Positions 1 to 64,000 of a DNA stretch of 64,000 bases are shown one piece after another; the first letter of the stretch is position 1; each line of letters starts with the position of its first letter. The DNA lies in assembly GCF_002896855.1 (NCBI RefSeq), contig NZ_CP021850.1:4365665-4429664 (forward strand). Direction: 5' to 3'. The stretch comes from Clostridium thermosuccinogenes (GTDB lineage: Bacteria > Bacillota > Clostridia > Acetivibrionales > DSM-5807). The translations under genes and the position numbers were made by a program. The notes beneath the pieces are model-generated. The model did not search any database and was not told where the DNA came from. It saw only the letters and a program-made list of their open reading frames with translations.

Positions 1-191
1 TCGCTTATACCGTCTACATCGCTGTAGTCCTGCGGTATGTCATTTCCATAACCTCCGTCAATATCAGCGGCTTCTATACCTTCTTCATGAAAATAATTCA
101 GCGTCGCTCTCACAAAAGCATACATCCCTACTGTTAGAACAATAACTATCCCTACCACTGCCAATATGACAACAGGTTTTTTCAAAACCAT
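1..191 (-). CDS. Partial membrane-anchored protein, unknown function (N-terminus only)
   Basis: Only the first 60 or so codons are in the window; the gene runs off the left edge. The N-terminus is a short basic start (KK) followed by a hydrophobic segment of about 20 residues rich in V, I and L, then a polar acidic stretch (YFHEEGIEAADID). This looks like one membrane anchor or an uncleaved signal with an extracellular remainder. The start is ambiguous. An ATG at 191 lies only 2 bases after GGGAGG, whereas a TTG at 185 gives a spacing of about 8 and the residues MKKPVV, so TTG may be the true start. I do not recognise the family. Confidence 0.6.
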   Translation of the reverse strand, partial: MVLKKPVVILAVVGIVIVLTVGMYAFVRATLNYFHEEGIEAADIDGGYGNDIPQDYSDVDGIS

Positions 192-528
192 TCCCTCCCA
201 GGACTTTGTATAAAATATTAGACTATTTTTTACCTTCATGGTTCCATATATTTTAATGAGGGCTTAGCCCTAACGCTGTAAGATTAGTTCAATCATATCC
301 AATTGAACTAATTAGCCGGCATCCATGCGAGGAGGAGGCATTCTCCCCCTCCTGACCTTATCACTGGCTCCGCCCATCTTTTTAATTATATCCAACCTTT
401 GATGGGACAGGAAATCAAAATTTCAAAAAATTTTTTAAAAAAGTCTGTTATTTTTTTATCAAAGTATGTTATAATATAAACAGAGAATGTTAAATAATAA
501 ACAATATATATGAAGGTGGTGTTTACCT
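192..528. other. Intergenic region between divergent genes
   Basis: No gene seen. It holds a perfect 11-bp inverted repeat (283-312), a pyrimidine/purine-rich hairpin-like stretch near 328-355 (GAGGAGGAGG opposite TCCCCCTCCT), and a good -10 box TATAAT at 470-475 for the small gene at 529. The best -35 match (CTGTTA, 445-450) is weak and spaced 19. Confidence 0.5.
283..312. repeat. Perfect inverted repeat, 11-bp arms
   Basis: ATTAGTTCAAT at 283-293 and ATTGAACTAAT at 302-312 are exact reverse complements around an 8-base loop. No T-run follows on either strand, so it is not a standard terminator. It may be an operator or RNA hairpin. Confidence 0.6.
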
Positions 529-714
529 ATGACAGTATTGTTTTTAGCTATAATGGTTGCATTAAGCTATTCCTTGCTCAAGAGCATAATCAAACACGAA
601 ACAAGGCTTGCAGCAAAATTCGCCGATGTAAAAGCATTCGAACCGGACTATAATGATATGAGCGAAGACTCTTTGTGTTCGATTTATTATACATGCTATA
701 AATATCCCGCCTGA
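529..714 (+). CDS. Small single-pass membrane peptide (61 aa), unknown
   Basis: ATG preceded by GGTGGTG at good spacing and by a TATAAT at 470-475. Residues 1-18 form a hydrophobic helix (TVLFLAIMVALSYSLLKSI). The rest is polar, with a charged segment and a Cys/Tyr-rich tail (SLCSIYYTCYKYPA). It resembles many uncharacterised small clostridial membrane peptides. The family is not recognised, and small size is the main reason for doubt. Confidence 0.45.
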   Translation: MTVLFLAIMVALSYSLLKSIIKHETRLAAKFADVKAFEPDYNDMSEDSLCSIYYTCYKYPA

Positions 715-727
715 CGCATTTTTGTTC

Positions 728-822
728 ATGCCCATGGCGTTGTGCAGCAGTAATTGTTATGCCCTGGGCATTATGTAGCAGCCATGTGTTTTATATACCC
801 CATGGTGGCAATATGACAGCAG
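728..822. repeat. Three degenerate direct repeats of about 23-27 bp
   Basis: Copies at 728-750, 759-781 and 796-822 share an ATGCCC..GGC/CAT..AGCAG pattern with several mismatches and spacing of 31-39 bp. They fill most of the gap between the small peptide gene and the convergent gene ending at 904. Function unknown. Confidence 0.4.
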
Positions 823-903
823 TGCCCTATCAAATTATATTCATACCGTAATATTCGGGCTATGCAAATCCATAGCACATTTCATCGCACCGCATCCCGA
901 GCT

Positions 904-2238
904 TTATTGATAAACAGGGGTAACTGCCTGGGCCAGGATGGAATCTACGGAAATACCACGAAACCTTTTCTCCAGCTTCGCATACTTCTTCTTAAGGTTG
1001 TTTTCAAGGTTTTGCAGATATGCAAAACTGTAGGGCGAATAGGTTTCTATATGTTTTAGATAACTCTGGCTGAAAAACTTTTTATTCCTGGCTATGGCCT
1101 CCATTATGAGCAGTATGCAGTTGCTTTCTATTAAGCGTATCATTTCATGCTGACTGATATTCACATAATACATCCAGCTTTTCATATGGTGGTGAAGAAA
1201 ATTAAGCAAGCGGTTGGTAATGGAATCCAGCTTCCACCTTTTAGCTGTCTGGGAGAAAATGGTCATATGCCCGTTATTCATGTCCCTCTCAGCATCCTGC
1301 AGGTCATCAATCATCTGAAGAATGGCGCCGAAACCGAATATAAAATCCGCGTCTCCCTTACTTAGAATACCCTTCACCAGGAACGCATCCGCCAGCACAG
1401 ATGTGCCGCCCTTTTCAAAACTTATGTCAAGAATATTGCTTTCATAGGGTGATAAATCCTTTCCCTGCTGTTCCAGACTCCTCTCCTGCGCTTTGTGAAT
1501 GCAAAGAAGGCTGTCATAGACATAGGGGAACTCCCTGCGGGGATATTGCTTTTCAATTCTATCTACAAGCCTGAAGATTTGCTCTTCATGCTCATTTTCA
1601 GGTTTTTTACCTTCTCCGGAGAGCTTCCTTCTAAAATTCCTGCTGATCCTCCACTTGCTTTGAGGAGATATCCCCGCATCATCCATATAATTGTCAGTAA
1701 CAGGATACAGCATGCTGTAGGCAAAAATGGAAGGTGTGTATTCTACTTCTATGCCCATCAGCACCTGCATACAGTTCATAATCCATACGTTTCTCATGGC
1801 CTGCATTATATCCACCGGTCTGATGCCGGGATTAAAGGAGGACGCTTCCTCTATAAAAGCGCCGGTTACCCGGGCAAAATCTCCGAATATGATGTCAGAA
1901 AGCTTAGGGCTTTTTATACCCAAAATTTCAGCTCCCGCCGACCTTGCGATTCTTATGGCTTCTTCCTGCCAAGCTGCCCGTTTTTCCACCTGGCTGGGGA
2001 ACTTCTCCAGCTTGCCGTACAGTGCGTTAATCCACATATCGGCATCCTTTTCCTTCTGCCTTTTCATAGATTTATCCATGGGTTCTCCCAGCTCCGGCAT
2101 AGATACCGGAGTGTTCCACCAGGTTTTTTGGTACCTGTCCTTGAAGGATTCCACCCATTCGTCCACGCAGAGAGCTTCCTTCCTCCCCGTTTTGCTACCC
2201 TCACGCACCTTCAGTTTAACTTCCTCATACACCTTCAT
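904..2238 (-). CDS. Putative class I isoprenoid-synthase-fold protein (444 aa), uncharacterised
   Basis: The start ATG at 2238 follows GGAGGT at spacing 7. I see two aspartate clusters in the order expected for trans-prenyltransferases: TDNYMDD at residues 181-187 and QMIDDLQDAERD at 308-319. A KGGTSVLADAFLVKG segment (276-290) sits before the second cluster, where polyprenyl synthases carry their K-T...L..A...G segment. These motifs normally bind Mg-diphosphate. The first motif is DNxxDD rather than DDxxD. At 444 aa it is longer than ordinary prenyl synthases (about 300-350 aa), with extra N- and C-terminal regions rich in Lys, Trp and Tyr and no signal peptide. It follows the SPFH gene on the same strand. 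The fold call is inference from motifs; substrate and activity are unknown. Confidence 0.55.
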   Translation of the reverse strand: MKVYEEVKLKVREGSKTGRKEALCVDEWVESFKDRYQKTWWNTPVSMPELGEPMDKSMKRQKEKDADMWINALYGKLEKFPSQVEKRAAWQEEAIRIARSAGAEILGIKSPKLSDIIFGDFARVTGAFIEEASSFNPGIRPVDIMQAMRNVWIMNCMQVLMGIEVEYTPSIFAYSMLYPVTDNYMDDAGISPQSKWRISRNFRRKLSGEGKKPENEHEEQIFRLVDRIEKQYPRREFPYVYDSLLCIHKAQERSLEQQGKDLSPYESNILDISFEKGGTSVLADAFLVKGILSKGDADFIFGFGAILQMIDDLQDAERDMNNGHMTIFSQTAKRWKLDSITNRLLNFLHHHMKSWMYYVNISQHEMIRLIESNCILLIMEAIARNKKFFSQSYLKHIETYSPYSFAYLQNLENNLKKKYAKLEKRFRGISVDSILAQAVTPVYQ

Positions 2239-2262
2239 TTTTTTACCTCCATACCATTATAG

Positions 2263-2301
2263 ACAACACGGCAGGCGATGTTGCACCTCCCGCCGTGTTG
2301 T
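2263..2301 (-). terminator. Hairpin between SPFH gene and downstream gene
   Basis: Perfect 10-bp arms (ACAACACGGC at 2263-2272, GCCGTGTTGT at 2292-2301) around a 19-base loop, 22 bases after the SPFH stop. There is no U-run after it on the minus strand, so it may be an RNA-stabilising or weakly terminating hairpin within one operon. Confidence 0.4.
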
Positions 2302-2322
2302 CCGGTATTATCCGATTGCTCC

Positions 2323-3126
2323 TTATTTCACCGGAATGTTGAAGATTGTGCCATTATCCCCCGATACATACTGGGGCATTTTGCCGTCCCATTTTTCAAT
2401 AGCCTTCAACTGAGCTTCTATCTCTCTTAATTTCAGCAGTTCCGGAGTGATCTCCTGCTTCTGGACTTTAAGCGCCTCTGCTTCAGCCTTTGCCTGGGTA
2501 ACCTTCTGCTCGGCTTCAATTTTAACCCTGTCCAAGTCCTGCTTTGCCTTAAGCGCCAGCTGCTGCGCTGTCTGCTTGGCTTCTATGGCCGCATTGAACT
2601 CTTCGCTGAATTCAAAGTTTACAATATTAAAGTCAGCAATTACTATACCATAGGGTCTCATCTTTTCATTCATGAGATCTTTAATGTTGCTGCTGACGGA
2701 CTGCCTCTGGGTGATGAGTTCTTCCGCCGTAAATTTCGCAGTAACCGCTTTTATGCTCTCCTGAGTGGCCGGAGCAATTACCACATCGGCGTAATTTTTC
2801 CCGATGGTCTTGTAAATTTTCGCGCTGTACTGAGGCTCCACCTTGTAGTTTACCACTATTTTGTTCTTTATCTCCTGCAAATCCTTTGAAGCAGCAGTGG
2901 AATCAATCTCAAGCTTTTGTATCCTGGTGTCTATCAATTCCACACTCTGTACAAAAGGAATCTTAAAGTGAATACCCTCACTCAGCACATTATCGCTGGC
3001 TGCTCCAAAGTTCAGCACCACACCGGTGTAACCCGAGCCAACCACCGTAAAGGAGTTAACCACCACTACCAGCAAAAACACCAGCACAAAACCTATCACC
3101 ATAAGCTTAACAACTTTCTTTGACAT
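2323..3126 (-). CDS. SPFH/band 7 (prohibitin-like) membrane protein
   Basis: A 267-aa protein with a basic N-terminus and one hydrophobic segment (about residues 6-27). The SPFH/prohibitin domain follows: VGSGYTGVVLNFG, then GIHFKIPF, IDTRIQKLEID and the NYKVEPQYSAKIYKTIG region. An Ala/Lys/Glu/Gln-rich coiled coil spans about residues 175-225. This is the usual prohibitin layout: anchor, SPFH domain, oligomerising helix. Such proteins form membrane-bound rings or microdomain scaffolds, often working with membrane proteases; no partner protease is nearby. The start is supported by GGGAGGT about 10 bases upstream. Family confidence is high; exact role unknown. Confidence 0.85.
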   Translation of the reverse strand: MSKKVVKLMVIGFVLVFLLVVVVNSFTVVGSGYTGVVLNFGAASDNVLSEGIHFKIPFVQSVELIDTRIQKLEIDSTAASKDLQEIKNKIVVNYKVEPQYSAKIYKTIGKNYADVVIAPATQESIKAVTAKFTAEELITQRQSVSSNIKDLMNEKMRPYGIVIADFNIVNFEFSEEFNAAIEAKQTAQQLALKAKQDLDRVKIEAEQKVTQAKAEAEALKVQKQEITPELLKLREIEAQLKAIEKWDGKMPQYVSGDNGTIFNIPVK

Positions 3127-3480
3127 AGCAATCTTTGACCTCCCATTAAATAATATTTTAATTGGCGTAGCATTAAAATTATGCCATAGTTTTTTTGTAT
3201 GTACTATGTTGTGTATCGCTCTACAATCTATATTATATCATAACGTTATATTTGTAAAGTACTTTTTAAATTTTTTTAATTCACCTTTGATATTTTTGAT
3301 ATCATTGTCCGATGACCACAAGGCTGGAGGGAGAATTTCATTTAAATCCGTTATTTTTATTGCAGCAAAAATACTCCATTATATGTTAATTTACCTGGAT
3401 ATGTTAATTTACCTGGCGCCCGGAGGCTTTTGCTTTATTTTCACCTATGTATCCTTTTCCCAGCCTATATATCCTCATCC
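3127..3480. other. Intergenic region upstream of the SPFH gene
   Basis: AT-rich promoter-like sequence. It contains an exact 18-bp tandem repeat (3381-3416) and the pflB terminator just beyond it. A plus-strand reading frame here has no ribosome site and odd composition, so I do not call it a gene. Confidence 0.4.
3381..3416. repeat. Exact 18-bp tandem direct repeat (2 copies)
   Basis: ATATGTTAATTTACCTGG occurs twice head to tail (3381-3398 and 3399-3416) in the gap between pflB and the SPFH gene. Probably a recent slippage duplication. Confidence 0.8.
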
Positions 3481-3518
3481 CAAAAGAAAAACCCCGGGGT
3501 CGGTTAAACCCCAGGGTT
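3481..3518 (-). terminator. Rho-independent terminator of pflB
   Basis: Read on the minus strand: AACCCTGGGG, a 9-base loop, CCCCGGGGTT, then a T-rich tail (TTTCTTTT). It lies about 90 bases after the pflB stop. Confidence 0.85.
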
Positions 3519-3608
3519 CTGAAATTCAATATAAGGTTGCTTTTACCTGTATAAAGTATCTATCTATTAAAGTTTACCTTGCATAAAGCAAAGCTTAATG
3601 ATTCTATA

Positions 3609-5828
3609 TTAAACTCTCTGATGGAAAGTCCTGTTTATTACATCCAACTGCTGTTCCCTCGTAAGCTTGATAAAGTTTACCGCATATCCCGATACCCTAA
3701 TAGTGAGCTGCGGATATTTTTCCGGATGATCCATGGCATCCAGAAGCATTTCCCTTTCCAGCACGTTTACGTTTATGTGATGGCCTCCATCACCGAAATA
3801 TCCGTCCAGAAGAGCCGACAGGTTTTTGTATCTGTCTTCCGCCGTCCTGCCCAGAGCTCCCGGCACTATGGAGAAAGTATATGATATGCCGTCTTCACTA
3901 TCATCATAAGGCAGCTTGGCCACTGAGCTCATTGAAGCAAGGCATCCGTTGGTGTCTCTCTTGTGCATGGGATTTGCTCCCGGTGCAAAAGGCTCGCCGT
4001 GCCTTCTTCCATCCGGAGTATTTCCTGTCTTCTTGCCATACACAACGTTTGACGTAATGGTGAGGATGGACTGGGTGGGCTTGCTGTTCCTGTATGTCTT
4101 GTGTTTTTTAAGCTTGGACATGAAACTCTTCACCACATTAACAGCTATCTCATCCACCTCAGCATCATTGTTTCCGAACTTCGGATAATCGCCTTCAATT
4201 TCAAAGTCAACAGCCAATCCCTGATCATTTCTTATAGCCTTTACCTTTGCATGCTTGATGGCTGACAGTGAATCGGCCACAACGGACAGACCGGCTATTC
4301 CGCAGGCCATGGTTCTCACTATTTCCTCATCATGCAGAGCCATCTCTAATTTTTCATAGCAATATTTATCATGCATATAATGGATGACGTTAAGCGTGTT
4401 GATGTATAGCTTGGAAAGCCATTCCATAATCAAATCAAACCGCTCGGTCACTTCGTTATAATCCAGATATTCGGAGGTAATGGGTGCAAAGGAAGGTGCT
4501 ACCTGAGTTCCGTAGATTTCGTCCTTGCCGCCGTTAATTGCATACAGCAGGGCTTTGGCAAGGTTTGCTCTGGCTCCGAAAAACTGCATCTGTTTTCCGA
4601 TCCTCATAGCCGAAACACAGCATGCTATACCATAATCATCTCCGAATTTATCCCTCATAAGGTCATCATTTTCGTATTGGATCGATGAAGTTTCCACAGA
4701 CATTTTCGCACAGAATTTTTTGAAGTTGTCAGGCAGCCTTTTGGACCAAAGCACGGTCAGATTCGGTTCAGGAGCAGGTCCCAGGTTTGTAAGGGTATGC
4801 AGGAATCTGTAGGACATCTTTGTTACCATGTGCCTTCCATCATTGCCCACGCCTCCTATGGACTCTGTTACCCATGTAGGATCTCCGGAGAACAGTTCAT
4901 CATATTCCGGTGTTCTTAAGAATCTTACCATTCTGAGCTTCATGACGAAATGATCTACCATTTCCTGAATCTCAGCTTCGCTGTAGCGCCCTTCCTCAAG
5001 GTCCTTGCTTGCATAAATGTCCAGGAAAGTGGATACCCTTCCCAGGCTCATTGCCGCACCATTCTGTTCCTTGACTGCCGCCAGGTAGCCAAAATACAGC
5101 CACTGGATGGCTTCCTTCGTATCCTGGGCAGGCCTGCTTATATCGAATCCATACCCGGCAGCCATTTCCTTAAGCTCCTCCAGGGCCTTTATCTGCTCGC
5201 TGAGTTCCTCCCTGTCCCTTATCGTATCAGAATCCATGGCATCAAAAACATGGTTTTCCTTGGCCTCTTTCTTCTTTGCAATCAAGTAGTCCACTCCATA
5301 AAGGGCAACTCTCCTGTAGTCACCAATTATTCTTCCACGGCCATAGGCATCCGGCAGACCTGTTATTATACCAGTGTGTCTTGCCTTTTTCATTTCATCG
5401 GTGTATGCATCAAATACACCGTCATTGTGAGTTTTCCTGTATTTGAACACCCTTTCAACATCAGGGTCCATTGTACGGTTATATGCCTTAAGAGATGAGC
5501 GCACCATGCGGATTCCACCGAAAGGCATTATCGCTCTCTTTAAAGGTTCATCCGTCTGCAGTCCTACTATTGTTTCCAAATCCTTATCTATATAACCGGG
5601 CTTATGGGAAGTAATTGTGGATATGGTTTTTTCGTCTATGTCCAGAACTCCACCCTTTTCTCTTTCAGCCTTCATGAGAGCCTTTACCTTATCCCAGAGC
5701 TTGCGGGTTCTTTCAGTTGGCCCTTCAAGAAAGCTTTCATCCCCATCATAAGGAGTGTAATTCCTGATTATGAAATCCCTCACATCTATTTCCTTGTTCC
5801 ATTTTCCCTCATTAAATTTTGTATTCAT
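3609..5828 (-). CDS. pflB: Pyruvate formate-lyase (formate C-acetyltransferase)
   Basis: Glycyl-radical enzyme converting pyruvate and CoA to acetyl-CoA and formate in anaerobic mixed-acid fermentation. Key features are visible: the catalytic adjacent cysteines (GIACCVSAM, near residue 403) and the C-terminal glycyl-radical loop RVSGYAVNF (Gly near residue 713). Length is about 739 aa, normal for PflB. An ATG four codons upstream (5840) overlaps the GGAGG ribosome site, so the ATG at 5828, 5 bases after GGAGG, is the better start (MNTKFNEG). It has a strong promoter upstream and its own terminator. The activating enzyme gene pflA, usually adjacent, is not next to it. Confidence 0.97.
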
Positions 5829-5921
5829 AGAAACCTCCATCCTCTATCTGGTAAATTAGTGCATTGTGTTTTTCATTCTCTTGTTTCATGTACAGGATAT
5901 TGTATTCTGTATACATTAATC

Positions 5922-5950
5922 ATTATATAATAATTGAGCAAATTGTTCAA
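5922..5950 (-). promoter_or_regulatory. pflB promoter with overlapping palindromic operator
   Basis: Minus-strand -35 TTGAAC (5945-5950) and -10 TATAAT (5922-5927) with a 17-base spacer. The -35 lies inside an imperfect palindrome, TTGAACAATTTGCTCAA (5934-5950; 7 of 8 arm positions pair), which could bind a redox or anaerobic regulator. The regulator identity is not evident: it does not match a standard Rex or FNR consensus. Confidence 0.65.
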
Positions 5951-6169
5951 TATAGTATTTATTATTATTTGAAATATACCCATAAATTTTATATTATAAA
6001 ATTGTTTATAATTTGTTTATCTTTGATTTATGGGAATTCAATATGTAGAGGGTAAAATATATAATAGGAAGTATGGATTGACATATCAGCCGGCGCCGGA
6101 TTGTAATCGGTCCCATGCATCTATACTTTCCACTGGTATATGCTATTTACAAGAAGGGGAGATATTATA
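5951..6169. other. Divergent promoter region between pflB and the secreted-protein gene
   Basis: Very AT-rich. It contains a perfect GC palindrome, CCGGCGCCGG, at 6090-6099, 70 bases before the secreted-protein start, just after a TTGACA-like -35 (TTGACA near 6078). No clear -10 follows. Confidence 0.35.
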
Positions 6170-7417
6170 ATGAAAACAAACAAAAAAATAGTTATGGCTG
6201 CCAGCTTCCTTCTAGGCGCTACTATGTTTGTCACGACAGCCTTTGCCGACATAGCCTCCAAAACCGGCTATGATCTGCTCAAAGATTCTGTCAAATTCAC
6301 AGCTAAGAGCATGAGCGACAAGATGCAGAGCTATACCATCGAGAGTGTTTTTACAGTGAAGGACAATGATAAAGTGCTGATGTCGGAGAGTTCACTAGAG
6401 AAGGTGGATAACACGAAAAAGGCTGTTGAATCCCATTCATCCGTTGAGGAATACAACGGAAAGAACAACAGGTCCTATTTCTCCTACCGGGACAGCAGCA
6501 GCTCCATATGGTACGATCAAGGTACCGATACTTATTATGTAACTGAATACTCAAAGGATTATGATTTCAAACCTTCGTCCAATCCTTTTGAGGATAGCCA
6601 TGCAAAAGACTTGGAAAAGATTTTTGATGCCCTGGTGGGTGATCTTAAAAACTATGTGGTAGTTGAAGAAAAATCCAATGGGAGCAAGGAGTTGTCCGGC
6701 AATCTGAATGAAGGCCAGATCCCTGCCCTGGTGAACGCTGTTACCTCCTTTTTGCTGAAGCAAAACACTTCCAATGTACTTATATCACCGGACGGCAAAA
6801 CCTCATCGGCAACCCTTGAGGACGTATATGTTAAAAGCGTGTCCGGCAAGGCTTTTGTCAATGAGGACGGCATATTGGAAAGCGTCCTGGCTACAGGCGT
6901 ACTGTCAGGCAAGGATTCTAACGGCGTCACCCATGATATCACTGCCGAAGCTTTGGTAAAGGTGTATGATATTGATTCAACCAAAGTGTCCAAGCCTAAC
7001 CTGGAGGGCAAAAATGTGCAGAAATCAACGGCTAGAGATTTGGGAGGACCTGAAATCACTGCCAGGTATGTAGGAAAATACAGCAATAATATCGTAATAG
7101 TAGAGAACGACACATTTGTCAAAATTGGTGAGAGGATACTCGAAATAGCCCATATCGACGATAAGAATGTGTCCGGGCATTATTATGAAGTTTACGATGA
7201 GAATTATGCCGATTATGCAGCAAAAGCGCTGGATTTCCGCTTCGATGCAGAAATCACGGACCCCTATTCGGCACAATTCACCTATACCGATCCCTCCGGC
7301 AATGAACAGTCGGGAAACATACATTTTGATCCTACACCAGGAAAGTTGTATTTCTACTTCACTAATGGTAGGTCAAGCTTGGACTATGACGGCAATTTCT
7401 CCAGGGTATTTGACTAG
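6170..7417 (+). CDS. Secreted protein of unknown function (415 aa)
   Basis: The start at 6170 (MKTNKKIVMAAS) follows AAGGGGAG. An ATG 10 codons upstream lacks a ribosome site. The signal peptide is clear: KKIVMAASFLLGATMFVTT, then AFA before ADIASK. The mature protein is polar and beta-rich in appearance, with many Ser, Asp and Tyr, and no cysteines or recognised catalytic motif. Repeated phrases such as VLISPDGKTSSATLEDV and FTYTDPSGNEQSG suggest a lipoprotein-carrier or sensor-like beta fold, but this is only impression. It lies 200 bases upstream of an ABC exporter, kinase and regulator on the same strand, so it may be the extracellular component of that module. Confidence 0.7.
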   Translation: MKTNKKIVMAASFLLGATMFVTTAFADIASKTGYDLLKDSVKFTAKSMSDKMQSYTIESVFTVKDNDKVLMSESSLEKVDNTKKAVESHSSVEEYNGKNNRSYFSYRDSSSSIWYDQGTDTYYVTEYSKDYDFKPSSNPFEDSHAKDLEKIFDALVGDLKNYVVVEEKSNGSKELSGNLNEGQIPALVNAVTSFLLKQNTSNVLISPDGKTSSATLEDVYVKSVSGKAFVNEDGILESVLATGVLSGKDSNGVTHDITAEALVKVYDIDSTKVSKPNLEGKNVQKSTARDLGGPEITARYVGKYSNNIVIVENDTFVKIGERILEIAHIDDKNVSGHYYEVYDENYADYAAKALDFRFDAEITDPYSAQFTYTDPSGNEQSGNIHFDPTPGKLYFYFTNGRSSLDYDGNFSRVFD

Positions 7418-7431
7418 TAAAAAAGTTATGC

Positions 7432-7455
7432 CAGGCGCTGCATGAGCAGCGCCTG
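7432..7455 (+). terminator. Strong hairpin after the secreted-protein gene
   Basis: CAGGCGCTGC (7432-7441), loop ATGA, GCAGCGCCTG (7446-7455): perfect 10-bp arms 15 bases after the stop. No U-run follows, so it may act as an mRNA 3' stabiliser or partial terminator before the ABC genes. Confidence 0.55.
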
Positions 7456-7617
7456 ATGCATGGCTGCATGATATCGAGCCGAATTTGTATTATTTTATTA
7501 ATAAGCTATCATTCTAAAATAATAAGCATCCGAGGTTCAACCAATCATTCAATCATTGAAGGCTCGGTATTATAATGAACCGGAACGGATACTCGGGATA
7601 AATTTGGGGGAATGTTT

Positions 7618-8343
7618 ATGGAAAAAGTTCTCGAAATAAAGAATCTGACTAAGACATATAAAAACGGAAGAGGCATATGGGATATCAACCTTGATATTAA
7701 CAGGGGTGATATTTTTGGCTTTCTGGGGCCCAATGGCGCCGGAAAGACCACTGCGATGAAAATAATGACCGGGCTTATGAAAGCTGACTCAGGTGATGTA
7801 ATCATTTTTGGCCACAGCATCAGCAACGATTTTGAAAAAGCCATGGATAAGGTCGGATGCATAATAGAAACCGCCGAGTCTTATCCATACCTTACTGCCT
7901 ATGAAAATCTAAGGCAGTTTTCCAGATATTACAGAGATGTGGACGGCCGCAGGATTGACGAAGTGCTTGAACTCACAGGCATATATAAATTCAAAAACGA
8001 AAAGGTAAAGAATTTCTCCCTCGGCATGAAGCAGCGTCTTGGTATTGCAGCCGCAATACTTTCAAGGCCTGAACTGATAATCCTGGATGAACCTTTGAAC
8101 GGCCTGGATGTCGAAGGAATGGTGGAAGTGAGAAAACTCATTAAGAGGATGGCGGAAGAGGAAAAAACAACATTCTTCATATCAAGCCACCTCATTCATG
8201 ATATAGAGCTTACCTGCAACCGGGTGGGCATCATATTCGGAGGAAGAATTCTGAATGTTGACTACACGGAGAATATCCTGAACAACTACGCTTCCCTGGA
8301 AAACTATTTTATTAGTGAGGTAGACAGAAATGGAAAGGTTTAA
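7618..8343 (+). CDS. ABC transporter ATP-binding protein (BcrA/ABC-2 exporter type)
   Basis: Walker A GPNGAGKTT, signature NFSLGMKQRLG, Walker B LIILDEPLNGLD and switch-His region ISSHLIHDIE are all present, in one nucleotide-binding domain of about 241 aa. The start is ATG 7618: GGGGG lies 7 bases upstream, while the ATG at 7612 is too close. The signature LGMKQR is typical of bacitracin or lantibiotic immunity and ABC-2 exporters. The gene overlaps the downstream permease by 14 bases, so the two are translationally coupled subunits. With the downstream kinase and regulator this resembles a peptide-antibiotic sensing and detoxification module, although the substrate is unknown. Confidence 0.92.
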   Translation: MEKVLEIKNLTKTYKNGRGIWDINLDINRGDIFGFLGPNGAGKTTAMKIMTGLMKADSGDVIIFGHSISNDFEKAMDKVGCIIETAESYPYLTAYENLRQFSRYYRDVDGRRIDEVLELTGIYKFKNEKVKNFSLGMKQRLGIAAAILSRPELIILDEPLNGLDVEGMVEVRKLIKRMAEEEKTTFFISSHLIHDIELTCNRVGIIFGGRILNVDYTENILNNYASLENYFISEVDRNGKV

Positions 8344-9082
8344 GGCTGCATTCATAAATGAAATAGAAAAAATGTACAAAAGGAAAAAAGCTGTAGTGAT
8401 AATTGTAATTTCGCTGATAACAATCATTTTCGGCCAGCTGGTGGTTATAGGCATAAGAAGCGGCCTTGGCGTACGGGGAGCAAGCAGCACCGAGTTTCCT
8501 CTTTTGGTGCTGTCGGTGTTCGCCAATACAATACTTCCGCTCTTTACCGCCCTGGTGACCATAGATACATTCTCAGGCGAATTTTCCCACAATACGATGA
8601 AAATCGCGTTGACAAAGCCGGTAAGCAGGATTAAATTGTATTCGGCCAAAGTTACCGCCATAGCCTTTTTTGCGCTGTCAAATCTCCTGGTGGTGATGGT
8701 CCTGTCCGTATTGACAGGTTTTCTGTTTAATACGGCATCGTTTACCGGAGTTGGCCTCCTTAGAATTGTAGTTTCATATCTGGTTACGCTGGTTCCGATA
8801 TTGGTTCTGGCTATAATCATAACCTTTTTCTCAAATATTTTGAAAAGCAGCGGAGCAGTTTTTTTCCTCACGATTTTGCTGTTCATATCCTTAAAAGCCC
8901 TGGGATTTATTTTCCCCAGGTATTCCAGCTTGTTCATCACCTCGATGATCGACTGGTACAACCTCTGGATTGCGAGCAGCATACCGCTTATGAAACTTTT
9001 GAGGCAGTTATTTATAATGCTGGGATATGGTATAATGTTTTTTACAGCAGGCTTCTACCTGTTTGATAAAAAGGATCTTTAA
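8330..9082 (+). CDS. ABC-2 type permease subunit
   Basis: 250 aa with about six hydrophobic segments (about residues 20-43, 55-75, 100-125, 145-170, 175-195, 225-243) and the ABC-2 pattern in which a loop after TM2 reads TIDTFSGEFSHNTMKIALTKPVSR. This layout is seen in BcrB/YxlG-like exporters. It overlaps the ATPase gene by 14 bases and is followed after 9 bases by the kinase gene. It would form the membrane channel with the ATPase above. Confidence 0.88.
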   Translation: MERFKAAFINEIEKMYKRKKAVVIIVISLITIIFGQLVVIGIRSGLGVRGASSTEFPLLVLSVFANTILPLFTALVTIDTFSGEFSHNTMKIALTKPVSRIKLYSAKVTAIAFFALSNLLVVMVLSVLTGFLFNTASFTGVGLLRIVVSYLVTLVPILVLAIIITFFSNILKSSGAVFFLTILLFISLKALGFIFPRYSSLFITSMIDWYNLWIASSIPLMKLLRQLFIMLGYGIMFFTAGFYLFDKKDL

Positions 9083-9091
9083 GGTGGAGAT

Positions 9092-10528
9092 ATGAATTTA
9101 AAGAAGCGTTTGGCAATATCCAATGCCGCATTAGTTATTATTCCTTTTATAATAACCATTGTTGCATCTCTTGCCTATATATATGTTTCTGCCGGGCTAT
9201 TTAGGAAGGATATAAGCTATGAGAGCCTGGAGAACTTTACAAAAAAGCAATATGAGATTTTTCAGGCAAGCAGCATCCTTATGAAGGACAATCCTGAAAG
9301 GATCATGGAAAAGGATTTTCAGCAAAATATCGCTGATAGGTTGTCCGCAGTGGATGTGGATGTCATATTCCTAAAAGATCATGATGTGATATTCTCCACC
9401 AGAAAGCTGAGCAAAATAGATTTGGAAAAGTGCATACACAGTTCTGATGAAATATATACCGGTAAATCCATTTATTTGAGTGGAATACCCTTTATTGTAA
9501 GAACTATAACGCTGAATTTCAAGGATGGAAGCAGCGGATGGGCTATATTCCTTGCCCCTGTGGAAAGTAGCGAAAAGGCGACCCAGAACTTTGCCGTATT
9601 TTCCTTGCTCGTGTTCATAATTTCTTATCTGGCAACCAGTTTGCTGATGTCCTACGTATTGTCAAAAAGCATACTGCAGCCCCTTGCAAGGTTAAAGGTT
9701 TCCGCCGGAGAAATCAGCCACGGCAATCTCGACTATGAGGTAATCGTGGAAGGGGACGATGAGATAAAGGAACTGTGCGGATCTTTTGAGCAAATGAGGT
9801 TGAAATTAAAGGAGTCCGTACACACCCAGATGAAATACGATGAAAACAGGAAGATGCTTGTGTCAAGCATATCCCATGATCTTAAAACCCCCATCACCTC
9901 CATAAAAGGATATGTGGAAGGTATAATGGACGGAGTCGCCAATACACCAGAAAAGCTGCAGAAGTATTTGAAAACCATATATTCCAAAGCGCTTCAGGTG
10001 GACGGGATGATTGACGACCTCCTTTTGTACTCCAAGCTTGACCTCAAGCAGATACCTTTCAATTTTGAAAAGACCGATATAGTAAAGTACTTTGAAGACA
10101 GCATAACAGATAATGAGACGGAGCTGGAAAAATACAACATAAAAATAGAGCTTCACAATGAGCTTAAAGAATGCAGACATGTCCTGATAGACAGGGACAG
10201 AATGAGGCGAGTCGTGGTAAATATAATTGATAATGCGCGAAAGTATATGAACAAAGCCGAAGGCAAAATAGATATTATCCTTCGGGAAACCAATTCAAGC
10301 ATTGTTGTTGAAATACGGGACAACGGTGCTGGTATACCAAAAACCGCAATTTCCCAGGTATTTGACAGGTTTTACCGCGCCGATGCTTCCAGGAGCAAGA
10401 TAAGCGGAAGCGGACTCGGTCTGGCCATTGCAAAGCAAATAGTAGAAGGTCATGGCGGCAAAATATGGGCAAGAAGCCATGAAAACCAGGGTACCAGCAT
10501 AATGATTTCCCTGGGAAAGGTAATGTAA
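9092..10528 (+). CDS. Membrane sensor histidine kinase
   Basis: 478 aa. TM1 at about residues 8-32, an extracellular sensor of about 140 residues, TM2 at about 168-190, HAMP linker (about 190-242), then HisKA with the phospho-acceptor in SSISHDLKTPITS. The HATPase domain shows an N-box (NIIDNARKY), G1 (EIRDNGAGIP), F-box (VFDRFYRAD) and G2 (GSGLGLAIAK). It is complete. GGTGG precedes the ATG. It follows the ABC permease by 9 bases and precedes its partner regulator by 125 bases, so it is likely the sensor controlling this transporter operon. Confidence 0.93.
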   Translation: MNLKKRLAISNAALVIIPFIITIVASLAYIYVSAGLFRKDISYESLENFTKKQYEIFQASSILMKDNPERIMEKDFQQNIADRLSAVDVDVIFLKDHDVIFSTRKLSKIDLEKCIHSSDEIYTGKSIYLSGIPFIVRTITLNFKDGSSGWAIFLAPVESSEKATQNFAVFSLLVFIISYLATSLLMSYVLSKSILQPLARLKVSAGEISHGNLDYEVIVEGDDEIKELCGSFEQMRLKLKESVHTQMKYDENRKMLVSSISHDLKTPITSIKGYVEGIMDGVANTPEKLQKYLKTIYSKALQVDGMIDDLLLYSKLDLKQIPFNFEKTDIVKYFEDSITDNETELEKYNIKIELHNELKECRHVLIDRDRMRRVVVNIIDNARKYMNKAEGKIDIILRETNSSIVVEIRDNGAGIPKTAISQVFDRFYRADASRSKISGSGLGLAIAKQIVEGHGGKIWARSHENQGTSIMISLGKVM

Positions 10529-10653
10529 ATCAAAGCACCGCAGGCTCTTTGATCCGGCTTTGGCCGTGTGGGCATCAACACGTCCAAAATCGGTTTTGCT
10601 TATTACACAGTAATATAATATGAATATAACAAGAATTTTCTGGAGGTTTTGTT

Positions 10654-11349
10654 GTGAAGAAAATACTGATTGTTGAAGATGACCAGAGCATAGCTGAGCT
10701 TCAGAGGGATTATCTTGAAATAGGTGGTTTTTCCGTAGATATATGCAGTGACGGCATTTCCGGCCTCAAGGCTATCGAATCCGGACACTACGACCTAATA
10801 CTGCTGGATATCATGCTTCCCGGAATAGACGGATTTGAAATCCTGCGGCATGTTCGTGACACCATGGATGTCCCTGTCCTCCTGGTTTCTGCTAAAAAAG
10901 AAGAAATTGATAAAATAAGGGGCCTGGGGTTAGGAGCCGACGACTATATAACAAAGCCCTTCAGCCCCGGTGAACTGGTAGCGCGGGTTAATGCCCACAT
11001 ATCAAAATATGAAAGGCTGAAAAACAAGTATGCCAATGTAAAGAATGATACGGTGATAGCAATTCGCGGCTTGGAAATAAATAAAGATGCAAGGAGAGTT
11101 TTTGTAAACGGAAAGGAAGTCAATATGGCCCAGAAGGAGTTTGACTTGCTTTTATTCCTGGCCCAGAACCCCAACCGGGTTTTCTCAAGGGAAGAACTCT
11201 TCGAGAGGATTTGGGGGCTTGATTCCCTTGGGGATGCCGCCACTGTCACCGTGCATGTGGCAAGAATAAGGGAGAAAATCGAAACCGACCCGTCAAACCC
11301 TCAGTATATAGAAACAGTATGGGGCGCAGGATACCGGTTCAGGGTGTAA
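10654..11349 (+). CDS. OmpR-family response regulator
   Basis: 231 aa, GTG start at 10654 after TGGAGGT (spacing 6). The receiver domain has the acidic pair ED-D (residues 8-10), phospho-acceptor D52 in LILLDIMLPG, the Ser of LLVSAKKE and K101 in ITKPF. The C-terminal winged helix (about 135-231) contains EFDLLLFLAQNP, the recognition segment FSREELFERIWG and the terminal YIETVWGAGYRF. It is the partner of the kinase upstream and probably autoregulates the ABC/kinase operon. Confidence 0.93.
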   Translation: MKKILIVEDDQSIAELQRDYLEIGGFSVDICSDGISGLKAIESGHYDLILLDIMLPGIDGFEILRHVRDTMDVPVLLVSAKKEEIDKIRGLGLGADDYITKPFSPGELVARVNAHISKYERLKNKYANVKNDTVIAIRGLEINKDARRVFVNGKEVNMAQKEFDLLLFLAQNPNRVFSREELFERIWGLDSLGDAATVTVHVARIREKIETDPSNPQYIETVWGAGYRFRV

Positions 11350-11374
11350 ACATCCACCGTAAGCCCTTTTTGAA

Positions 11375-11421
11375 AATAAAAAGCCGGCCTTCTAAATGTG
11401 CTGACATCTAAAAGGCCGGCT
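11375..11421. terminator. Bidirectional terminator between convergent genes
   Basis: AGCCGGCCTT (11382-11391) and AAGGCCGGCT (11412-11421) are perfect 10-bp arms. On the minus strand the hairpin is followed by TTTTTATTTTCA, so it terminates the sugar-importer operon; on the plus strand it can end the response-regulator message. Confidence 0.85.
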
Positions 11422-11469
11422 GAAGATCGGATGTGTTGCTCTCAGCTATATGAAAGCTTCGTTATAGTA

Positions 11470-13167
11470 TTATTTCTTCAGGCCTGTTCCGACAAGCGCT
11501 ACATTTTCCTTGTATTTCTTGTCGTAAGCTTCCTCAATTGCAGGCATTCCATTCTTATCACAAAAATCAATTATGGACTCGTAAATCTTTTCAGCTTCCT
11601 CAGCAGTTTCCGCCATAATCATCTTTGGATAGTTGGCTTTTATGAAATCTTCACATAGTGTCCTGTTAATGCCTTCTTCACTCTTTGGATCAATCACGTC
11701 GCCTATTCCCACAAATTCATCGGTCAGCCACATGATGGGCGTCAATACATTAGCCTGATTGTTTATTACCCAGTTTTGTTTTTCTTTGGGCAGCTTTGCA
11801 TTTACCGCAAACTTTATTCTGTCCACGTTATCGCTTTGTCCCGGTATCATCCAGAACCAGAGGCCCAAACGGTTGATTTCATCCGTTGTCAATTCGGATT
11901 CGGGTTTCTTAAGTATAGGCAGTCCGTCGCTGTCCAGGCTGTCCCAATACTGGCCTTGAGGTCCATACATCTGCAGTATTGCTGCTTCCTCTGTCAGGAA
12001 ATATGTCCAGAGGTCAAAAATCCTCTGAGGATTTTCAGCCTTCGTAGTGATGCAGGTAACATTCCAACCCACCGTAGACTGATGGTCCGCATAAATCTTA
12101 GAAGTTGGCAGTCCCTTGGCCGGTGGATACGGGAAAGGTGATACCATCTCATAGCTGTCATCCGGATATGTTTCCCTCAGTATCCTGCGGAATTTGTTTG
12201 TCTCGTCTAGAGACTGGTCATAGAACAGCAGTGCGGTGCGCCCTGCTACAATTTTTTCCAGGATTTGCTCTGGGGTATCCGTGAACTGAGTTTCGGATAT
12301 AAGACCCGATCTCCACCATCTGTTGATCTCCAGAGAAGCTTCCTTGAATACAGGATCTCTGAAAGCAAGCTGGTATTTACCATTGTAAACAGTGTACCAG
12401 CCTTCCAGCACACCTCCATAAGAACGGTAGAATGCCCTGGCAAATCTCCATCCGTCAGTTGACTGGTCCATTATCACAGGAATGGTAGACAATCCTTCCT
12501 TGGTTGTTGGTATTTCGTTTTTCACCTTCATAGCAAAATTGTACAAATCCTCAAAGGTCTCAAGCTTGGGGCTTCCTGCTTCTTGATACAATCTCAGGTT
12601 GTAAATCCAGGCATCATTACCGCCTGAAGCTGCTTTTCTTGCCCAGTTGGGTATGCCGTACAGCTTACCATTAATCTTGAGCATCTCTATCGTAGACGGT
12701 AATATGTTATTCTCATAGTTCTTGTTTTTCTCCATGAAAGGCTCCAGGGGCTGCAGTAAGCCTAATTCAGCCAGCTTGATATTGTCCACGCCTCTGTCCA
12801 TCATGATGGAATCCGGCAAATCTCCTGCCGAAATCATGACATTAAGCTTAGCCTGCGGATCTGAGTCGGGTTTGGAAAATTCCACATGTACATTGAACTT
12901 TTCCTTCAATGCTTTTGAGACTTCGTCTTCTCCCCAGGGTTTTAAGCCCCACCAGTCATAGTTGAAATAGTGGGTGAAAGTATAGGGCTCAAGTTCCTCA
13001 CTGTCCGCAGTTTCACCAGTTGTGGCATCCTTTGTGGTGGTATCCTTTTTTTCTTCTTCCTTTGTTTCTGCGGGTTTGTCGGATTCAGAGGTCTTGCCGC
13101 AGCCTACTGCAATACCGACAAGCATGAATGCTGCCAGAATAAGGCAAAGAATTCTCTTTTTGTCCAT
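11470..13167 (-). CDS. Sugar ABC transporter solute-binding lipoprotein (LplA/YtcQ type)
   Basis: 565 aa. The signal peptide ends in a lipobox (LVGIAVGCG), followed by a Lys/Glu/Thr-rich linker and a large binding domain containing FNYDWWGLKPWG, SAGDLPDSIM, NGKLYGIPNW and aromatic residues typical of complex-carbohydrate binders. At 565 aa it fits the longer lipoproteins found with LplB/YtcP-type permeases, which often import oligosaccharides from plant polymers. GGAGGT precedes the ATG. It is the last gene of the operon and is separated from the permease by a hairpin overlapping the permease stop. The actual sugar is not predictable here. Confidence 0.9.
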   Translation of the reverse strand: MDKKRILCLILAAFMLVGIAVGCGKTSESDKPAETKEEEKKDTTTKDATTGETADSEELEPYTFTHYFNYDWWGLKPWGEDEVSKALKEKFNVHVEFSKPDSDPQAKLNVMISAGDLPDSIMMDRGVDNIKLAELGLLQPLEPFMEKNKNYENNILPSTIEMLKINGKLYGIPNWARKAASGGNDAWIYNLRLYQEAGSPKLETFEDLYNFAMKVKNEIPTTKEGLSTIPVIMDQSTDGWRFARAFYRSYGGVLEGWYTVYNGKYQLAFRDPVFKEASLEINRWWRSGLISETQFTDTPEQILEKIVAGRTALLFYDQSLDETNKFRRILRETYPDDSYEMVSPFPYPPAKGLPTSKIYADHQSTVGWNVTCITTKAENPQRIFDLWTYFLTEEAAILQMYGPQGQYWDSLDSDGLPILKKPESELTTDEINRLGLWFWMIPGQSDNVDRIKFAVNAKLPKEKQNWVINNQANVLTPIMWLTDEFVGIGDVIDPKSEEGINRTLCEDFIKANYPKMIMAETAEEAEKIYESIIDFCDKNGMPAIEEAYDKKYKENVALVGTGLKK

Positions 13168-13210
13168 TTTGCACCTCCTAATTTTTTTGACTGAAATGGA
13201 TTGCTTATAT

Positions 13211-13242
13211 GATAAAACGGCATCGGATTTGACCGTTTCATC
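13211..13242 (-). other. Intercistronic hairpin between permease and binding-protein genes
   Basis: GATAAAACGG (13211-13220) pairs with CCGTTTCATC (13233-13242), one G-U pair, overlapping the permease stop and 44 bases ahead of the lipoprotein start. Such hairpins often allow higher expression of binding protein than permease. Confidence 0.5.
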
Positions 13243-14146
13243 CTTTGAGTGAGCCTATCATGATACCCTTAACAAAATATCGCTGCAAAAACGGATATAC
13301 CATAATGATGGGCAATATAGTTACTATCATGGTCGCCATGGTTATAGAACGTACATTGACCTGTACTCCCTTACCGATGTTGCTTGCATCTGCAGCAGCG
13401 CCGGCTGTGGTTTGTGCCAGCTGCTGGGCAAATTTAGCTTCTGAAATGATGGAGAGAAGCACAGTCTGCATGGGCTTCAGTTCCTGTTTTGTAATGAACA
13501 TGGATGCATCGAACCAGGCATTCCACTGCCCCACACCGATAAAAAGCGCTATAGTGGCGACAATCGGCATGGACACAGGGAATATGATCCGGAAAAATAC
13601 CGTAAAGTAATTTGCTCCGTCGATACGCGCCGATTCCTCCAGGGATGAAGGGATACCCATAAAATATGTCCTCATAAGTATCATATTCCAGATGCCTACC
13701 AGTGACGGTATTATATAGACCCAGAAGCTGTTCATCATACCCAGTCCTTTAATAAGGAAATAATAGGGTATGAGGCCTCCGCCGAAATACATCGGGATAA
13801 TGCACAAAATAGTGTAAAACCTTCTTCCTTTTAAATTTCTGTGGGCCATTCCGAAGGCAAGCATGGAAGTAAACAGCAGTGCACTGATCGTCCCGATTAC
13901 CGTCCTGGCTATCGTGATGAGATAGGCATTATAGACTTTGGGATTGGTAAAGATCAGTTCATAATTGCGCAGGGTAAATACACGCGGATAAAAGGTTATC
14001 CCGCCCTTCGTCGTATCGTTCGCATCATTTAAGGATATTGCCGCTGAATTTATAAATGGATAGAGCGTTGCCAGCACTATGATAACCATAATTAAAATAT
14101 TTATGGTATCGAACAGCCTATCGCCAAAGGTTTTTCTTCTTTTCAT
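13238..14146 (-). CDS. Sugar ABC permease, CUT1 family (YtcP/LplC type)
   Basis: 302 aa with six predicted membrane helices and the conserved cytoplasmic EAA loop (LEESARIDGANYFTVFFRIIFP, near residue 190). The C-terminus GIMIGSLKG is characteristic of the LplC/YtcP group. GGAGGC precedes the ATG. It sits 26 bases after the other permease, and the two should form the heterodimeric channel. No ATPase gene is in the operon; CUT1 systems of this type commonly share an MsmX-like ATPase encoded elsewhere. Confidence 0.92.
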   Translation of the reverse strand: MKRRKTFGDRLFDTINILIMVIIVLATLYPFINSAAISLNDANDTTKGGITFYPRVFTLRNYELIFTNPKVYNAYLITIARTVIGTISALLFTSMLAFGMAHRNLKGRRFYTILCIIPMYFGGGLIPYYFLIKGLGMMNSFWVYIIPSLVGIWNMILMRTYFMGIPSSLEESARIDGANYFTVFFRIIFPVSMPIVATIALFIGVGQWNAWFDASMFITKQELKPMQTVLLSIISEAKFAQQLAQTTAGAAADASNIGKGVQVNVRSITMATMIVTILPIIMVYPFLQRYFVKGIMIGSLKG

Positions 14147-14172
14147 ACATATGCCTCCATAGGATAATGTTA

Positions 14173-15138
14173 TTAAATTACTTCATTTCCGGTTTTGCTC
14201 GCCAGTTTGTTGGCTCCCAGCAGGAGAAGAATATTTACCACCGATTTGAATAAACCTGCAGCTGCCGCATAAGAGTACCTGGCTTCACGTAGACCAACCC
14301 TGTACACATATGTGTCGATTACGTCGGCGAAATCCCGCAGTCTGGCATTGCCCATCTGGTTTGTCAGCATCATAATCTGATCGAAGTTTGTATTCAGCAG
14401 GTTGCCTATTGTAAAGATGAGAAGCAGAATGATGGTTGGCATGATGGATGCAATTGTTATATACCACATCTTTGCGAACCTCCCTGCCCCATCAATTTCT
14501 GCCGCTTCATATAACTCATAATCTATAGATGTGATGGAAGCTATGAATATAATTGAATTCCATCCCAGTTCCTTCCATAAGTCAGTACCTACAGCCATCC
14601 ACCAAAAATATTCGCCTTTACCAAAGAAATGTATAGGCCTCTCAATCAAGCCAAGAGCCTGTAAAGCAGAATTTACCGCGCCATTGTCAACTGAGAAAAA
14701 GTCGAACAACAATGTGGCGCCTACTACCCATGAAATGAAGTGGGGAAGATAGCTTATCGTCTGAATTCCTCTCTTTAAGTTCTTGTGGGTTATTTCATTC
14801 AGCATGACGGCAAAAATTATCGGAACGGGGAAATTAATAAGCATTTTAAGAAGACTTATTACTACAGTATTGCGAAGCACAGTAGTAAAGTTTGGATCTG
14901 AAAACAGGCGGTTAAAATGTAAAAATCCAACCCATCGGCTCATTCCCGGGAAATCCCCCAGTTGAAATTCCTGAAAAGCCATGATTATTCCATACATCGG
15001 AATATAAGAAAAAATTATGATATGAATGATAGAAGGTATTACTAAAAGCTGCAGATCAATTTGCTTAATGAAGCCTTTGATAAATCCATCCTTTTTCCGG
15101 AGAGAGCCTGACTTTTGTAAAGCAATCTGTTTACTCAT
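14173..15138 (-). CDS. Sugar ABC permease, CUT1 family (YteP/LplB type)
   Basis: 321 aa with a basic N-terminus, six membrane helices and an EAA loop (YELYEAAEIDGAGRFAKMWY). The phrases SYIPMYGIIMAFQEF and LPHFISWVV are typical of LplB/YteP permeases. It is the first gene of the operon; GGAGGATGTACATGC precedes the ATG. It pairs with the following permease and lipoprotein. Confidence 0.92.
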   Translation of the reverse strand: MSKQIALQKSGSLRKKDGFIKGFIKQIDLQLLVIPSIIHIIIFSYIPMYGIIMAFQEFQLGDFPGMSRWVGFLHFNRLFSDPNFTTVLRNTVVISLLKMLINFPVPIIFAVMLNEITHKNLKRGIQTISYLPHFISWVVGATLLFDFFSVDNGAVNSALQALGLIERPIHFFGKGEYFWWMAVGTDLWKELGWNSIIFIASITSIDYELYEAAEIDGAGRFAKMWYITIASIMPTIILLLIFTIGNLLNTNFDQIMMLTNQMGNARLRDFADVIDTYVYRVGLREARYSYAAAAGLFKSVVNILLLLGANKLASKTGNEVI

Positions 15139-15424
15139 GCATGTACATCCTCCAGTTCATTAATCTTGCAAAAATCAAAAACACCGCAATAAATAAACCC
15201 TTTCACTTACAGCAATATGCACAATCGGGCAATTTAGTTCTTACAAGTTTTATATATCATTACCATACACGGTTGTTGATATATGCAGCTATAGATTTTT
15301 TACTTTTTCATAATGTTTGAAATTATATAGAAAATGCTACGTTTTTTACACGTATAGAGTTCTTATGAATCTGTGTCGGAGGAAATTTAGTTAAAATGTA
15401 ACCTGTCTGATTTGCTGCTTCCTT
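15139..15424. other. Promoter-bearing intergenic region of the sugar importer
   Basis: No gene seen. A minus-strand TATAAT lies in the TTTCTATATAATTTC stretch near 15325-15340, next to an inverted repeat TACGT...ACGTA. No convincing -35 was found. Confidence 0.35.
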
Positions 15425-15577
15425 TCAATTCTTCTGCTTCCCAGCTTTATCAGTTGAAATCTTTTTACTTATAATGTCCTGCATATACTTTAGTGTTTGT
15501 AGGATACCTAAGGCATAACTTTGATTTTCGGGGTTTAGCTTTTCGTATGTTTTAGACAGGATTTCGGTTTTACTCAT
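15425..15577 (-). CDS. Small SinI-like partner of the divergent repressor (50 aa)
   Basis: The start ATG at 15577 follows AAGGAGG at spacing about 9; longer in-frame versions lack a ribosome site. It has no DNA-binding domain. Residues 10-33 (YEKLNPENQSYALGILQTLK and on) closely match residues 84-107 of the divergent XRE regulator (FESLNPDLQDYALKQIKAFL and on). A stand-alone copy of a repressor's C-terminal segment is the pattern of SinI, which binds SinR and disables it. I infer a heterodimerising anti-repressor or co-regulator. The C-terminus is Lys-rich. It has its own promoter flanked by an operator. Confidence 0.65.
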   Translation of the reverse strand: MSKTEILSKTYEKLNPENQSYALGILQTLKYMQDIISKKISTDKAGKQKN

Positions 15578-15597
15578 ACACAAAAACCTCCTTAGAG

Positions 15598-15613
15598 TGT
15601 GTTTATAAACACA
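15598..15613. promoter_or_regulatory. Palindromic operator, copy 1
   Basis: TGTGTTTATAAACACA is a perfect 16-bp palindrome lying at the -10/transcription-start region of the minus-strand small gene, so binding would block that promoter. Confidence 0.75.
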
Positions 15614-15641
15614 GCATATCACATAATCTTGTGTCAGTCAA
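15613..15641 (-). promoter_or_regulatory. Promoter of the small SinI-like gene
   Basis: Minus-strand -35 TTGACT (15636-15641), 17-base spacer, -10 TATGCT (15613-15618). It abuts operator copy 1. Confidence 0.7.
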
Positions 15642-15674
15642 CATTTAATTTTGGAAATTTTTTATATTTTTTGT

Positions 15675-15690
15675 TGTGTTGACAAACACA
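15675..15690. promoter_or_regulatory. Palindromic operator, copy 2
   Basis: TGTGTTGACAAACACA matches copy 1 at 14 of 16 positions and covers the -35 box of the repressor gene. The two operators are 77 bp apart, which suggests negative autoregulation and coordinated control of both promoters. Confidence 0.75.
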
Positions 15691-15707
15691 CTTTTTTTGT
15701 ATATTAT
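15679..15707 (+). promoter_or_regulatory. Promoter of the XRE repressor gene
   Basis: -35 TTGACA (15679-15684, consensus), 17-base spacer, -10 TATTAT (15702-15707). The -35 lies inside operator copy 2. Confidence 0.8.
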
Positions 15708-15741
15708 TTTTTGTATATTATGATGATACGAGGTGATTTTA

Positions 15742-16086
15742 ATGCTGCACAAAAGAATAAGAGAAGTACGAACCCTTTTAAAAATGTCACAAAAAGATTT
15801 TGGTGACAAATTGGGAGTCAGCAGGGATGTTATAGCCAATATAGAATATAATCGGGCAAAGCCGCAGAAAATATTTATTCAGCATCTATGTTCCACCTTT
15901 AATGTAAATCAGGATTGGCTGGAAACCGGAGAGGGGAGTGTTTTTATCAATGACAAAAGAAGTAAAAATCTGTCGGAGGCCATCCGCATATTTGAGTCCC
16001 TCAATCCCGATCTGCAGGACTACGCTTTAAAACAGATCAAAGCTTTTCTGGAGCTGCAGGAAAAGAAATCTCCACCATCTCCGTAA
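15742..16086 (+). CDS. XRE/Cro-CI family transcriptional regulator (114 aa)
   Basis: The N-terminal HTH (about residues 4-60) shows the classic pattern IREVRTLLKMSQKDFGDKLG, then VSRDVIANIEYNRAKP. After a short linker the C-terminal helices (about 78-108) carry FESLNPDLQDYALKQIKAFL, the segment shared with the divergent small protein. The start is ATG 15742, 5 bases after GAGGTG; a GTG 9 bases earlier overlaps that site. It is probably autoregulated through operators at 15598 and 15675. The layout resembles a SinR-like or phage-type repressor. Targets beyond this locus are unknown. Confidence 0.88.
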   Translation: MLHKRIREVRTLLKMSQKDFGDKLGVSRDVIANIEYNRAKPQKIFIQHLCSTFNVNQDWLETGEGSVFINDKRSKNLSEAIRIFESLNPDLQDYALKQIKAFLELQEKKSPPSP

Positions 16087-16273
16087 CCCGTTTTAATAGC
16101 AGTAATTTGCCGGTCCATTAACCCTACATCCACAAAAACATCATTTTTTCAGGTAAAGCAAATCATCTAATCTGTTTCATCCCCCATTTACAGGGCAGGC
16201 CCTTGATAATATAATAATATAAATTGCCGTATATTCTTATATAATCACAATTTATTACGGAGGTACTGCCCAT

Positions 16274-16882
16274 ATGGTCTGCAAAAATATCATATTTGAC
16301 ATAGGCAATGTGTTGTTGTCTTTCAAACCGTTGGAACATTTAAAGACAAAGATCATAGATCCCGATAAAGCTTCGGAAATATACAAACAGGTATTCTTAA
16401 GCGAAGAATGGCTGATGCTTGACAGAGGAACGATTACAGAGGAAGAGGCCATAAATGCCCTGGCCGGCAGAAATCCTCAGAATGGGCATTGGATAAGGCT
16501 CGCTTTTGAAAACTGGTATGATATCCTTACACCCATTGAGGATAACATTAATATTGCAAGGGACTTGAAAGCTGCAGGCTATAATATCTATTACTTATCC
16601 AACTTCCAGTCGCTGGCCTTTGACAATATAACCCGGCGCTATGACTTTTTTAAACTATTTGACGGAGGAATAGTATCCTTTAAGGAAAAGCTGATTAAGC
16701 CTGAAGAGGGCATATATAAAAGATTGCTGGAAGAGTACCGGCTCTTGCCTGAGGAATCAGTATTTATAGATGATACGCAGGTAAACATTGAGGCTGCGGC
16801 AAAGCTGAATTTCAAAACCATACTGTTTACCGGTGCTGAGGATCTGAGAAAAAAGCTGAAAGCCTACGGTATTTGTTTTTAA
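16274..16882 (+). CDS. HAD-superfamily hydrolase, subfamily IA (YihX-like phosphatase)
   Basis: 202 aa. Motif I is IIFDIGNVL (nucleophile Asp9), motif II YYLSNFQS, motif III SFKEKLIKPEEGIY (Lys) and motif IV VFIDDTQVNIEAA. The FDIGNVL form is typical of the YihX/alpha-glucose-1-phosphatase-like group. The small helical cap lies between motifs I and II. GGAGGT lies 9-10 bases before the ATG. It is apparently monocistronic. The substrate, likely a sugar phosphate or nucleotide, cannot be told from sequence. Confidence 0.88.
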   Translation: MVCKNIIFDIGNVLLSFKPLEHLKTKIIDPDKASEIYKQVFLSEEWLMLDRGTITEEEAINALAGRNPQNGHWIRLAFENWYDILTPIEDNINIARDLKAAGYNIYYLSNFQSLAFDNITRRYDFFKLFDGGIVSFKEKLIKPEEGIYKRLLEEYRLLPEESVFIDDTQVNIEAAAKLNFKTILFTGAEDLRKKLKAYGICF

Positions 16883-16966
16883 TACCTATTTGGGAACCCT
16901 TCCCGATAAAAAAACGTCAAACGTTATTAAAATGTCGATATGCCATAGCTTTAATGAATTAAAGTG

Positions 16967-16995
16967 TTGAAAAAAGAGCAATATTATTATAAACT
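16967..16995 (+). promoter_or_regulatory. Candidate promoter of the TAXI TRAP operon
   Basis: -35 TTGAAA (16967-16972), 17-base spacer, -10 TAAACT (16990-16995), 75 bases before the first gene. The -10 is imperfect. Confidence 0.45.
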
Positions 16996-17069
16996 TATAA
17001 GTAATATGGTTAGTCTTTATATAAAAATGCCATAATTTACAAAAATTATCATTTCATATGGGGGTAAAC

Positions 17070-18017
17070 ATGAAAAGGAAGATACTAGTAATCGGTCTAG
17101 TTATGTTATTGGTTTTTGCGTTGCTTCTGTCAGGTTGCAGCAGCAAAAATACATTGAAAATGGCTACCGGAGGCACGACCGGTACATACTATGCTTTCAG
17201 CGGAGCTGTTTCCCAGGTTTTATCCAGCAAGATCAATAATCTTGATTTTTCTGTTCAATCCACGGGAGCTTCAAAAGCAAATATCCTGCTTGTTGCTGAT
17301 AAGGAAGCAGATATTGGAATCGTTCAAAATGACGTTATGTATTACGCCTACAATGGCATAGACCTCTTCGAAGGTGAAGCGGTTAAAGGTTTCTCTGCTA
17401 TGGCAGGATGTTATGCCGAGGTCGTCCAAATAGTCAGCAAAAGCAGCATCAATTCCATTGCAGACTTGAAAGGCAAACGCGTTTCTGTAGGTGACATCGG
17501 GTCCGGATGTGAGTTCAATGCACGCCAGATTTTTGAGGTATACGGCATGACCTTCGATGACATCGAAGTCCATAATCTCAGCTTCAATGACAGTGCTACC
17601 GCTCTCAAAGACGACAAGATAGATGCCTTCTTCTGTGTGGCCGGTGCTCCTACTACAGCTATCGTAGAACTTGCTACTTCCAACAGCATAAAGCTTCTGG
17701 AAGTTGATGATGAGCATGCCGATAAGCTGATTGCCAACTACCCGTTCTACACCAAGTACAATGTTCCCGGCGGCACTTATAAGGGTGTTGATTCCGATGT
17801 ACAGACCGTAGCTGTTGTCGCCACTTATATTGTTTCTGATGATTTGGATGAGGACTTGGTATACAATATGACCAAAGCTCTTTTTGAAAATGCTGATGAG
17901 ATTGCCAAGGCACATCCTAAAGGAGCCGAACTCGATCCGGCATATTCAGTTTCAGGTATATCCATCCCGATTCATCCGGGTGCACTGAAATATTACAAAG
18001 AAATTGGAGTTCTTTAA
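17070..18017 (+). CDS. TAXI-family TRAP transporter solute-binding lipoprotein
   Basis: 315 aa with a signal peptide and lipobox (ALLLSGCSS). The mature protein opens with LKMATGGTTGTYYAFSGA, the hallmark of the TAXI family. It continues with VADKEADIGIVQNDVMYYAY, LKGKRVSVGDIGSGCEFNAR and VAGAPTTAIVELA. The start is ATG 17070 after GGGGGT; an upstream in-frame ATG overlaps that site. It captures substrate outside the cell and delivers it to the fused permease encoded two genes downstream. Substrates of TAXI systems are often glutamate or other carboxylates, but nothing here identifies the ligand. Confidence 0.95.
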   Translation: MKRKILVIGLVMLLVFALLLSGCSSKNTLKMATGGTTGTYYAFSGAVSQVLSSKINNLDFSVQSTGASKANILLVADKEADIGIVQNDVMYYAYNGIDLFEGEAVKGFSAMAGCYAEVVQIVSKSSINSIADLKGKRVSVGDIGSGCEFNARQIFEVYGMTFDDIEVHNLSFNDSATALKDDKIDAFFCVAGAPTTAIVELATSNSIKLLEVDDEHADKLIANYPFYTKYNVPGGTYKGVDSDVQTVAVVATYIVSDDLDEDLVYNMTKALFENADEIAKAHPKGAELDPAYSVSGISIPIHPGALKYYKEIGVL

Positions 18018-18036
18018 GGAATATAGAGGAACATAA

Positions 18037-18519
18037 ATGAAGCGGTTTTTAACGGGGGCCGCGGTTGTGGTCATAATCGCTGCCTCTGTTTTTATTTATT
18101 ATCAGGTTTCTATACCATGCCTTCTCTTGAAGGACGGAGATACAGGTAAGCTGATTGCTGCCTACCCTGTGAAGGAAGGAGACCGGTTCTCCATCACTTT
18201 TATTCATTCTGTAAACCAAAGCCCGGTAACTGACGTATATGAAATCCGTAGCGGTAAGATCTACGTTGTGCAGACAACCTATTACTCCTTTGGTGCCGGT
18301 GTGCAAACCGAAATAGAAGAAGGTCAGATTTTGGAATATGGTGAGGACGGTTCCATGACCGTACGAGGTTTTGAACGCCGCATGGACAGTCTTTCCTATA
18401 TTGTAGGTACTGTCTCAGACCACATGCTTGAAATCAACGGGAAATCGATAAGCCTCCGGGAACTCTGCGGGCGAAACACCACCGTCAGCTTTTCCTGTGG
18501 GCGGAAGCTTTTCCCATAA
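18037..18519 (+). CDS. DUF1850 protein of the TAXI TRAP operon
   Basis: 160 aa with an N-terminal membrane anchor (about residues 5-24), then a soluble extracytoplasmic domain. The conserved phrases FSITFIHSVNQSPVTDVYEI and TTYYSFGAGVQTE mark DUF1850, a family regularly found beside TAXI binding proteins and fused permeases. It lies 20 bases after the binding protein. It is presumably an accessory component of the transporter; its function is unestablished. Confidence 0.85.
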   Translation: MKRFLTGAAVVVIIAASVFIYYQVSIPCLLLKDGDTGKLIAAYPVKEGDRFSITFIHSVNQSPVTDVYEIRSGKIYVVQTTYYSFGAGVQTEIEEGQILEYGEDGSMTVRGFERRMDSLSYIVGTVSDHMLEINGKSISLRELCGRNTTVSFSCGRKLFP

Positions 18520-18633
18520 TCTTATACAGTTCGGATAAAAATCCAAATGATTGTGAGCTGTACTTTATTTCCATCAGGTTTTCGTTTGGAATTATTATAT
18601 TATTATAACCCATTTTAAAAAGGAGGATTATGC

Positions 18634-20583
18634 ATGTCTAAAACCACAAACAAAGCCCATTCTTCAATGGGTGATGTTGAGCAGGTCAATGTTGACGCCC
18701 TTATGGCGGAATATGACCGCGAATCCAATACAAGACACTACAAAGGTGTACCCAGAGTGGTTGTCCGTTACATTCTGGCAGCCTTTTCAGTTTTTGCTTT
18801 TTATATGAACCTTTTGAGCACATGGCCTGAACAAATCAGAAGATCCTCTTTTGTAGGACTGATTATCTTCATGGCCTTCATGCTTTATCCTGCCAGGAAG
18901 AAGTCAGCCAAGAGGCAAAATTTCGTCCCATGGTATGACATCATACTTGGAATTGTGGGCACCGGATGCTTTTTCTACTATGCATTGAATTTTTCAGCAA
19001 TGGCTCAGAAGGCTACCCGAATCTCTGGGTTGGATGTGATAATAGGTATCGTCGGAATACTAATAATCGCAGAGGTGTGCAGAAGGGTTGTTGGAATACC
19101 GATATTGGTAGTGGCTGCAGCCTTTATTGTCTATGCTTTCACTGCCGGTTATTCAGTTAACCGTATCGTATACACGCTTTTTTATACCCTCGATGGAGTA
19201 ATCGGTACTCCCATAGGCGTTTGCTCCACATTTATCGTATTGTTTATCATCCTGGGGTCTTTCCTGGAAAAAACTAATATTGGTTCCTTTTTCATAGAAA
19301 TAGCAAACTCCGTAGCAGGTTTTGCCAGCGGAGGCCCGGCCAAGGTTGCCGTTATATCCAGTGCACTGGAAGGTATGTACTCCGGTAGCTCGGTTGCCAA
19401 CACCGTAGGTTCCGGAAGTGTTACCATCCCTATCATGAAGAAAACCGGATACGATAAGGACTTTGCTGCAGCCGTGGAAGCCGCTGCCTCTACAGGCGGC
19501 CAGATAATGCCTCCCATCATGGGTGCCGCCGCATTCCTTATGGCTGAAATGACAGAAACGCCTTATGCCACCATTGCAATCGCAGCCATCTTCCCTGCCG
19601 TGCTTTATTTTACCGGTATCTTCCTGATGGTGCATTTTGAAGCTAAAAAGCAGGGACTCAAAGGGCTTCCCAAGGAATCCCTCCCCAGCTTCTTCAAGCT
19701 CTTCCTGACAAAAGGATATTTGTTCATACCCATAGTTGTGCTCGTCGTGACAATGTCCATAGGGTATACCACTTCCAGGGCTGCTTGCCTTGCCATACTG
19801 GCTGCAATCATAGTCAGCATGTTCCGTAAGGATACCCGATTGACACCAAAGACGTTTGTTGAAGCTATGGAAAACGGCGCCAAAAACACTATCGGCGTTG
19901 CTGCCGCCTGTTCAATAGCCGGAATAATTGTAGGTATCGTTTCCCTTACCGGAATCGGTCTTAAGCTGGCCGATACTCTGCTTATGCTTTCCGGCGGTAT
20001 CGACATAGTAGCGCTGTTCCTGACGATGATAGCCTGTATCATACTGGGAATGGGAGTACCCACCACCGCAAATTATGTTATTATGGCTACCATCACAGCG
20101 CCCATTATTCTCAAGCTAATACCTGAAACTCCGGTGTTGGCTGCGCATATGTTCGTATTCTACTTTGGTATTGTGGCTGACATTACACCTCCTGTGGCTT
20201 TGGCTGCCTACGCTGGTTCCGCTATTTCCGGCGGCAATCCGCTGCGCACAGGCGTCATCGCCACCAAGCTGGCCATCACTGCCTTCATCATACCGTATAT
20301 CTTTGTGCTCAGTCCTGAGATGCTGCTGATAAACACCTCAGTCTTCCGGGTTGCTCAGATCATCTGCACCTCAACCATTGGTATGTTTGCAATAGCCGGC
20401 GGACTAGAAGGGTTCATGAAGAAAAAGCTGCCCTGGTGGCAGAGAATTATGGCTATCGCCGGAGGCCTCGCAATGATTGAGCCCAACCTGATAACCGATA
20501 TCATCGGATTGGTCCTCATAGCCTTCGTCTTTGTCCAGCAGTATGTTATCAAGGACAGAAGCCAAAAAGCTCTGAATGCCTAA
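18634..20583 (+). CDS. TRAP transporter fused permease (DctQM-like, TAXI type)
   Basis: 649 aa with a hydrophilic N-terminus of about 45 residues, then roughly 16-18 membrane helices. The first part corresponds to the small DctQ-like subunit, and the remainder to the DctM channel with conserved glycine-rich segments (EGMYSGSSVANTVGSGSVTIP, AAASTGGQIMPPIMGAAAF, GMGVPTTANYV, ADITPPVALAAYA). AGGAGG precedes the ATG. With the TAXI lipoprotein and the DUF1850 protein it forms a complete sodium- or proton-driven importer. A terminator follows. Confidence 0.95.
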   Translation: MSKTTNKAHSSMGDVEQVNVDALMAEYDRESNTRHYKGVPRVVVRYILAAFSVFAFYMNLLSTWPEQIRRSSFVGLIIFMAFMLYPARKKSAKRQNFVPWYDIILGIVGTGCFFYYALNFSAMAQKATRISGLDVIIGIVGILIIAEVCRRVVGIPILVVAAAFIVYAFTAGYSVNRIVYTLFYTLDGVIGTPIGVCSTFIVLFIILGSFLEKTNIGSFFIEIANSVAGFASGGPAKVAVISSALEGMYSGSSVANTVGSGSVTIPIMKKTGYDKDFAAAVEAAASTGGQIMPPIMGAAAFLMAEMTETPYATIAIAAIFPAVLYFTGIFLMVHFEAKKQGLKGLPKESLPSFFKLFLTKGYLFIPIVVLVVTMSIGYTTSRAACLAILAAIIVSMFRKDTRLTPKTFVEAMENGAKNTIGVAAACSIAGIIVGIVSLTGIGLKLADTLLMLSGGIDIVALFLTMIACIILGMGVPTTANYVIMATITAPIILKLIPETPVLAAHMFVFYFGIVADITPPVALAAYAGSAISGGNPLRTGVIATKLAITAFIIPYIFVLSPEMLLINTSVFRVAQIICTSTIGMFAIAGGLEGFMKKKLPWWQRIMAIAGGLAMIEPNLITDIIGLVLIAFVFVQQYVIKDRSQKALNA

Positions 20584-20602
20584 AGTCTTACAGGATAAAT
20601 AA

Positions 20603-20647
20603 AAAAGGGCTGTCTCAAAAATAGAATTGGAGACAGCTCCTTTTAAT
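20603..20647. terminator. Bidirectional terminator after the TRAP operon
   Basis: GCTGTCTC (20609-20616) pairs with GAGACAGC (20630-20637), flanked by A-rich and T-rich runs on both sides. Confidence 0.85.
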
Positions 20648-20670
20648 TTAAAAGGCATTTTTAACAGAAC

Positions 20671-20709
20671 AAAAAAAGCAAAGCTCACATCCTGTGTAAA
20701 CCTTGCTTT
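20671..20709 (-). terminator. Terminator of tRNA-Pro
   Basis: On the minus strand AAAGCAAG (from 20709) pairs with CTTTGCTTT and is followed by a run of seven T (20677-20671), directly after the tRNA 3' end. Confidence 0.8.
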
Positions 20710-20712
20710 AAC

Positions 20713-20788
20713 TGGTCGGGGTGAGAGGACTCGAACCTCCGGCCCCATGGTCCCAAACCACGTGCGCTACCAGCTGCGCTACACCCCG
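20713..20788 (-). tRNA. tRNA-Pro (anticodon TGG)
   Basis: A full cloverleaf can be folded on the minus strand. Acceptor stem CGGGGTG/CACCCCG, D arm GCGCAGCTGGTAGCGC, anticodon stem CGTGG/CCATG with loop TTTGGGA giving anticodon TGG at 20753-20755, T arm with TTCGAGT loop, discriminator A and encoded CCA (20713-20715). Confidence 0.97.
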
Positions 20789-20789
20789 G

Positions 20790-21251
20790 TATTAAATTTG
20801 CAACGTAGAATATTCTACTACATAAACACCCTTAATTCAATTCTTTCAAATCCTTTGCCGCAAAAATAAATCCCCGTTTCTTGAAATTACTTCTTAATAA
20901 GCTGATTTTCAGCGTCACGCATTTTTCGTGCCACACCTGAATTTCTTTCCAAGCAATCATATAAGCAGATTGGATATCTTGTAAAAAAATGAAAAATAAT
21001 TGTCATATAAATGAAACACTTCCTTAACTTGATACGTCTATTATATATGGTTTATAATAAAGTTGGGAAACTCTTGTTTTTATGTAAACCACATTGACAA
21101 TTTAATATTGAATCCAGCAAAATCAGGCATAAAAGGTTCAGCAATTTTCCTATTGAGGTCGGGAAACTGCCGGAACAAACTACTTCGACCATGACATAAC
21201 AGTTGCCACAACATTTAGTTTTAAATAAACATATTAAAACAGGAGGTCAGA
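20790..21251 (+). other. Upstream region of the phosphodiester glycosidase gene
   Basis: No gene seen. It contains one good promoter (21029-21058) and then a leader of about 190 bases with two similar patches (AGTTGGGAAACT near 21061 and GGTCGGGAAACT near 21159) and a hairpin GGTCG...CGACC (about 21159-21190). No known riboswitch consensus was recognised. Confidence 0.4.
21029..21058 (+). promoter_or_regulatory. Promoter of the phosphodiester glycosidase gene
   Basis: -35 TTGATA (21029-21034), 18-base spacer, -10 TATAAT (21053-21058). The message would have a leader of about 190 bases. Confidence 0.65.
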
Positions 21252-24125
21252 ATGAAATCTTACATAAGAAAAAGCGTATCAGTTTTACTGATTACAGCAG
21301 TTTTGCTTTTATGCACATTCAGTATCGCAGGCGCAGCGCCAAGAGTCATCCATGAAACCGTGAAAAGAGAAATTATAACGTCGGGGGCCATACTTGAAAG
21401 AATAACAAGGTTTACTGATGACGGCTGGCTTTCGATAAATGTTCTCAGAGTCGACCTGTCAAATCCAAATGTAAAGATAGATACCATATCTCATGCCGAC
21501 TCAATCCGCAAGCTTACGTCCACCATGGACCTCGCCAAGTCCAGAGGAGCCGTTGCAGCAATTAACGGCGGATTTTTCAACTGGACAAACGAATCGGGCC
21601 TGGCAAATCCTATAGGGCCAATAGTTGAGTCCGGAAATATCATTTCCGCGGATTCGGATTATAACCGATATAGCGAAACCATGGCCAGCTTTGCCATATC
21701 CAGCATGAATCAGGCCCTTTTCAACTACTGGAGAAATAAAATCACTCTTATAGCCCCGACGGGCAATACGATTGAAGTGGCCAGGTATAACAAGAACAAG
21801 CCCAATGCTGAATACCAAAACCCCATCATTCTTGACAGGCGCTGGGGTGAAAAATCCGTAGGAACCGACACCCCAACAGGTACACCGGACACTCTGGAAA
21901 TGGTGGTGGTTAACGGTGTGGTGGCTGAAATACGTGAAGGAAAGCCAGCAATAACAATACCGGAAAATGGTTATGTAGTGGTTACAAGGCTCAGCAGCGC
22001 AGACTTCATCCGGAAAAATTTACAGGTCGGAGATGAAGTTTCCTTTGAGATAACCACAACTCCTGACTGGAAGGAAATACAAACTTCCATCCCCGGAGGT
22101 GCAATGCTTCTAAAAGACGGTAAAATACCGGACAAGTTCACACATATACCTGAAGGGAGCACCTCCACCAGAAACCCACGTACCGCAATAGGCAGCTCCA
22201 AAGACGGAAAGCAGGTTTTTTTCGTAACAGTCGACGGAAGGCTAAACTCCAGCATAGGCATGACTATGACGGAACTGGCGCAGTTTATGCAGGAGATAGG
22301 TGCCTACAATGCGGTAAATCTTGACGGCGGTGGTTCTACAACAATGGTGGCAAGATCTCTCGGCAATACCGGCCTGAGTATGGTGAATACTCCATCCGAT
22401 GGCTCAGTCAGGAAGGTCACTTCAGCGGTAGGAGTATTTTCGATAGCTCCGCCCTCGAAGCTTGACGGCATTGTTATAGAGGCTTCGGAAAACAACGTAT
22501 TTGTGAATACCTCCAGGCAGTACAGCGTTAAGGGTTATGACAGATATTTCAACCCTGTCACCATAGATCCCAGTCAGGTGAAATGGAGCGTATCCGGCAT
22601 AGAGGGAAGCTTTGACGGCAACGTATTCCGTCCTACTTCCGTCGGCAGCGGAAAGATAATTGCTACCGTAGGTGACGTATCTGCAGAGATCGAAGTAAAT
22701 TCACTGAGCGCTCCCGTGCAGCTTTCCTTTGACAGAAGCTCCCTTAAGCTGTCGCCGGGTGAAACCGCCAGGCTCAAGGTTACCGGCAAGAATAAAAACG
22801 GCTATTACGCGACCATAAATCCTGACGATGTTAAATGGGCCGTAAATGGCAACATAGGTAATTTCGAGAAGGGGACATTCACCGCTTCCGGACATGGAAC
22901 AGGCTATATCGACGGATATATCGGCAACACCCATGCTTATTGCGCTGTGTCGGTAGCCTCCAGGACGTCCACCATAGCGGACAAATTTGAGGCTGAAAAC
23001 GGTACTTTTACTTCCTATCCGTCCAGCGTGACCGGAAGTTATGCGATTTCGAAGGAAGAAAAGCATTCGGGCGACGCCTCAGGCAAGCTCACTTATGATT
23101 TCACAAAAGAAGTGGATGTTACCCGCGCCGCATATATGGAATTTAAAAACGGCGGTGTCGCCCTTGCCAAAAATACAACCGAAATAGGCATATGGATATA
23201 CAACTCCCACCAGAACTCCAATTGGCTCAGAGCCGAAATATATGACGCCAAAGGCAACAAGCAGCTGGTGGATTTCACCAAGGGCATGGATTGGACAGGA
23301 TGGAAATATGTTACTGCATCTACCGCAAATATAGCTTCCCCGGCGAAGCTTACCAGGATATACCTTGCACAGGTAAATCCCGTAGCCGAAAAGGGTTACA
23401 TATATATGGACGACCTGACCTTGGTCACCTCCTCGTATCCTGAGATGGATATGAGCAAGATACCCAAGAATACGGTACCAGTGGATGAAGCCAATAAAAG
23501 CGTTACATATACCCCAGGCTCCGGTGCTTTCCGCTTTTCCGTGTTCGGCCAGTCCAGCGAGCCAAAGAATATGCTGGAAAACCTGCTGGCAGGGAGATTT
23601 GTGGAAAAAACCAACGGCAGAGCTGATCTGGCGGCTATAGTGGGAAGCAGCAAGCATGCTATCACAGGCTCAATAAAAAAGCCGATAGCTGCATCTACAA
23701 ATACAGGCTATAAATCCTATGACAAGTCGGACAGCAGGTTCATACAGCTTGACATGAGCAAAGGAGGCCTGAGAGCAACAGATAAATCCCAATGGCACTG
23801 GTTCCTTCAGCAGTTGAATGGGTTCCAGGGAAAAAATGTGTTCATATTCCTTGCAAACTCTCCGAAATCTTTTGGAGATAGCTTGGAAGCAGGCCTGTTC
23901 CAGGATATACTGACCGAATACAAGCAGAAAACCGGGAAAAATATATGGGTGTTCTATAAGAGCGATGAAAATTCCTGCTATATGGAAAGAGGGATTAAAT
24001 ATCTGACTACCGCAGGTTACAACATACCCGGCCTGAACCCCAAAAATGCAGCAGAACAGGCAAAATATATAGAAGTAACGGTCAACGGAAGCACAGTTAC
24101 TTTTGAATTTAAACCCCTTACGTAA
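21252..24125 (+). CDS. Exported phosphodiester glycosidase (NAGPA/DUF2233 domain), multidomain
   Basis: 957 aa, AGGAGGT before the ATG, cleavable signal peptide (about residues 1-29, ending SIAGAA). The NAGPA-type domain (about 60-400) shows the family signatures AAINGGFFNW and NLDGGGSTTM; such enzymes hydrolyse sugar-phosphodiester bonds. Then come two Ig-like or bacterial Ig-like repeats (about 405-490 and 490-570), each opening with L...G....L.V.G, and a beta-sandwich resembling a carbohydrate-binding module (about 577-730: DKFEAENGTF to YIYMDDLTLV). The last 200 residues (FRFSVFGQS, QLDMSKGGLRATDKSQWHWF, FIFLANSP) look like a metallophosphoesterase fold lacking its usual His and Asp ligands. 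It probably acts on cell-surface or environmental glycopolymers. Confidence 0.85.
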   Translation: MKSYIRKSVSVLLITAVLLLCTFSIAGAAPRVIHETVKREIITSGAILERITRFTDDGWLSINVLRVDLSNPNVKIDTISHADSIRKLTSTMDLAKSRGAVAAINGGFFNWTNESGLANPIGPIVESGNIISADSDYNRYSETMASFAISSMNQALFNYWRNKITLIAPTGNTIEVARYNKNKPNAEYQNPIILDRRWGEKSVGTDTPTGTPDTLEMVVVNGVVAEIREGKPAITIPENGYVVVTRLSSADFIRKNLQVGDEVSFEITTTPDWKEIQTSIPGGAMLLKDGKIPDKFTHIPEGSTSTRNPRTAIGSSKDGKQVFFVTVDGRLNSSIGMTMTELAQFMQEIGAYNAVNLDGGGSTTMVARSLGNTGLSMVNTPSDGSVRKVTSAVGVFSIAPPSKLDGIVIEASENNVFVNTSRQYSVKGYDRYFNPVTIDPSQVKWSVSGIEGSFDGNVFRPTSVGSGKIIATVGDVSAEIEVNSLSAPVQLSFDRSSLKLSPGETARLKVTGKNKNGYYATINPDDVKWAVNGNIGNFEKGTFTASGHGTGYIDGYIGNTHAYCAVSVASRTSTIADKFEAENGTFTSYPSSVTGSYAISKEEKHSGDASGKLTYDFTKEVDVTRAAYMEFKNGGVALAKNTTEIGIWIYNSHQNSNWLRAEIYDAKGNKQLVDFTKGMDWTGWKYVTASTANIASPAKLTRIYLAQVNPVAEKGYIYMDDLTLVTSSYPEMDMSKIPKNTVPVDEANKSVTYTPGSGAFRFSVFGQSSEPKNMLENLLAGRFVEKTNGRADLAAIVGSSKHAITGSIKKPIAASTNTGYKSYDKSDSRFIQLDMSKGGLRATDKSQWHWFLQQLNGFQGKNVFIFLANSPKSFGDSLEAGLFQDILTEYKQKTGKNIWVFYKSDENSCYMERGIKYLTTAGYNIPGLNPKNAAEQAKYIEVTVNGSTVTFEFKPLT

Positions 24126-24172
24126 ATCAATGGGCAAGGTGAGCAGGATATTTAATTAACTAGCATGATTTT

Positions 24173-24207
24173 AAAGGGTGGACGACTGAGTCCACCCTTT
24201 ATCTATC
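24173..24207 (+). terminator. Rho-independent terminator
   Basis: AAAGGGTGGAC (24173-24183), loop GACTGA, GTCCACCCTTT (24190-24200), then TATCTAT. It ends the phosphodiester glycosidase message. Confidence 0.85.
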
Positions 24208-24403
24208 CATGAAGGTACTGATTCTTAATTTATATCTAGTTGTGCTAGTGGCGCTATTGTAAAGCAAGCAGAAAATTATCGGCTTGAATTCTGCTGATGG
24301 AAATGGACGATTGTTGCCTAGAAAGGATTTAAGGCACATACGGTTTAATTTGTAATATACACCATACTTTAAGTCCCAGAAGCGTTCATTTTCCACAGCG
24401 CAT

Positions 24404-27400
24404 TCATTCAAACAGGGCCCTTACTTCCTCCTCGCTCAATTTGGACAACAGCGTCTCTCCGGGCTGGATTACCGCATCAATTAGCTTCTTCTTTTTCTGC
24501 TGCAAATAATAAATCTTCTCTTCAATTGTCCCTTTAGTGAGCAGTTTTATCACTTGAACCGCCTTTTTCTGACCTATCCTGTATGCACGGTCGGTGGCCT
24601 GGTCCTCAACAGCAGGATTCCACCAGGGATCATAATGAATCACGGTATCCGCCCCTGTAAGGTTAAGGCCTGTGCCTCCAGCCTTAAGAGATATCAGGAA
24701 AATATGCCCTCTGCCTTCATTGAAAGCCCGTACCAGCCTCCCCCGTTCCTCCGTTTTGGTAGTTCCGTCCAGGTAAAGATATTCAATGCTCTTCAAATCA
24801 AGCCAATCTCTGATTATATGGAGCATGGAAGTAAACTGGGAAAATAGCAGTATCCTGTGTCCTCCTTCTATGGAATCCTTTATGAGTTCCTGCAAAAGCA
24901 GCATTTTGCCGCTTTCTCCCTCAAATCCCTCCAGAAATATGGCCGGATGGCAGCATATCTGCCGGAGCCTCGTCAAGGCAGCCAATATTTTTATCTGGCT
25001 TTTTTCAAAGCCTTGCTCCCGTATCTCCTCATCTATTTCGTCCTTTATCTGCTTCAGATAGGCAAGATATACCTTCTTCTGCTCAACAGTAAGCCCCGCC
25101 GTCATTTCATGCTCGATCTTGTCGGGAAGTTCATTTAAGACATCAGTTTTAAGGCGTCGCAAAATAAAGGGCCTGATGTGCATGGTCAAATCCTGCATGG
25201 ATCTGGCGTCTTCATCTTTCATGATGGGTTTCATGTACTTTTCCATAAATTTAGCATGGGAAAAAAGGTATCCCGGCAAAATAAAGTCAAAGATGGACCA
25301 AAGCTCTTCCAGGTTGTTTTCCATAGGCGTACCGGTGAGAGCAAAGCGGTTTTGCGCCACTATCTGCTTCGATGCTTTGGCATTTTGCGATGCCGGATTT
25401 TTTATGTATTGGGCTTCATCCAGTATGCAGTATCTGAAAGACAATCCCTCATACTTGTCGATATCCTTTCGCAGCAGAGGATAGGATGTGATGAGTATAT
25501 CGGCGCTTTCAATTCCGAAGGCAATCCTCTTTTCCCTCTCCTCCCTGTTTCCCGATATTACCACCGTTTTCAGGTCCGGAGCAAACTTTTGGATCTCAGC
25601 CTCCCAGTTATATACCAGGGATGTCGGTGCGACAACCAAGGACGGGTAGAAACCTTTCTCTTTTTTGTCCGACAGTATTAAAGCAATTACCTGAAGGGTT
25701 TTCCCAAGGCCCATATCGTCAGCCAATATGCCTCCCATGCCATAGGAGGACATCGTTTTAAGCCATTTAAACCCAAATTTCTGGTATTCCCGCAGCACCC
25801 CTTTGAGCCCGTCGGGAATAACCACCTCGACATCTTCAGGCTCATTGATATTCCGTATCAGCTCTTTAAAGGCATGATTCCTTTCAAAATACCTCCAACC
25901 GGATTTTTTCAAATATTGATCGATATAAAGGGCCCTGAATTTCGGTACCTCTACATAGCCCCTTTCAAAATCAGCTTCATCCATCTCCAGGTATTCGGAA
26001 ATTCGCGCTGCCTCCCTGAGCTCTTTCGAAGTCAGGCTGAGAAATGTTCCGTCCTTCAGACGGTAATACTTTTTCTTCTGCCTTAGCATTTCAAATATAT
26101 CCGGCAGTTCGGACCGCTCAATGCCCTCAATGCTGAAACTGAATTCCAGCATGCCTGACCTGTCGTTTAGCCTTATACCTCCCGTGTAAGAAGATACAGA
26201 CTTTAGAGGTATTTTCTTGAAGCTCTCGGAATAAAAAATGCTGCAGTATTCTTGAAGCCTCGGTATTGTTTCATAGACGAAATCAAATACCTTGTCCTCT
26301 CCGTCCAGATGAATCCGGTTGTTCCTGACCTTAAACTCCGTTCCCTCCAGTATGGACAAAATCGCCTGTTCTTTTTCCACATCCCTCAGAAGTATCTTAC
26401 CGGTTTTATCCGCAGGGGCGCTTTCGCCTGCAAAAGGGTTTATGCACCTTTCTCCATATATGAATTTCAATTCTGCATCTATGCTTTCAACGTTTCCGTC
26501 CAGATAAATTTCAGCTTCCAGGTCCAGCTTTTCGATCAGGGAATCCACTTCCTGGTCTATCGTCACAGTGCCGGCATTCCTGGCAAAGGGAAGCACTTCC
26601 GATACCAGGCGTTCCTTTTCATCCGCCTGAAAATAGATAATTCTTGATTTCCGGTAGGCCATGGCAAGAAAAAAGGGTTTGAAGTTCTCCTGCTGTTTTC
26701 GGGAAACCTTATATATATTTCCGCCGGCAAAGAAGAATTCTCCGTCTTCCGTAAGGGGTAAAAGAGGTTCATCAAAGTTCAGCCTCAGAGCCAGCTCTTC
26801 TTCATCTTTCGTCAAATGAAAATTAACGGGGAAGTCTTTATCCAGTATTCTGACCTCATCATAAGGCTCACCCTTGATTACGGCTTTAAAGGTTCTGTCC
26901 TTCATCAGGTTGAAAACCCGTTTGGTACCAATGCTCGCAAGTAAGACCTGCTTATTTCGGAATACGCTGCCCCGGGCACCGTAGGAGAAGCTGTCCTGCA
27001 GTGCTTCCAGCTCGTATATCTCCTTTAGAAAATCGATGATGGGTCTGTCCTCAGCTCTGAAGAAATGAACCGTGGGGTCGAAAGTAAAGTTTTTTCCGAA
27101 AATGATCTCCTCGTTTTTATACAGGCTGGTTAGAAATGCCTTTATGTTTTTTACCGTATATAGCCTATCCTCTCCTATATTGATGCTTATGGCAGAGCAT
27201 GAGCCGCTCCCGTGGCAGCCGGATTTGTCATATTCATAGATGACTTCTATTTTCACCGGCTTTGTAGGATTTGATGCGGTATTTTGAAATAAACCCAGTA
27301 TGTGTTTTGCTGTCCGTCGGGGCTTGAGCCTGCCGAAAAAATCCTGGCGGTCCTTTTCCAAAATGGATATGAGAGCGGCAACTATATGTCTGCAATAGCC

Positions 27401-27634
27401 GTTGTAGTCCTCGATATAAGGGCATGTGCAAGTGGCATGCTGTAGCTTTCCTTCAGCGCCAAAATAAACCCTGACGTAATAATCCAGGGTGCCTGCTATG
27501 GTAGCATTAAATATATTATTAACCCGGTCATACTCTATTGATTTTATCCTCCCGTCGGAGAAGCACTTTCTACCTTGTATAACTTCTTCCCGGGTCGCCG
27601 AGCGTTCAATAATATCGTCACTTAACTGAAACAT
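24404..27634 (-). CDS. SNF2-family helicase with SWIM zinc finger
   Basis: 1076 aa. The start ATG at 27634 follows GGAGAGG; an ATG 9 codons upstream has no ribosome site. The N-terminus carries a SWIM finger, C69-x-C71...C81-x-H83 (CTCPYIEDYNGYCRH). A long middle region of about 450 residues follows. The SNF2 ATPase core then shows motif I DDMGLGKTLQ (near residue 640), motif II DEAQ (near 740), motif III LTGTPMEN, and the C-terminal helicase lobe with LLFSQFTSML, SLKAGGTGLNL and ATDRAYRIGQ. This is the common Firmicutes SWIM-SNF2 architecture, thought to remodel nucleic acid-protein complexes, for example RNA polymerase; its exact role is unknown. Confidence 0.95.
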   Translation of the reverse strand: MFQLSDDIIERSATREEVIQGRKCFSDGRIKSIEYDRVNNIFNATIAGTLDYYVRVYFGAEGKLQHATCTCPYIEDYNGYCRHIVAALISILEKDRQDFFGRLKPRRTAKHILGLFQNTASNPTKPVKIEVIYEYDKSGCHGSGSCSAISINIGEDRLYTVKNIKAFLTSLYKNEEIIFGKNFTFDPTVHFFRAEDRPIIDFLKEIYELEALQDSFSYGARGSVFRNKQVLLASIGTKRVFNLMKDRTFKAVIKGEPYDEVRILDKDFPVNFHLTKDEEELALRLNFDEPLLPLTEDGEFFFAGGNIYKVSRKQQENFKPFFLAMAYRKSRIIYFQADEKERLVSEVLPFARNAGTVTIDQEVDSLIEKLDLEAEIYLDGNVESIDAELKFIYGERCINPFAGESAPADKTGKILLRDVEKEQAILSILEGTEFKVRNNRIHLDGEDKVFDFVYETIPRLQEYCSIFYSESFKKIPLKSVSSYTGGIRLNDRSGMLEFSFSIEGIERSELPDIFEMLRQKKKYYRLKDGTFLSLTSKELREAARISEYLEMDEADFERGYVEVPKFRALYIDQYLKKSGWRYFERNHAFKELIRNINEPEDVEVVIPDGLKGVLREYQKFGFKWLKTMSSYGMGGILADDMGLGKTLQVIALILSDKKEKGFYPSLVVAPTSLVYNWEAEIQKFAPDLKTVVISGNREEREKRIAFGIESADILITSYPLLRKDIDKYEGLSFRYCILDEAQYIKNPASQNAKASKQIVAQNRFALTGTPMENNLEELWSIFDFILPGYLFSHAKFMEKYMKPIMKDEDARSMQDLTMHIRPFILRRLKTDVLNELPDKIEHEMTAGLTVEQKKVYLAYLKQIKDEIDEEIREQGFEKSQIKILAALTRLRQICCHPAIFLEGFEGESGKMLLLQELIKDSIEGGHRILLFSQFTSMLHIIRDWLDLKSIEYLYLDGTTKTEERGRLVRAFNEGRGHIFLISLKAGGTGLNLTGADTVIHYDPWWNPAVEDQATDRAYRIGQKKAVQVIKLLTKGTIEEKIYYLQQKKKKLIDAVIQPGETLLSKLSEEEVRALFE

Positions 27635-27917
27635 AATCCTCTCCTGCCGGATTAACGGCATAAAAATTTATGTCCAAATATATATTATATCCTCAGCAGA
27701 GGATTAATGCAATTCAGTAGCGCATAAACCTTCATACCCCTCCGGCTTGCAATATGAAATCTTATAGCATCAACATGCATGGGCTTTTACATAAAAGCAC
27801 AGCGATAAAACGTACTAAACCTGCATAAATCCGTAATAAAACTTGTCTTTAGCTAATAAAACGAGTCAATATATGGCCATTAGTGCCGATGGAAGCTCTC
27901 TGCCTGTCTCTCCTGTG

Positions 27918-30212
27918 CTACTCTGCCACTTCCTCAAGCAAAGGAGTCAGCTCTCCATGATAATATATATACAGTTTATGCAGCGGCCTCGTCATAGAGA
28001 CATACATCAGTTTGGTATCCAGCTCACCGGCCCCATATCTTTCTCTATTGGCATTGGCGATCATCACCACATCGAATTCCAGGCCTTTTGCCAGATATGA
28101 AGGCACGATTACAACCCCGCTTTTGTATTCCTTTTCTCCGCCGGTAATTATGACCGGTGAATTGCCGCCTTTTTTCATCAATGAAGCCATATCCTTGCAC
28201 TCGTCCATCGTCTTGCATATAACCGCTATGGACTTATAACCGGCTTCCTTAAATTCATCAATTTTGTCCAGTATATCTGATGCAATTTCCTTCAGATTTT
28301 GCTTTTTTATCAGCCGCACCTTTTCACCATGCCTTATAACAGGCTTTCCCATGAAGGGACGCAGGGCATCGATCCTGCCGATAACTTTGTTTGCCGCCTC
28401 CATTATTTCCACCGTGGTTCTGTAGCTCTGCTCAAGGGTGAGCATCTGGCTTTTGCGGTCATCAAAGGCATGCTTCATAACGTCGGACCAGTCCAAAATA
28501 CCCCTGTAGGAATGTATGCCCTGGCACAGGTCCCCAAGGATGGTAAACGAGCTGTCCCTCACTATCTTTTTTATCACATAAAGCTGAAATACGCTGAAAT
28601 CCTGGGCCTCGTCGATGACAATATGCTTTACGGGAATCTTCTCATCCATCCCGTATATTTTATATTTGAGGTATATGATGGGGGCTAAATCTTCCAGTTC
28701 AACAAAGCCTGATTTGAGCACTTTTTCAGTATGCTCCCGCAGAAATTCGGCCTGCCTTTTAGGAAGTTTACCCTCCACAAGCCTGTAAAAGAGATCCTCC
28801 TTCATGATGAGCTCTTTATAATACTCCATGGGATTCAGCTTTGATATTCCTTTTATATACTCATTGGCGGCCTTTTTGGAGTACGTCTGAAGCTTGTCGA
28901 TAATGGCATTCTTTTTATCTATCAGCCGGATGATGAGCTTCTGCCTCTCCTCCGATTCTGCCATAGTAGCCTTTATTTTTCTTATCTTTGCATCACATTG
29001 GTCATGGAGGTTGTTTATGATGGATTCCTTTTTTACCTTAAACCGGTTGTTCAGGTGCTTTTTTATTTCATTCAATCTCTGAGCTACCGGCCAAGTCTTA
29101 TATTGCCGGAGAAAGAGGTCATTGATTTCCTCATAGCTGTATATCACTTGTGAGCCTATCTTGAAATCCTTTTTCGGGATATAATCCCTTTCTATCGCTT
29201 CTATATAGTCATCAATGACTTCCTTGAAGGTCATGGAAGATTTAAACTCTGATGCTTTTCGGACAAGCTCATTTCGGGCTATCTGCTCTTCGGTGCTGTT
29301 TCGGTCTACAAAATCGACGAGTTTTTCATTGGCATCCCGGATTTTCAGCCTCTTACCGATGAGCTCCATGGCAAAGTCCTCAAAAGTGGTCTGCTTAACC
29401 TTGTCCACCCCCAGCTCCGGAAGCACCTCGGAGATGTAGTTGAGAAACAGCTTATTGGGGGCTATTATCATGAAATTTTCAGGTTCAAAACTCTTTTCAT
29501 AGGTGTATACCAGATAAGCGATCCTGTGCAGGGCGATCGTGGTCTTACCGCTGCCCGCCACACCCTGTACTATCAGGGGAGTCCACATATCTGCCCTTAT
29601 TATCCTGTTCTGCTCCGCCTGTATGGTTGAAACTATATCCTTCAGGCGGTTGTCGGCATTTGCTCCGAGATGGGCCTGCAAAAACTCATCATTGGTGGTA
29701 ATGTCTATGTCAAATATGTCCTTCAGCACTCCCTCTTCAAAGGAAAACTGCCTTTTTAGCATCAGGTCGCCTTCTATGCGGCCGTCAGGACACAAATATC
29801 CGGCCCTCCCCAGCCTTTCCTCGTAATACAGGCTGGAAATGGGAGCCCTCCAGTCGATGATGATTATCTTCTGATCCTCATCCCTCATCAGGGACATCTT
29901 TCCTATATACAGCTGTTCTGCTTTTTCCTTTCCGTCCTCGCGGAAATCGATTCTCGCAAAATAAGGCTTGCTTCTGGCGGCAATCAGGTTTTTAAGCCTG
30001 ATGGTAAGGCTGTCCTGAAGAGTGGTATTCACCATGAGGTCGATATAGTTCTGGCTGTTATCCGAGTTGAAATGCTTCTTCATTCTGTCCACATCGCTGT
30101 CTATTTTCTGCTTCTTGGCAATGGTGGCCTCGAGGCTCTTTTCAACGTATCCCAGGATATACCTGCTGTGTTCAAGCTCTGCTTTATAATCCGGATGGTT
30201 TTCCGCCGGCAT
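27918..30212 (-). CDS. helD: HelD-like UvrD-family helicase (RNA polymerase recycling factor)
   Basis: 764 aa, the usual HelD size. GGAGGT lies 8 bases before the ATG. The N-terminal coiled arm (about residues 10-50) and the adjoining IDWRAPISSLYYE segment (120-131) are typical of HelD. The superfamily I helicase core has Walker A VQGVAGSGKTT (near 215-225), Walker B VIDEAQDFS, motif III LGDLCQGIHSYRG, motif IV EQSYRTT and a final YVSMTRPLHKLYIYYHG. HelD binds stalled RNA polymerase and helps release it from nucleic acid. It appears monocistronic. Confidence 0.92.
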   Translation of the reverse strand: MPAENHPDYKAELEHSRYILGYVEKSLEATIAKKQKIDSDVDRMKKHFNSDNSQNYIDLMVNTTLQDSLTIRLKNLIAARSKPYFARIDFREDGKEKAEQLYIGKMSLMRDEDQKIIIIDWRAPISSLYYEERLGRAGYLCPDGRIEGDLMLKRQFSFEEGVLKDIFDIDITTNDEFLQAHLGANADNRLKDIVSTIQAEQNRIIRADMWTPLIVQGVAGSGKTTIALHRIAYLVYTYEKSFEPENFMIIAPNKLFLNYISEVLPELGVDKVKQTTFEDFAMELIGKRLKIRDANEKLVDFVDRNSTEEQIARNELVRKASEFKSSMTFKEVIDDYIEAIERDYIPKKDFKIGSQVIYSYEEINDLFLRQYKTWPVAQRLNEIKKHLNNRFKVKKESIINNLHDQCDAKIRKIKATMAESEERQKLIIRLIDKKNAIIDKLQTYSKKAANEYIKGISKLNPMEYYKELIMKEDLFYRLVEGKLPKRQAEFLREHTEKVLKSGFVELEDLAPIIYLKYKIYGMDEKIPVKHIVIDEAQDFSVFQLYVIKKIVRDSSFTILGDLCQGIHSYRGILDWSDVMKHAFDDRKSQMLTLEQSYRTTVEIMEAANKVIGRIDALRPFMGKPVIRHGEKVRLIKKQNLKEIASDILDKIDEFKEAGYKSIAVICKTMDECKDMASLMKKGGNSPVIITGGEKEYKSGVVIVPSYLAKGLEFDVVMIANANRERYGAGELDTKLMYVSMTRPLHKLYIYYHGELTPLLEEVAE

Positions 30213-30602
30213 TGCACTGCACCTCCTTTGTTATGGATAAAATTTGGCATAAGGCCGGTAAACCGTCATAAATTCAAGCACCGTAAATGTCACATAGGGA
30301 TGAGAATGCCGCATACCGGGTGGAAGTAGAAGCAGCCTTAAAGCATTGTTTTCCAATGTATCAAAGAGGTATTAAATCATGCCCTATGCAAGATTAAAAT
30401 TGGTTTTGCTGTCTGCAACTGAAGCGGATGGAAGTATATTTTATACGAAATCCTTTTGAAAATAAAATCTTATACCCAGGCAAATAGAGATTTGCCGTAT
30501 GTTATCCACAATAGAATACACATATCAAAAATATTTCATATAATTTCTTCATTTTCCTTGACAATCTCATGTTTTTCAAGTAATATATAATAGCAAAAGT
30601 TA
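30213..30602. other. Intergenic region upstream of helD
   Basis: About 390 bases with no gene. A plus-strand promoter-like pair (TTGACA 30558-30563, N17, TAATAT 30581-30586) lies directly before the terminator hairpin at 30603. No clear helD promoter was identified. Confidence 0.4.
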
Positions 30603-30645
30603 AAGAGGTTAGTCCTTTTATAGGATTAACCTCTTGTTTGTTTTA
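30603..30645. terminator. Bidirectional terminator downstream of the anchored protein gene
   Basis: AAGAGGTTAGTCC (30603-30615), loop TTTTATA, GGATTAACCTCTT (30623-30635): 12 of 13 pairs plus a G-U. T-rich tails occur on both strands (GTTTGTTTT on plus; TTAACTTTT on minus). Confidence 0.8.
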
Positions 30646-30651
30646 TGTAAA

Positions 30652-31293
30652 CTATTCCTTCCTATTATCTGCCAATAGCTTTTTATTTTTTTCAGTGATA
30701 TCCATGAGCTTTTTAAAGTCCTCCTTGCCCAGGGCTTCTTCCAGCAGCCGGCTCGCAGTTTCGAATTCCTTCATGGTTATGCCGCCTCTAGCCAGTTCCA
30801 GGAGCTTTTCCGCATCCTCTTTTTTGAGCTTGCTCAATATGGCCATGCCCGTGATTTTATCCCAGAAGTCGATATTGTCCAAAGCCATCAATTCCTCATA
30901 GGTCATATAGTATTTGCTATATGATGAATTTTCCGCATCTGCCGCGTTTGCTTGTCCACCCTGATTTGCTTCCATCCCACCGCTGTTTTGCTCAGGGTTA
31001 CTTCCTTCAATGTCAGCATAGGAGCTACCGTAGCTGCTGCTTATATTGCCGCTGCCGGTTATGCCAGTGTTGCCCCCATCATCACCAGCACCCATCCTCG
31101 GTCCGCTGCTCCTGTCTTTCGGTGTAGTTGACTTTTTTGAATATGCGCTATCCATACTGCCTGTTCCGGCATCGCCTTTTCCTGAGCCAACAACGCCACC
31201 AAGGCTTTCCGGTGCCCACACTGTATTTGTACCAAGGCATACTATTATTAAAATAACCACAATCACATTTACAAACCTTATAACCCTCTTCAT
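30652..31293 (-). CDS. Membrane-anchored or secreted low-complexity protein, unknown
   Basis: 213 aa with a basic N-terminus and one hydrophobic segment (about residues 6-26: VNVIVVILIIVCLGTNTVW). A Gly/Ser/Asn-rich disordered linker (about 30-125) leads to a charged helical C-terminal domain (about 128-213) containing YYMTYEELMALDN and LLELARGGITMKEFETA. The helical domain recalls short bundles in clostridial stage-specific or adhesin proteins, but I do not recognise a family. The ribosome site is weak (CAGGT) and lies in a hairpin, hinting at translational control. It is downstream of galU on the same strand. Confidence 0.6.
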   Translation of the reverse strand: MKRVIRFVNVIVVILIIVCLGTNTVWAPESLGGVVGSGKGDAGTGSMDSAYSKKSTTPKDRSSGPRMGAGDDGGNTGITGSGNISSSYGSSYADIEGSNPEQNSGGMEANQGGQANAADAENSSYSKYYMTYEELMALDNIDFWDKITGMAILSKLKKEDAEKLLELARGGITMKEFETASRLLEEALGKEDFKKLMDITEKNKKLLADNRKE

Positions 31294-31298
31294 AAAAT

Positions 31299-31329
31299 AA
31301 TACCTGCAAACAATTCATTTACAGGTATT
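31299..31329 (-). promoter_or_regulatory. Hairpin that may hide the ribosome site
   Basis: AATACCTG (31299-31306) and CAGGTATT (31322-31329) are perfect inverted arms. In the minus-strand RNA the AGGT ribosome site of the following gene would be paired. Confidence 0.45.
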
Positions 31330-31380
31330 ATTTACTAATACGCCGGTTTTATGCCGGTAATTTTAAATTTATAGTCTAAA

Positions 31381-32250
31381 TCACAGACTGCTTACAATGT
31401 GCTTGAGATATTCCGAAAATTCGTCCTTAAGATCTTCCCTTTTCAGTGCGAACTCTATTGTCGCCCTTAAGAATCCGACCTTATTCCCCACATCGTATCG
31501 TGTTCCCTCAAATTCATATGCGTACATGGCCTCTTCACTCATAAGCCTCTTTAAAGCGTCAGTAAGCTGTATCTCGCCATTCTTGCCGGGCTTAGCCGTT
31601 TCAAGGTATTTGAATATTTCCGGGGTAATGATATATCTTCCCAGGATGGCGATATTTGAGGGTGCTTTATCCACATCCGGCTTTTCCACCATATCGTCAA
31701 TCTTATACAGCCTGTCCTCTATCTTTTCGCCGCTCACTATGCCGTACTGGGACACTTCGCTGGGAGATACGCGCTGGACCCCTATGATTGTCGTCTTATA
31801 ACGCTCGTGGGCCCTGATAAGCTGCTCAAGACACGGAACCTTCGAATCCACAATATCATCCCCCAGAAGAACCGCAAAAGGCTCATTGCCTATGAAGGTT
31901 TTGGCGCAATTTATGGCATCTCCCAGTCCTTTGGGCTCTTTCTGCCTTATGTAATGAATGTTCACCAGGTTGGATATATCCTTAACGAGATTTAACATAT
32001 CCTGGTTGCCCTTCTTGCGCAGCTCCTCTTCCAGTTCATAGGATTTGTCAAAGTGGTCTTCAATAGCTCTCTTTCCACGGCCGGTTACAATCATTATATC
32101 TTCAATTCCGGATTCTATCGCTTCCTCAACAATATACTGTATGGTCGGTTTATCCACTATCGGAAGCATCTCTTTGGGCTGAGCCTTTGTAGCGGGTAAA
32201 AACCGTGTCCCCAAGCCTGCTGCAGGAATTATGGCTTTGCGTACTCTCAC
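31381..32250 (-). CDS. galU: UTP-glucose-1-phosphate uridylyltransferase
   Basis: 289 aa. It makes UDP-glucose from UTP and glucose-1-phosphate for polysaccharide and wall-polymer synthesis. The nucleotidyltransferase signature AIIPAAGLGTRFLPATK, the catalytic region IVDKPTIQYIVEEA and the FAVLLGDDIV and GEIQLTDAL motifs are clear. The chosen start is GTG 32250, 7 bases after AGGTG; the longer frame starts inside the ribosome site. It has its own promoter with a short palindrome just after the transcription start. Confidence 0.96.
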   Translation of the reverse strand: MRVRKAIIPAAGLGTRFLPATKAQPKEMLPIVDKPTIQYIVEEAIESGIEDIMIVTGRGKRAIEDHFDKSYELEEELRKKGNQDMLNLVKDISNLVNIHYIRQKEPKGLGDAINCAKTFIGNEPFAVLLGDDIVDSKVPCLEQLIRAHERYKTTIIGVQRVSPSEVSQYGIVSGEKIEDRLYKIDDMVEKPDVDKAPSNIAILGRYIITPEIFKYLETAKPGKNGEIQLTDALKRLMSEEAMYAYEFEGTRYDVGNKVGFLRATIEFALKREDLKDEFSEYLKHIVSSL

Positions 32251-32274
32251 CGTATCACACCTCTTCAATCTGTT

Positions 32275-32289
32275 TGATAATTGTTATCA
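32275..32289. promoter_or_regulatory. Palindrome in the galU leader
   Basis: TGATAA-TTG-TTATCA, a perfect 6-bp palindrome with a 3-base centre, located just downstream of the predicted galU transcription start; possible operator. Confidence 0.4.
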
Positions 32290-32302
32290 TGAGCATAAAA
32301 CT

Positions 32303-32330
32303 ATTATACATTATTGTACGGCAAAATCAA
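32303..32330 (-). promoter_or_regulatory. galU promoter
   Basis: Minus-strand -35 TTGATT (32325-32330), 16-base spacer, -10 TATAAT (32303-32308). Confidence 0.65.
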
Positions 32331-32543
32331 TTGAATGTCTATTTCCTGCCGCCAGGCACGGACACATTTTTTGTCAATAAGCTTCCGGCCGTATGTTAAT
32401 ATTTTATTAATAAATGTGTCACACAAACTTAATATAAATATAGGGATAATATGGTACAATAAAATTGCCACAACTGGTAATACTTTTTTATTTTGTTCCT
32501 CCTTTTAATATAGAGCTAATTATTTTAGTTCATTTAATCTTAT

Positions 32544-32596
32544 AAAGCACTTATATTGAAATCATTTATACATTATAATCAGTGCTTTATTTTTTT
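32544..32596 (+). terminator. Orphan terminator-like hairpin
   Basis: AAAGCACT (32544-32551) pairs with AGTGCTTT (32581-32588), followed by ATTTTTTT. No gene precedes it on the plus strand, so it may end a small RNA. Confidence 0.5.
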
Positions 32597-32770
32597 GTTA
32601 AAAGTACCATATCTTATTATTCAAAATCTTGTATTAATTTTCAATAATGTCATCATACAGATTAACAAGATAAAATTTCTTTTATTAAATATTGAGGATT
32701 TCGGTTTCCTTTTCAGTATATATACTAACCTCTATGCTAGCTTTCTTTCCATTAATCAATATTGCACAGG

Positions 32771-32807
32771 AAACAAAAAAGGTAACAGTGCATAACATTG
32801 TTACCTT
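32771..32807 (-). terminator. Terminator of the second sugar-importer operon
   Basis: Minus strand: AAGGTAACA, an 11-base loop, TGTTACCTT, then TTTTGTTT. It lies 134 bases after the permease stop. Confidence 0.85.
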
Positions 32808-32940
32808 GTTAATATAAAACAACTCATGTATGAAAGGATATTTTAATAGCATTAAACTGCCTATAAGTAAATTTTAAGAGTCTGAATTTGAATCAAAATG
32901 TCAAACCAGTATAACGGATTTTAAATGCAATCCCTGTTTA

Positions 32941-33786
32941 TTAAGCCTTCGTTCCAGTTAAAGCGATACCTTGAATAAAACGTTTCTGGAATATCAAGTA
33001 AATTACAATCATTGGCCACATGGCTAATGCTGAACCGGCCATCAGATTTGGATAATTCGTTGTATACTGTCCCTTTAAAGTTGATAATCCGGATGAAAGA
33101 GTTAACATATTTTTATCAGTGTTGACAATCAAAGGCCACATCAAGTCACTGTATGCGAAAAGCGCCGTAAATATAGTTAAAGCAGAAATTGCAGTTTGTG
33201 TTAAAGGTAATGCGATTTTATAAAATGCCTGGAATTGATTACAGCCATCTATTATCGCCGAGTCAATCAAAGAATCCGGAATTCCCATATATGTCTGCCT
33301 TAAAAAGAACACACCAAATGCACTTACAAGTCCGGGAAACACCAGAGCAAAAATTGTATTGGCAGCATTCAGGCGAATAATCATCTGATACTGAGGAATC
33401 ATGTATATCTGGCTTGGTAACATCAATTGGGTTAAAACTATTGTGAAAAGAAACTTCTTTCCTGGGAAATCAATTTTGGCAAACGCATAGGCTGCCATTG
33501 ACGAAGTCACAATAGCACATATCACGCGGAAAAATATTAATAAACCTGTATTAAGATACAGCTTTAAAAAGGGTAAACTATTTAATGCATTATTATAAGC
33601 TTTTATATTCTTCCAATCATCAGGAAAAAATGTCGGAGGTATTTTCATCGTTTCAGGCACTGTTTTTAAACTTGTAAAAATCATCCATATAAATGGAAAA
33701 ATCATTATAACACTACCAAGAAATAATAATACATAAATAATTATTTTCCCATTGAATTGATTTGCTCTCGACGTTGTCCTTTCCAT
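32941..33786 (-). CDS. Sugar ABC permease, CUT1 family (MalG type)
   Basis: 281 aa with six membrane helices. FPFIWMIFTSLKTVPE near the N-terminus is the typical MalG-like opening. The EAA loop reads LIDSAIIDGCNQFQAFYKIALP, and the C-terminus FIQGIALTGTKA is characteristic. GGGGGT precedes the ATG. It is the last gene of the operon and forms a heterodimer with the upstream permease. An ATPase is not encoded here, so a shared MsmX-like ATPase is expected. Confidence 0.94.
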   Translation of the reverse strand: MERTTSRANQFNGKIIIYVLLFLGSVIMIFPFIWMIFTSLKTVPETMKIPPTFFPDDWKNIKAYNNALNSLPFLKLYLNTGLLIFFRVICAIVTSSMAAYAFAKIDFPGKKFLFTIVLTQLMLPSQIYMIPQYQMIIRLNAANTIFALVFPGLVSAFGVFFLRQTYMGIPDSLIDSAIIDGCNQFQAFYKIALPLTQTAISALTIFTALFAYSDLMWPLIVNTDKNMLTLSSGLSTLKGQYTTNYPNLMAGSALAMWPMIVIYLIFQKRFIQGIALTGTKA

Positions 33787-33808
33787 TCTTTTTACCCCCT
33801 ATTTCTCA

Positions 33809-34732
33809 CTATGCATCATAGTTAACCCACTTCTTTTGGCCGACAAACTGAATTACCGTAAATATGCTGATAATAAAGAATGTCCATAGGACTATAACTG
33901 AACCGTAGCCTTTATTTCCTATTTCAAAGGAATAACGATAGAATAATCCAAGTAATGGCCTGGCATTCTTCACAGCAGGATTTGAATCTTCAATCATCAT
34001 GTATATAAGGTCGAACACTTTTAATGAGCTCATGGTTCTCATGATAACCACAAAAAACATGGTAGGAGATATTAGCGGAACAGTAATACTGAAAAACTGT
34101 TTTATACTGCCTGCACCATCTATTTTTGCTGCCTCATAATAGGTAGTGGATATTGCCTGCAGCCCTGACATAAGAAGAATCGCATCATAGCCAACAGCGC
34201 TCCATATCGCAACAATGCCACAAGACAGCATTACCGTTGATGGATTGGTAATCCAATTAGTAGTGGGTAATCCTATTGAACTCAAAACATTATTGATAAT
34301 TCCAAACTCTGTATTAAACATCCATTTCCAAACCATAGCAACAGCTGCAGGAGCTACGACCATGGGAAGAAAATATATTGCACGAAATATGGTTCTCCCT
34401 CTAATTTCAGAATTAATAAAAACGGCCAATATCAATGCCAACACCACACCAACAGGAACAGTATAAACAACAAACAACAATGTATTCAGTGTGGATTGCC
34501 AAACCTCTGAATCTTGCAACATTTTTATATAATTTGATAATCCGGCAAATTCCCAGGCACCAAAAAGTGCTGATTTTGAAAAACTCATATAAATTGTTTC
34601 CAAAAACGGTACAATATTTAGTATTATTAACCCGATAATCGCCGGAGCAACCATTAGATATGCAATTACATAATCTTTTCTCTGTCCTGGTCTTCCAGCT
34701 TTTTTAACTTTAACCGATTTAACAGCAGCCAT
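33809..34732 (-). CDS. Sugar ABC permease, CUT1 family (MalF type)
   Basis: 307 aa: basic N-terminus, then AYLMVAPAIIGLIILNIVPF and five further membrane helices. The EAA loop is YYEAAKIDGAGSIKQFFSITVP. GAGGTG precedes the ATG. It sits between the binding protein and the MalG-type permease, with only 22 bases to the latter. Confidence 0.94.
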   Translation of the reverse strand: MAAVKSVKVKKAGRPGQRKDYVIAYLMVAPAIIGLIILNIVPFLETIYMSFSKSALFGAWEFAGLSNYIKMLQDSEVWQSTLNTLLFVVYTVPVGVVLALILAVFINSEIRGRTIFRAIYFLPMVVAPAAVAMVWKWMFNTEFGIINNVLSSIGLPTTNWITNPSTVMLSCGIVAIWSAVGYDAILLMSGLQAISTTYYEAAKIDGAGSIKQFFSITVPLISPTMFFVVIMRTMSSLKVFDLIYMMIEDSNPAVKNARPLLGLFYRYSFEIGNKGYGSVIVLWTFFIISIFTVIQFVGQKKWVNYDA

Positions 34733-34769
34733 TTTAACACCTCAAAATCTCAATATTTCTAAATTCCAA

Positions 34770-34802
34770 CTGCTCAAAATGGCAATAAGCCATTTTGAGC
34801 AG
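34770..34802 (-). other. Intercistronic hairpin between binding protein and permease
   Basis: CTGCTCAAAATGGC (34770-34783), loop AATAA, GCCATTTTGAGCAG (34789-34802): perfect 14-bp arms. It likely protects or partly terminates the message so that the binding protein is made in excess. The trailing U content is modest. Confidence 0.7.
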
Positions 34803-34838
34803 TGTCTAAACAGAATCATATTGTTCCGATGCTGGATT

Positions 34839-36143
34839 TTATTCTCCAGCCAAATATTCATCTACTGTAGTTTGCAGTTCTTGTAATGCTGTGTCTAAAT
34901 CCTTTGTACCGTTGTATACTTCAAGCAAAGTATCACCAACAGTACTAACCCATTGAGATTTTGATTTTGAGTTATAGAACTGTTCACCGTATTCCATCAT
35001 ATCTTCATATACCTGAACATTAAGCTTATCCTGATAATTTTCAACCCAGTATTTGGCCGTTCCGTTGTATGCCGGAATAGCAGCTCCTGATTTACCCTGG
35101 ATTATCATAGCTTTTTCTGTTCCCAGGTATTTCAGAAAATCTTTTACTACATCAAGGTTTTTATTATCTGCACCGGTGGAATAAGCCAAACCGTTGTAAA
35201 TAGTTCCTCTACCATCACCTTTCACAGGGTCTGACATCTTTGGAAGAACAGCCAAATCCCAATTCAAATCAGGATAATTCTGCAGATACGGATTGACATT
35301 CCAGCTTCCCAGCAGCATCATGGCACCCTGTCCGGATCCAAACAAGCTTCCTGCATCGGTTTCAGCAAAGGTTGCTTGCTTTGGTGAGAAGCCATAATCC
35401 AACTGCAGGCTGATCCAAGTCTGAATTCCTTTCTTTGTACCGGGATCTGTAAAACCGGATTTCTTGCCGTCTTCACTTATAATATATCCACCGGCTTGCT
35501 TGACCAAATTCAAATAACCGCTTTGATCATCAAGGGGTGCGAGAAATCCCCATGCGCCGGTTTTATCCTTTATTTTTTGTGCAGCGTCTATAACTGTTTC
35601 CCATGTCCAGGTATCATCTGGATAAGAAACTCCTGCCTGATTAAATAAATCTTTATTATAAGCTAAAGCTATTGTGTCCCAATCTTTCGGAACTCCATAC
35701 ATTTTCCCTTCATAGGTAAAGTTTTTGATGAGACCAGATGGGAAGTTATTTGCATAATAATTGGAATCCTCATATAATTTTGTTACATCTGCCAATTTAC
35801 CAGCCGTAGCATATTTCATGAATTCATTGGTATGCATCCAGAATATATCAGGAAGTGTTTTACTTGTTGCAGCAGCTTCCAGCTTGGTCCAATATTCGTC
35901 CCAGTTCACCGTCTGGACTTCAATAGATACATTCGGATGATCCTTTACATAATCTGCAACCATATCTTCCATACCTGGCTGCTGGTTAATATCCCAGATC
36001 ATGAAAGTCAATGAAACTGATTTCCCACTTGATTTCCCACTTGTTGATTCACTACCCTTTTGACTGCAGCCAACAACTGAAGATAACAGAAGTATTCCCA
36101 CAAGCATTAACGAAACGACTTTTACTTTCTTTAATTGTTTCAT
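34839..36143 (-). CDS. Sugar ABC transporter solute-binding lipoprotein
   Basis: 434 aa. Signal peptide and lipobox (LLLSSVVGCSQ), then a Ser/Gly/Lys linker. The family 1 binding-protein fold includes LTFMIWDINQQPGMEDM, PNVSIEVQTVNWDEYWTKLE, LPDIFWMHTNEF and MYGVPKDWDTIALAYNKDLF. AAGGAGGT precedes the ATG. It is the first gene of a three-gene importer operon divergent from an AraC regulator. The ligand is probably an oligosaccharide; identity not predictable. Confidence 0.94.
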   Translation of the reverse strand: MKQLKKVKVVSLMLVGILLLSSVVGCSQKGSESTSGKSSGKSVSLTFMIWDINQQPGMEDMVADYVKDHPNVSIEVQTVNWDEYWTKLEAAATSKTLPDIFWMHTNEFMKYATAGKLADVTKLYEDSNYYANNFPSGLIKNFTYEGKMYGVPKDWDTIALAYNKDLFNQAGVSYPDDTWTWETVIDAAQKIKDKTGAWGFLAPLDDQSGYLNLVKQAGGYIISEDGKKSGFTDPGTKKGIQTWISLQLDYGFSPKQATFAETDAGSLFGSGQGAMMLLGSWNVNPYLQNYPDLNWDLAVLPKMSDPVKGDGRGTIYNGLAYSTGADNKNLDVVKDFLKYLGTEKAMIIQGKSGAAIPAYNGTAKYWVENYQDKLNVQVYEDMMEYGEQFYNSKSKSQWVSTVGDTLLEVYNGTKDLDTALQELQTTVDEYLAGE

Positions 36144-36605
36144 GCTAATACCTCCTTTAGATTTAGAGCGTTATTTTATATTAGCTTAAATAAAGCTCAT
36201 GAAGGAAAATGGATTTTCTGGGTAAAATTGGATTTATATAAATATTCTAGCTTATATATCAACTAAATAAATAGCAAAATGTCTTTTTAATATGTTATAA
36301 TGTCATATGTAATCAATAATTTTTTAAAAGAATGTTTAGCATATAAGTGTGGATAATGAAGGCTTAACACGATAGATTAGGTTAAAGGAAGGGGTGTTGG
36401 TCCGATACCCGAAACCGGTAACAGTTGCACACATTTCAAAGACAAACTATTATTCTGATTTCAATTGCATATCTGAGTTATCAATATGGCATATCGAACG
36501 TAGCAATATGCATACGACTAATCACTACTCAAAATATCCAACTAAATGAAGAACACACATCTAAGGTATGGGAGAAACCTAGCTTATTTATAGGAGGAGT
36601 TTACC
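36144..36605. other. Divergent regulatory region: sugar importer / AraC regulator
   Basis: About 460 bases without a supported gene. It has a palindrome AGCTTAAATAAAGCT near 36183-36197 just upstream of the importer, and a GC-rich structured patch at about 36390-36420 (GGGTGTTGGTCCGATACCC) in the araC leader. The regulator likely binds here. Confidence 0.45.
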
Positions 36606-37478
36606 ATGTCTGAAAATCAATGTGTTGTATTTACAAAATATAGTGATTTTTCATCCTGTGAGGCCAAAGATTTAGTTGTATATCATTCAGGGACCGAAAG
36701 ATGTGAGCCTGGCCACTTTTGGTCCGGAGTAAGGGATCACTTTCTCATACATTATGTAATGTCAGGAAAAGGTATATTTGCTTCCAACGGCACAACCTAT
36801 CATTTGAGTGAAGGCCAAGGTTTTTTAATCTGTCCTGATACGCTCTCTTACTATCAGGCTGATATGGATGAACCCTGGGAATATTGTTGGGTAGGTTTTC
36901 ATGGAAGATACGCAAAAAACTATCTGAATGAAATAAACTTAGATGCTTCAAATCCCATATTTACCTGTAACCCGGAAAACTCACCTGAAAAAACCATCCT
37001 TAAAATGTTAGAAGTTCAAAAAAGACCTGCGGGTAGAGATTTCATACTTACCGGCCTTTTATATCAGTTTCTTGCTGAACTGATTCGTACAGTAGATGAC
37101 TTTCATTATAATAGTATAAGCCAAAACACAAAGCAAATCTATGTAAAAAAAGCCATTGACTATATTCGAAAAAATTATTCAACAAGGATAACCATTGAAC
37201 AGATAGCAGATTTCATTGGAATAGACCGTAAATATATGAGCACTCTCTTTCAGGAGATCCTTCATATATCTCCTCAGGAATATCTTCTCAACTTTCGCAT
37301 GGATAAAGCATGTGTACTGTTATGTCAAGACTTTTTGTCCATCCAGGATATTGCACACTCTGTAGGATATGAAGATCCCCTTCTTTTCTCAAAAATGTTT
37401 AAAAAACGGAAAGGGCTGTCCCCAACTCAGTATCGAAACAGGCTGAAGAAAAATGTGATTTTCTCTACTCCTAGCTAA
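36606..37478 (+). CDS. AraC-family transcriptional regulator
   Basis: 290 aa with an N-terminal cupin-like sensor domain (about residues 25-165; HYVMSGKGIFASNGTTYHL and the segment WEYCWVGFHG are typical of MsmR-like regulators). The C-terminal double HTH (about 185-285) contains ITIEQIADFIGIDRKYMSTL and QDIAHSVGYEDPLLFSKMFK. TAGGAGGAG precedes the ATG. Divergent from the sugar importer, it is probably its sugar-responsive activator. Confidence 0.93.
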   Translation: MSENQCVVFTKYSDFSSCEAKDLVVYHSGTERCEPGHFWSGVRDHFLIHYVMSGKGIFASNGTTYHLSEGQGFLICPDTLSYYQADMDEPWEYCWVGFHGRYAKNYLNEINLDASNPIFTCNPENSPEKTILKMLEVQKRPAGRDFILTGLLYQFLAELIRTVDDFHYNSISQNTKQIYVKKAIDYIRKNYSTRITIEQIADFIGIDRKYMSTLFQEILHISPQEYLLNFRMDKACVLLCQDFLSIQDIAHSVGYEDPLLFSKMFKKRKGLSPTQYRNRLKKNVIFSTPS

Positions 37479-37546
37479 ATTATCTGATGCACTTATATAA
37501 AATTGGTATGAAATCAGCGAGCATGGATGCACATAACAATCATCCA

Positions 37547-37592
37547 TTTCAATTAGCTGAATTCATTCTTAAGCTATAGAGCAAGTTGTAAA
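37547..37592 (+). repeat. Dispersed about 50-bp repeat, copy D
   Basis: CATCCATTTCAATTAGCTGA...ATTCATTCTTAAGCTATAGAG...TTGTAAAT. It matches copies at 45400-45495, 46384, 60897 and 60987 in the same order of blocks. Intergenic, after araC. Confidence 0.55.
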
Positions 37593-37673
37593 TTAAACGC
37601 CGGAAGATAAAAACAGAAGACTCATGGCATTCAAATTGTAATTAATTGGAGTACAACTATATTTAAAAATTCC

Positions 37674-37702
37674 TTGATATATAGCGTCATATGGGTTATA
37701 AT
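37674..37702 (+). promoter_or_regulatory. Promoter of the SRP RNA gene
   Basis: -35 TTGATA (37674-37679), 17-base spacer, -10 TATAAT (37697-37702). The transcript start near 37709 is followed at once by a hairpin TGGCTC-TTTCAG-GAGCCA (37710-37727) that precedes the mature RNA. Confidence 0.85.
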
Positions 37703-37747
37703 ATGTTAGTGGCTCTTTCAGGAGCCATTTGAAAAAGTTAAATATTT

Positions 37748-38016
37748 GGCTGTGCTAGACGGGGAGGTAGCGGTGCCTTGTACCTGCAATCCGCTATAGC
37801 AGGGTGGAATTCCCATTGCAGGCTTTTCTTTTGTAAGGTCTGTTCCTCGCAAGTGGCAATGAAAACCGGGTCTTACGCAACGGAGACCTGTGAACCCCGT
37901 CAGGTCCGGAAGGAAGCAGCGGTAAGCAGTACTCTTCGTGTGCCGTAAGTTTGCCTGGTTAGAGTTAACTACGAGGGTAACGCTTATAAAAATCAGTCGA
38001 AGATGGGTGCACAGCC
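37748..38016 (+). ncRNA. ffs: Signal recognition particle RNA, large type with Alu domain
   Basis: The invariant domain IV sequence GTCAGGTCCGGAAGGAAGCA is at 37899-37918. The 5' half has the Bacillus-like Alu-domain signature GGGGAGGTAGCGGTGCC...CTGTACCTGCAATCCGCT. The ends pair: GGCTGTGC (37748-37755) with GCACAGCC (38009-38016), giving about 269 nt. It sits just ahead of dnaX, the usual Firmicutes position. The exact mature ends are inferred from pairing. Confidence 0.95.
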
Positions 38017-38035
38017 ATTCAATATTATATAAAGA

Positions 38036-38063
38036 TGAAAAAGACCTTATATGGTCTTTTTTG
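38036..38063 (+). terminator. Terminator of SRP RNA
   Basis: AAAAGACC (38039-38046), loop TTATAT, GGTCTTTT (38053-38060), then TTG. Confidence 0.9.
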
Positions 38064-38163
38064 TTTATGCATTTATGTTCATAGTCACATCCTCAGGCTT
38101 TGATGGATTCCTATAAATATGTTATTATAATATCTATATGGACAGGTGGTGTCAGGAGGATTT

Positions 38164-39870
38164 ATGTCATACATAGCTCTTTATAGAAAATGGAGACCTT
38201 TGGTTTTTGATGATGTGGTTGAGCAGGAGCATGTGGTTAAAACGCTGAGGTACAGCGTAACCACCGGACGCATTGCTCATGCTTATCTCTTCTGTGGTAC
38301 CAGGGGTACCGGTAAAACCACGATGGCCAAAATATTTTCCAGGGCAATTAACTGCCTTAACCCGCAGAACGGAGACCCCTGCAATGAATGTGAAATTTGC
38401 AGGGCGGTGCTATCCGACAGCTCTCTGGATGTGGTGGAAATAGACGCGGCCTCGAACAACAGTGTGGACAATGTAAGGGAAATCCGGGATGAGGTTATAT
38501 ACGCACCCTCCCAGGCAAAATACAAGGTTTATATAATAGATGAGGTTCATATGCTCTCCACCGGGGCTTTCAACGCTCTTCTTAAGACTCTTGAGGAGCC
38601 TCCGGCCCATGTCGTGTTTATTCTTGCTACCACCGATCCTCAAAAGCTGCCCGCCACCATATTGTCCAGGTGCCAGAGGTTTGATTTCCGGAGAATCACC
38701 GTGGAAAGCATGATGGAAAGGCTTGACACTATTGCCCGGGAAAGTGGAGTAAACCTGCAGCGTGAAGCATCCAGGCTCATCGCAAGGCTGTCCGACGGCG
38801 CCCTCAGGGATGCCATCAGCATATTGGACCAGTGCATGTCCACGGGCAGCAAGGATATCTCCTACGATGACGTTCTCTCAATAGTAGGCATTGTAAATGA
38901 CTCCTTTATCGGAGACATGTTTGATGCGGTAAGCAGCAGGGATATAAATAAAGTGCTTGGCCTCGTGGAAACGCTGGTAAACAGCGGAAAAGATATAACC
39001 CAGTTTGTATCCGATTTTATAATGTATTTCAGAAATGTGCTCATATGCAGCATATCAAAAAATCCTGCAGAGGTAATAGAAGCTCCTACCGAGGTCATCC
39101 GCAGGATGCAGGATCAGAGCAAGGCTTACACCAAGCTGGAACTGACATATATAATAAAGGAATTATCGGCTCTGGAATCAAGCCTGAAGTGGGCATCCCA
39201 TCCGAGGATTATGCTGGAAGTCGCCCTGATAAAGCTGTGTGAGCTTAATATCAATGTGGACGAAAGCAATATAATGGATCGCCTGTCCCTTCTTGAAAGC
39301 AGGATAAACAGCGCGGATTTTGCCATGAGAAAGGTTGAAGTTCCGGGTGCTGATGCTGATAAAGTACCGTGGCTTGATACGGATAACCGGCAGACTAATG
39401 CAGGCAGCCGGATAGACAATGCCGATGGAGGACAGGATGTAAGTTCTGGAGGAGAGAAAAAAGCTCCTGAAAAGGCTGCAAAACCTGCCAAATCGGCTAA
39501 AAGCGCAGGAAAAGCGCTGAAAGTATGGGATGAAGTATTAAATGAACTTAAAAGCATGGGAAGGATGGTAGTTTACACCAACCTGCTCGACGCAAAGGCC
39601 GTAGAACTAGATGAAAAAAGAGTCGGCATATTGTTCAAGGAAGGAAGCGGCTTTTGTAAAATGATATTATCGAAAGCTGAAAATCAAGAAGTGATTGAGA
39701 CAGTGATCCGCAAAAAGCTGGGCAGGCAGGTAAGGGTAAAATGTCTGGATGAGGATGATTTAACAGAAAATGCGGCGGTAGAAGAGAGCCCGGAGGAGGA
39801 TGAATTCATCGCCAAAGCCCAGGATATTGCCGGCAGGCTGGATGTACCCATAAACATAATCGATGAATGA
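38164..39870 (+). CDS. dnaX: DNA polymerase III subunits gamma and tau
   Basis: 568 aa from ATG 38164, 5-6 bases after AGGAGG; an in-frame GTG upstream overlaps that site. The clamp-loader AAA+ ATPase opens SYIALYRKWRP, with Walker A GTRGTGKTT, the zinc-binding cysteines CLNPQNGDPCNECEIC, Walker B VYIIDEVHML and the arginine-finger region ATILSRCQRF. Domain III follows, then a Lys/Ala/Pro-rich linker (about 430-470) and a C-terminal tau domain. It loads the sliding clamp and couples the polymerase to the helicase. Confidence 0.97.
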   Translation: MSYIALYRKWRPLVFDDVVEQEHVVKTLRYSVTTGRIAHAYLFCGTRGTGKTTMAKIFSRAINCLNPQNGDPCNECEICRAVLSDSSLDVVEIDAASNNSVDNVREIRDEVIYAPSQAKYKVYIIDEVHMLSTGAFNALLKTLEEPPAHVVFILATTDPQKLPATILSRCQRFDFRRITVESMMERLDTIARESGVNLQREASRLIARLSDGALRDAISILDQCMSTGSKDISYDDVLSIVGIVNDSFIGDMFDAVSSRDINKVLGLVETLVNSGKDITQFVSDFIMYFRNVLICSISKNPAEVIEAPTEVIRRMQDQSKAYTKLELTYIIKELSALESSLKWASHPRIMLEVALIKLCELNINVDESNIMDRLSLLESRINSADFAMRKVEVPGADADKVPWLDTDNRQTNAGSRIDNADGGQDVSSGGEKKAPEKAAKPAKSAKSAGKALKVWDEVLNELKSMGRMVVYTNLLDAKAVELDEKRVGILFKEGSGFCKMILSKAENQEVIETVIRKKLGRQVRVKCLDEDDLTENAAVEESPEEDEFIAKAQDIAGRLDVPINIIDE

Positions 39871-40079
39871 TTTGCCTTCTAAGGGAACACCGGCCGGTTA
39901 TTCAATAGTAGCTTCCCTGCAATTACGGAAGCTGGTAATGGGAACTGATATCCGCTGCCCATAAAAACTATAGGTTTCACCTTCAAGCTTCCGACCAATA
40001 TATTAAAGTGTTGTATATAGCTAGAAAATTAATATATAATTATGATTATGGATAGATAAATTAGTTTAGGAGGATTTTT
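39871..40079 (+). other. dnaX-ybaB intergenic region
   Basis: Contains a hairpin AGCTTCC...GGAAGCT (39910-39933) after dnaX and a promoter at 40011-40040 before ybaB. Confidence 0.45.
40011..40040 (+). promoter_or_regulatory. Promoter of ybaB
   Basis: -35 TTGTAT (40011-40016), 18-base spacer, -10 TATAAT (40035-40040). Confidence 0.6.
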
Positions 40080-40421
40080 ATGGCTAGAGGTGGTTTCCCG
40101 GGAATGGGCGGGAACATGGGAAATTTGTTGAAACAGGCTCAAAAAATGCAGAAGGATATGGCAAGACTCCAGGAAGAACTGGAGCAGAAAACTGTTGATG
40201 CAACTGTGGGCGGTGGCGCTGTTACAGTTGTTGTATCAGGCAAGAAGGAATTAAAGGAGATTACCATAAAACCAGAAGTAGTTGATCCCGATGATGTGGA
40301 AATGCTTCAGGATCTTATCCTTGCTGCCGTAAATGAGGCGATGAGAAAGGCCGAGGAAATGGTAAACAGTGAAATGGCCAAAATAACAGGGGGACTGGGC
40401 GGTATCCCAGGACTTTTCTAA
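40080..40421 (+). CDS. YbaB/EbfC nucleoid-associated protein
   Basis: 113 aa. Gly/Met-rich N-terminus ([20 protein letters not shown]), a coiled helix [19 protein letters not shown], then the conserved beta segment [20 protein letters not shown] and [20 protein letters not shown]. It forms DNA-binding dimers and nearly always lies between dnaX and recR, as here. TAGGAGG precedes the ATG. Confidence 0.95.
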
Positions 40422-40692
40422 ATCATACAAGCAGTAGTTAAAGTTTGAGTGAAGTAGAAAGCCGATTGCTTCAAGGATAAATTACAAGTACCGAAAAACC
40501 GAAAAGATGAATCCTAAAGGAAAAACTTATGTAAATCAGACTAAAGTTTATTTTCTTCTGGATTTTATGCTTTCAGGTCGGTGAAATTTACCTTCCGGCA
40601 ATTGCTTTCTCGCATTACTTATTAGTTGTTATTTATTTATGATGTTAAGTATAATAATATAAGATGACGTTTCCGGAATGAGGACACTCTTT
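40422..40692 (+). other. recR upstream region
   Basis: No gene. It contains a promoter (TTGTTA 40626-40631, N18, TATAAT 40650-40655) and the start of a terminator-like leader hairpin. Confidence 0.45.
40626..40655 (+). promoter_or_regulatory. Promoter upstream of recR
   Basis: -35 TTGTTA (40626-40631), 18-base spacer, -10 TATAAT (40650-40655). Confidence 0.6.
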
Positions 40693-40719
40693 ATGGCAAG
40701 CAGTGCATGTGTCCTTTTT
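40681..40719 (+). terminator. Terminator-like hairpin in the recR leader (possible attenuator)
   Basis: AGGACAC (40681-40687) pairs with GTGTCCT (40709-40715), followed by TTTTC. It lies between the promoter and the recR start, so it would end transcription early unless disrupted. Confidence 0.45.
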
Positions 40720-40776
40720 CTGTTTGTATTTTTCGATATAAATTTTATTATCGTGGTCAGAAGGAGATTACTATGA
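40693..40776 (+). CDS. Possible 27-aa leader peptide overlapping recR start
   Basis: ATG at 40693 preceded by GAGGA about 9 bases away. It encodes [14 protein letters not shown]..., hydrophobic, ending RRRLL, and its TGA overlaps the recR ATG (ATGA). Its reading passes through the terminator-like hairpin, so translation could affect readthrough. T-rich composition alone could create such a frame; weak call. Confidence 0.22.
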
Positions 40777-41372
40777 GTTTTTATGCAGCCCCTGTCGCAA
40801 AACTTATTGAAGAGTTTGAAAAGCTTCCGGGTATTGGACACAAAACAGCCCAGAGGTTAGCCTTTCATGTTCTGAATTTGCCTTATGAAAAGGCAGAGAG
40901 CCTGGCAAATGCGATAAGAGAGGCCAAGGCAAAAACCAGATATTGCTCCGTCTGCAGCAATCTCACCGAAACAGATCCCTGCAGCATCTGCAGCAGTTCA
41001 TCAAGGGATTCCTCCGTTATATGCGTCGTCGAAGACCCAAGGGATGTCGTGGCAATGGAGAGAACCCGGGAATTCAAAGGACTCTATCATGTTTTGCACG
41101 GAGCCATTTCCCCTATGGAGGGAATAGGCCCGGAGGACATAAAGATAAAAGAATTGCTGGCAAGGCTTAAGGACGGCAGCGTCAAAGAGATTATACTGGC
41201 TACAAACCCCAACATCGAGGGTGAAGCTACCGCCATGTATATCTCTAAATTGCTAAAGCCCTTGGGCATCAAAGCCACAAGGATAGCCCACGGCATACCG
41301 GTGGGAGGAGATCTGGAATATGCGGACGAAGTGACCCTGGCCAAAGCCCTGGAAGGCCGTAGAGAGATATGA
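40773..41372 (+). CDS. recR: Recombination protein RecR
   Basis: 199 aa, standard size, from ATG 40773 after AAGGAG. HhH motif [17 protein letters not shown], a four-Cys zinc finger (CSVC...CSIC), the Toprim domain ([33 protein letters not shown]) and the C-terminal [19 protein letters not shown] segment. It acts with RecF/RecO in loading RecA at gaps. Confidence 0.97.
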
Positions 41373-41453
41373 TACAGGGATAAGGTTGTCTATATTAAGT
41401 AAGTTTCTTTCATTTTACAAATTATAATAGGGCGTAATTATAGTTGTTGCAGT

Positions 41454-41503
41454 AAACATGGTTTTACAGGGATAAGAAAATCCTTTGTAGGCCATGTTTT
41501 TTA
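41454..41503 (+). terminator. Terminator after recR
   Basis: Long hairpin: AAACATGG (41454-41461) with CCATGTTT (41492-41499), an inner stem TACAGGGAT/ATCCTTTGTA, then TTTTATT. Confidence 0.8.
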
Positions 41504-41528
41504 TTAGGTATTTCAGGAGGTAAAGATT

Positions 41529-42069
41529 ATGGCCCTTAGAAATGGAATTTATATTATAAACCGGAATAATGGCTTCAGGAAAGTCTACAATTGCACAAAT
41601 GCTGGCAGAGCAGTTTGATAAAGGCGTTCATGTTCACGGGGATATATTTCGAAGGATGATTGTCAAAGGAAAGATTGATATGACGCCCGATTGCTCCCAA
41701 GATGCTTTGGACCAATTGATGCTTCGCTACAGTATTACAGCAAAAGCAGCAGACATGTATTACAAGGCTGGGTTTTCCGTAGTTGTTCAGGATGTTTATT
41801 TGGGAGAATACGTGCAGCCTTTTCTTAAAAAATTTGAATCGAAGCCTATCTATTTTATTACGTTAAATCCAAGCGTTGAAGCAGTGATAGAAAGAGAGAA
41901 AAAGCGCAACAAAACAGGTTATACCACATGGGATGTTGAATCTCTCCATGATGTATTGGTTAATGAAAATCCAAGAATAGGATTCTGGATAGATTCAACA
42001 CACATGACTGCTGAAGAAACTCTGTCTGAGATTATTAAACGTGCTGAATCCGAAACGCGAATCCTATAA
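41529..42069 (+). pseudogene. Small P-loop kinase (AAA_33/chloramphenicol phosphotransferase-like) with N-terminal frameshift
   Basis: AGGAGGT precedes ATG 41529, which opens MALRNGIYII. One extra A in the AAA run at 41558-41560 then shifts the frame. Deleting it would give continuous ...GIYIITGIMASGKST, a full Walker A. As the sequence stands, the in-frame remainder begins at ATG 41569 (MASGKSTIAQML), which lacks the first strand and the first P-loop Gly. The rest of the protein (167 aa) is intact, with ADMYYKAGFSVVVQDVYLG, IYFITLNPSVEAVIEREKKR and a C-terminal GFWIDSTHMTAEETL. Either a recent null mutation, a sequencing error, or frameshifted or internal-start expression. The substrate of the family is variable. 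Confidence 0.7.
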
Positions 42070-42159
42070 GGCTTTGCGCTAATTTATCATTTTACGTTTA
42101 TATTGTGCAAAGCAAAGGAATATGGTATGATATGTAAAATTTAAGAAAGGGGCGAATGA

Positions 42160-42675
42160 ATGTATAAGGTCCGCCGCGCTGACGTCAATGATGCAAAAGC
42201 ATTGGGAGAAATCCATGCAAGTTCGTGGAAAATAGCATATAAAGGCATAGTGCCTGATTCAATATTAGATAACATAAGTGCTTATAAAAGGCAGAAGTAC
42301 TTTGAAAAGGCATTATCCGAAGGCTGGGAAGAAGATTTTCTCATTTTTGCCGACGACAAAGCAGTTGGTTTAATGTGCATCGGAAGATGCAGAGATGAAG
42401 ATAAGGATGATACTTACGGCGAAATATGGGGACTTTATCTGTTGCCGGAGTATTGGAATAAAGGAATAGGCTCATATTTTATAAACTGGGGACTAAATGA
42501 ATTGAAAAACAGAGGCTATAAAAAGGTTACCTTATGGGTTCTTGAAGAGAATCTCAATGCAAGAAAATTCTATGAAAAAATGGGTTTTAAGCATGACGGT
42601 ACAGTAAAAGAACTTACCCTAGGAAAGAAATTAACGGAGTTTCGCTATCTAATAGAGCTATGTAATAGAAATTGA
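42160..42675 (+). CDS. GNAT-family N-acetyltransferase
   Basis: 171 aa. It has the GNAT acetyl-CoA motif A (LYLLPEYWNKGIGSYFINWG) and motif B (VTLWVLEENLNARKFYEKMG), plus an N-terminal opening (VRRADVNDAKALGEIHASSW) of the RimI-like group. AAAGGGG precedes the ATG. It probably acetylates a small amine or protein N-terminus; the substrate cannot be told. Confidence 0.92.
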   Translation: MYKVRRADVNDAKALGEIHASSWKIAYKGIVPDSILDNISAYKRQKYFEKALSEGWEEDFLIFADDKAVGLMCIGRCRDEDKDDTYGEIWGLYLLPEYWNKGIGSYFINWGLNELKNRGYKKVTLWVLEENLNARKFYEKMGFKHDGTVKELTLGKKLTEFRYLIELCNRN

Positions 42676-42928
42676 ATAAATTATATATAATATGTATTAA
42701 TCAAGGTTATACATATTTTAAATTGAAAGAATTCTCAAATTGTCAAAACTGTTTTTCAAAGTGTAATTCTTTTCCATATAGGTCCATAGCCAATCCTATT
42801 TTTACTTCTCATGCCCATTAAATGCGAGCTAAAGCGAGAAATTATACATGTTCTTTAGGTAAATCGTGGTATTTTATTTTTTTGTCAAATTATAAGCCAA
42901 TATTGCATGATACGGCCATCAATTCACA

Positions 42929-42956
42929 TTGACTTTAGGTATAATAGGGCTAAAAT
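42929..42956 (+). promoter_or_regulatory. groESL promoter
   Basis: -35 TTGACT (42929-42934), 16-base spacer, -10 TAAAAT (42951-42956), with CIRCE immediately downstream. A nearby TATAAT (42940-42945) is spaced too close to this -35. Confidence 0.65.
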
Positions 42957-42964
42957 GATAATTG

Positions 42965-42991
42965 TTAGCACTCATACCAAGTGAGTGCTAA
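42965..42991. promoter_or_regulatory. CIRCE operator (HrcA binding site)
   Basis: TTAGCACTC, nine bases, GAGTGCTAA: exact match to the consensus inverted repeat. HrcA represses groESL here in the absence of heat stress. hrcA is not in the window. Confidence 0.97.
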
Positions 42992-43287
42992 GCAATGCAA
43001 GCAACAACACATACCTGCATATAAACCATTTAAAAGAAAGGAGCATTTTTATGTAAAGCCTTTCTTCCCTATAATATTCTTAATCTTTCAAGTCTATACC
43101 AAAAGCTTATTCATAAGCTGTTTTAATAAAATAGCTTAAGTTAGTCTGTTGTGCCAATAAATTGGGAACGGCATCGTTGAGAAAGGAGCCGCAGTTTTTA
43201 TTTTTATTGCGCTCGAAGGCTTTTAACCAAATTATATGACGCAACAGGCTTGATTGTTAACACTAATAACAAAGGAGCTGAGCAATT
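42992..43287 (+). other. Long groESL 5' leader with a start-stop mini-ORF
   Basis: About 300 bases separate CIRCE from groES. The leader has three AAAGGAGC motifs. The first (43037) is followed at spacing 7 by ATGTAA (43051-43056), and its ribosome site can pair with CCTTTCTT (43059-43066). The second (43182) has no start codon. The third (43271) serves groES. A further hairpin AGCTTAT/ATAAGCT lies near 43103-43118. Confidence 0.55.
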
Positions 43288-43572
43288 ATGAAAGTCAAAC
43301 CACTAGGTGCAAGGGTTCTGCTTAAAGAAGTGGAAACCGAAGAAACTACAAAAAGCGGTATTGTTTTGCCATCAAACGCAAAGGAAAAACCCTATTTGGC
43401 AGAAGTAATTGAAGTTGGCCCTGGGGAAATAAAGGACGGGAAAGAAATCAAAATGCAGGTAAAAAAAGGCGACAAGGTTCTTTACAGTAAATACGCCGGG
43501 ACCGAAGTCAAGCTCGATGATCAAAAATACCTGATAGTAAGACAGGACGATATTTTAGCTGTTATAGAATAG
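43288..43572 (+). CDS. groES: Co-chaperonin GroES
   Basis: 94 aa, standard length. [25 protein letters not shown] with the mobile loop, [15 protein letters not shown], the [13 protein letters not shown] segment and C-terminal [15 protein letters not shown] precedes the ATG. It caps the GroEL ring; 16 bases separate it from groEL in the same HrcA-controlled operon. Confidence 0.98.
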
Positions 43573-43582
43573 AGGGAGGTAG

Positions 43583-45211
<1,629 letters not shown>

Positions 45212-45298
45212 ACCCAGGTAAAAGGGTTAAGGACAGAAGTCAGTTCTCTTCCTGACCGTTCATCCTTATAATCCCCTTTTGCCTTTCTATATAGGGTT

Positions 45299-45347
45299 AA
45301 GGGAGCCTTGGGAAACCATGTTCTGAAAGGCTGACAAAGGCTCCCTT
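45299..45347 (+). terminator. Hairpin terminator of groESL
   Basis: AAGGGAGCCTT (45299-45309) and AAGGCTCCCTT (45337-45347) are exact 11-bp arms. The trailing T-run is short (TTTGCCC). Confidence 0.6.
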
Positions 45348-45399
45348 TGCCCGATGAGTTTCACAGGCAAATTGACACGGCATCATGGAAAGCTTATTG

Positions 45400-45454
45400 T
45401 TACAGCTCTATATAGTTTAGGAATGAGTTCGGTTAATAATGAATGTATTGATTC
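45400..45454 (-). repeat. Dispersed about 50-bp repeat, copy C
   Basis: Read on the minus strand: GAATCAATACATTCATTATT...CGAACTCATTCCTAAACTATATAG...GCTGTAA. It is nearly the same as copy A (60987-61041). It lies back to back with copy E. Confidence 0.65.
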
Positions 45455-45495
45455 ATCCATTTCAATCAGCTGAATTCAAACCGATTTTATATAGG
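45454..45495 (+). repeat. Dispersed about 50-bp repeat, copy E
   Basis: CATCCATTTCAATCAGCTGA...ATTCAAACCGATTTTATATAGG. The first half matches copy D and the second half matches copy F. It forms an inverted pair with copy C. Confidence 0.6.
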
Positions 45496-45581
45496 TGCTA
45501 TATCAGAGCGATGTCAGTATGGTTTACCAACTTGCCTTTACTTCATGCAACCGGCCATTTCATGGATATGGGGATGATGTA

Positions 45582-46283
45582 ATGGGAAAATGCTTGTTGT
45601 CTATTGACTGGGATTATTTTATCCAAATGCAAAAAGAAAACTGGGGTTCATATATAGAAAATAAAAAAAACCTGATGGATTTATGGTATAAGCGATTCCT
45701 GCAGGCGAAAGCACAAGGCAGGAACATTCAGAATTCTTACCGGCTTTCCTCAGGAGTGGACATCTTCTGGGAAAAAATCAGGCGGTTCTTCCGATTTGAC
45801 AAGGATGTAAAGGCTTATGTTTCCGACTCCCATTCCCTGTCCTATGACATAGCCGCAAATCACGGCTTGAGGACAGTATACCTGTTTGACTCCCATTCCG
45901 ACCTGGGTTATGGGGGTACCTCCTCCCTTAATTTCGAGATAAACTGTGCCAACTGGCTCGGCAAGCTTTTTAAAGATAATCGGATAGATGAAGCTAATAT
46001 AATATACAGCCCTTTTACAGCTGAAAAGCCGGAATATTTCAAGGCTATGAACAGCATTTACAGGATTCGGTATCTGTCTCCCGATGATCTGGCTGCAGGC
46101 ATTGATGTTGGGGCAGTTCATATATGCCGTTCCGGAGCATGGACTCCTCCTTGGCTGGACAAAAGGTTTGAGCATTTCATTAAGTCCTCAGGGCTTCCAT
46201 TTAATATTACCGACTGTCCGGCGAGAAAGTGGGATACGAAGAATATAAGCCTTTCTGATCAAATCAATTATCTGATGGCATGA
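45582..46283 (+). CDS. UPF0489-family protein (arginase-like fold suspected)
   Basis: 233 aa from ATG 45582 (MGKCLLSIDWDYF). The longer frame begins inside a repeat element and lacks a ribosome site. The two family-type acidic motifs are LSIDWDYF near the start and VYLFDSHSDLGYGG around residue 105, recalling the metal-binding Asp/His motifs of arginase-like hydrolases. The FNITDCPARKWD tail is also conserved in look. The family is uncharacterised; metal-dependent hydrolase is inference. Confidence 0.65.
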   Translation: MGKCLLSIDWDYFIQMQKENWGSYIENKKNLMDLWYKRFLQAKAQGRNIQNSYRLSSGVDIFWEKIRRFFRFDKDVKAYVSDSHSLSYDIAANHGLRTVYLFDSHSDLGYGGTSSLNFEINCANWLGKLFKDNRIDEANIIYSPFTAEKPEYFKAMNSIYRIRYLSPDDLAAGIDVGAVHICRSGAWTPPWLDKRFEHFIKSSGLPFNITDCPARKWDTKNISLSDQINYLMA

Positions 46284-46699
46284 TATGACATACCGGACCT
46301 GCAGAGGCTTTTTACCTTGGTGGCGTAAGTCACCGTATCGGCATGGCGTGCTGAAATATATGCAAAGGATTCAAAATACATGGCAATCAATGAATCCGTT
46401 ATTATAGCTGAATTTACTCCTGAACTGTATAAATGAGAATACAAGCAATAACTGTTTTTTTGCAAATGAAATTTCCCCACTTTTGCAAATAGCTGCCGGA
46501 TAACTTGCCAGCAGTTTAAAGCATTATAATTGATTTTCAATCATATAGAGATTCGCTAACGCTCATCCTACAGGCTTTGTCCTTGACTTGATTGTTCAAA
46601 TACAATTACCAGAGCCTCACCTTGCTGGGCAAAAACGCCGGAAATGCTTTATTGCAATTATGGGGAATTTTATTTGCAATTTATTTTGATACCGAGGTT
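46284..46699. other. Intergenic region between UPF0489 and ferredoxin genes
   Basis: No gene supported. It holds repeat copy B (46384-46432). The remaining AT-rich sequence shows no strong signal. Confidence 0.45.
46384..46432 (+). repeat. Dispersed about 50-bp repeat, copy B
   Basis: CAATCAATGAATCCGTTATT...AGCTGAATTTACTCCTGAACTGTAT. It aligns with copy A across its length with scattered changes. Confidence 0.6.
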
Positions 46700-46888
46700 T
46701 TACTCCACTGTTATTACGGAAACGGGGCAGCCTGCTTCAGCTTCCTTTGCTGCTTCTTCCGCACCCTTCGGAACTTCGTCGACATAAACTTCAGCAAATC
46801 CGTCTTCTGCCATCCTGAAAACCTCCGGGCAGGTAGCCGGACACAAGCCGCAAGCAATGCAGCCTTCCCTGTCTATAGACGCCTTCAT
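46700..46888 (-). CDS. Small [4Fe-4S] ferredoxin
   Basis: 62 aa from ATG 46888, after AGAGAGGTG. Cluster ligands are C10-x2-C13-x2-C16 and C54-P, a single-cluster ferredoxin like that of Thermotoga; C20 is present but the usual disulfide partner near the middle is absent. A longer frame starting further upstream has no better ribosome site. It carries electrons for anaerobic redox enzymes; the partner is not evident nearby. Confidence 0.9.
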   Translation of the reverse strand: MKASIDREGCIACGLCPATCPEVFRMAEDGFAEVYVDEVPKGAEEAAKEAEAGCPVSVITVE

Positions 46889-46986
46889 AATATCACCTCT
46901 CTCTTCCGCCAGTGAATCTATATGCACCTTGCGCATTACATCAAAGAATAACTGGATGTATTTTCATAAGCAATTATATGGCTAAT

Positions 46987-47018
46987 TAGAATAAAATTCT
47001 GTGACTCGCGTCACAGAA
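46987..47018 (-). terminator. Terminator of the nucleoid-associated protein gene
   Basis: TTCTGTGAC (46997-47005), loop TCGC, GTCACAGAA (47010-47018); on the minus strand it is followed by TTTTATTCT. Confidence 0.85.
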
Positions 47019-47020
47019 AA

Positions 47021-48034
47021 TCACTTATTAATTATTTTGCCTACATTTTTTATAATTATTGATATCGTTCCGTCGGAATTATTGACAAATTCAATCTTTT
47101 CCTTGTTGTTATACAAGCTCGGCGGAAAATTTATTTCTATTCCCGTATCAGTCTTTATTCTATGGGTTCTGAACTTCTTTTCCGCCAGCTTTTCCGGTAT
47201 GGGAATGCTCTTCTCCGTCAAGCCTGCTTTATGTATTTCTTCCATATACTCGTTACGGATTTCAACATTTTTATCAAAAACTTCTTCCACCAGATTATCC
47301 AACTGAATAGCCTTTGTTTCCTCAAAGCTGTCCGATATGGCTTTCTTCAGCTTGGCTGCGGTTTCAAAATCTTCATCATAATACTTTTTGCTGATTTTCT
47401 GCGCCACCTTGTTGATAATTTTTACCTTTTCATTGTCCGAAAGCTGGGTCGTACAGTTCAAAAACATGCCTGAAAAATAATATTCCCTTTCCCCGTTTAT
47501 TTCATAAGCCTTCTCAATGAGCTTCATCTCAAGACTTTCAAGGTTAATTAGGACACATTCGTCAGCTTTTTGGGACTCCGAAGGCAGCAAGGTTCTATAC
47601 CGGATTATCGTGTTGATATTGCCCTCTTCTCCCTGTTCGACATAATGGGTATATCCTGTTTTGTAGTTAAGCTTTAAAATGCCCAGGTGTGGCTGGCTTT
47701 CATAATAAAAAAGGCAGCAGATCAGGTCTGCTGGAGGAATATCCACATTCTTTTGCATAATGCTGAACAACCCTTCTGCAATTCCAATACTGCCTTGGAG
47801 GAAAAAATCCGGATTAAGCTTGATTTCACAGCATATATCCCTTATAAAATTTGGAGCATCACTAAATCGCGCCATCTTTGCGTTATTATCGGACATAATC
47901 CTCTCGATATGCTTTCCGATAAAATTACTCTGGTCTTCATCGATATCGAGCTCCTTGTCGGAAAGGACTGGCATGGTGACATTGTTGTCCAGTATATGAA
48001 GCACCGCTCTTTTTATAATTATCTCTTCCGCCAT
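47021..48034 (-). CDS. 37-kDa nucleoid-associated protein (NdpA/YejK family)
   Basis: 337 aa. N-terminal IIIKRAVLHILDNNVTMPVL and DIDEDQSNFIGKHIERIMSD, the central PADLICCLFYYESQPHLGILKLNYKTGYTHY, and LPSESQKADECVLINL are the family features. GAGGT precedes the ATG. These proteins associate with nucleoid DNA; the molecular role is not well defined. It stands alone with its own terminator. Confidence 0.88.
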   Translation of the reverse strand: MAEEIIIKRAVLHILDNNVTMPVLSDKELDIDEDQSNFIGKHIERIMSDNNAKMARFSDAPNFIRDICCEIKLNPDFFLQGSIGIAEGLFSIMQKNVDIPPADLICCLFYYESQPHLGILKLNYKTGYTHYVEQGEEGNINTIIRYRTLLPSESQKADECVLINLESLEMKLIEKAYEINGEREYYFSGMFLNCTTQLSDNEKVKIINKVAQKISKKYYDEDFETAAKLKKAISDSFEETKAIQLDNLVEEVFDKNVEIRNEYMEEIHKAGLTEKSIPIPEKLAEKKFRTHRIKTDTGIEINFPPSLYNNKEKIEFVNNSDGTISIIIKNVGKIINK

Positions 48035-48230
48035 TTATATCAATACCTCACAATCATAATTTTCTTTTATTATACATAATAATTTATCCATCGGATCATC
48101 GCAAGGCTTTAACATATTCAGCCGTTTACAGCCTTATGCTTTGCCCACATGTTCATTTCACCGGCTGCCATTTTGTCAGCGGCCTTATCTTCCAACTGCA
48201 ACCTTGTCCTGCTCTCAACATCAGTATAAT

Positions 48231-48254
48231 ATTTTTAATTTCAAAATTAAAAAT
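48231..48254. promoter_or_regulatory. Perfect AT palindrome upstream of the DUF2089 promoter
   Basis: ATTTTTAATTT (48231-48241), CA, AAATTAAAAAT (48244-48254). An outer CTCAACA/TGTTGAG pair lies around it with a 10-base offset. It sits 35 bases before the -35 box; likely protein-binding site. Confidence 0.5.
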
Positions 48255-48288
48255 GTTGAGACTTTAATTAATTTTTTTAATATTATTA

Positions 48289-48317
48289 TTGACAATGTAT
48301 AAAACCTATATTATTAT
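48289..48317 (+). promoter_or_regulatory. Promoter of the DUF2089 gene
   Basis: -35 TTGACA (48289-48294), 17-base spacer, -10 TATTAT (48312-48317). Confidence 0.75.
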
Positions 48318-48380
48318 TAATGCTATAAGAGGGTTAATTAAATTTCCAGTAAGCAATAAATAATTGAAGAGGTGAATCAT

Positions 48381-48749
48381 ATGGCAGGTGAAGTTCTTGG
48401 AAAGTGCCCTGTATGCGGCAATGATACCGAAGTTACCAGAATCAGCTGCAATTCATGCGGCACAGCTATAGAAGGTCATTTTCATCTTTGCAAATTTTGC
48501 AAATTAACAGCAGAACAGAAGACTTTTATAGATGTATTTATAAAATGCAGAGGAAATATTAAAGAAGTGGAAAAAGAACTGGGCATATCCTATCCCACCG
48601 TAAAAAACAGGCTTGAAGATGTTGCCGCAGCTCTTGGTTATAAGCAGGATATAGAGCCCGAACCATCCCGCAACAGAAAGGAAATCCTGGATAAGCTAAA
48701 TAGCGGTGAAATCAGCGTCGATGAAGCCATCGACCTGTTAAAGGAATAA
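48381..48749 (+). CDS. DUF2089 zinc-ribbon/HTH regulator
   Basis: 122 aa from ATG 48381, 6 bases after GAGGTG. N-terminal zinc ribbon (C9-x2-C12...C23-x2-C26, then C37-x2-C40). A helix-turn-helix-like segment GNIKEVEKELGISYPTVKNR (about 58-77) follows. The C-terminal tail EILDKLNSGEISVDEAIDLL (101-120) is a SHOCT-like helix pair. The next gene begins with a similar helix pair, so the two proteins may interact. Probably a DNA-binding regulator of the downstream DUF4097 gene. Confidence 0.88.
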   Translation: MAGEVLGKCPVCGNDTEVTRISCNSCGTAIEGHFHLCKFCKLTAEQKTFIDVFIKCRGNIKEVEKELGISYPTVKNRLEDVAAALGYKQDIEPEPSRNRKEILDKLNSGEISVDEAIDLLKE

Positions 48750-49000
48750 TCACATACAGCGATTAAAAAGCACAAGGATTATATCACCCCATCATCAACC
48801 CGATGGCAGTATAAAATGTCTTTATGAAAATAGTACAAAGCAGTATGCCAAAATGCCATCGTCACCAGCTAGAGAAGAATACACCTTGAGATGCGGAAAT
48901 AAGGGTTTTCTATGAAAAAAGGCAAGCCGCCAAAAGTTTAGTTGCCGGCTGCCGGATCAGTTATTGTTTGTCAAGTAAATAATGGGAGGGTGTGAAAAAC

Positions 49001-50194
49001 ATGTCACTTAGTGAAGAAAGAATTCTCATACTGAAGATGTTGGAAGAGGGAAAAATTACGAGTGAGGAAGCAGCAAGGCTGCTCGAAGCGCTGGAAGGCG
49101 GCGAAAAGCAAACCTCCTCAGGAACTGCCGGAAAACAGCAGAAACAGCCTAATTTTCAGGAGGAAGTTGCAAAAGTAAGGGATCGTTTAAACGAATGGAA
49201 GAAAGAATTTCAAACCAACTATAATCAGAAAGACTTTGACCGCATTGTAGAAGAGTTCAGCAGCAAAGCTGAGAAAATCGGTAAGAGTGTGGCAGCCACT
49301 ACTTTCGGTCTGGTGGATAAAATGATTGATTTTGTTGGAAGCTTTGTAGATACCAGCACTTTTAACTTTTTCGGAAACTGTCCCACCATTGAAAAAAACT
49401 TTGAAGCTGCTGCTATTGAAGGAATGGACCTGGATGTCGAGGCTGTAAACGGCCCTATCGTGGTAAAAAAGCATCTGGACAGCAAAATAGTTATAAAATC
49501 GCGAATTAAAAGTCATTCAAACAATGCCGATGATGTTCTTGTATTTAATGACAGCGGAAATGCCGTATCCCTTAAACTGAACAATGCCGTCAACACAAGT
49601 GTATCCCATGAAATATTCCTTCCGGCAATCAGGTTTAAGAAAATATCCTTAAAAACCACCAACGGAAGAATCTATGCCGAGGATTCGCTGTCAGAGGTTT
49701 TTGAAGCTGCTACACAGAACAGCCACATAGAGCTGATGGGAGTAAATAGTGATGCGATAACCGCTCACACAAGAAATGCAAAAATCCAGGTCAGCTATAT
49801 AATAGGCAAAAACATAGAAGTCAAAACCACCAATGCTTCTATAGATGTAAAACATATTAAAGCCGAGAATGTCAAGGTAGAAACTACCAATGGGCGCATA
49901 TTTGTGGAAAATGCTCAGAACCATGAAAATGCGCCGGAAATGAATATCAGCCTCAAGGCGACCAATGGCGGTATCAAGGTCAATATGAACGATATGGACA
50001 AGAAAGGCTATAAAGTAAGAGCCAAGACCACCAACGGCACAGTTAACCTCCTCATTCCTGAGATGCTTTATCATAACAGGCAAGGTGCCGGCGGAAGCTT
50101 TGTAGAAGCAGAATCCAACGGTTATAACGACTTCAGCGAAAAAGTGAACATAAATGCTGAAACTACCAATAGCTTTATTGAGATTGTCAAGTAA
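49001..50194 (+). CDS. DUF4097 beta-repeat protein with N-terminal SHOCT-like domain (YvlB-like)
   Basis: 397 aa from ATG 49001; a GTG at 48992 is only 2 bases from GGGAGGG, so ATG is preferred although the spacing is long. Residues 1-32 (ERILILKMLEEGKITSEEAA) form the SHOCT-like helix pair. A charged linker and amphipathic stretch (about 60-130) follow. The C-terminal half is a ladder of short strands with the repeated phrase TTNG/TTN-x-I (for example LKTTNGRIYAED, VETTNGRIFVEN, AKTTNGTVNL, ETTNSFIEIVK), typical of DUF4097 beta-helix folds. B. subtilis YvlB is the closest pattern I know; envelope-stress involvement is suspected for such proteins. Confidence 0.85.
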   Translation: MSLSEERILILKMLEEGKITSEEAARLLEALEGGEKQTSSGTAGKQQKQPNFQEEVAKVRDRLNEWKKEFQTNYNQKDFDRIVEEFSSKAEKIGKSVAATTFGLVDKMIDFVGSFVDTSTFNFFGNCPTIEKNFEAAAIEGMDLDVEAVNGPIVVKKHLDSKIVIKSRIKSHSNNADDVLVFNDSGNAVSLKLNNAVNTSVSHEIFLPAIRFKKISLKTTNGRIYAEDSLSEVFEAATQNSHIELMGVNSDAITAHTRNAKIQVSYIIGKNIEVKTTNASIDVKHIKAENVKVETTNGRIFVENAQNHENAPEMNISLKATNGGIKVNMNDMDKKGYKVRAKTTNGTVNLLIPEMLYHNRQGAGGSFVEAESNGYNDFSEKVNINAETTNSFIEIVK

Positions 50195-50217
50195 CTCTCT
50201 TTATAAAAAATGCCCCC

Positions 50218-50278
50218 GGGATATTCCGATAGCGAAGCAAGCTTTTTAAGCGAAAGGAATATCCCTTTATTTTATCTT
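50218..50278 (+). terminator. Terminator after the DUF4097 gene
   Basis: GGGATATTCC (50218-50227) and GGAATATCCC (50256-50265) are perfect 10-bp arms, followed by TTTATTTTAT. Confidence 0.8.
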
Positions 50279-50446
50279 TTTTATCTTCAGAAAAGATGCT
50301 TTAAAAAGGCACGGTAGGTAGTACTTCGCAAAGCCCGGCAGCCATCCTTCAGGACGCTTCAGGGCTTGTTATTTATATGGATTAAAATAATTATATGTGC
50401 TATAATATATCACCGAAAAGCTAATATTTTCTTTATGAGGTGTAGA

Positions 50447-51529
50447 ATGTTTGACAGGCTGGAAGTAATAGAAAACAGATATGAGGAGATAAGCTTAAAG
50501 TTAAGCGATCCTTCCGTTATCGCCAATCAGGATGAATATAAGAAGCTGATGAAAGAATATTCGGACTTGGAAGAAATCGTGGAGAAATACCGTGAGTATA
50601 AGAAGGTTATAAAGGATATCGACGACACCAAGAAGCTTCGCGAGGAAAAGCTGGATAAAGAGATGCATGAAATGGTGGAGGCGGAGCTGGCGGAATCGGA
50701 GGAAAAGCGGAAACAGATAGAAAAGGAACTGAAAATTCTTCTCCTTCCGAAAGATCCCAATGACGACAAAAGTGTCATAGTGGAAATCCGTGCCGGGGCA
50801 GGAGGAGAAGAAGCAGCGCTGTTTGCCGGCGTGCTTTTCAGAGCATATACAAAGTATGCCGAGAGCAAACGCTGGAAAGTAGAAATGTTAGATTCCAATC
50901 CCACCGAATTGGGTGGTTTCAAGGAAGTCATATTCACAATTGAAGCAAAAGGCGCATACAGCCGTCTGAAGTTTGAGAGTGGTGTTCACAGAGTACAGAG
51001 GGTTCCCACTACGGAAGCAAGCGGCAGAATACATACTTCCACTGTCACTGTGGCCGTCCTGCCTGAAGTGGATGAAGTGGATGTCGAAATAAATCCCTCC
51101 GATCTCCAGATAGATACTTTCAGAGCCAGCGGAGCAGGAGGCCAGCACATTAACAAAACTGAATCCGCTATAAGGATAACCCATATCCCTACAGGGCTGG
51201 TGGTCACATGCCAGGACGAAAGGTCCCAGCACAAAAACAGAGAAAAGGCAATGAGGGTGCTCCGTTCAAAGCTGTATAACATGGCCCAGGAGCAGCAGAA
51301 TTCCGAACTCGCCCAGGCCAGAAAGAGCCAAGTCGGTACGGGAGACCGGAGCGAAAGGATCAGGACGTACAACTATCCGCAGGGAAGGGTTACAGATCAC
51401 AGAATAGGCTTAACCCTCTATAAAATTGATGAAATCCTGGACGGTGATTTTGACGAAATCATAGATGCTTTGATAACCACCGAACAGACAGGAAAACTGG
51501 GGAACGGCGACGACGAAGACTGGAATTGA
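50447..51529 (+). CDS. prfA: Peptide chain release factor 1
   Basis: 360 aa, standard RF1 length, from ATG 50447 after GAGGTG; the longer frame upstream is T-rich and not supported. The catalytic GGQ lies in [14 protein letters not shown]. The stop-codon recognition region reads [14 protein letters not shown] (RF1-type PxT, not the SPF of RF2). It releases peptides at UAA and UAG. The methyltransferase gene prmC, often adjacent, is not in this window. Confidence 0.97.
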
Positions 51530-51670
51530 CCAATTTGCCGACCCGGCTCGCAAGGGTGCACTGGATAAGTGATACAAAGCTTAAATAAGGCAATATAAGA
51601 CAATTATATAGTTTGGACTAATGTCTGCCAATAATATTGCTGTCGGTCCTTTACGCCGTAGATTTGGATC

Positions 51671-51722
51671 ATCCGGTATTAACCCTGAGCAACAGGGCAT
51701 GCCGGATTCCCTTTAAAGGGAA
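51671..51722 (+). other. Nested hairpins between prfA and the ZIP gene
   Basis: Outer arms ATCCGGTAT (51671-51679) and ATGCCGGAT (51699-51707), inner stem CCCTG/CAGGG (51683-51687, 51693-51697), then a separate palindrome TTCCCTTTAAAGGGAA (51707-51722). There is no T-run. It could be a prfA end structure or a leader element of the metal transporter. Confidence 0.45.
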
Positions 51723-51807
51723 AGAAATTACATATAAAGATTAATATAACATCCCTCCAAAGAATAAAATTATACTCGGTCGGATTTCTTCTTTGAGGGG
51801 GATACTC

Positions 51808-52548
51808 ATGAAAAATTTAATTAGTGTTAGCTTTATCGGCCTGGTGTCCGGTATAATCGGAACAGGAATCGGCGGGCTCATGGCTTTCTTCGTTAAGAAT
51901 ATCAGCAACCGCATACTCAGCCTAATACTGGAATTTTCAGCAGGCCTGATGACATCGGTGGTTTGCTTCAAACTGATTCCTGAAGCCTTTGAACTGGGAG
52001 AGCCCTTCACCACTATCTGCAGTGTGCTGACAGGGGTTTTGGTTATAATATTACTGGAAGATGTGATATTAAATGCCGAATTTTTAAAGAAGGGCAGACG
52101 CAACACCGGCCTTTTGAAAGCCGGTATTCTTACTGCCATCGGCATAGCCCTCCATAACCTTCCTGAAGGTTTCGCCGTCGGATCAGGTTTTGAGGCATCC
52201 TTGAGCCTTGGCGTAACGCTTACATTGGTGATACTCATCCATGATATACCGGAAGGCATTGCCATGGCCGTACCTCTTAGAGCAGGCGGATTCTCCAGGA
52301 TGAGGGCCTTCATGCTTACGATTTTATCAGGAATCCCTATGGGATTGGGAGCCTTTATCGGCGCTGCCTTGGGTGGAATCTCAAAGCAGTTTATTTCATT
52401 ATGTCTGGGCTTTGCCGGAGGTGCGATGCTCTATATTGTCTGCGGCGAACTCGTGCCCGAATCCAAAAAGCTCTACAGAGGACGACTACCATCCATCGGC
52501 AATGTTCTGGGCATAATATGTGGTATAATAGTTTCAATATATAATTAG
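51808..52548 (+). CDS. ZIP-family metal transporter (zinc/iron)
   Basis: 246 aa from ATG 51808 after GAGGGGG. About eight membrane helices. The metal-site motifs are in helices IV and V: GIALHNLPEGFAVG and ILIHDIPEGIAMAVP. An early glutamate-containing segment is EFSAGLMTSVVCFKLIPEAFE. It imports divalent metal, most often zinc. It lies between prfA and sua5, an arrangement I associate with related clostridia. Confidence 0.94.
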   Translation: MKNLISVSFIGLVSGIIGTGIGGLMAFFVKNISNRILSLILEFSAGLMTSVVCFKLIPEAFELGEPFTTICSVLTGVLVIILLEDVILNAEFLKKGRRNTGLLKAGILTAIGIALHNLPEGFAVGSGFEASLSLGVTLTLVILIHDIPEGIAMAVPLRAGGFSRMRAFMLTILSGIPMGLGAFIGAALGGISKQFISLCLGFAGGAMLYIVCGELVPESKKLYRGRLPSIGNVLGIICGIIVSIYN

Positions 52549-52638
52549 TGCTGTTGCAAAATCCGGCAAAACGGCATCATTCGAAAGCCTGACTGTCGGA
52601 AGCCGGCACAACGCCCTGATTTAAAGGAGTAATTCATT

Positions 52639-53691
52639 TTGAAGACGGAAGTTATTACAATTGACAAAGATAACATAGATATGGACAAGCTTAAATATGC
52701 GGCAGATGTAATAAAGCAAGGAGGACTGGTGGCTTTTCCCACCGAAACGGTATACGGTCTCGGTGCCAATGCGTTGAATGAAGCTGCAGCCCATAATATA
52801 TACGAAGCCAAAGGCCGCCCTTCCGACAACCCGCTGATTGTACATATTTCAGCACCGGATGAGCTGAGACGGCTTGTAAAAAGTATCCCCGCAAAGGTTG
52901 TCCCTCTGATGGACAGGTTTTGGCCGGGACCTCTTACCATCATAATGGAAAAGTCCGATATAATACCTAAAACAACCACAGGAGGTCTGGATACTGTTGC
53001 CATAAGGATGCCTTCCCATCCGGTAGCCATGGCATTGATACGGGAATCCGGTCTTCCGATAGCAGCGCCCAGTGCGAACCTTTCAGGAAAACCAAGTCCT
53101 ACAATGGCGCAGCATGTAATTCATGATTTGTACGGCAGAGTGGATGTGATAATAGACGCGGGAAATGTCAACATAGGCCTGGAATCAACCATTGTCGACA
53201 TGACTGTAAATCCTCCCATGCTTCTCCGTCCAGGCGGCATCACCCTTCACCAACTGGAGGAAGTATTGGGCGATATGGCAATTGATCCGGCCCTGTCAGG
53301 CCCTAACATATCAGACAAGCCCCCTAAAGCCCCAGGTATGAAGTACAAGCATTATTCTCCGGAAGCAGATGTCATCATCATTGAAGGCAGCCTTGACAGG
53401 GTGGTGGAGAATATAAACCGCCTTGCCCGGGAATACAGCCAAAAGGGTAAAAAGGTCGGTATCATGGCGACAGAACAAACAAAGCAAAAATACAGTGGTT
53501 TTACAGTGATTTCAATGGGTGACAGAAATATACCTGAAACCATAGCTTCCAACCTTTTTACAGACCTGCGGAAATTTGATGAGGAAGGGGTCGAAATAGT
53601 GCTGGCGGAAGCCGTAGATGCTGAAGATATCGGCCTCGCAATTATGAACAGGATGAACAAAGCTGCCGGGTATAATATAATAAAAGTATGA
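52639..53691 (+). CDS. L-threonylcarbamoyladenylate synthase (Sua5/YwlC)
   Basis: 350 aa with TTG start at 52639, 9 bases after AAAGGAG. The YrdC domain (about 1-205) shows GGLVAFPTETVYGLGANAL, KGRPSDNPLIVH and APSANLSGKPSPT; the Sua5 C-terminal domain (about 230-350) follows KAPGMKYKHYSPEA. The enzyme forms the threonylcarbamoyl-AMP used for t6A modification of ANN-decoding tRNAs. It is followed at 29 bases by the phosphatase gene, likely co-transcribed. Confidence 0.96.
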   Translation: MKTEVITIDKDNIDMDKLKYAADVIKQGGLVAFPTETVYGLGANALNEAAAHNIYEAKGRPSDNPLIVHISAPDELRRLVKSIPAKVVPLMDRFWPGPLTIIMEKSDIIPKTTTGGLDTVAIRMPSHPVAMALIRESGLPIAAPSANLSGKPSPTMAQHVIHDLYGRVDVIIDAGNVNIGLESTIVDMTVNPPMLLRPGGITLHQLEEVLGDMAIDPALSGPNISDKPPKAPGMKYKHYSPEADVIIIEGSLDRVVENINRLAREYSQKGKKVGIMATEQTKQKYSGFTVISMGDRNIPETIASNLFTDLRKFDEEGVEIVLAEAVDAEDIGLAIMNRMNKAAGYNIIKV

Positions 53692-53720
53692 CCATCATTA
53701 ATTAGAAAAGGAAGTTTAAA

Positions 53721-54224
53721 ATGGAGAGTATACTATTCGTATGTACAGGCAATACTTGCAGAAGCAGCATGGCCGAAGGGATTTTCAGAGGGGAACTGAA
53801 AAAGGATAAGGAGCTGGCGGAAAGGTTTGAAGTATCATCAGCCGGCATATCAGCTTTTGACGGTGAACCGGCAAGCGAATACGCCGTCAGTGCATTAAAA
53901 GATCTTTATGGTCTGGATATAAGCCTGCACAGAGCAAGACTGCTGAAAAAAGAGCATATCGATAATGCTTCTCTAATATTAACCATGACAAGGTCCCATA
54001 AGCAGGCGATATGTTCACTATTTCCTGAAGCAAGAAAAAAAACCTTTACCTTAAAAGAGTTTGCCTATGAATACGGGGTGTCTGACAGAACGGCTAAAAG
54101 CAGCTTCAATCCTGATATATCAGATCCTTTTGGCATGCCGGAAAATATATATAAGCAATGTGCAAGGGAAATTAAGGATGCGGTAGTTAGGACAGTTGAA
54201 AAATTAAGGAATTATGGAAAGTAA
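53721..54224 (+). CDS. Low-molecular-weight protein (arginine) phosphatase, YwlE-like
   Basis: 167 aa. The active-site loop is C8-TGNTC-R14-S in LFVCTGNTCRSSMAEG; the T in position 3 of the loop is the YwlE-type marker of arginine rather than tyrosine specificity. The general acid Asp lies in the DPFG segment near residue 134. Together with the neighbouring Sua5 this matches the ywlC-ywlE pairing in Firmicutes. It probably removes phospho-arginine from proteins. Confidence 0.9.
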   Translation: MESILFVCTGNTCRSSMAEGIFRGELKKDKELAERFEVSSAGISAFDGEPASEYAVSALKDLYGLDISLHRARLLKKEHIDNASLILTMTRSHKQAICSLFPEARKKTFTLKEFAYEYGVSDRTAKSSFNPDISDPFGMPENIYKQCAREIKDAVVRTVEKLRNYGK

Positions 54225-54253
54225 ACAAAAAATTAAATTCGACTAAACTTTTT

Positions 54254-54282
54254 TTGACATATAAATGACAATACTATAAAAT
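54254..54282 (+). promoter_or_regulatory. Promoter of the rpiB-upp operon
   Basis: -35 TTGACA (54254-54259), 17-base spacer, -10 TAAAAT (54277-54282). The leader to rpiB would be about 190 bases. Confidence 0.75.
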
Positions 54283-54478
54283 ATTTAAGAGAATTGGACA
54301 ACTTTTTGTTTGGAATACTATATGTAATGAGCGCAGTTTAAGATAAAACAGTTCCATATGTCAAAATACGGAATTTATATCGGTAACTGCCTTAAAATTT
54401 GCATTAAATTTTTGCTTATGACTTAGCGTGTTATCGATTTAATGTAAACGTGCTGTTTGTTTTATCAAGGAGGCCCTT

Positions 54479-54928
54479 ATGATTATTGCAGTTGGAAGTG
54501 ATCATGCCGGATACGGCTTGAAAACTGAGATTATAGATCATTTAAAGCAAAACGGCTATGAAGTCCTGGACTTTGGTACATGTGACTGCAATTCGGTAGA
54601 CTATCCTGACTATGGCCTATCGGTAGCCGAAGCAGTAAAGGATGGCAGGTGTGAAAAGGGTATCATTATTTGCGGCACAGGCATTGGAATTTCCATAGCT
54701 GCAAACAAGGTACCGGGAATCAGAGCTGCTGTTTGCTCCGATACTTATTCGGCGAGAATGAGCCGGGAGCACAACAATGCAAATGTGCTTTCAATAGGCG
54801 CCCGGGTAGTTGGACCTGGTCTGGCTCTGGATATCGTAGATACATGGCTTAAGGCCGAATTTCAAGGCGGTAAGCACCAAAACAGGATAAACAAAATTAC
54901 ACAAATAGAAAAAAAGTATCTTAAATGA
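54479..54928 (+). CDS. rpiB: Ribose-5-phosphate isomerase B
   Basis: 149 aa, usual RpiB size. It has [11 protein letters not shown] (Asp8, His9), the catalytic Cys65 in [16 protein letters not shown] and [22 protein letters not shown] precedes the ATG. Interconverts ribose- and ribulose-5-phosphate. It lies 16 bases before upp, linking pentose phosphate to nucleotide salvage. Confidence 0.96.
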
Positions 54929-54944
54929 GTGGGGGAAAACTGTC

Positions 54945-55574
54945 ATGAAAAATGTTTTTATTTTTGATCATCCGTTAATACAACATAAAGTGTCTCTTTT
55001 AAGGGACAAAAACACCGATACAAAGGAATTCAGGGAATTAGTATCGGAGATATCCATGTTGATGGGCTATGAGGTAACAAGAAATATGCCTCTTAAGGAA
55101 GTGGAAATTGAAACACCTGTGGCTACTGCCAAAGCTAAAGTAATTTCAGGAAAAAAACTCGGTATAGTTCCGATTTTAAGAGCAGGCCTCGGTATGGTGG
55201 ATGGAATGCTGAAACTCCTTCCAATGGCAAAGGTAGGCCATATCGGCTTATACAGGGACCCGGAGACCTTGGAGCCGGTGGAATACTACTGCAAGCTGCC
55301 GGTAGATGCTGAGGAGAGAGATATTGTTATCCTTGATCCTATGCTTGCTACAGGAGGTTCTGCTTCAGCTGCCATAAGATTCATTAAGGAAAAGGGAATA
55401 TCCAGCATCAAGCTGATGTGCCTTATAGCATCAAAAGAAGGTATAGAAAGAGTTAACAGGGAACATCCCGATGTTGAAATATATTGTGCATGCGTGGATG
55501 AAAAGTTGAATGACCATGGCTATATAGTCCCGGGTCTGGGTGATGCCGGCGACAGACTTTTCGGAACAAAATAA
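54945..55574 (+). CDS. upp: Uracil phosphoribosyltransferase
   Basis: 209 aa. It opens [24 protein letters not shown]-binding [15 protein letters not shown] and the C-terminal uracil-binding [18 protein letters not shown] are clear. It makes UMP from uracil and PRPP. AGTGGGGG precedes the ATG. Co-transcribed with rpiB. Confidence 0.97.
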
Positions 55575-55799
55575 ACTTACAGGAAGTCTAATATATCGAT
55601 TAATTGTAAAAAATACCGGTGCCTGCATCCTCGTGGCTTCAATCATGATCAGGGCTATAACAAAGCAGGAACTGCCCTGATAAAACTTAGAGGGATATCG
55701 GTCACGTGGTTGATGGAGCAGCAAATCTGCGTTTTTAATCGCAGAAGGTTCATATTTATTTTGCCTGCAAGGGCAGATTGATACTCTGGGGGAGTGTAT

Positions 55800-56237
55800 A
55801 TGAGGCCGTCGTGGGATGAATATTTCATGGATATTGTTGAGCTTATTAAGACCAGATCTACATGCTTGAGGCGGCAGGTAGGCGCCTTGATTGTCAAAGA
55901 TAAGAGAATTCTTGCAACCGGATATAACGGCGCACCTACAGGGTGCAGGCATTGCGAAGAAATTGGTTGTATGAGAGAAGAGCTTAATATTCCTTCCGGC
56001 CAGAGGCATGAGCTTTGCAGAGCTATCCATGCGGAGCAAAATGCCATCGTGCAGGCAGCTTACTCAGGCACCAGCGTAAAAGACGGAACGTTATATGTGA
56101 CTAATCAGCCTTGTGTCTTATGCGCAAAGATGATCATAAATGCTGGAATAAAGAAAGTAGTTTTTAAAGGCGATTACCCGGACGAGCTTTCCATGGAGCT
56201 GCTAAAGGAGGCAGGGGTAAGGGTAGTCAGGTTTTAA
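55800..56237 (+). CDS. Deoxycytidylate deaminase (ComEB-like)
   Basis: 145 aa from ATG 55800, 6 bases after GGGGGAG. The zinc deaminase motifs are [11 protein letters not shown] and [13 protein letters not shown]; extra Cys and His residues in [11 protein letters not shown] and CRAIHAE are typical of dCMP deaminases. [20 protein letters not shown] is the standard start. Converts dCMP to dUMP for thymidylate synthesis. Confidence 0.95.
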
Positions 56238-56325
56238 CACCTTTGTATGCTTTTACTTTCTTGTCGGGTAGGTTTCATAAGCTTGTTTGTCCGGTTGATA
56301 TGATAGTTTAGGCATGATTTTCACT

Positions 56326-56356
56326 GCTGCTTGCACCGCTTTGCGGTATAAGCAGC
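56326..56356 (+). other. Hairpin after the dCMP deaminase gene
   Basis: GCTGCTTGCACCGC pairs imperfectly with GCGGTATAAGCAGC around a TTT loop. No T-run follows; weak terminator or processing site. A further small stem TTAGCT/AAGCTAA lies near 56368-56383. Confidence 0.4.
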
Positions 56357-56403
56357 TAAAATGTAAAAATTAGCTGATAAGCTAATATAAAGAAGGTGCT
56401 CTC

Positions 56404-57543
56404 ATGATGTATGAGTATTTTATATCCTTTATTTTGTCCTTTATTGTAGCGTTTTTTGCTACCCCTATGGCTAAAAAATTGGCTTTTAAAATTGGTGCAG
56501 TGGATGTTCCAAAGGATGACAGGAGGATGCACAAAAAGCCAATTGCCAGGCTTGGTGGTTTGGCAATTATTGCAGGCTTTATGATTTCAGTTTTGTTTTA
56601 TGTTGTGGACGCATTATATGACGGAAGCAGTCCATTAAGGGTAAACAGCCAGTTTTTTGGGCTTTTAGCAGGCATAGTGATAATTGTAGCTCTTGGGATT
56701 GCTGACGATATAAAGTCGTTAAGCGCTAGGTTTAAGCTTGTATTTCAGATTATAGCTGCCCTGGCAGTAGTTATTTCCGGTACCAGGATCGAATATGTTA
56801 CAAACCCATTATCAAAAACCGGTATTTCACAGCTTAATCCTATTTTATCCTATACAATAACTTTGCTATGGATAATAGGAATTACCAATGCCCTCAATTT
56901 CATAGATGGTCTTGACGGTCTGGCAGCAGGAGTATCCTCCATTGCATCCCTGTCATTGTTTATAGTCTCAGTTATTTTTGAGAGATGGGATGTGGCAATA
57001 TTAACTGCAGCTCTTGCCGGATCGGCACTTGGCTTCCTCCCATATAACTTTAATCCTGCAAAGATTTTTATGGGAGATACGGGAGCAACTTTTCTCGGGT
57101 TTACGCTGGGAGTGGTATCTATTCAGGGAACCCTCAAATCCTATGCTGCAATAGCTATAGCCATACCCGTGCTTGTATTAGGCCTTCCCTTGTTTGATAC
57201 TCTCTTTGCAATACTGAGAAGATTATTAAACCACAAACCAATAATGGAAGCCGACAGAGGCCATCTCCATCACAGGCTCATTGACATGGGATTGAGCCAG
57301 AAGCAGTCGGTAGTTATTATGTATATCCTGAGTGCCGCTCTGGGACTAAGTGCTATTGTCCTCGCTGACAAAGGTGCACTGAGCGCCATAATACTGATAA
57401 TAGCCATATCGATATTTATCATAGGCGGTACCAGATTTATGAATGAAATCAACATCGATAAGGATGACAGCAATAATACCGAAACCCATACAAGTAAGGT
57501 TGACGTTGACGGCAAGCATTCCCTTGAAGGGGAAATAAAATAG
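56404..57543 (+). CDS. tagO: Undecaprenyl-phosphate N-acetylglucosaminyl-1-phosphate transferase (TagO/WecA-like)
   Basis: 379 aa with about 11 membrane helices. Family motifs: the DDRRMHKKPIARLGG opening loop, ALGIADDIKSLSARFKL (Asp-Asp), NALNFIDGLDGLAAG, FMGDTGATFLGF and ADRGHLHHRLIDMG. It starts lipid-linked synthesis of teichoic acids or other wall polymers by moving GlcNAc-1-phosphate onto undecaprenyl phosphate. AAGGTG precedes the ATG. It lies 26 bases before wecB, which works in the same pathway. Confidence 0.95.
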   Translation: MMYEYFISFILSFIVAFFATPMAKKLAFKIGAVDVPKDDRRMHKKPIARLGGLAIIAGFMISVLFYVVDALYDGSSPLRVNSQFFGLLAGIVIIVALGIADDIKSLSARFKLVFQIIAALAVVISGTRIEYVTNPLSKTGISQLNPILSYTITLLWIIGITNALNFIDGLDGLAAGVSSIASLSLFIVSVIFERWDVAILTAALAGSALGFLPYNFNPAKIFMGDTGATFLGFTLGVVSIQGTLKSYAAIAIAIPVLVLGLPLFDTLFAILRRLLNHKPIMEADRGHLHHRLIDMGLSQKQSVVIMYILSAALGLSAIVLADKGALSAIILIIAISIFIIGGTRFMNEINIDKDDSNNTETHTSKVDVDGKHSLEGEIK

Positions 57544-57569
57544 TATTACCTCATAAAGGAGATTGTAAA

Positions 57570-58721
57570 GTGAAAAGATTAAAAGTAATGACTGTTTTCG
57601 GCACAAGGCCGGAAGCAGTAAAGATGGCACCCTTGGTGAAAGAACTTGAAAAATATGATGAAATCGAACCTTTGGTTTGTGTAACGGCACAGCACAGGCA
57701 GATGCTTGACCAGGTTCTTGAGATGTTCAATATAACTCCGGATTATGATCTTAACATAATGCAAAGCAGGCAAACTTTAATTGATATAACCACAAGGTCT
57801 CTGGAAGGTTTAAATGAGGTATTTTCAAAGGCAAAGCCCGATATTGTGCTGGTGCACGGAGACACGACGACTACGTTTGTAGGAAGCCTGGCCGCTTTTT
57901 ACAACCATATAAGTATAGGCCATGTAGAAGCCGGCCTGAGAACCTTTGACAAGTATTTCCCCTTCCCCGAGGAAATAAACCGAAGGCTCACCGGCGTTAT
58001 ATCGGACCTGCATTTTGCCCCCACAATATCAAACAAATCCAACCTGCTCAAAGAAGGAGTTCCGGAAGACAGGATTTACATAACAGGAAATACCGTAATA
58101 GATGCGCTGAAAACTACCGTTAGGGATGATTACGAGTTTGAAAGCGAAGTCCTCAGGAATATCGATTTTTCCGGGAAAAGAATCATTGCAGTGACTGCCC
58201 ACCGCAGAGAAAACCTTGGAGAGCCTCTTGAGAACATCTGCAGCGCATTAAAGTACATAGTGGATAATTTCAGAGATGTGGAAATCGTATATCCTGTGCA
58301 TCTGAACCCGGCAGTTCAGGAAGTGGCAAGGACTATCCTGGGAGGACACAGTCAGGTTCATCTGATTGACCCCCTCGATGTGCAGGAGATGCACAACCTC
58401 ATGAGCAGATCATACCTTGTAATGACTGATTCCGGCGGACTTCAGGAGGAAGCTCCTTCCCTTGGCAAGCCGGTGCTCGTCCTGAGAAATGAAACGGAAA
58501 GGCCTGAGGCTGTGGCTGCCGGCACTGTTAAGCTCGCCGGTACCAATAAGGAAAACATAATAAACCTGGCCACCGAACTACTTAAGAATACGGATGAATA
58601 TAACAGGATGGCTAAAGCGGTCAATCCTTACGGCGACGGTAAAGCTTCTGAACGCACTGTGAAAGCGATGCTTTATCATTTCGGATATTCCAAGGAAAAG
58701 CCCTCTGAGTTTCAGATTTGA
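57570..58721 (+). CDS. wecB: UDP-N-acetylglucosamine 2-epimerase
   Basis: 383 aa, GTG start at 57570 after AAGGAG. FGTRPEAVKMAPLVKEL, VHGDTTTTFVGSLAAFY, GHVEAGLRTFDKYFPFPEE and TDSGGLQEEAPSLGKPVLVLR are the family hallmarks. It makes UDP-ManNAc, the second sugar donor for linkage-unit or capsule synthesis with the TagO-like enzyme upstream (B. subtilis name mnaA). Confidence 0.97.
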   Translation: MKRLKVMTVFGTRPEAVKMAPLVKELEKYDEIEPLVCVTAQHRQMLDQVLEMFNITPDYDLNIMQSRQTLIDITTRSLEGLNEVFSKAKPDIVLVHGDTTTTFVGSLAAFYNHISIGHVEAGLRTFDKYFPFPEEINRRLTGVISDLHFAPTISNKSNLLKEGVPEDRIYITGNTVIDALKTTVRDDYEFESEVLRNIDFSGKRIIAVTAHRRENLGEPLENICSALKYIVDNFRDVEIVYPVHLNPAVQEVARTILGGHSQVHLIDPLDVQEMHNLMSRSYLVMTDSGGLQEEAPSLGKPVLVLRNETERPEAVAAGTVKLAGTNKENIINLATELLKNTDEYNRMAKAVNPYGDGKASERTVKAMLYHFGYSKEKPSEFQI

Positions 58722-58955
58722 CACTAGAAGCCACAAGTCTGGACAGGTATAGTGTTTAAACATATAATGCTTGACTTGAGCAAATAGTACTCAAGCAAAT
58801 AGTATTTGAAATAATATAACATCAAAGCATGCGATGTCCAGGCAGAATGATATATAAGATAAGATATATGATCAGATTGTTTTAAACAGATGGCATTTAA
58901 TCAGCTGCTATTAAATCAAATAGCACAAGAACCAAACAGCATAATGAATATTTTT
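58722..58955. other. Intergenic region, wecB/FHA convergent gap
   Basis: No gene seen. Contains short repeats AGCAAATAGTA at about 58783 and 58799 and an AT-rich stretch. Confidence 0.4.
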
Positions 58956-58989
58956 ACCGGCGGACGGATTTCACAGCTTGTCCGCCGGT
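58956..58989. terminator. Convergent hairpin overlapping the end of the FHA gene
   Basis: ACCGGCGGAC (58956-58965) and GTCCGCCGGT (58980-58989): perfect 10-bp arms spanning the FHA stop. On the plus strand it is followed by TTCATTT, which may end the wecB message. Confidence 0.6.
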
Positions 58990-60884
58990 TTCATTTCCTC
59001 CATGTTGCTAAATACCCTGTTTTCGGTCACCGGATTTATAAAGATATAATCACTGTTGGCAAAAGTAACCCTGTCACCGCTTTTTAATTCATAATCCATG
59101 TTGCTCTTAATCCTCTGGTGGTTTATGAATGTCCCATTCCGTGAATTCAAGTCCCTTATGTGGCATATGCCGTTGTCGCTGCATGAAATCTGCGCATGAA
59201 CCTTTCCGACGGCATTGTTTTCAATAGTGTAATCCACCTGATCCCTCAGCCGTCCTATTATAAATTCCTTTTTGGTTATAAGTATTTTTTCATACTGCCC
59301 GTTTTTAATAGGCTGCAAGTAGGGATATTTTTCATCGAAAGATTCCAGCAAGACCGTTTCCCCTCTCTTACCTCCCTGACGGTCATCTAAACCAGGCAGG
59401 CCGAAGGTGGGCAAAGGCTTTAAAACAGCCTCAGCTTTCATATCTATGCTGCTGATGTTCTTAATATCGCTGATGTTTTTGATATCTCTGATATTGCTGT
59501 TATTGCTTATGCTATTAATGTTATTGATGCCCTTTATGTTTTCGGCGTTATTGATGTTTCTTATGCTGTTGATGCTGTCATTGTTGATTCCCTTACCATT
59601 ATTACCGGTTCCCCCGAATTTTTTCCTTCTGAACTCCTCTTTTTTTTCGAAATCCTCATCGATTATAGGTATTGAACCATAAACTTCATTCAGGTGCCCT
59701 GTCATGCTCCATTTTTCTTCCTTCGTATTGTCCTCTTGTTCAGGCATGAGGTTTAATGCCTTCAGCACATCCTTACCGGCATTCTTTACAGGCCTTGCAC
59801 CCTTTCCAGCCTTTGTTCCTTTTTCAACCTTTGTTCCCTTTGCAGGCTTAGCATCCTTTTCAGATTTAGTTACCTTTTCAGGTTTTGTGTCTCTCAATTT
59901 CCTGAATATCAATGCACAAAGCCCGATATCAATAACGGCAAAACCCATAAAAAAAGATACGGGATCGTTATTCAATGAATTTAAATGGTTTCTGCCAAAA
60001 ATGATGATGAGCAGAAAAATAATCTGAAGCACGGCTCCACCGATAATAACAGCCGTCCTCTCCCATCCGGCGATAGATTTGTGTCTTTCCCCCTCCGCTT
60101 TTTCGGATTTTACCGGTTTCTTCCCTTTTTGCCCCTTGCTTTTTGGTGATGCCGCAGGTGGTATCAGCAAACCATCAATCCCTGATCGGCTCTTTTTGCC
60201 GGCAGTATCCCTGTTCTTCTCAATATCTGTCACGGGAAATACCGCTTCCACCTTCTTGACTGCATCTGCATCAAGTCCGGGATCGGCATCGGCAGGTGGA
60301 ATCCTGACATTCGTCAATTCCATGAGCAGTCTGTAAAATCCATCTATGCTGAAAGTGTCTGCTTTAAGGCAGTTGATTATCCTCTGCAGAAAGTTGTCAC
60401 TGTCGCTGTCATCAATATTGGCCGAATTTATGATGAGGTCTATCACAAAGTCTTTAAACCTGCTGTTTACGTCCTCCTTCGTGTCAACAGGCAGATATGC
60501 CATCGAAACCTGAAGCGTGTCGGGAGAAATGTATATGTAGTCGGCATCTATGATGACACACCTATCATAAAGCAGGTATCCCCTGCAGTCCAGCAAGGTT
60601 TTTGTGACTGCTGATATCATGCCTATAAACTGACTTCTTTTCAGCTTCCTGCGCTTTAAAAACTGAGAGAGGGATAGTTTCGACGTGATGTTGTAATAAA
60701 AGCATAGGGTTTCATCCTTCTGCCTCATATCCATAGGCAAGAGGCCGTTGATTGAATTGCTTCTTATCATTTCCACCTGATAGTCAAAGACAGTCTCCGA
60801 TGAGCTTGCGGTTAATATAAGATAGCTGGCTGACGCTTCACTCTCATAGGATATACCGATCCGTTCTTTAAGCTTCCATGGCAT
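58971..60884 (-). CDS. FHA-domain membrane protein with DUF6382-like N-terminus
   Basis: 637 aa. GGGGG precedes the ATG. The N-terminal globular domain (about 1-195) resembles DUF6382. A polar linker leads to two membrane helices (about 277-297 and 309-328) and a Lys/Thr/Gly-rich stretch (333-371). An unusual Asn/Ile/Lys/Ser repeat region (427-481) has about every third residue Ile. The C-terminal FHA domain (about 541-617) has FIIGR, VHAQ and LNSRNGTFIN, so it should bind phosphothreonine peptides. Found next to the Tad pilus genes on the same strand; a link to pilus assembly or signalling is inference. Confidence 0.85.
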   Translation of the reverse strand: MPWKLKERIGISYESEASASYLILTASSSETVFDYQVEMIRSNSINGLLPMDMRQKDETLCFYYNITSKLSLSQFLKRRKLKRSQFIGMISAVTKTLLDCRGYLLYDRCVIIDADYIYISPDTLQVSMAYLPVDTKEDVNSRFKDFVIDLIINSANIDDSDSDNFLQRIINCLKADTFSIDGFYRLLMELTNVRIPPADADPGLDADAVKKVEAVFPVTDIEKNRDTAGKKSRSGIDGLLIPPAASPKSKGQKGKKPVKSEKAEGERHKSIAGWERTAVIIGGAVLQIIFLLIIIFGRNHLNSLNNDPVSFFMGFAVIDIGLCALIFRKLRDTKPEKVTKSEKDAKPAKGTKVEKGTKAGKGARPVKNAGKDVLKALNLMPEQEDNTKEEKWSMTGHLNEVYGSIPIIDEDFEKKEEFRRKKFGGTGNNGKGINNDSINSIRNINNAENIKGINNINSISNNSNIRDIKNISDIKNISSIDMKAEAVLKPLPTFGLPGLDDRQGGKRGETVLLESFDEKYPYLQPIKNGQYEKILITKKEFIIGRLRDQVDYTIENNAVGKVHAQISCSDNGICHIRDLNSRNGTFINHQRIKSNMDYELKSGDRVTFANSDYIFINPVTENRVFSNMEEMKPADKL

Positions 60885-60896
60885 ACGTGCTTACCC

Positions 60897-60930
60897 CCTA
60901 GGTAAAATCGGTTTAAATTCAGGATGATTG
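60897..60930 (-). repeat. Dispersed repeat, copy F (partial)
   Basis: Read on minus: CAATCATCCTGAATTTAAAC...CGATTTTACCTAGG. It closely matches the second half of copy E. Its end supplies the GGGGG ribosome-site region of the FHA gene. Confidence 0.5.
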
Positions 60931-60986
60931 CTGCCCTGGAGAATGGTACCTTGTAGCTATCCTTACAGACATGAATCCTTTCTCCA

Positions 60987-61041
60987 CAATCAATGCATCC
61001 ATTATTAGCTGAATTTATTCCTAAACTATATAGGCTGTAAA
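60987..61041 (+). repeat. Dispersed about 50-bp repeat, copy A
   Basis: CAATCAATGCATCCATTATT...AGCTGAATTTATTCCTAAAC...TATATAGGCTGTAAAA. It is near-identical to copy C in reverse orientation. Confidence 0.65.
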
Positions 61042-61139
61042 AGCGGAGCTTTAAAATAAATCTTTATTAAAAACCTTTATGAAAAAAGAAATAGAAAACC
61101 TTGTAAAAAAGATTTAAAACCATGCAAAAACCGAGCATG

Positions 61140-61180
61140 GGAGAACAAGCGGTGAAGTGGCTTATCATCGCTTATTCTCC
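61140..61180 (-). other. Hairpin downstream of the Flp pilin gene
   Basis: GGAGAACAAGCG (61140-61151) pairs with CGCTTATTCTCC (61169-61180) with one mismatch. It is 30 bases after the pilin stop with no U-run; possibly a message-end stabiliser. Confidence 0.45.
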
Positions 61181-61210
61181 TTCTTCCGGATTCAATACTC
61201 AATATGGCTA

Positions 61211-61423
61211 CTATTTTGTAATTTCTCTGACTATACCGGAGACATCAATTTCATTGATAGTATCTGCCTTATCAAAAATTGCAGACAGTATGTTACTGAC
61301 AAATTCAATTATCACGTTCTTAAATATCAATGCGATGCCTATCAGAACTACTATTATGATAACAATCTCCACCGTACCCATGCCATCTTCCTTTTTGACC
61401 ATATTTGTGATATACTTTGTCAT
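61211..61423 (-). CDS. Flp-type IVb pilin
   Basis: 70 aa from ATG 61423, 9 bases after AAGGGG. A short basic leader ends at Gly14, followed by MGTVE with Glu at +5 and a 20-residue hydrophobic helix (IVIIIVVLIGIALIFK), the standard prepilin-peptidase substrate. The C-terminal segment (about 38-70) is acidic. It is encoded 32 bases after tadC. It would be cut by a TadV-like peptidase, not in the window, and assembled by the Tad machine. Confidence 0.88.
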   Translation of the reverse strand: MTKYITNMVKKEDGMGTVEIVIIIVVLIGIALIFKNVIIEFVSNILSAIFDKADTINEIDVSGIVREITK

Positions 61424-61455
61424 TCCATTCATCCCCTTATAAAAAATTTTTATAT

Positions 61456-62316
61456 TTAAATGCCTTGCATTGCAAGCAATGCCGGTGTTGCCACTATTAT
61501 CAGAATAGCTATGAGTATCAGCATCATAGGGAAAATCAATTTGGTCGAAGCTTCTTCTCCCAATCTTTTGGCTGCGTTTTTCCGCATCATCCAGCATTCG
61601 TTGGACTGCAGCCTGAGAACGGAAACTATATCTGAATTTCCCTTCCTCAGGTTCTGTATAAGTGCCGACATAAACCTGGTCACTTCAGGGGTCCTGCACC
61701 TTTTAGAGAAATCCTCATAGGCCTGATATTCGGATTTGCCGGATTTTATTTCCGCCAATACCGTTTCCAGCTCCGAATAAAGCACTCCACCCTTTTTGTT
61801 ATCCTCCACCGCCTTCTCCCAGGCCCGGGTGACCGTCATTCCTGCATCAATCAGCAAAATTAATTTATTGAGAAAATCCGGGAAATCCATCTGTATGGCC
61901 AGACGTCTTTTTTTAATTTTCTCCTTCAGCTCATTATCCGATAAATAAGCAACAGTCAATATTAAAGCAATGGAGAATATGATAAATCCTGTATCCATCT
62001 CCACAAACAAAGCGATGAAAGAGATAAAAAGCAAGCTCAGCATCAGCAAAACAATTTTATTTGCCCAATGCACCCTGATATAAAACTGTGAGTACTTTAT
62101 TCCCGATATTTCAATAATTTTGATCATCAGCTTCCTGTCATACTGGGTATTATAATCATGCTTGAACTTATCCAGAAGGAGCAATGCTATTGGCATCAAT
62201 GCATAAAACGGATAACGCTCCCGGTCAACTGCCGCAATAAAACTGTCATACTTACCCCGGGATAGAATGTACAGGACAGCCAGCAAAAGCACTTCAGCCC
62301 CGAAAACAAATACCAT
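61456..62316 (-). CDS. tadC: Tad secretion inner-membrane protein TadC
   Basis: 286 aa. Type II secretion F-like domain with FPDFLNKLILLIDAGMTVTRAW, TPEVTRFMSALIQNLRKGNS and the final KLIFPMMLILIAILIIV; four membrane segments in pairs. GAGGTGGGG precedes the ATG. Forms the platform under the pilus with TadB. Confidence 0.93.
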   Translation of the reverse strand: MVFVFGAEVLLLAVLYILSRGKYDSFIAAVDRERYPFYALMPIALLLLDKFKHDYNTQYDRKLMIKIIEISGIKYSQFYIRVHWANKIVLLMLSLLFISFIALFVEMDTGFIIFSIALILTVAYLSDNELKEKIKKRRLAIQMDFPDFLNKLILLIDAGMTVTRAWEKAVEDNKKGGVLYSELETVLAEIKSGKSEYQAYEDFSKRCRTPEVTRFMSALIQNLRKGNSDIVSVLRLQSNECWMMRKNAAKRLGEEASTKLIFPMMLILIAILIIVATPALLAMQGI

Positions 62317-62423
62317 TTCCCCACCTCATGCTCTATTGTTCAAACTTTTCACAATATGGCAAAGCCATAGGGATAGCAACGGTTGAACCTCTTCTATCAA
62401 AACCCCGTCTTCCTCCATGGAGA

Positions 62424-63227
62424 TCAAACCTTTATGTCCATTATCTTTTTTGATATGAAGTATGCGGCACCCAAAAGAATTACCGAAACCGTCATTGAAA
62501 GCCTGCCCGCCCACGTATTGAATATGGGTGCGATATAGTCTTCCGCACTAAATGTCAGAAATAGGACTATCAAAACAGGGAACGCATTGAGCACTTTCTG
62601 CTCAAATTTTCTTTCCGCCAACATTGTGGAAATCTCCTGTTTTATTTCGATTTTGTCGTTTATTATGTTGGAAGCGTTCTTTATGACTTCTATCATGTTT
62701 CCCCCTGTTCTTTTGCAGGTTTGCATCACATCGGCAAAGTTCTCTATATCCTCAATATGGCTTCTGCGGGCAAGATCGGCAAGGGCAGATTCCACCGTCT
62801 CATTTACGTCAATTTTCCTTATGATGTACTGAACCTCTTTTATAATGCTGGTATCAGGGTCGGGATACAGCACTTCCAGATCCCGCAGCGCATCTCTGAA
62901 GGCCATCTCTATGGACTTTCCGGCAGAGAGGGAGGAGGATATGGAGTAAAGCAAATCCTTGAACTGAAGGTTCAACTCATTCTTTCTCTTCTCAATAATC
63001 TTCCTCGTTCTGATCCTGGGGTAAAACAATGCCAGAAGGCTCAGTATAGCAGAAAAGACGACGCTGTGATAAAAAATGTAGCTCAGCGAAAATATCACAA
63101 CTGCAGCAGCCATAAACCATAGCATTTTCTCCTTCTCGGTCATGCAATAAAAATCATAGTCTTCAAGGGCATTATTGGCTGCAGGTTTGTCCCTTTTTTT
63201 CTCCTTTTCATTGAAAAACAAGCCCAT
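62424..63227 (-). CDS. tadB: Tad secretion inner-membrane protein TadB
   Basis: 267 aa. Polar charged N-terminus, TM pair near 37-67, then the T2SF domain LQFKDLLYSISSSLSAGKSIEMA and FADVMQTCKRTGGNMIEVIKNAS, ending in two membrane helices. Partner of TadC; lies 39 bases after tadA. Confidence 0.93.
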   Translation of the reverse strand: MGLFFNEKEKKRDKPAANNALEDYDFYCMTEKEKMLWFMAAAVVIFSLSYIFYHSVVFSAILSLLALFYPRIRTRKIIEKRKNELNLQFKDLLYSISSSLSAGKSIEMAFRDALRDLEVLYPDPDTSIIKEVQYIIRKIDVNETVESALADLARRSHIEDIENFADVMQTCKRTGGNMIEVIKNASNIINDKIEIKQEISTMLAERKFEQKVLNAFPVLIVLFLTFSAEDYIAPIFNTWAGRLSMTVSVILLGAAYFISKKIMDIKV

Positions 63228-63266
63228 CCCTCCCGGTATCCTTTACCTTTTGGCAGTATAATTTAC

Positions 63267-64000
63267 CTATAAAAACTTGATGTCTATGCCTGCCATTTTC
63301 AGCTTGTGCCGGTTTATAATTTTATTGCCGGTTCTTTTCAGTGAACCAATCACCTTTTTATCGCAAGTCTCTCCCTCCTCTTCATACACAAAGAGGGGGT
63401 TCAACTGAATTTTACCGTCCATATATCCCATAACCTCGCTTATCTCCATAACTTTCCTGGACTTGTCCCTTATCCGTGAAAGGTGGATGATAATATCTAT
63501 AGCCGATGCTATCTGCTGCCTTATCGCTTCCAAAGGAATCTGGGCTGCGCTCAAAACCATTGTCTCCAACCTGCTCAGCATATCCTCCGTGGAGTTGGCA
63601 TGCCCTGTGGACAGTGAGCCATCATGCCCGGTGTTCATAGCTTGAAGCATGTCCAGGGCTTCGGCGCCTCTCACCTCGCCGACGATTATTCTTTCCGGCC
63701 TCATGCGGAGGGATGCTTTGATGAGCTGCCTTATAGTAATCTCGCCCTTTCCCTCCGTATTGGCATTTCTCGTCTCAAGCCTTACAATGTTATCTACGCC
63801 GGTTATCTGCAGCTCTGCTGAATCCTCTATGGTTATGATCCTTTCGTCCTTCGGTATGAAGCTGGACAACGCATTGAGAAAAGTTGTCTTTCCGCTTCCG
63901 GTGCCTCCGGAAATAAAGATGTTATATTTAGCCTGAACAAGATATTTCAGCGCTTCGGCAGCTTCTTCGGTAACCGAGCCGAACTCTATAAGCTGCTCCA
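63267..64000 (-). CDS. tadA: Tad/CpaF-type secretion ATPase (partial)
   Basis: The C-terminal about 244 codons are in the window; the start is beyond the right edge. Walker A is GGTGSGKTTFLN, the Asp box IITIEDSAELQI, Walker B RPERIIVGEVRGAEALDML and the His-containing TGHDGSLSTGHANS are all present. It powers pilin extrusion through TadB and TadC. Translation of 64000-63870 is in frame with the rest, so no start lies at the inner Leu codon. Confidence 0.96.
   Translation of the reverse strand, partial: EQLIEFGSVTEEAAEALKYLVQAKYNIFISGGTGSGKTTFLNALSSFIPKDERIITIEDSAELQITGVDNIVRLETRNANTEGKGEITIRQLIKASLRMRPERIIVGEVRGAEALDMLQAMNTGHDGSLSTGHANSTEDMLSRLETMVLSAAQIPLEAIRQQIASAIDIIIHLSRIRDKSRKVMEISEVMGYMDGKIQLNPLFVYEEEGETCDKKVIGSLKRTGNKIINRHKLKMAGIDIKFL

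Follow-up and report, generated by a model that had tools for sequence, protein, structure and literature searches.

Organization of the locus

The window, that is, the whole 64-kb stretch of DNA analyzed, carries at 15425-16086 a pair of divergent genes separated by 164 bp. The gene on the minus strand (15425..15577, ATG at 15577, stop at 15425) encodes a small protein of 50 aa and is preceded by a Shine-Dalgarno sequence, TAAGGAGG on the minus strand (15587..15594), read from the sequence. The gene on the plus strand (15742..16086, ATG at 15742) encodes an XRE repressor of 114 aa. Both genes were found where the initial annotation had placed them.

The repressor contains an HTH domain (Pfam HTH_3, E=5e-10) followed by a C-terminal hairpin, which AlphaFold modeled as helices 72-86 and 89-108 (pLDDT 88). 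Its nearest NCBIfam model was RstR (NF041951), the repressor of CTXphi whose antirepressor is RstC; the match covered 100 residues (E=6e-8) but reached only 32.9 bits against a curated cut-off of 80, and the protein is referred to here as RstR-like. The GVSRDVI stretch of the HTH was identical in the window repressor and in all the repressors of alignment A8, that of L016 excepted.

The small protein was modeled as a two-helix hairpin (helices 3-13 and 16-48, pLDDT 88). It matched nothing in Pfam, HTH domains included, gave no credible NCBIfam match and no PADLOC match, and matched no PDB chain. Phage, plasmid and PDB searches with the small proteins as queries returned nothing useful, and Foldseek with the small-protein model gave no meaningful match, as expected for a hairpin of 50 aa. 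The family as a whole has no Pfam or NCBIfam model; its member in Clostridioides phage AR1086-1 matches phrog_25762, which is listed as of unknown function in PHROGs. Synonymous codon changes outnumbered non-synonymous ones in the small genes of close pairs of loci (10:4 and 9:5), indicating that they behave like translated genes under selection; the corresponding ratios for the repressors were 29:7 and 23:6.

A type II toxin-antitoxin system with an XRE antitoxin was considered and rejected, since the small protein belongs to no toxin family (Pfam, PADLOC; no credible NCBIfam match) and the genes are divergent, with no common operon. Downstream of the small gene, beyond an AT-rich gap of 286 bp (15139-15424), lies an operon for an ABC transporter that runs in the same direction (15138 to 11470). 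Simple scans of this gap revealed neither a terminator nor a promoter, and transcription of the small gene may read through into the operon.

Operators and promoters of the intergenic region

A promoter scan predicted a small-gene promoter, TTGACT-17-TATGCT, on the minus strand (15641 to 15613) and a repressor promoter, TTGACA-17-TATTAT, on the plus strand (15679..15707). Promoter-like sites were no more numerous in the region than expected by chance, and these assignments therefore rest on their position and on the operators associated with them.

Two matching palindromes had been reported in the initial annotation, one on each promoter, and both were confirmed, one as a perfect palindrome and the other as a near-copy. 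The predicted operator O1, TGTGTTTATAAACACA (15598..15613), is a perfect 16-bp palindrome, of which the window contains just one other; O1 lies directly after the predicted small-gene -10, at the transcription start, and occupies the same place in relatives. The predicted operator O2, TGTGTTGACAAACACA (15675..15690), covers the -35 of the repressor, is likewise conserved in relatives, shares 14 of 16 bases with O1 and is palindromic in six of its eight base pairs. A third predicted operator, overlooked previously, is O3, a degenerate site, TGTGTCAGTCAACATT (15630..15645), which covers the small-gene -35 and forms a repeat with O2. O3 lies 32 bp from O1, centre to centre, which is the spacing seen in relatives, while the distance from O3 to O2 is 45 bp in the window and 31 bp in relatives.

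Half-sites of the TGTGTTG type were in excess in 11 of 12 intergenic regions, that of the window included, with four to eight found where one or two were expected. In most relatives they lie near positions 24, 56, 87 and 107 from the small-gene start, the first three being about 32 bp apart. The remaining region, that of L112, contained no such half-site by pattern, and GAGTT variants were seen in it by eye.

A genome-wide search for the palindrome had been proposed as a way to find the regulon. Exact matches to TGTGTTNANNAACACA occurred only twice in the 4.73-Mb genome, at O1 and O2, and all other sites with one mismatch were located within ORFs, so that no other promoter of the genome carries a site. 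This result suggests that the repressor probably acts only locally.

Similarity of the small protein to the repressor C-terminus

The C-terminal segment that the two proteins were said to share aligned residues 9-34 of the small protein with residues 82-107 of the repressor (E=7e-5, pairwise BLASTP). Of 20,000 shuffled small proteins only 6 reached its score, and the 2,499 other segments of 50 aa in the window all fell short of it; the similarity is thus above chance. When the 7,747 ORFs of all collected loci were searched with an HMM trained on seven small proteins only, the ten small proteins of the family ranked first, followed mostly by the C-termini of repressors (E from 1e-4) and by divergent small ORFs found at other loci. 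Comparison of the small-protein and repressor families by hhalign aligned small-protein residues 2-37 with repressor residues 73-110 (P=7.6e-6, probability 84%). The two hairpins modeled by AlphaFold turn at an equivalent LN (L14-N15 in the small protein, L87-N88 in the repressor), and L, Q and L positions are common to both.

The segment is short, its significance for single sequences is low and the similarity becomes marginal in distant classes, as would be expected if the two proteins had arrived at a generic helical hairpin by convergence, the small gene being merely the first gene of a divergent operon of unrelated function. The small-family HMM, the profile comparison, the common turn, the common L, Q and L positions and the cognate excess described below all argue against this explanation, which we regard as highly improbable. 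Sequence profiles and structure models together support the view that the small protein is homologous to the C-terminal hairpin of the repressor and forms a stand-alone version of it.

The similarity was stronger between partners of the same locus. In 54 pairs chosen automatically by rule, the cognate mean z was 1.22 compared with 0.42 for permuted pairs, a value as high being reached in none of 20,000 permutations (p<5e-5), and in 18 chosen pairs, compared within sequence classes, small proteins scored 3.19 with their own repressor and 2.46 with others (p=1e-4); these p-values overstate the evidence, because the loci are related and the permutations treat them as independent. Outside the window-like classes the cognate signal was weak (p=0.011 in the 54-pair set), and the rule may therefore not cover all divergent small ORFs. 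An example of matched change is L112, in which an R is found in both the small protein (FSGLSPNNRQY) and the repressor (FSALSPKYRTY), at a position occupied by Q in most window-like members.

A hairpin common by descent could also belong to a small protein whose partner lies elsewhere, either the repressor of another element or the small protein itself, the local pair being non-interacting. Some antirepressors do target the repressors of other prophages (PMC3121763), and the host genome encodes further XRE regulators. However, cognate partners resemble each other more than non-cognate ones do, also when the comparison is kept within a class, and no other protein of the genome closely matches the window repressor. 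A distant partner is therefore very unlikely in our view.

Conservation and genomic context of the gene pair

Repressors with the same C-terminus were sought in about 1,400 genomes, which included no close relatives of the host, and in IMG/VR. Relatives were found at L057 and L058 (50% identity), L086, L087, L088, L109 and L112, and on the viral contigs L117-L120 (48-56%). A divergent small gene of the same family was present in the same place at nine further loci (L057, L058, L087, L088, L109, L112, L117, L118 and L120); none was found at L086, L119 or the more distant L016, L086 and L119 having a different divergent ORF. In a wider set of RstR-like repressors, 55 of 89 non-redundant ones had a divergent ORF of 40-75 aa with a Shine-Dalgarno sequence, compared with 5 in the same-strand control, which is imperfect because genes rarely sit upstream on the same strand.

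The genes next to the pair differed among relatives, suggesting that the cassette is portable. At L103 (G438, 9309-11128) and L104 (G565, 203-3589) the small gene is directly upstream of, and co-directional with, genes for SpaA/VWA-type LPXTG pilins, an arrangement which suggests that the repressor may control pili at these two loci. At L109 and L111 the small gene is followed by co-directional genes for a small membrane protein and LGT. At L101 and L102 (G216 and G327) the cassette lies between a GH97 multidomain secreted protein of more than 2000 aa and an exopolysaccharide cluster, beside a tyrosine integrase. Related bacteria carry the same cassette both in likely prophages and ahead of pilus genes and others.

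Three further arrangements were observed. In L112 (1514-3927) an ATGA overlap joins the small gene to an ORF of 735 aa that has a membrane N-terminus and carries a diacylglycerol kinase domain; this overlap implies translational coupling. The viral contig L117 (2671-5413) carries three such repressors in tandem, at least two of them with a divergent small ORF. Phage AR1086-1 (L032) carries two RstR-like repressors (1194-1833 and 2307-2645), both accompanied by a divergent small ORF; that of the first encodes the phrog_25762 member.

Only host genes were recognized by eye in the window, and among the genes surrounding the pair Pfam identified those for a response regulator, an ABC transporter permease, a solute-binding protein and a HAD hydrolase; inspection of the ORFs of the window by eye revealed no integrase, relaxase or phage structural gene. 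The cassette has a low GC content (33% compared with about 44%). This lack of mobile-element genes, the low GC, the occurrence of the viral contigs L117-L120 among the closest relatives and the lack of another operator in the genome would all fit an immunity region, decayed or idle, that a lost prophage or conjugative element has left behind, intact but now functionless in the host. On the other hand, both reading frames, the promoters and the operators are intact, and some relatives precede host genes such as those for pilins, so we consider an idle remnant unlikely.

Comparison with known repressor-antagonist systems

In Bacillus subtilis, SinI resembles a truncated SinR and disrupts the SinR tetramer (PMC6123443, PMC5864091). 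The window pair is similar in that the small protein resembles the C-terminal oligomerization helices of a repressor that is of similar size to SinR and has an N-terminal HTH (PMC6123443, PMC5864091), and Foldseek listed SinR (1b0n chain A) for the repressor model. It differs in that sinI and sinR are co-directional whereas the window genes are divergent, with operators on both promoters and no matrix genes known to be under control here; the sequence match to SinR was restricted to the HTH (E=0.0099). PF08671 was absent from both the small protein and the repressor (Pfam, no match at E<=10), and its matches in the rest of the genome were all below the cut-off and all elsewhere. The SinI/SinR design proposed in the initial annotation is consequently retained for the homology of the small protein to the repressor hairpin, whereas membership of the SinI family is rejected, given that neither protein has PF08671 and the genes are not co-directional.

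The layout resembles that of CI/MOR of phage TP901-1, in which divergent genes, several operators, a small antirepressor and partial autorepression form a bistable system (PMC7250872). The CI/MOR switches of TP901-1 and phi13 share with the window the divergent genes and several operators, and the operators on both promoters match the TP901-1 layout as well. MOR, however, resembles Cro-type DNA-binding domains and binds the N-terminal domain of CI (PMC11149083), while the small protein of the window has no HTH, as judged from Pfam and from the hairpin model, and resembles a C-terminal hairpin. Judged by its sequence, the cassette would work like SinI/SinR, is laid out like CI/MOR and fails a defining feature of each.

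Two other systems are comparable in part. In the smORF antirepressor modules of phage-plasmids, small proteins inactivate a repressor in a cognate-specific manner (Silpe et al. 2023, PMC10432266); those smORFs have no homologues, and their activator is a separate transcription factor encoded divergently (PMC10432266), whereas in the window only the repressor gene is divergent to the small gene and the small protein is homologous to the repressor. The second best PDB sequence match of the repressor, restricted to the HTH, was the Phi106 repressor-AimX complex (PDB 9sf2), by its title an XRE phage repressor bound by a small antagonist, although the small protein itself matches no PDB chain; this solved structure offers a helpful reference for the mode of binding. 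A literature search, with most subscription journals outside its reach, found no paper on the 9sf2 complex and none describing the present cassette.

Proposed mechanism

We propose that the locus is a self-contained control cassette in which the small protein pairs with the C-terminal hairpin of the repressor and inactivates it, a reading that the sequences and models make probable. The repressor would dimerize through its C-terminal two-helix hairpin and would probably multimerize further. Bound to O1, O3 and O2, it would shut off the small gene strongly and its own gene partly. When in excess, the small protein would pair with the repressor hairpin, breaking the oligomer and lifting repression at both promoters, in such a way that a free hairpin dissolves the repressor-operator complex by titration in the manner of SinI on SinR (PMC6123443). 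Formation of the heteromer, loss of DNA binding, any bistability and the inducing signal are what we infer for this circuit.

Since O2 covers its own -35, the repressor should repress itself, and this negative autoregulation works against a simple mutual-repression toggle. Because the circuit combines mutual antagonism with negative autoregulation, bistability cannot be assumed; in TP901-1 it comes about through a further action of the CI:MOR complex (PMC7250872).

The opposition of O2 autoregulation to a plain toggle is also consistent with a different role, in which the small protein, once bound to the repressor, acts as a co-repressor or modulates specificity, shifting operator occupancy instead of inactivating the repressor, as CI:MOR does at PR of TP901-1 and gp7 does with LexA. 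The divergent layout with several operators is that of TP901-1 (PMC7250872), gp7 is itself a small phage co-repressor (PMC9700832), and such a role would leave identical sequence signals. However, MOR touches the N-terminal domain of CI (PMC11149083), and disruption fits better with a small protein that has no HTH and resembles the oligomerization hairpin. Co-repression is thus fairly unlikely, and inactivation through the hairpin is the reading that we retain.

Conclusions

More generally, and tentatively, the locus may represent an unnamed cassette recurrent in Firmicutes, in which a repressor is antagonized by a co-evolving, divergently encoded free copy of its own oligomerization hairpin, and which, as a portable epigenetic switch, would be common to prophages and to promoters of the host (pili, lipoprotein processing and others); we rate this wider reading at somewhat below even chances.

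The cassette suggests a testable function for small proteins that have no model in Pfam or NCBIfam and, where matched, are of unknown function in PHROGs. It also points to a means of switching off phage-type repressors that lack a peptidase domain. As the pair occupies about 660 bp, transfer of the complete circuit to a laboratory host is feasible. The presence of the same cassette in viral contigs and ahead of pilus genes would connect the immunity switches of phages with variation of the host surface.
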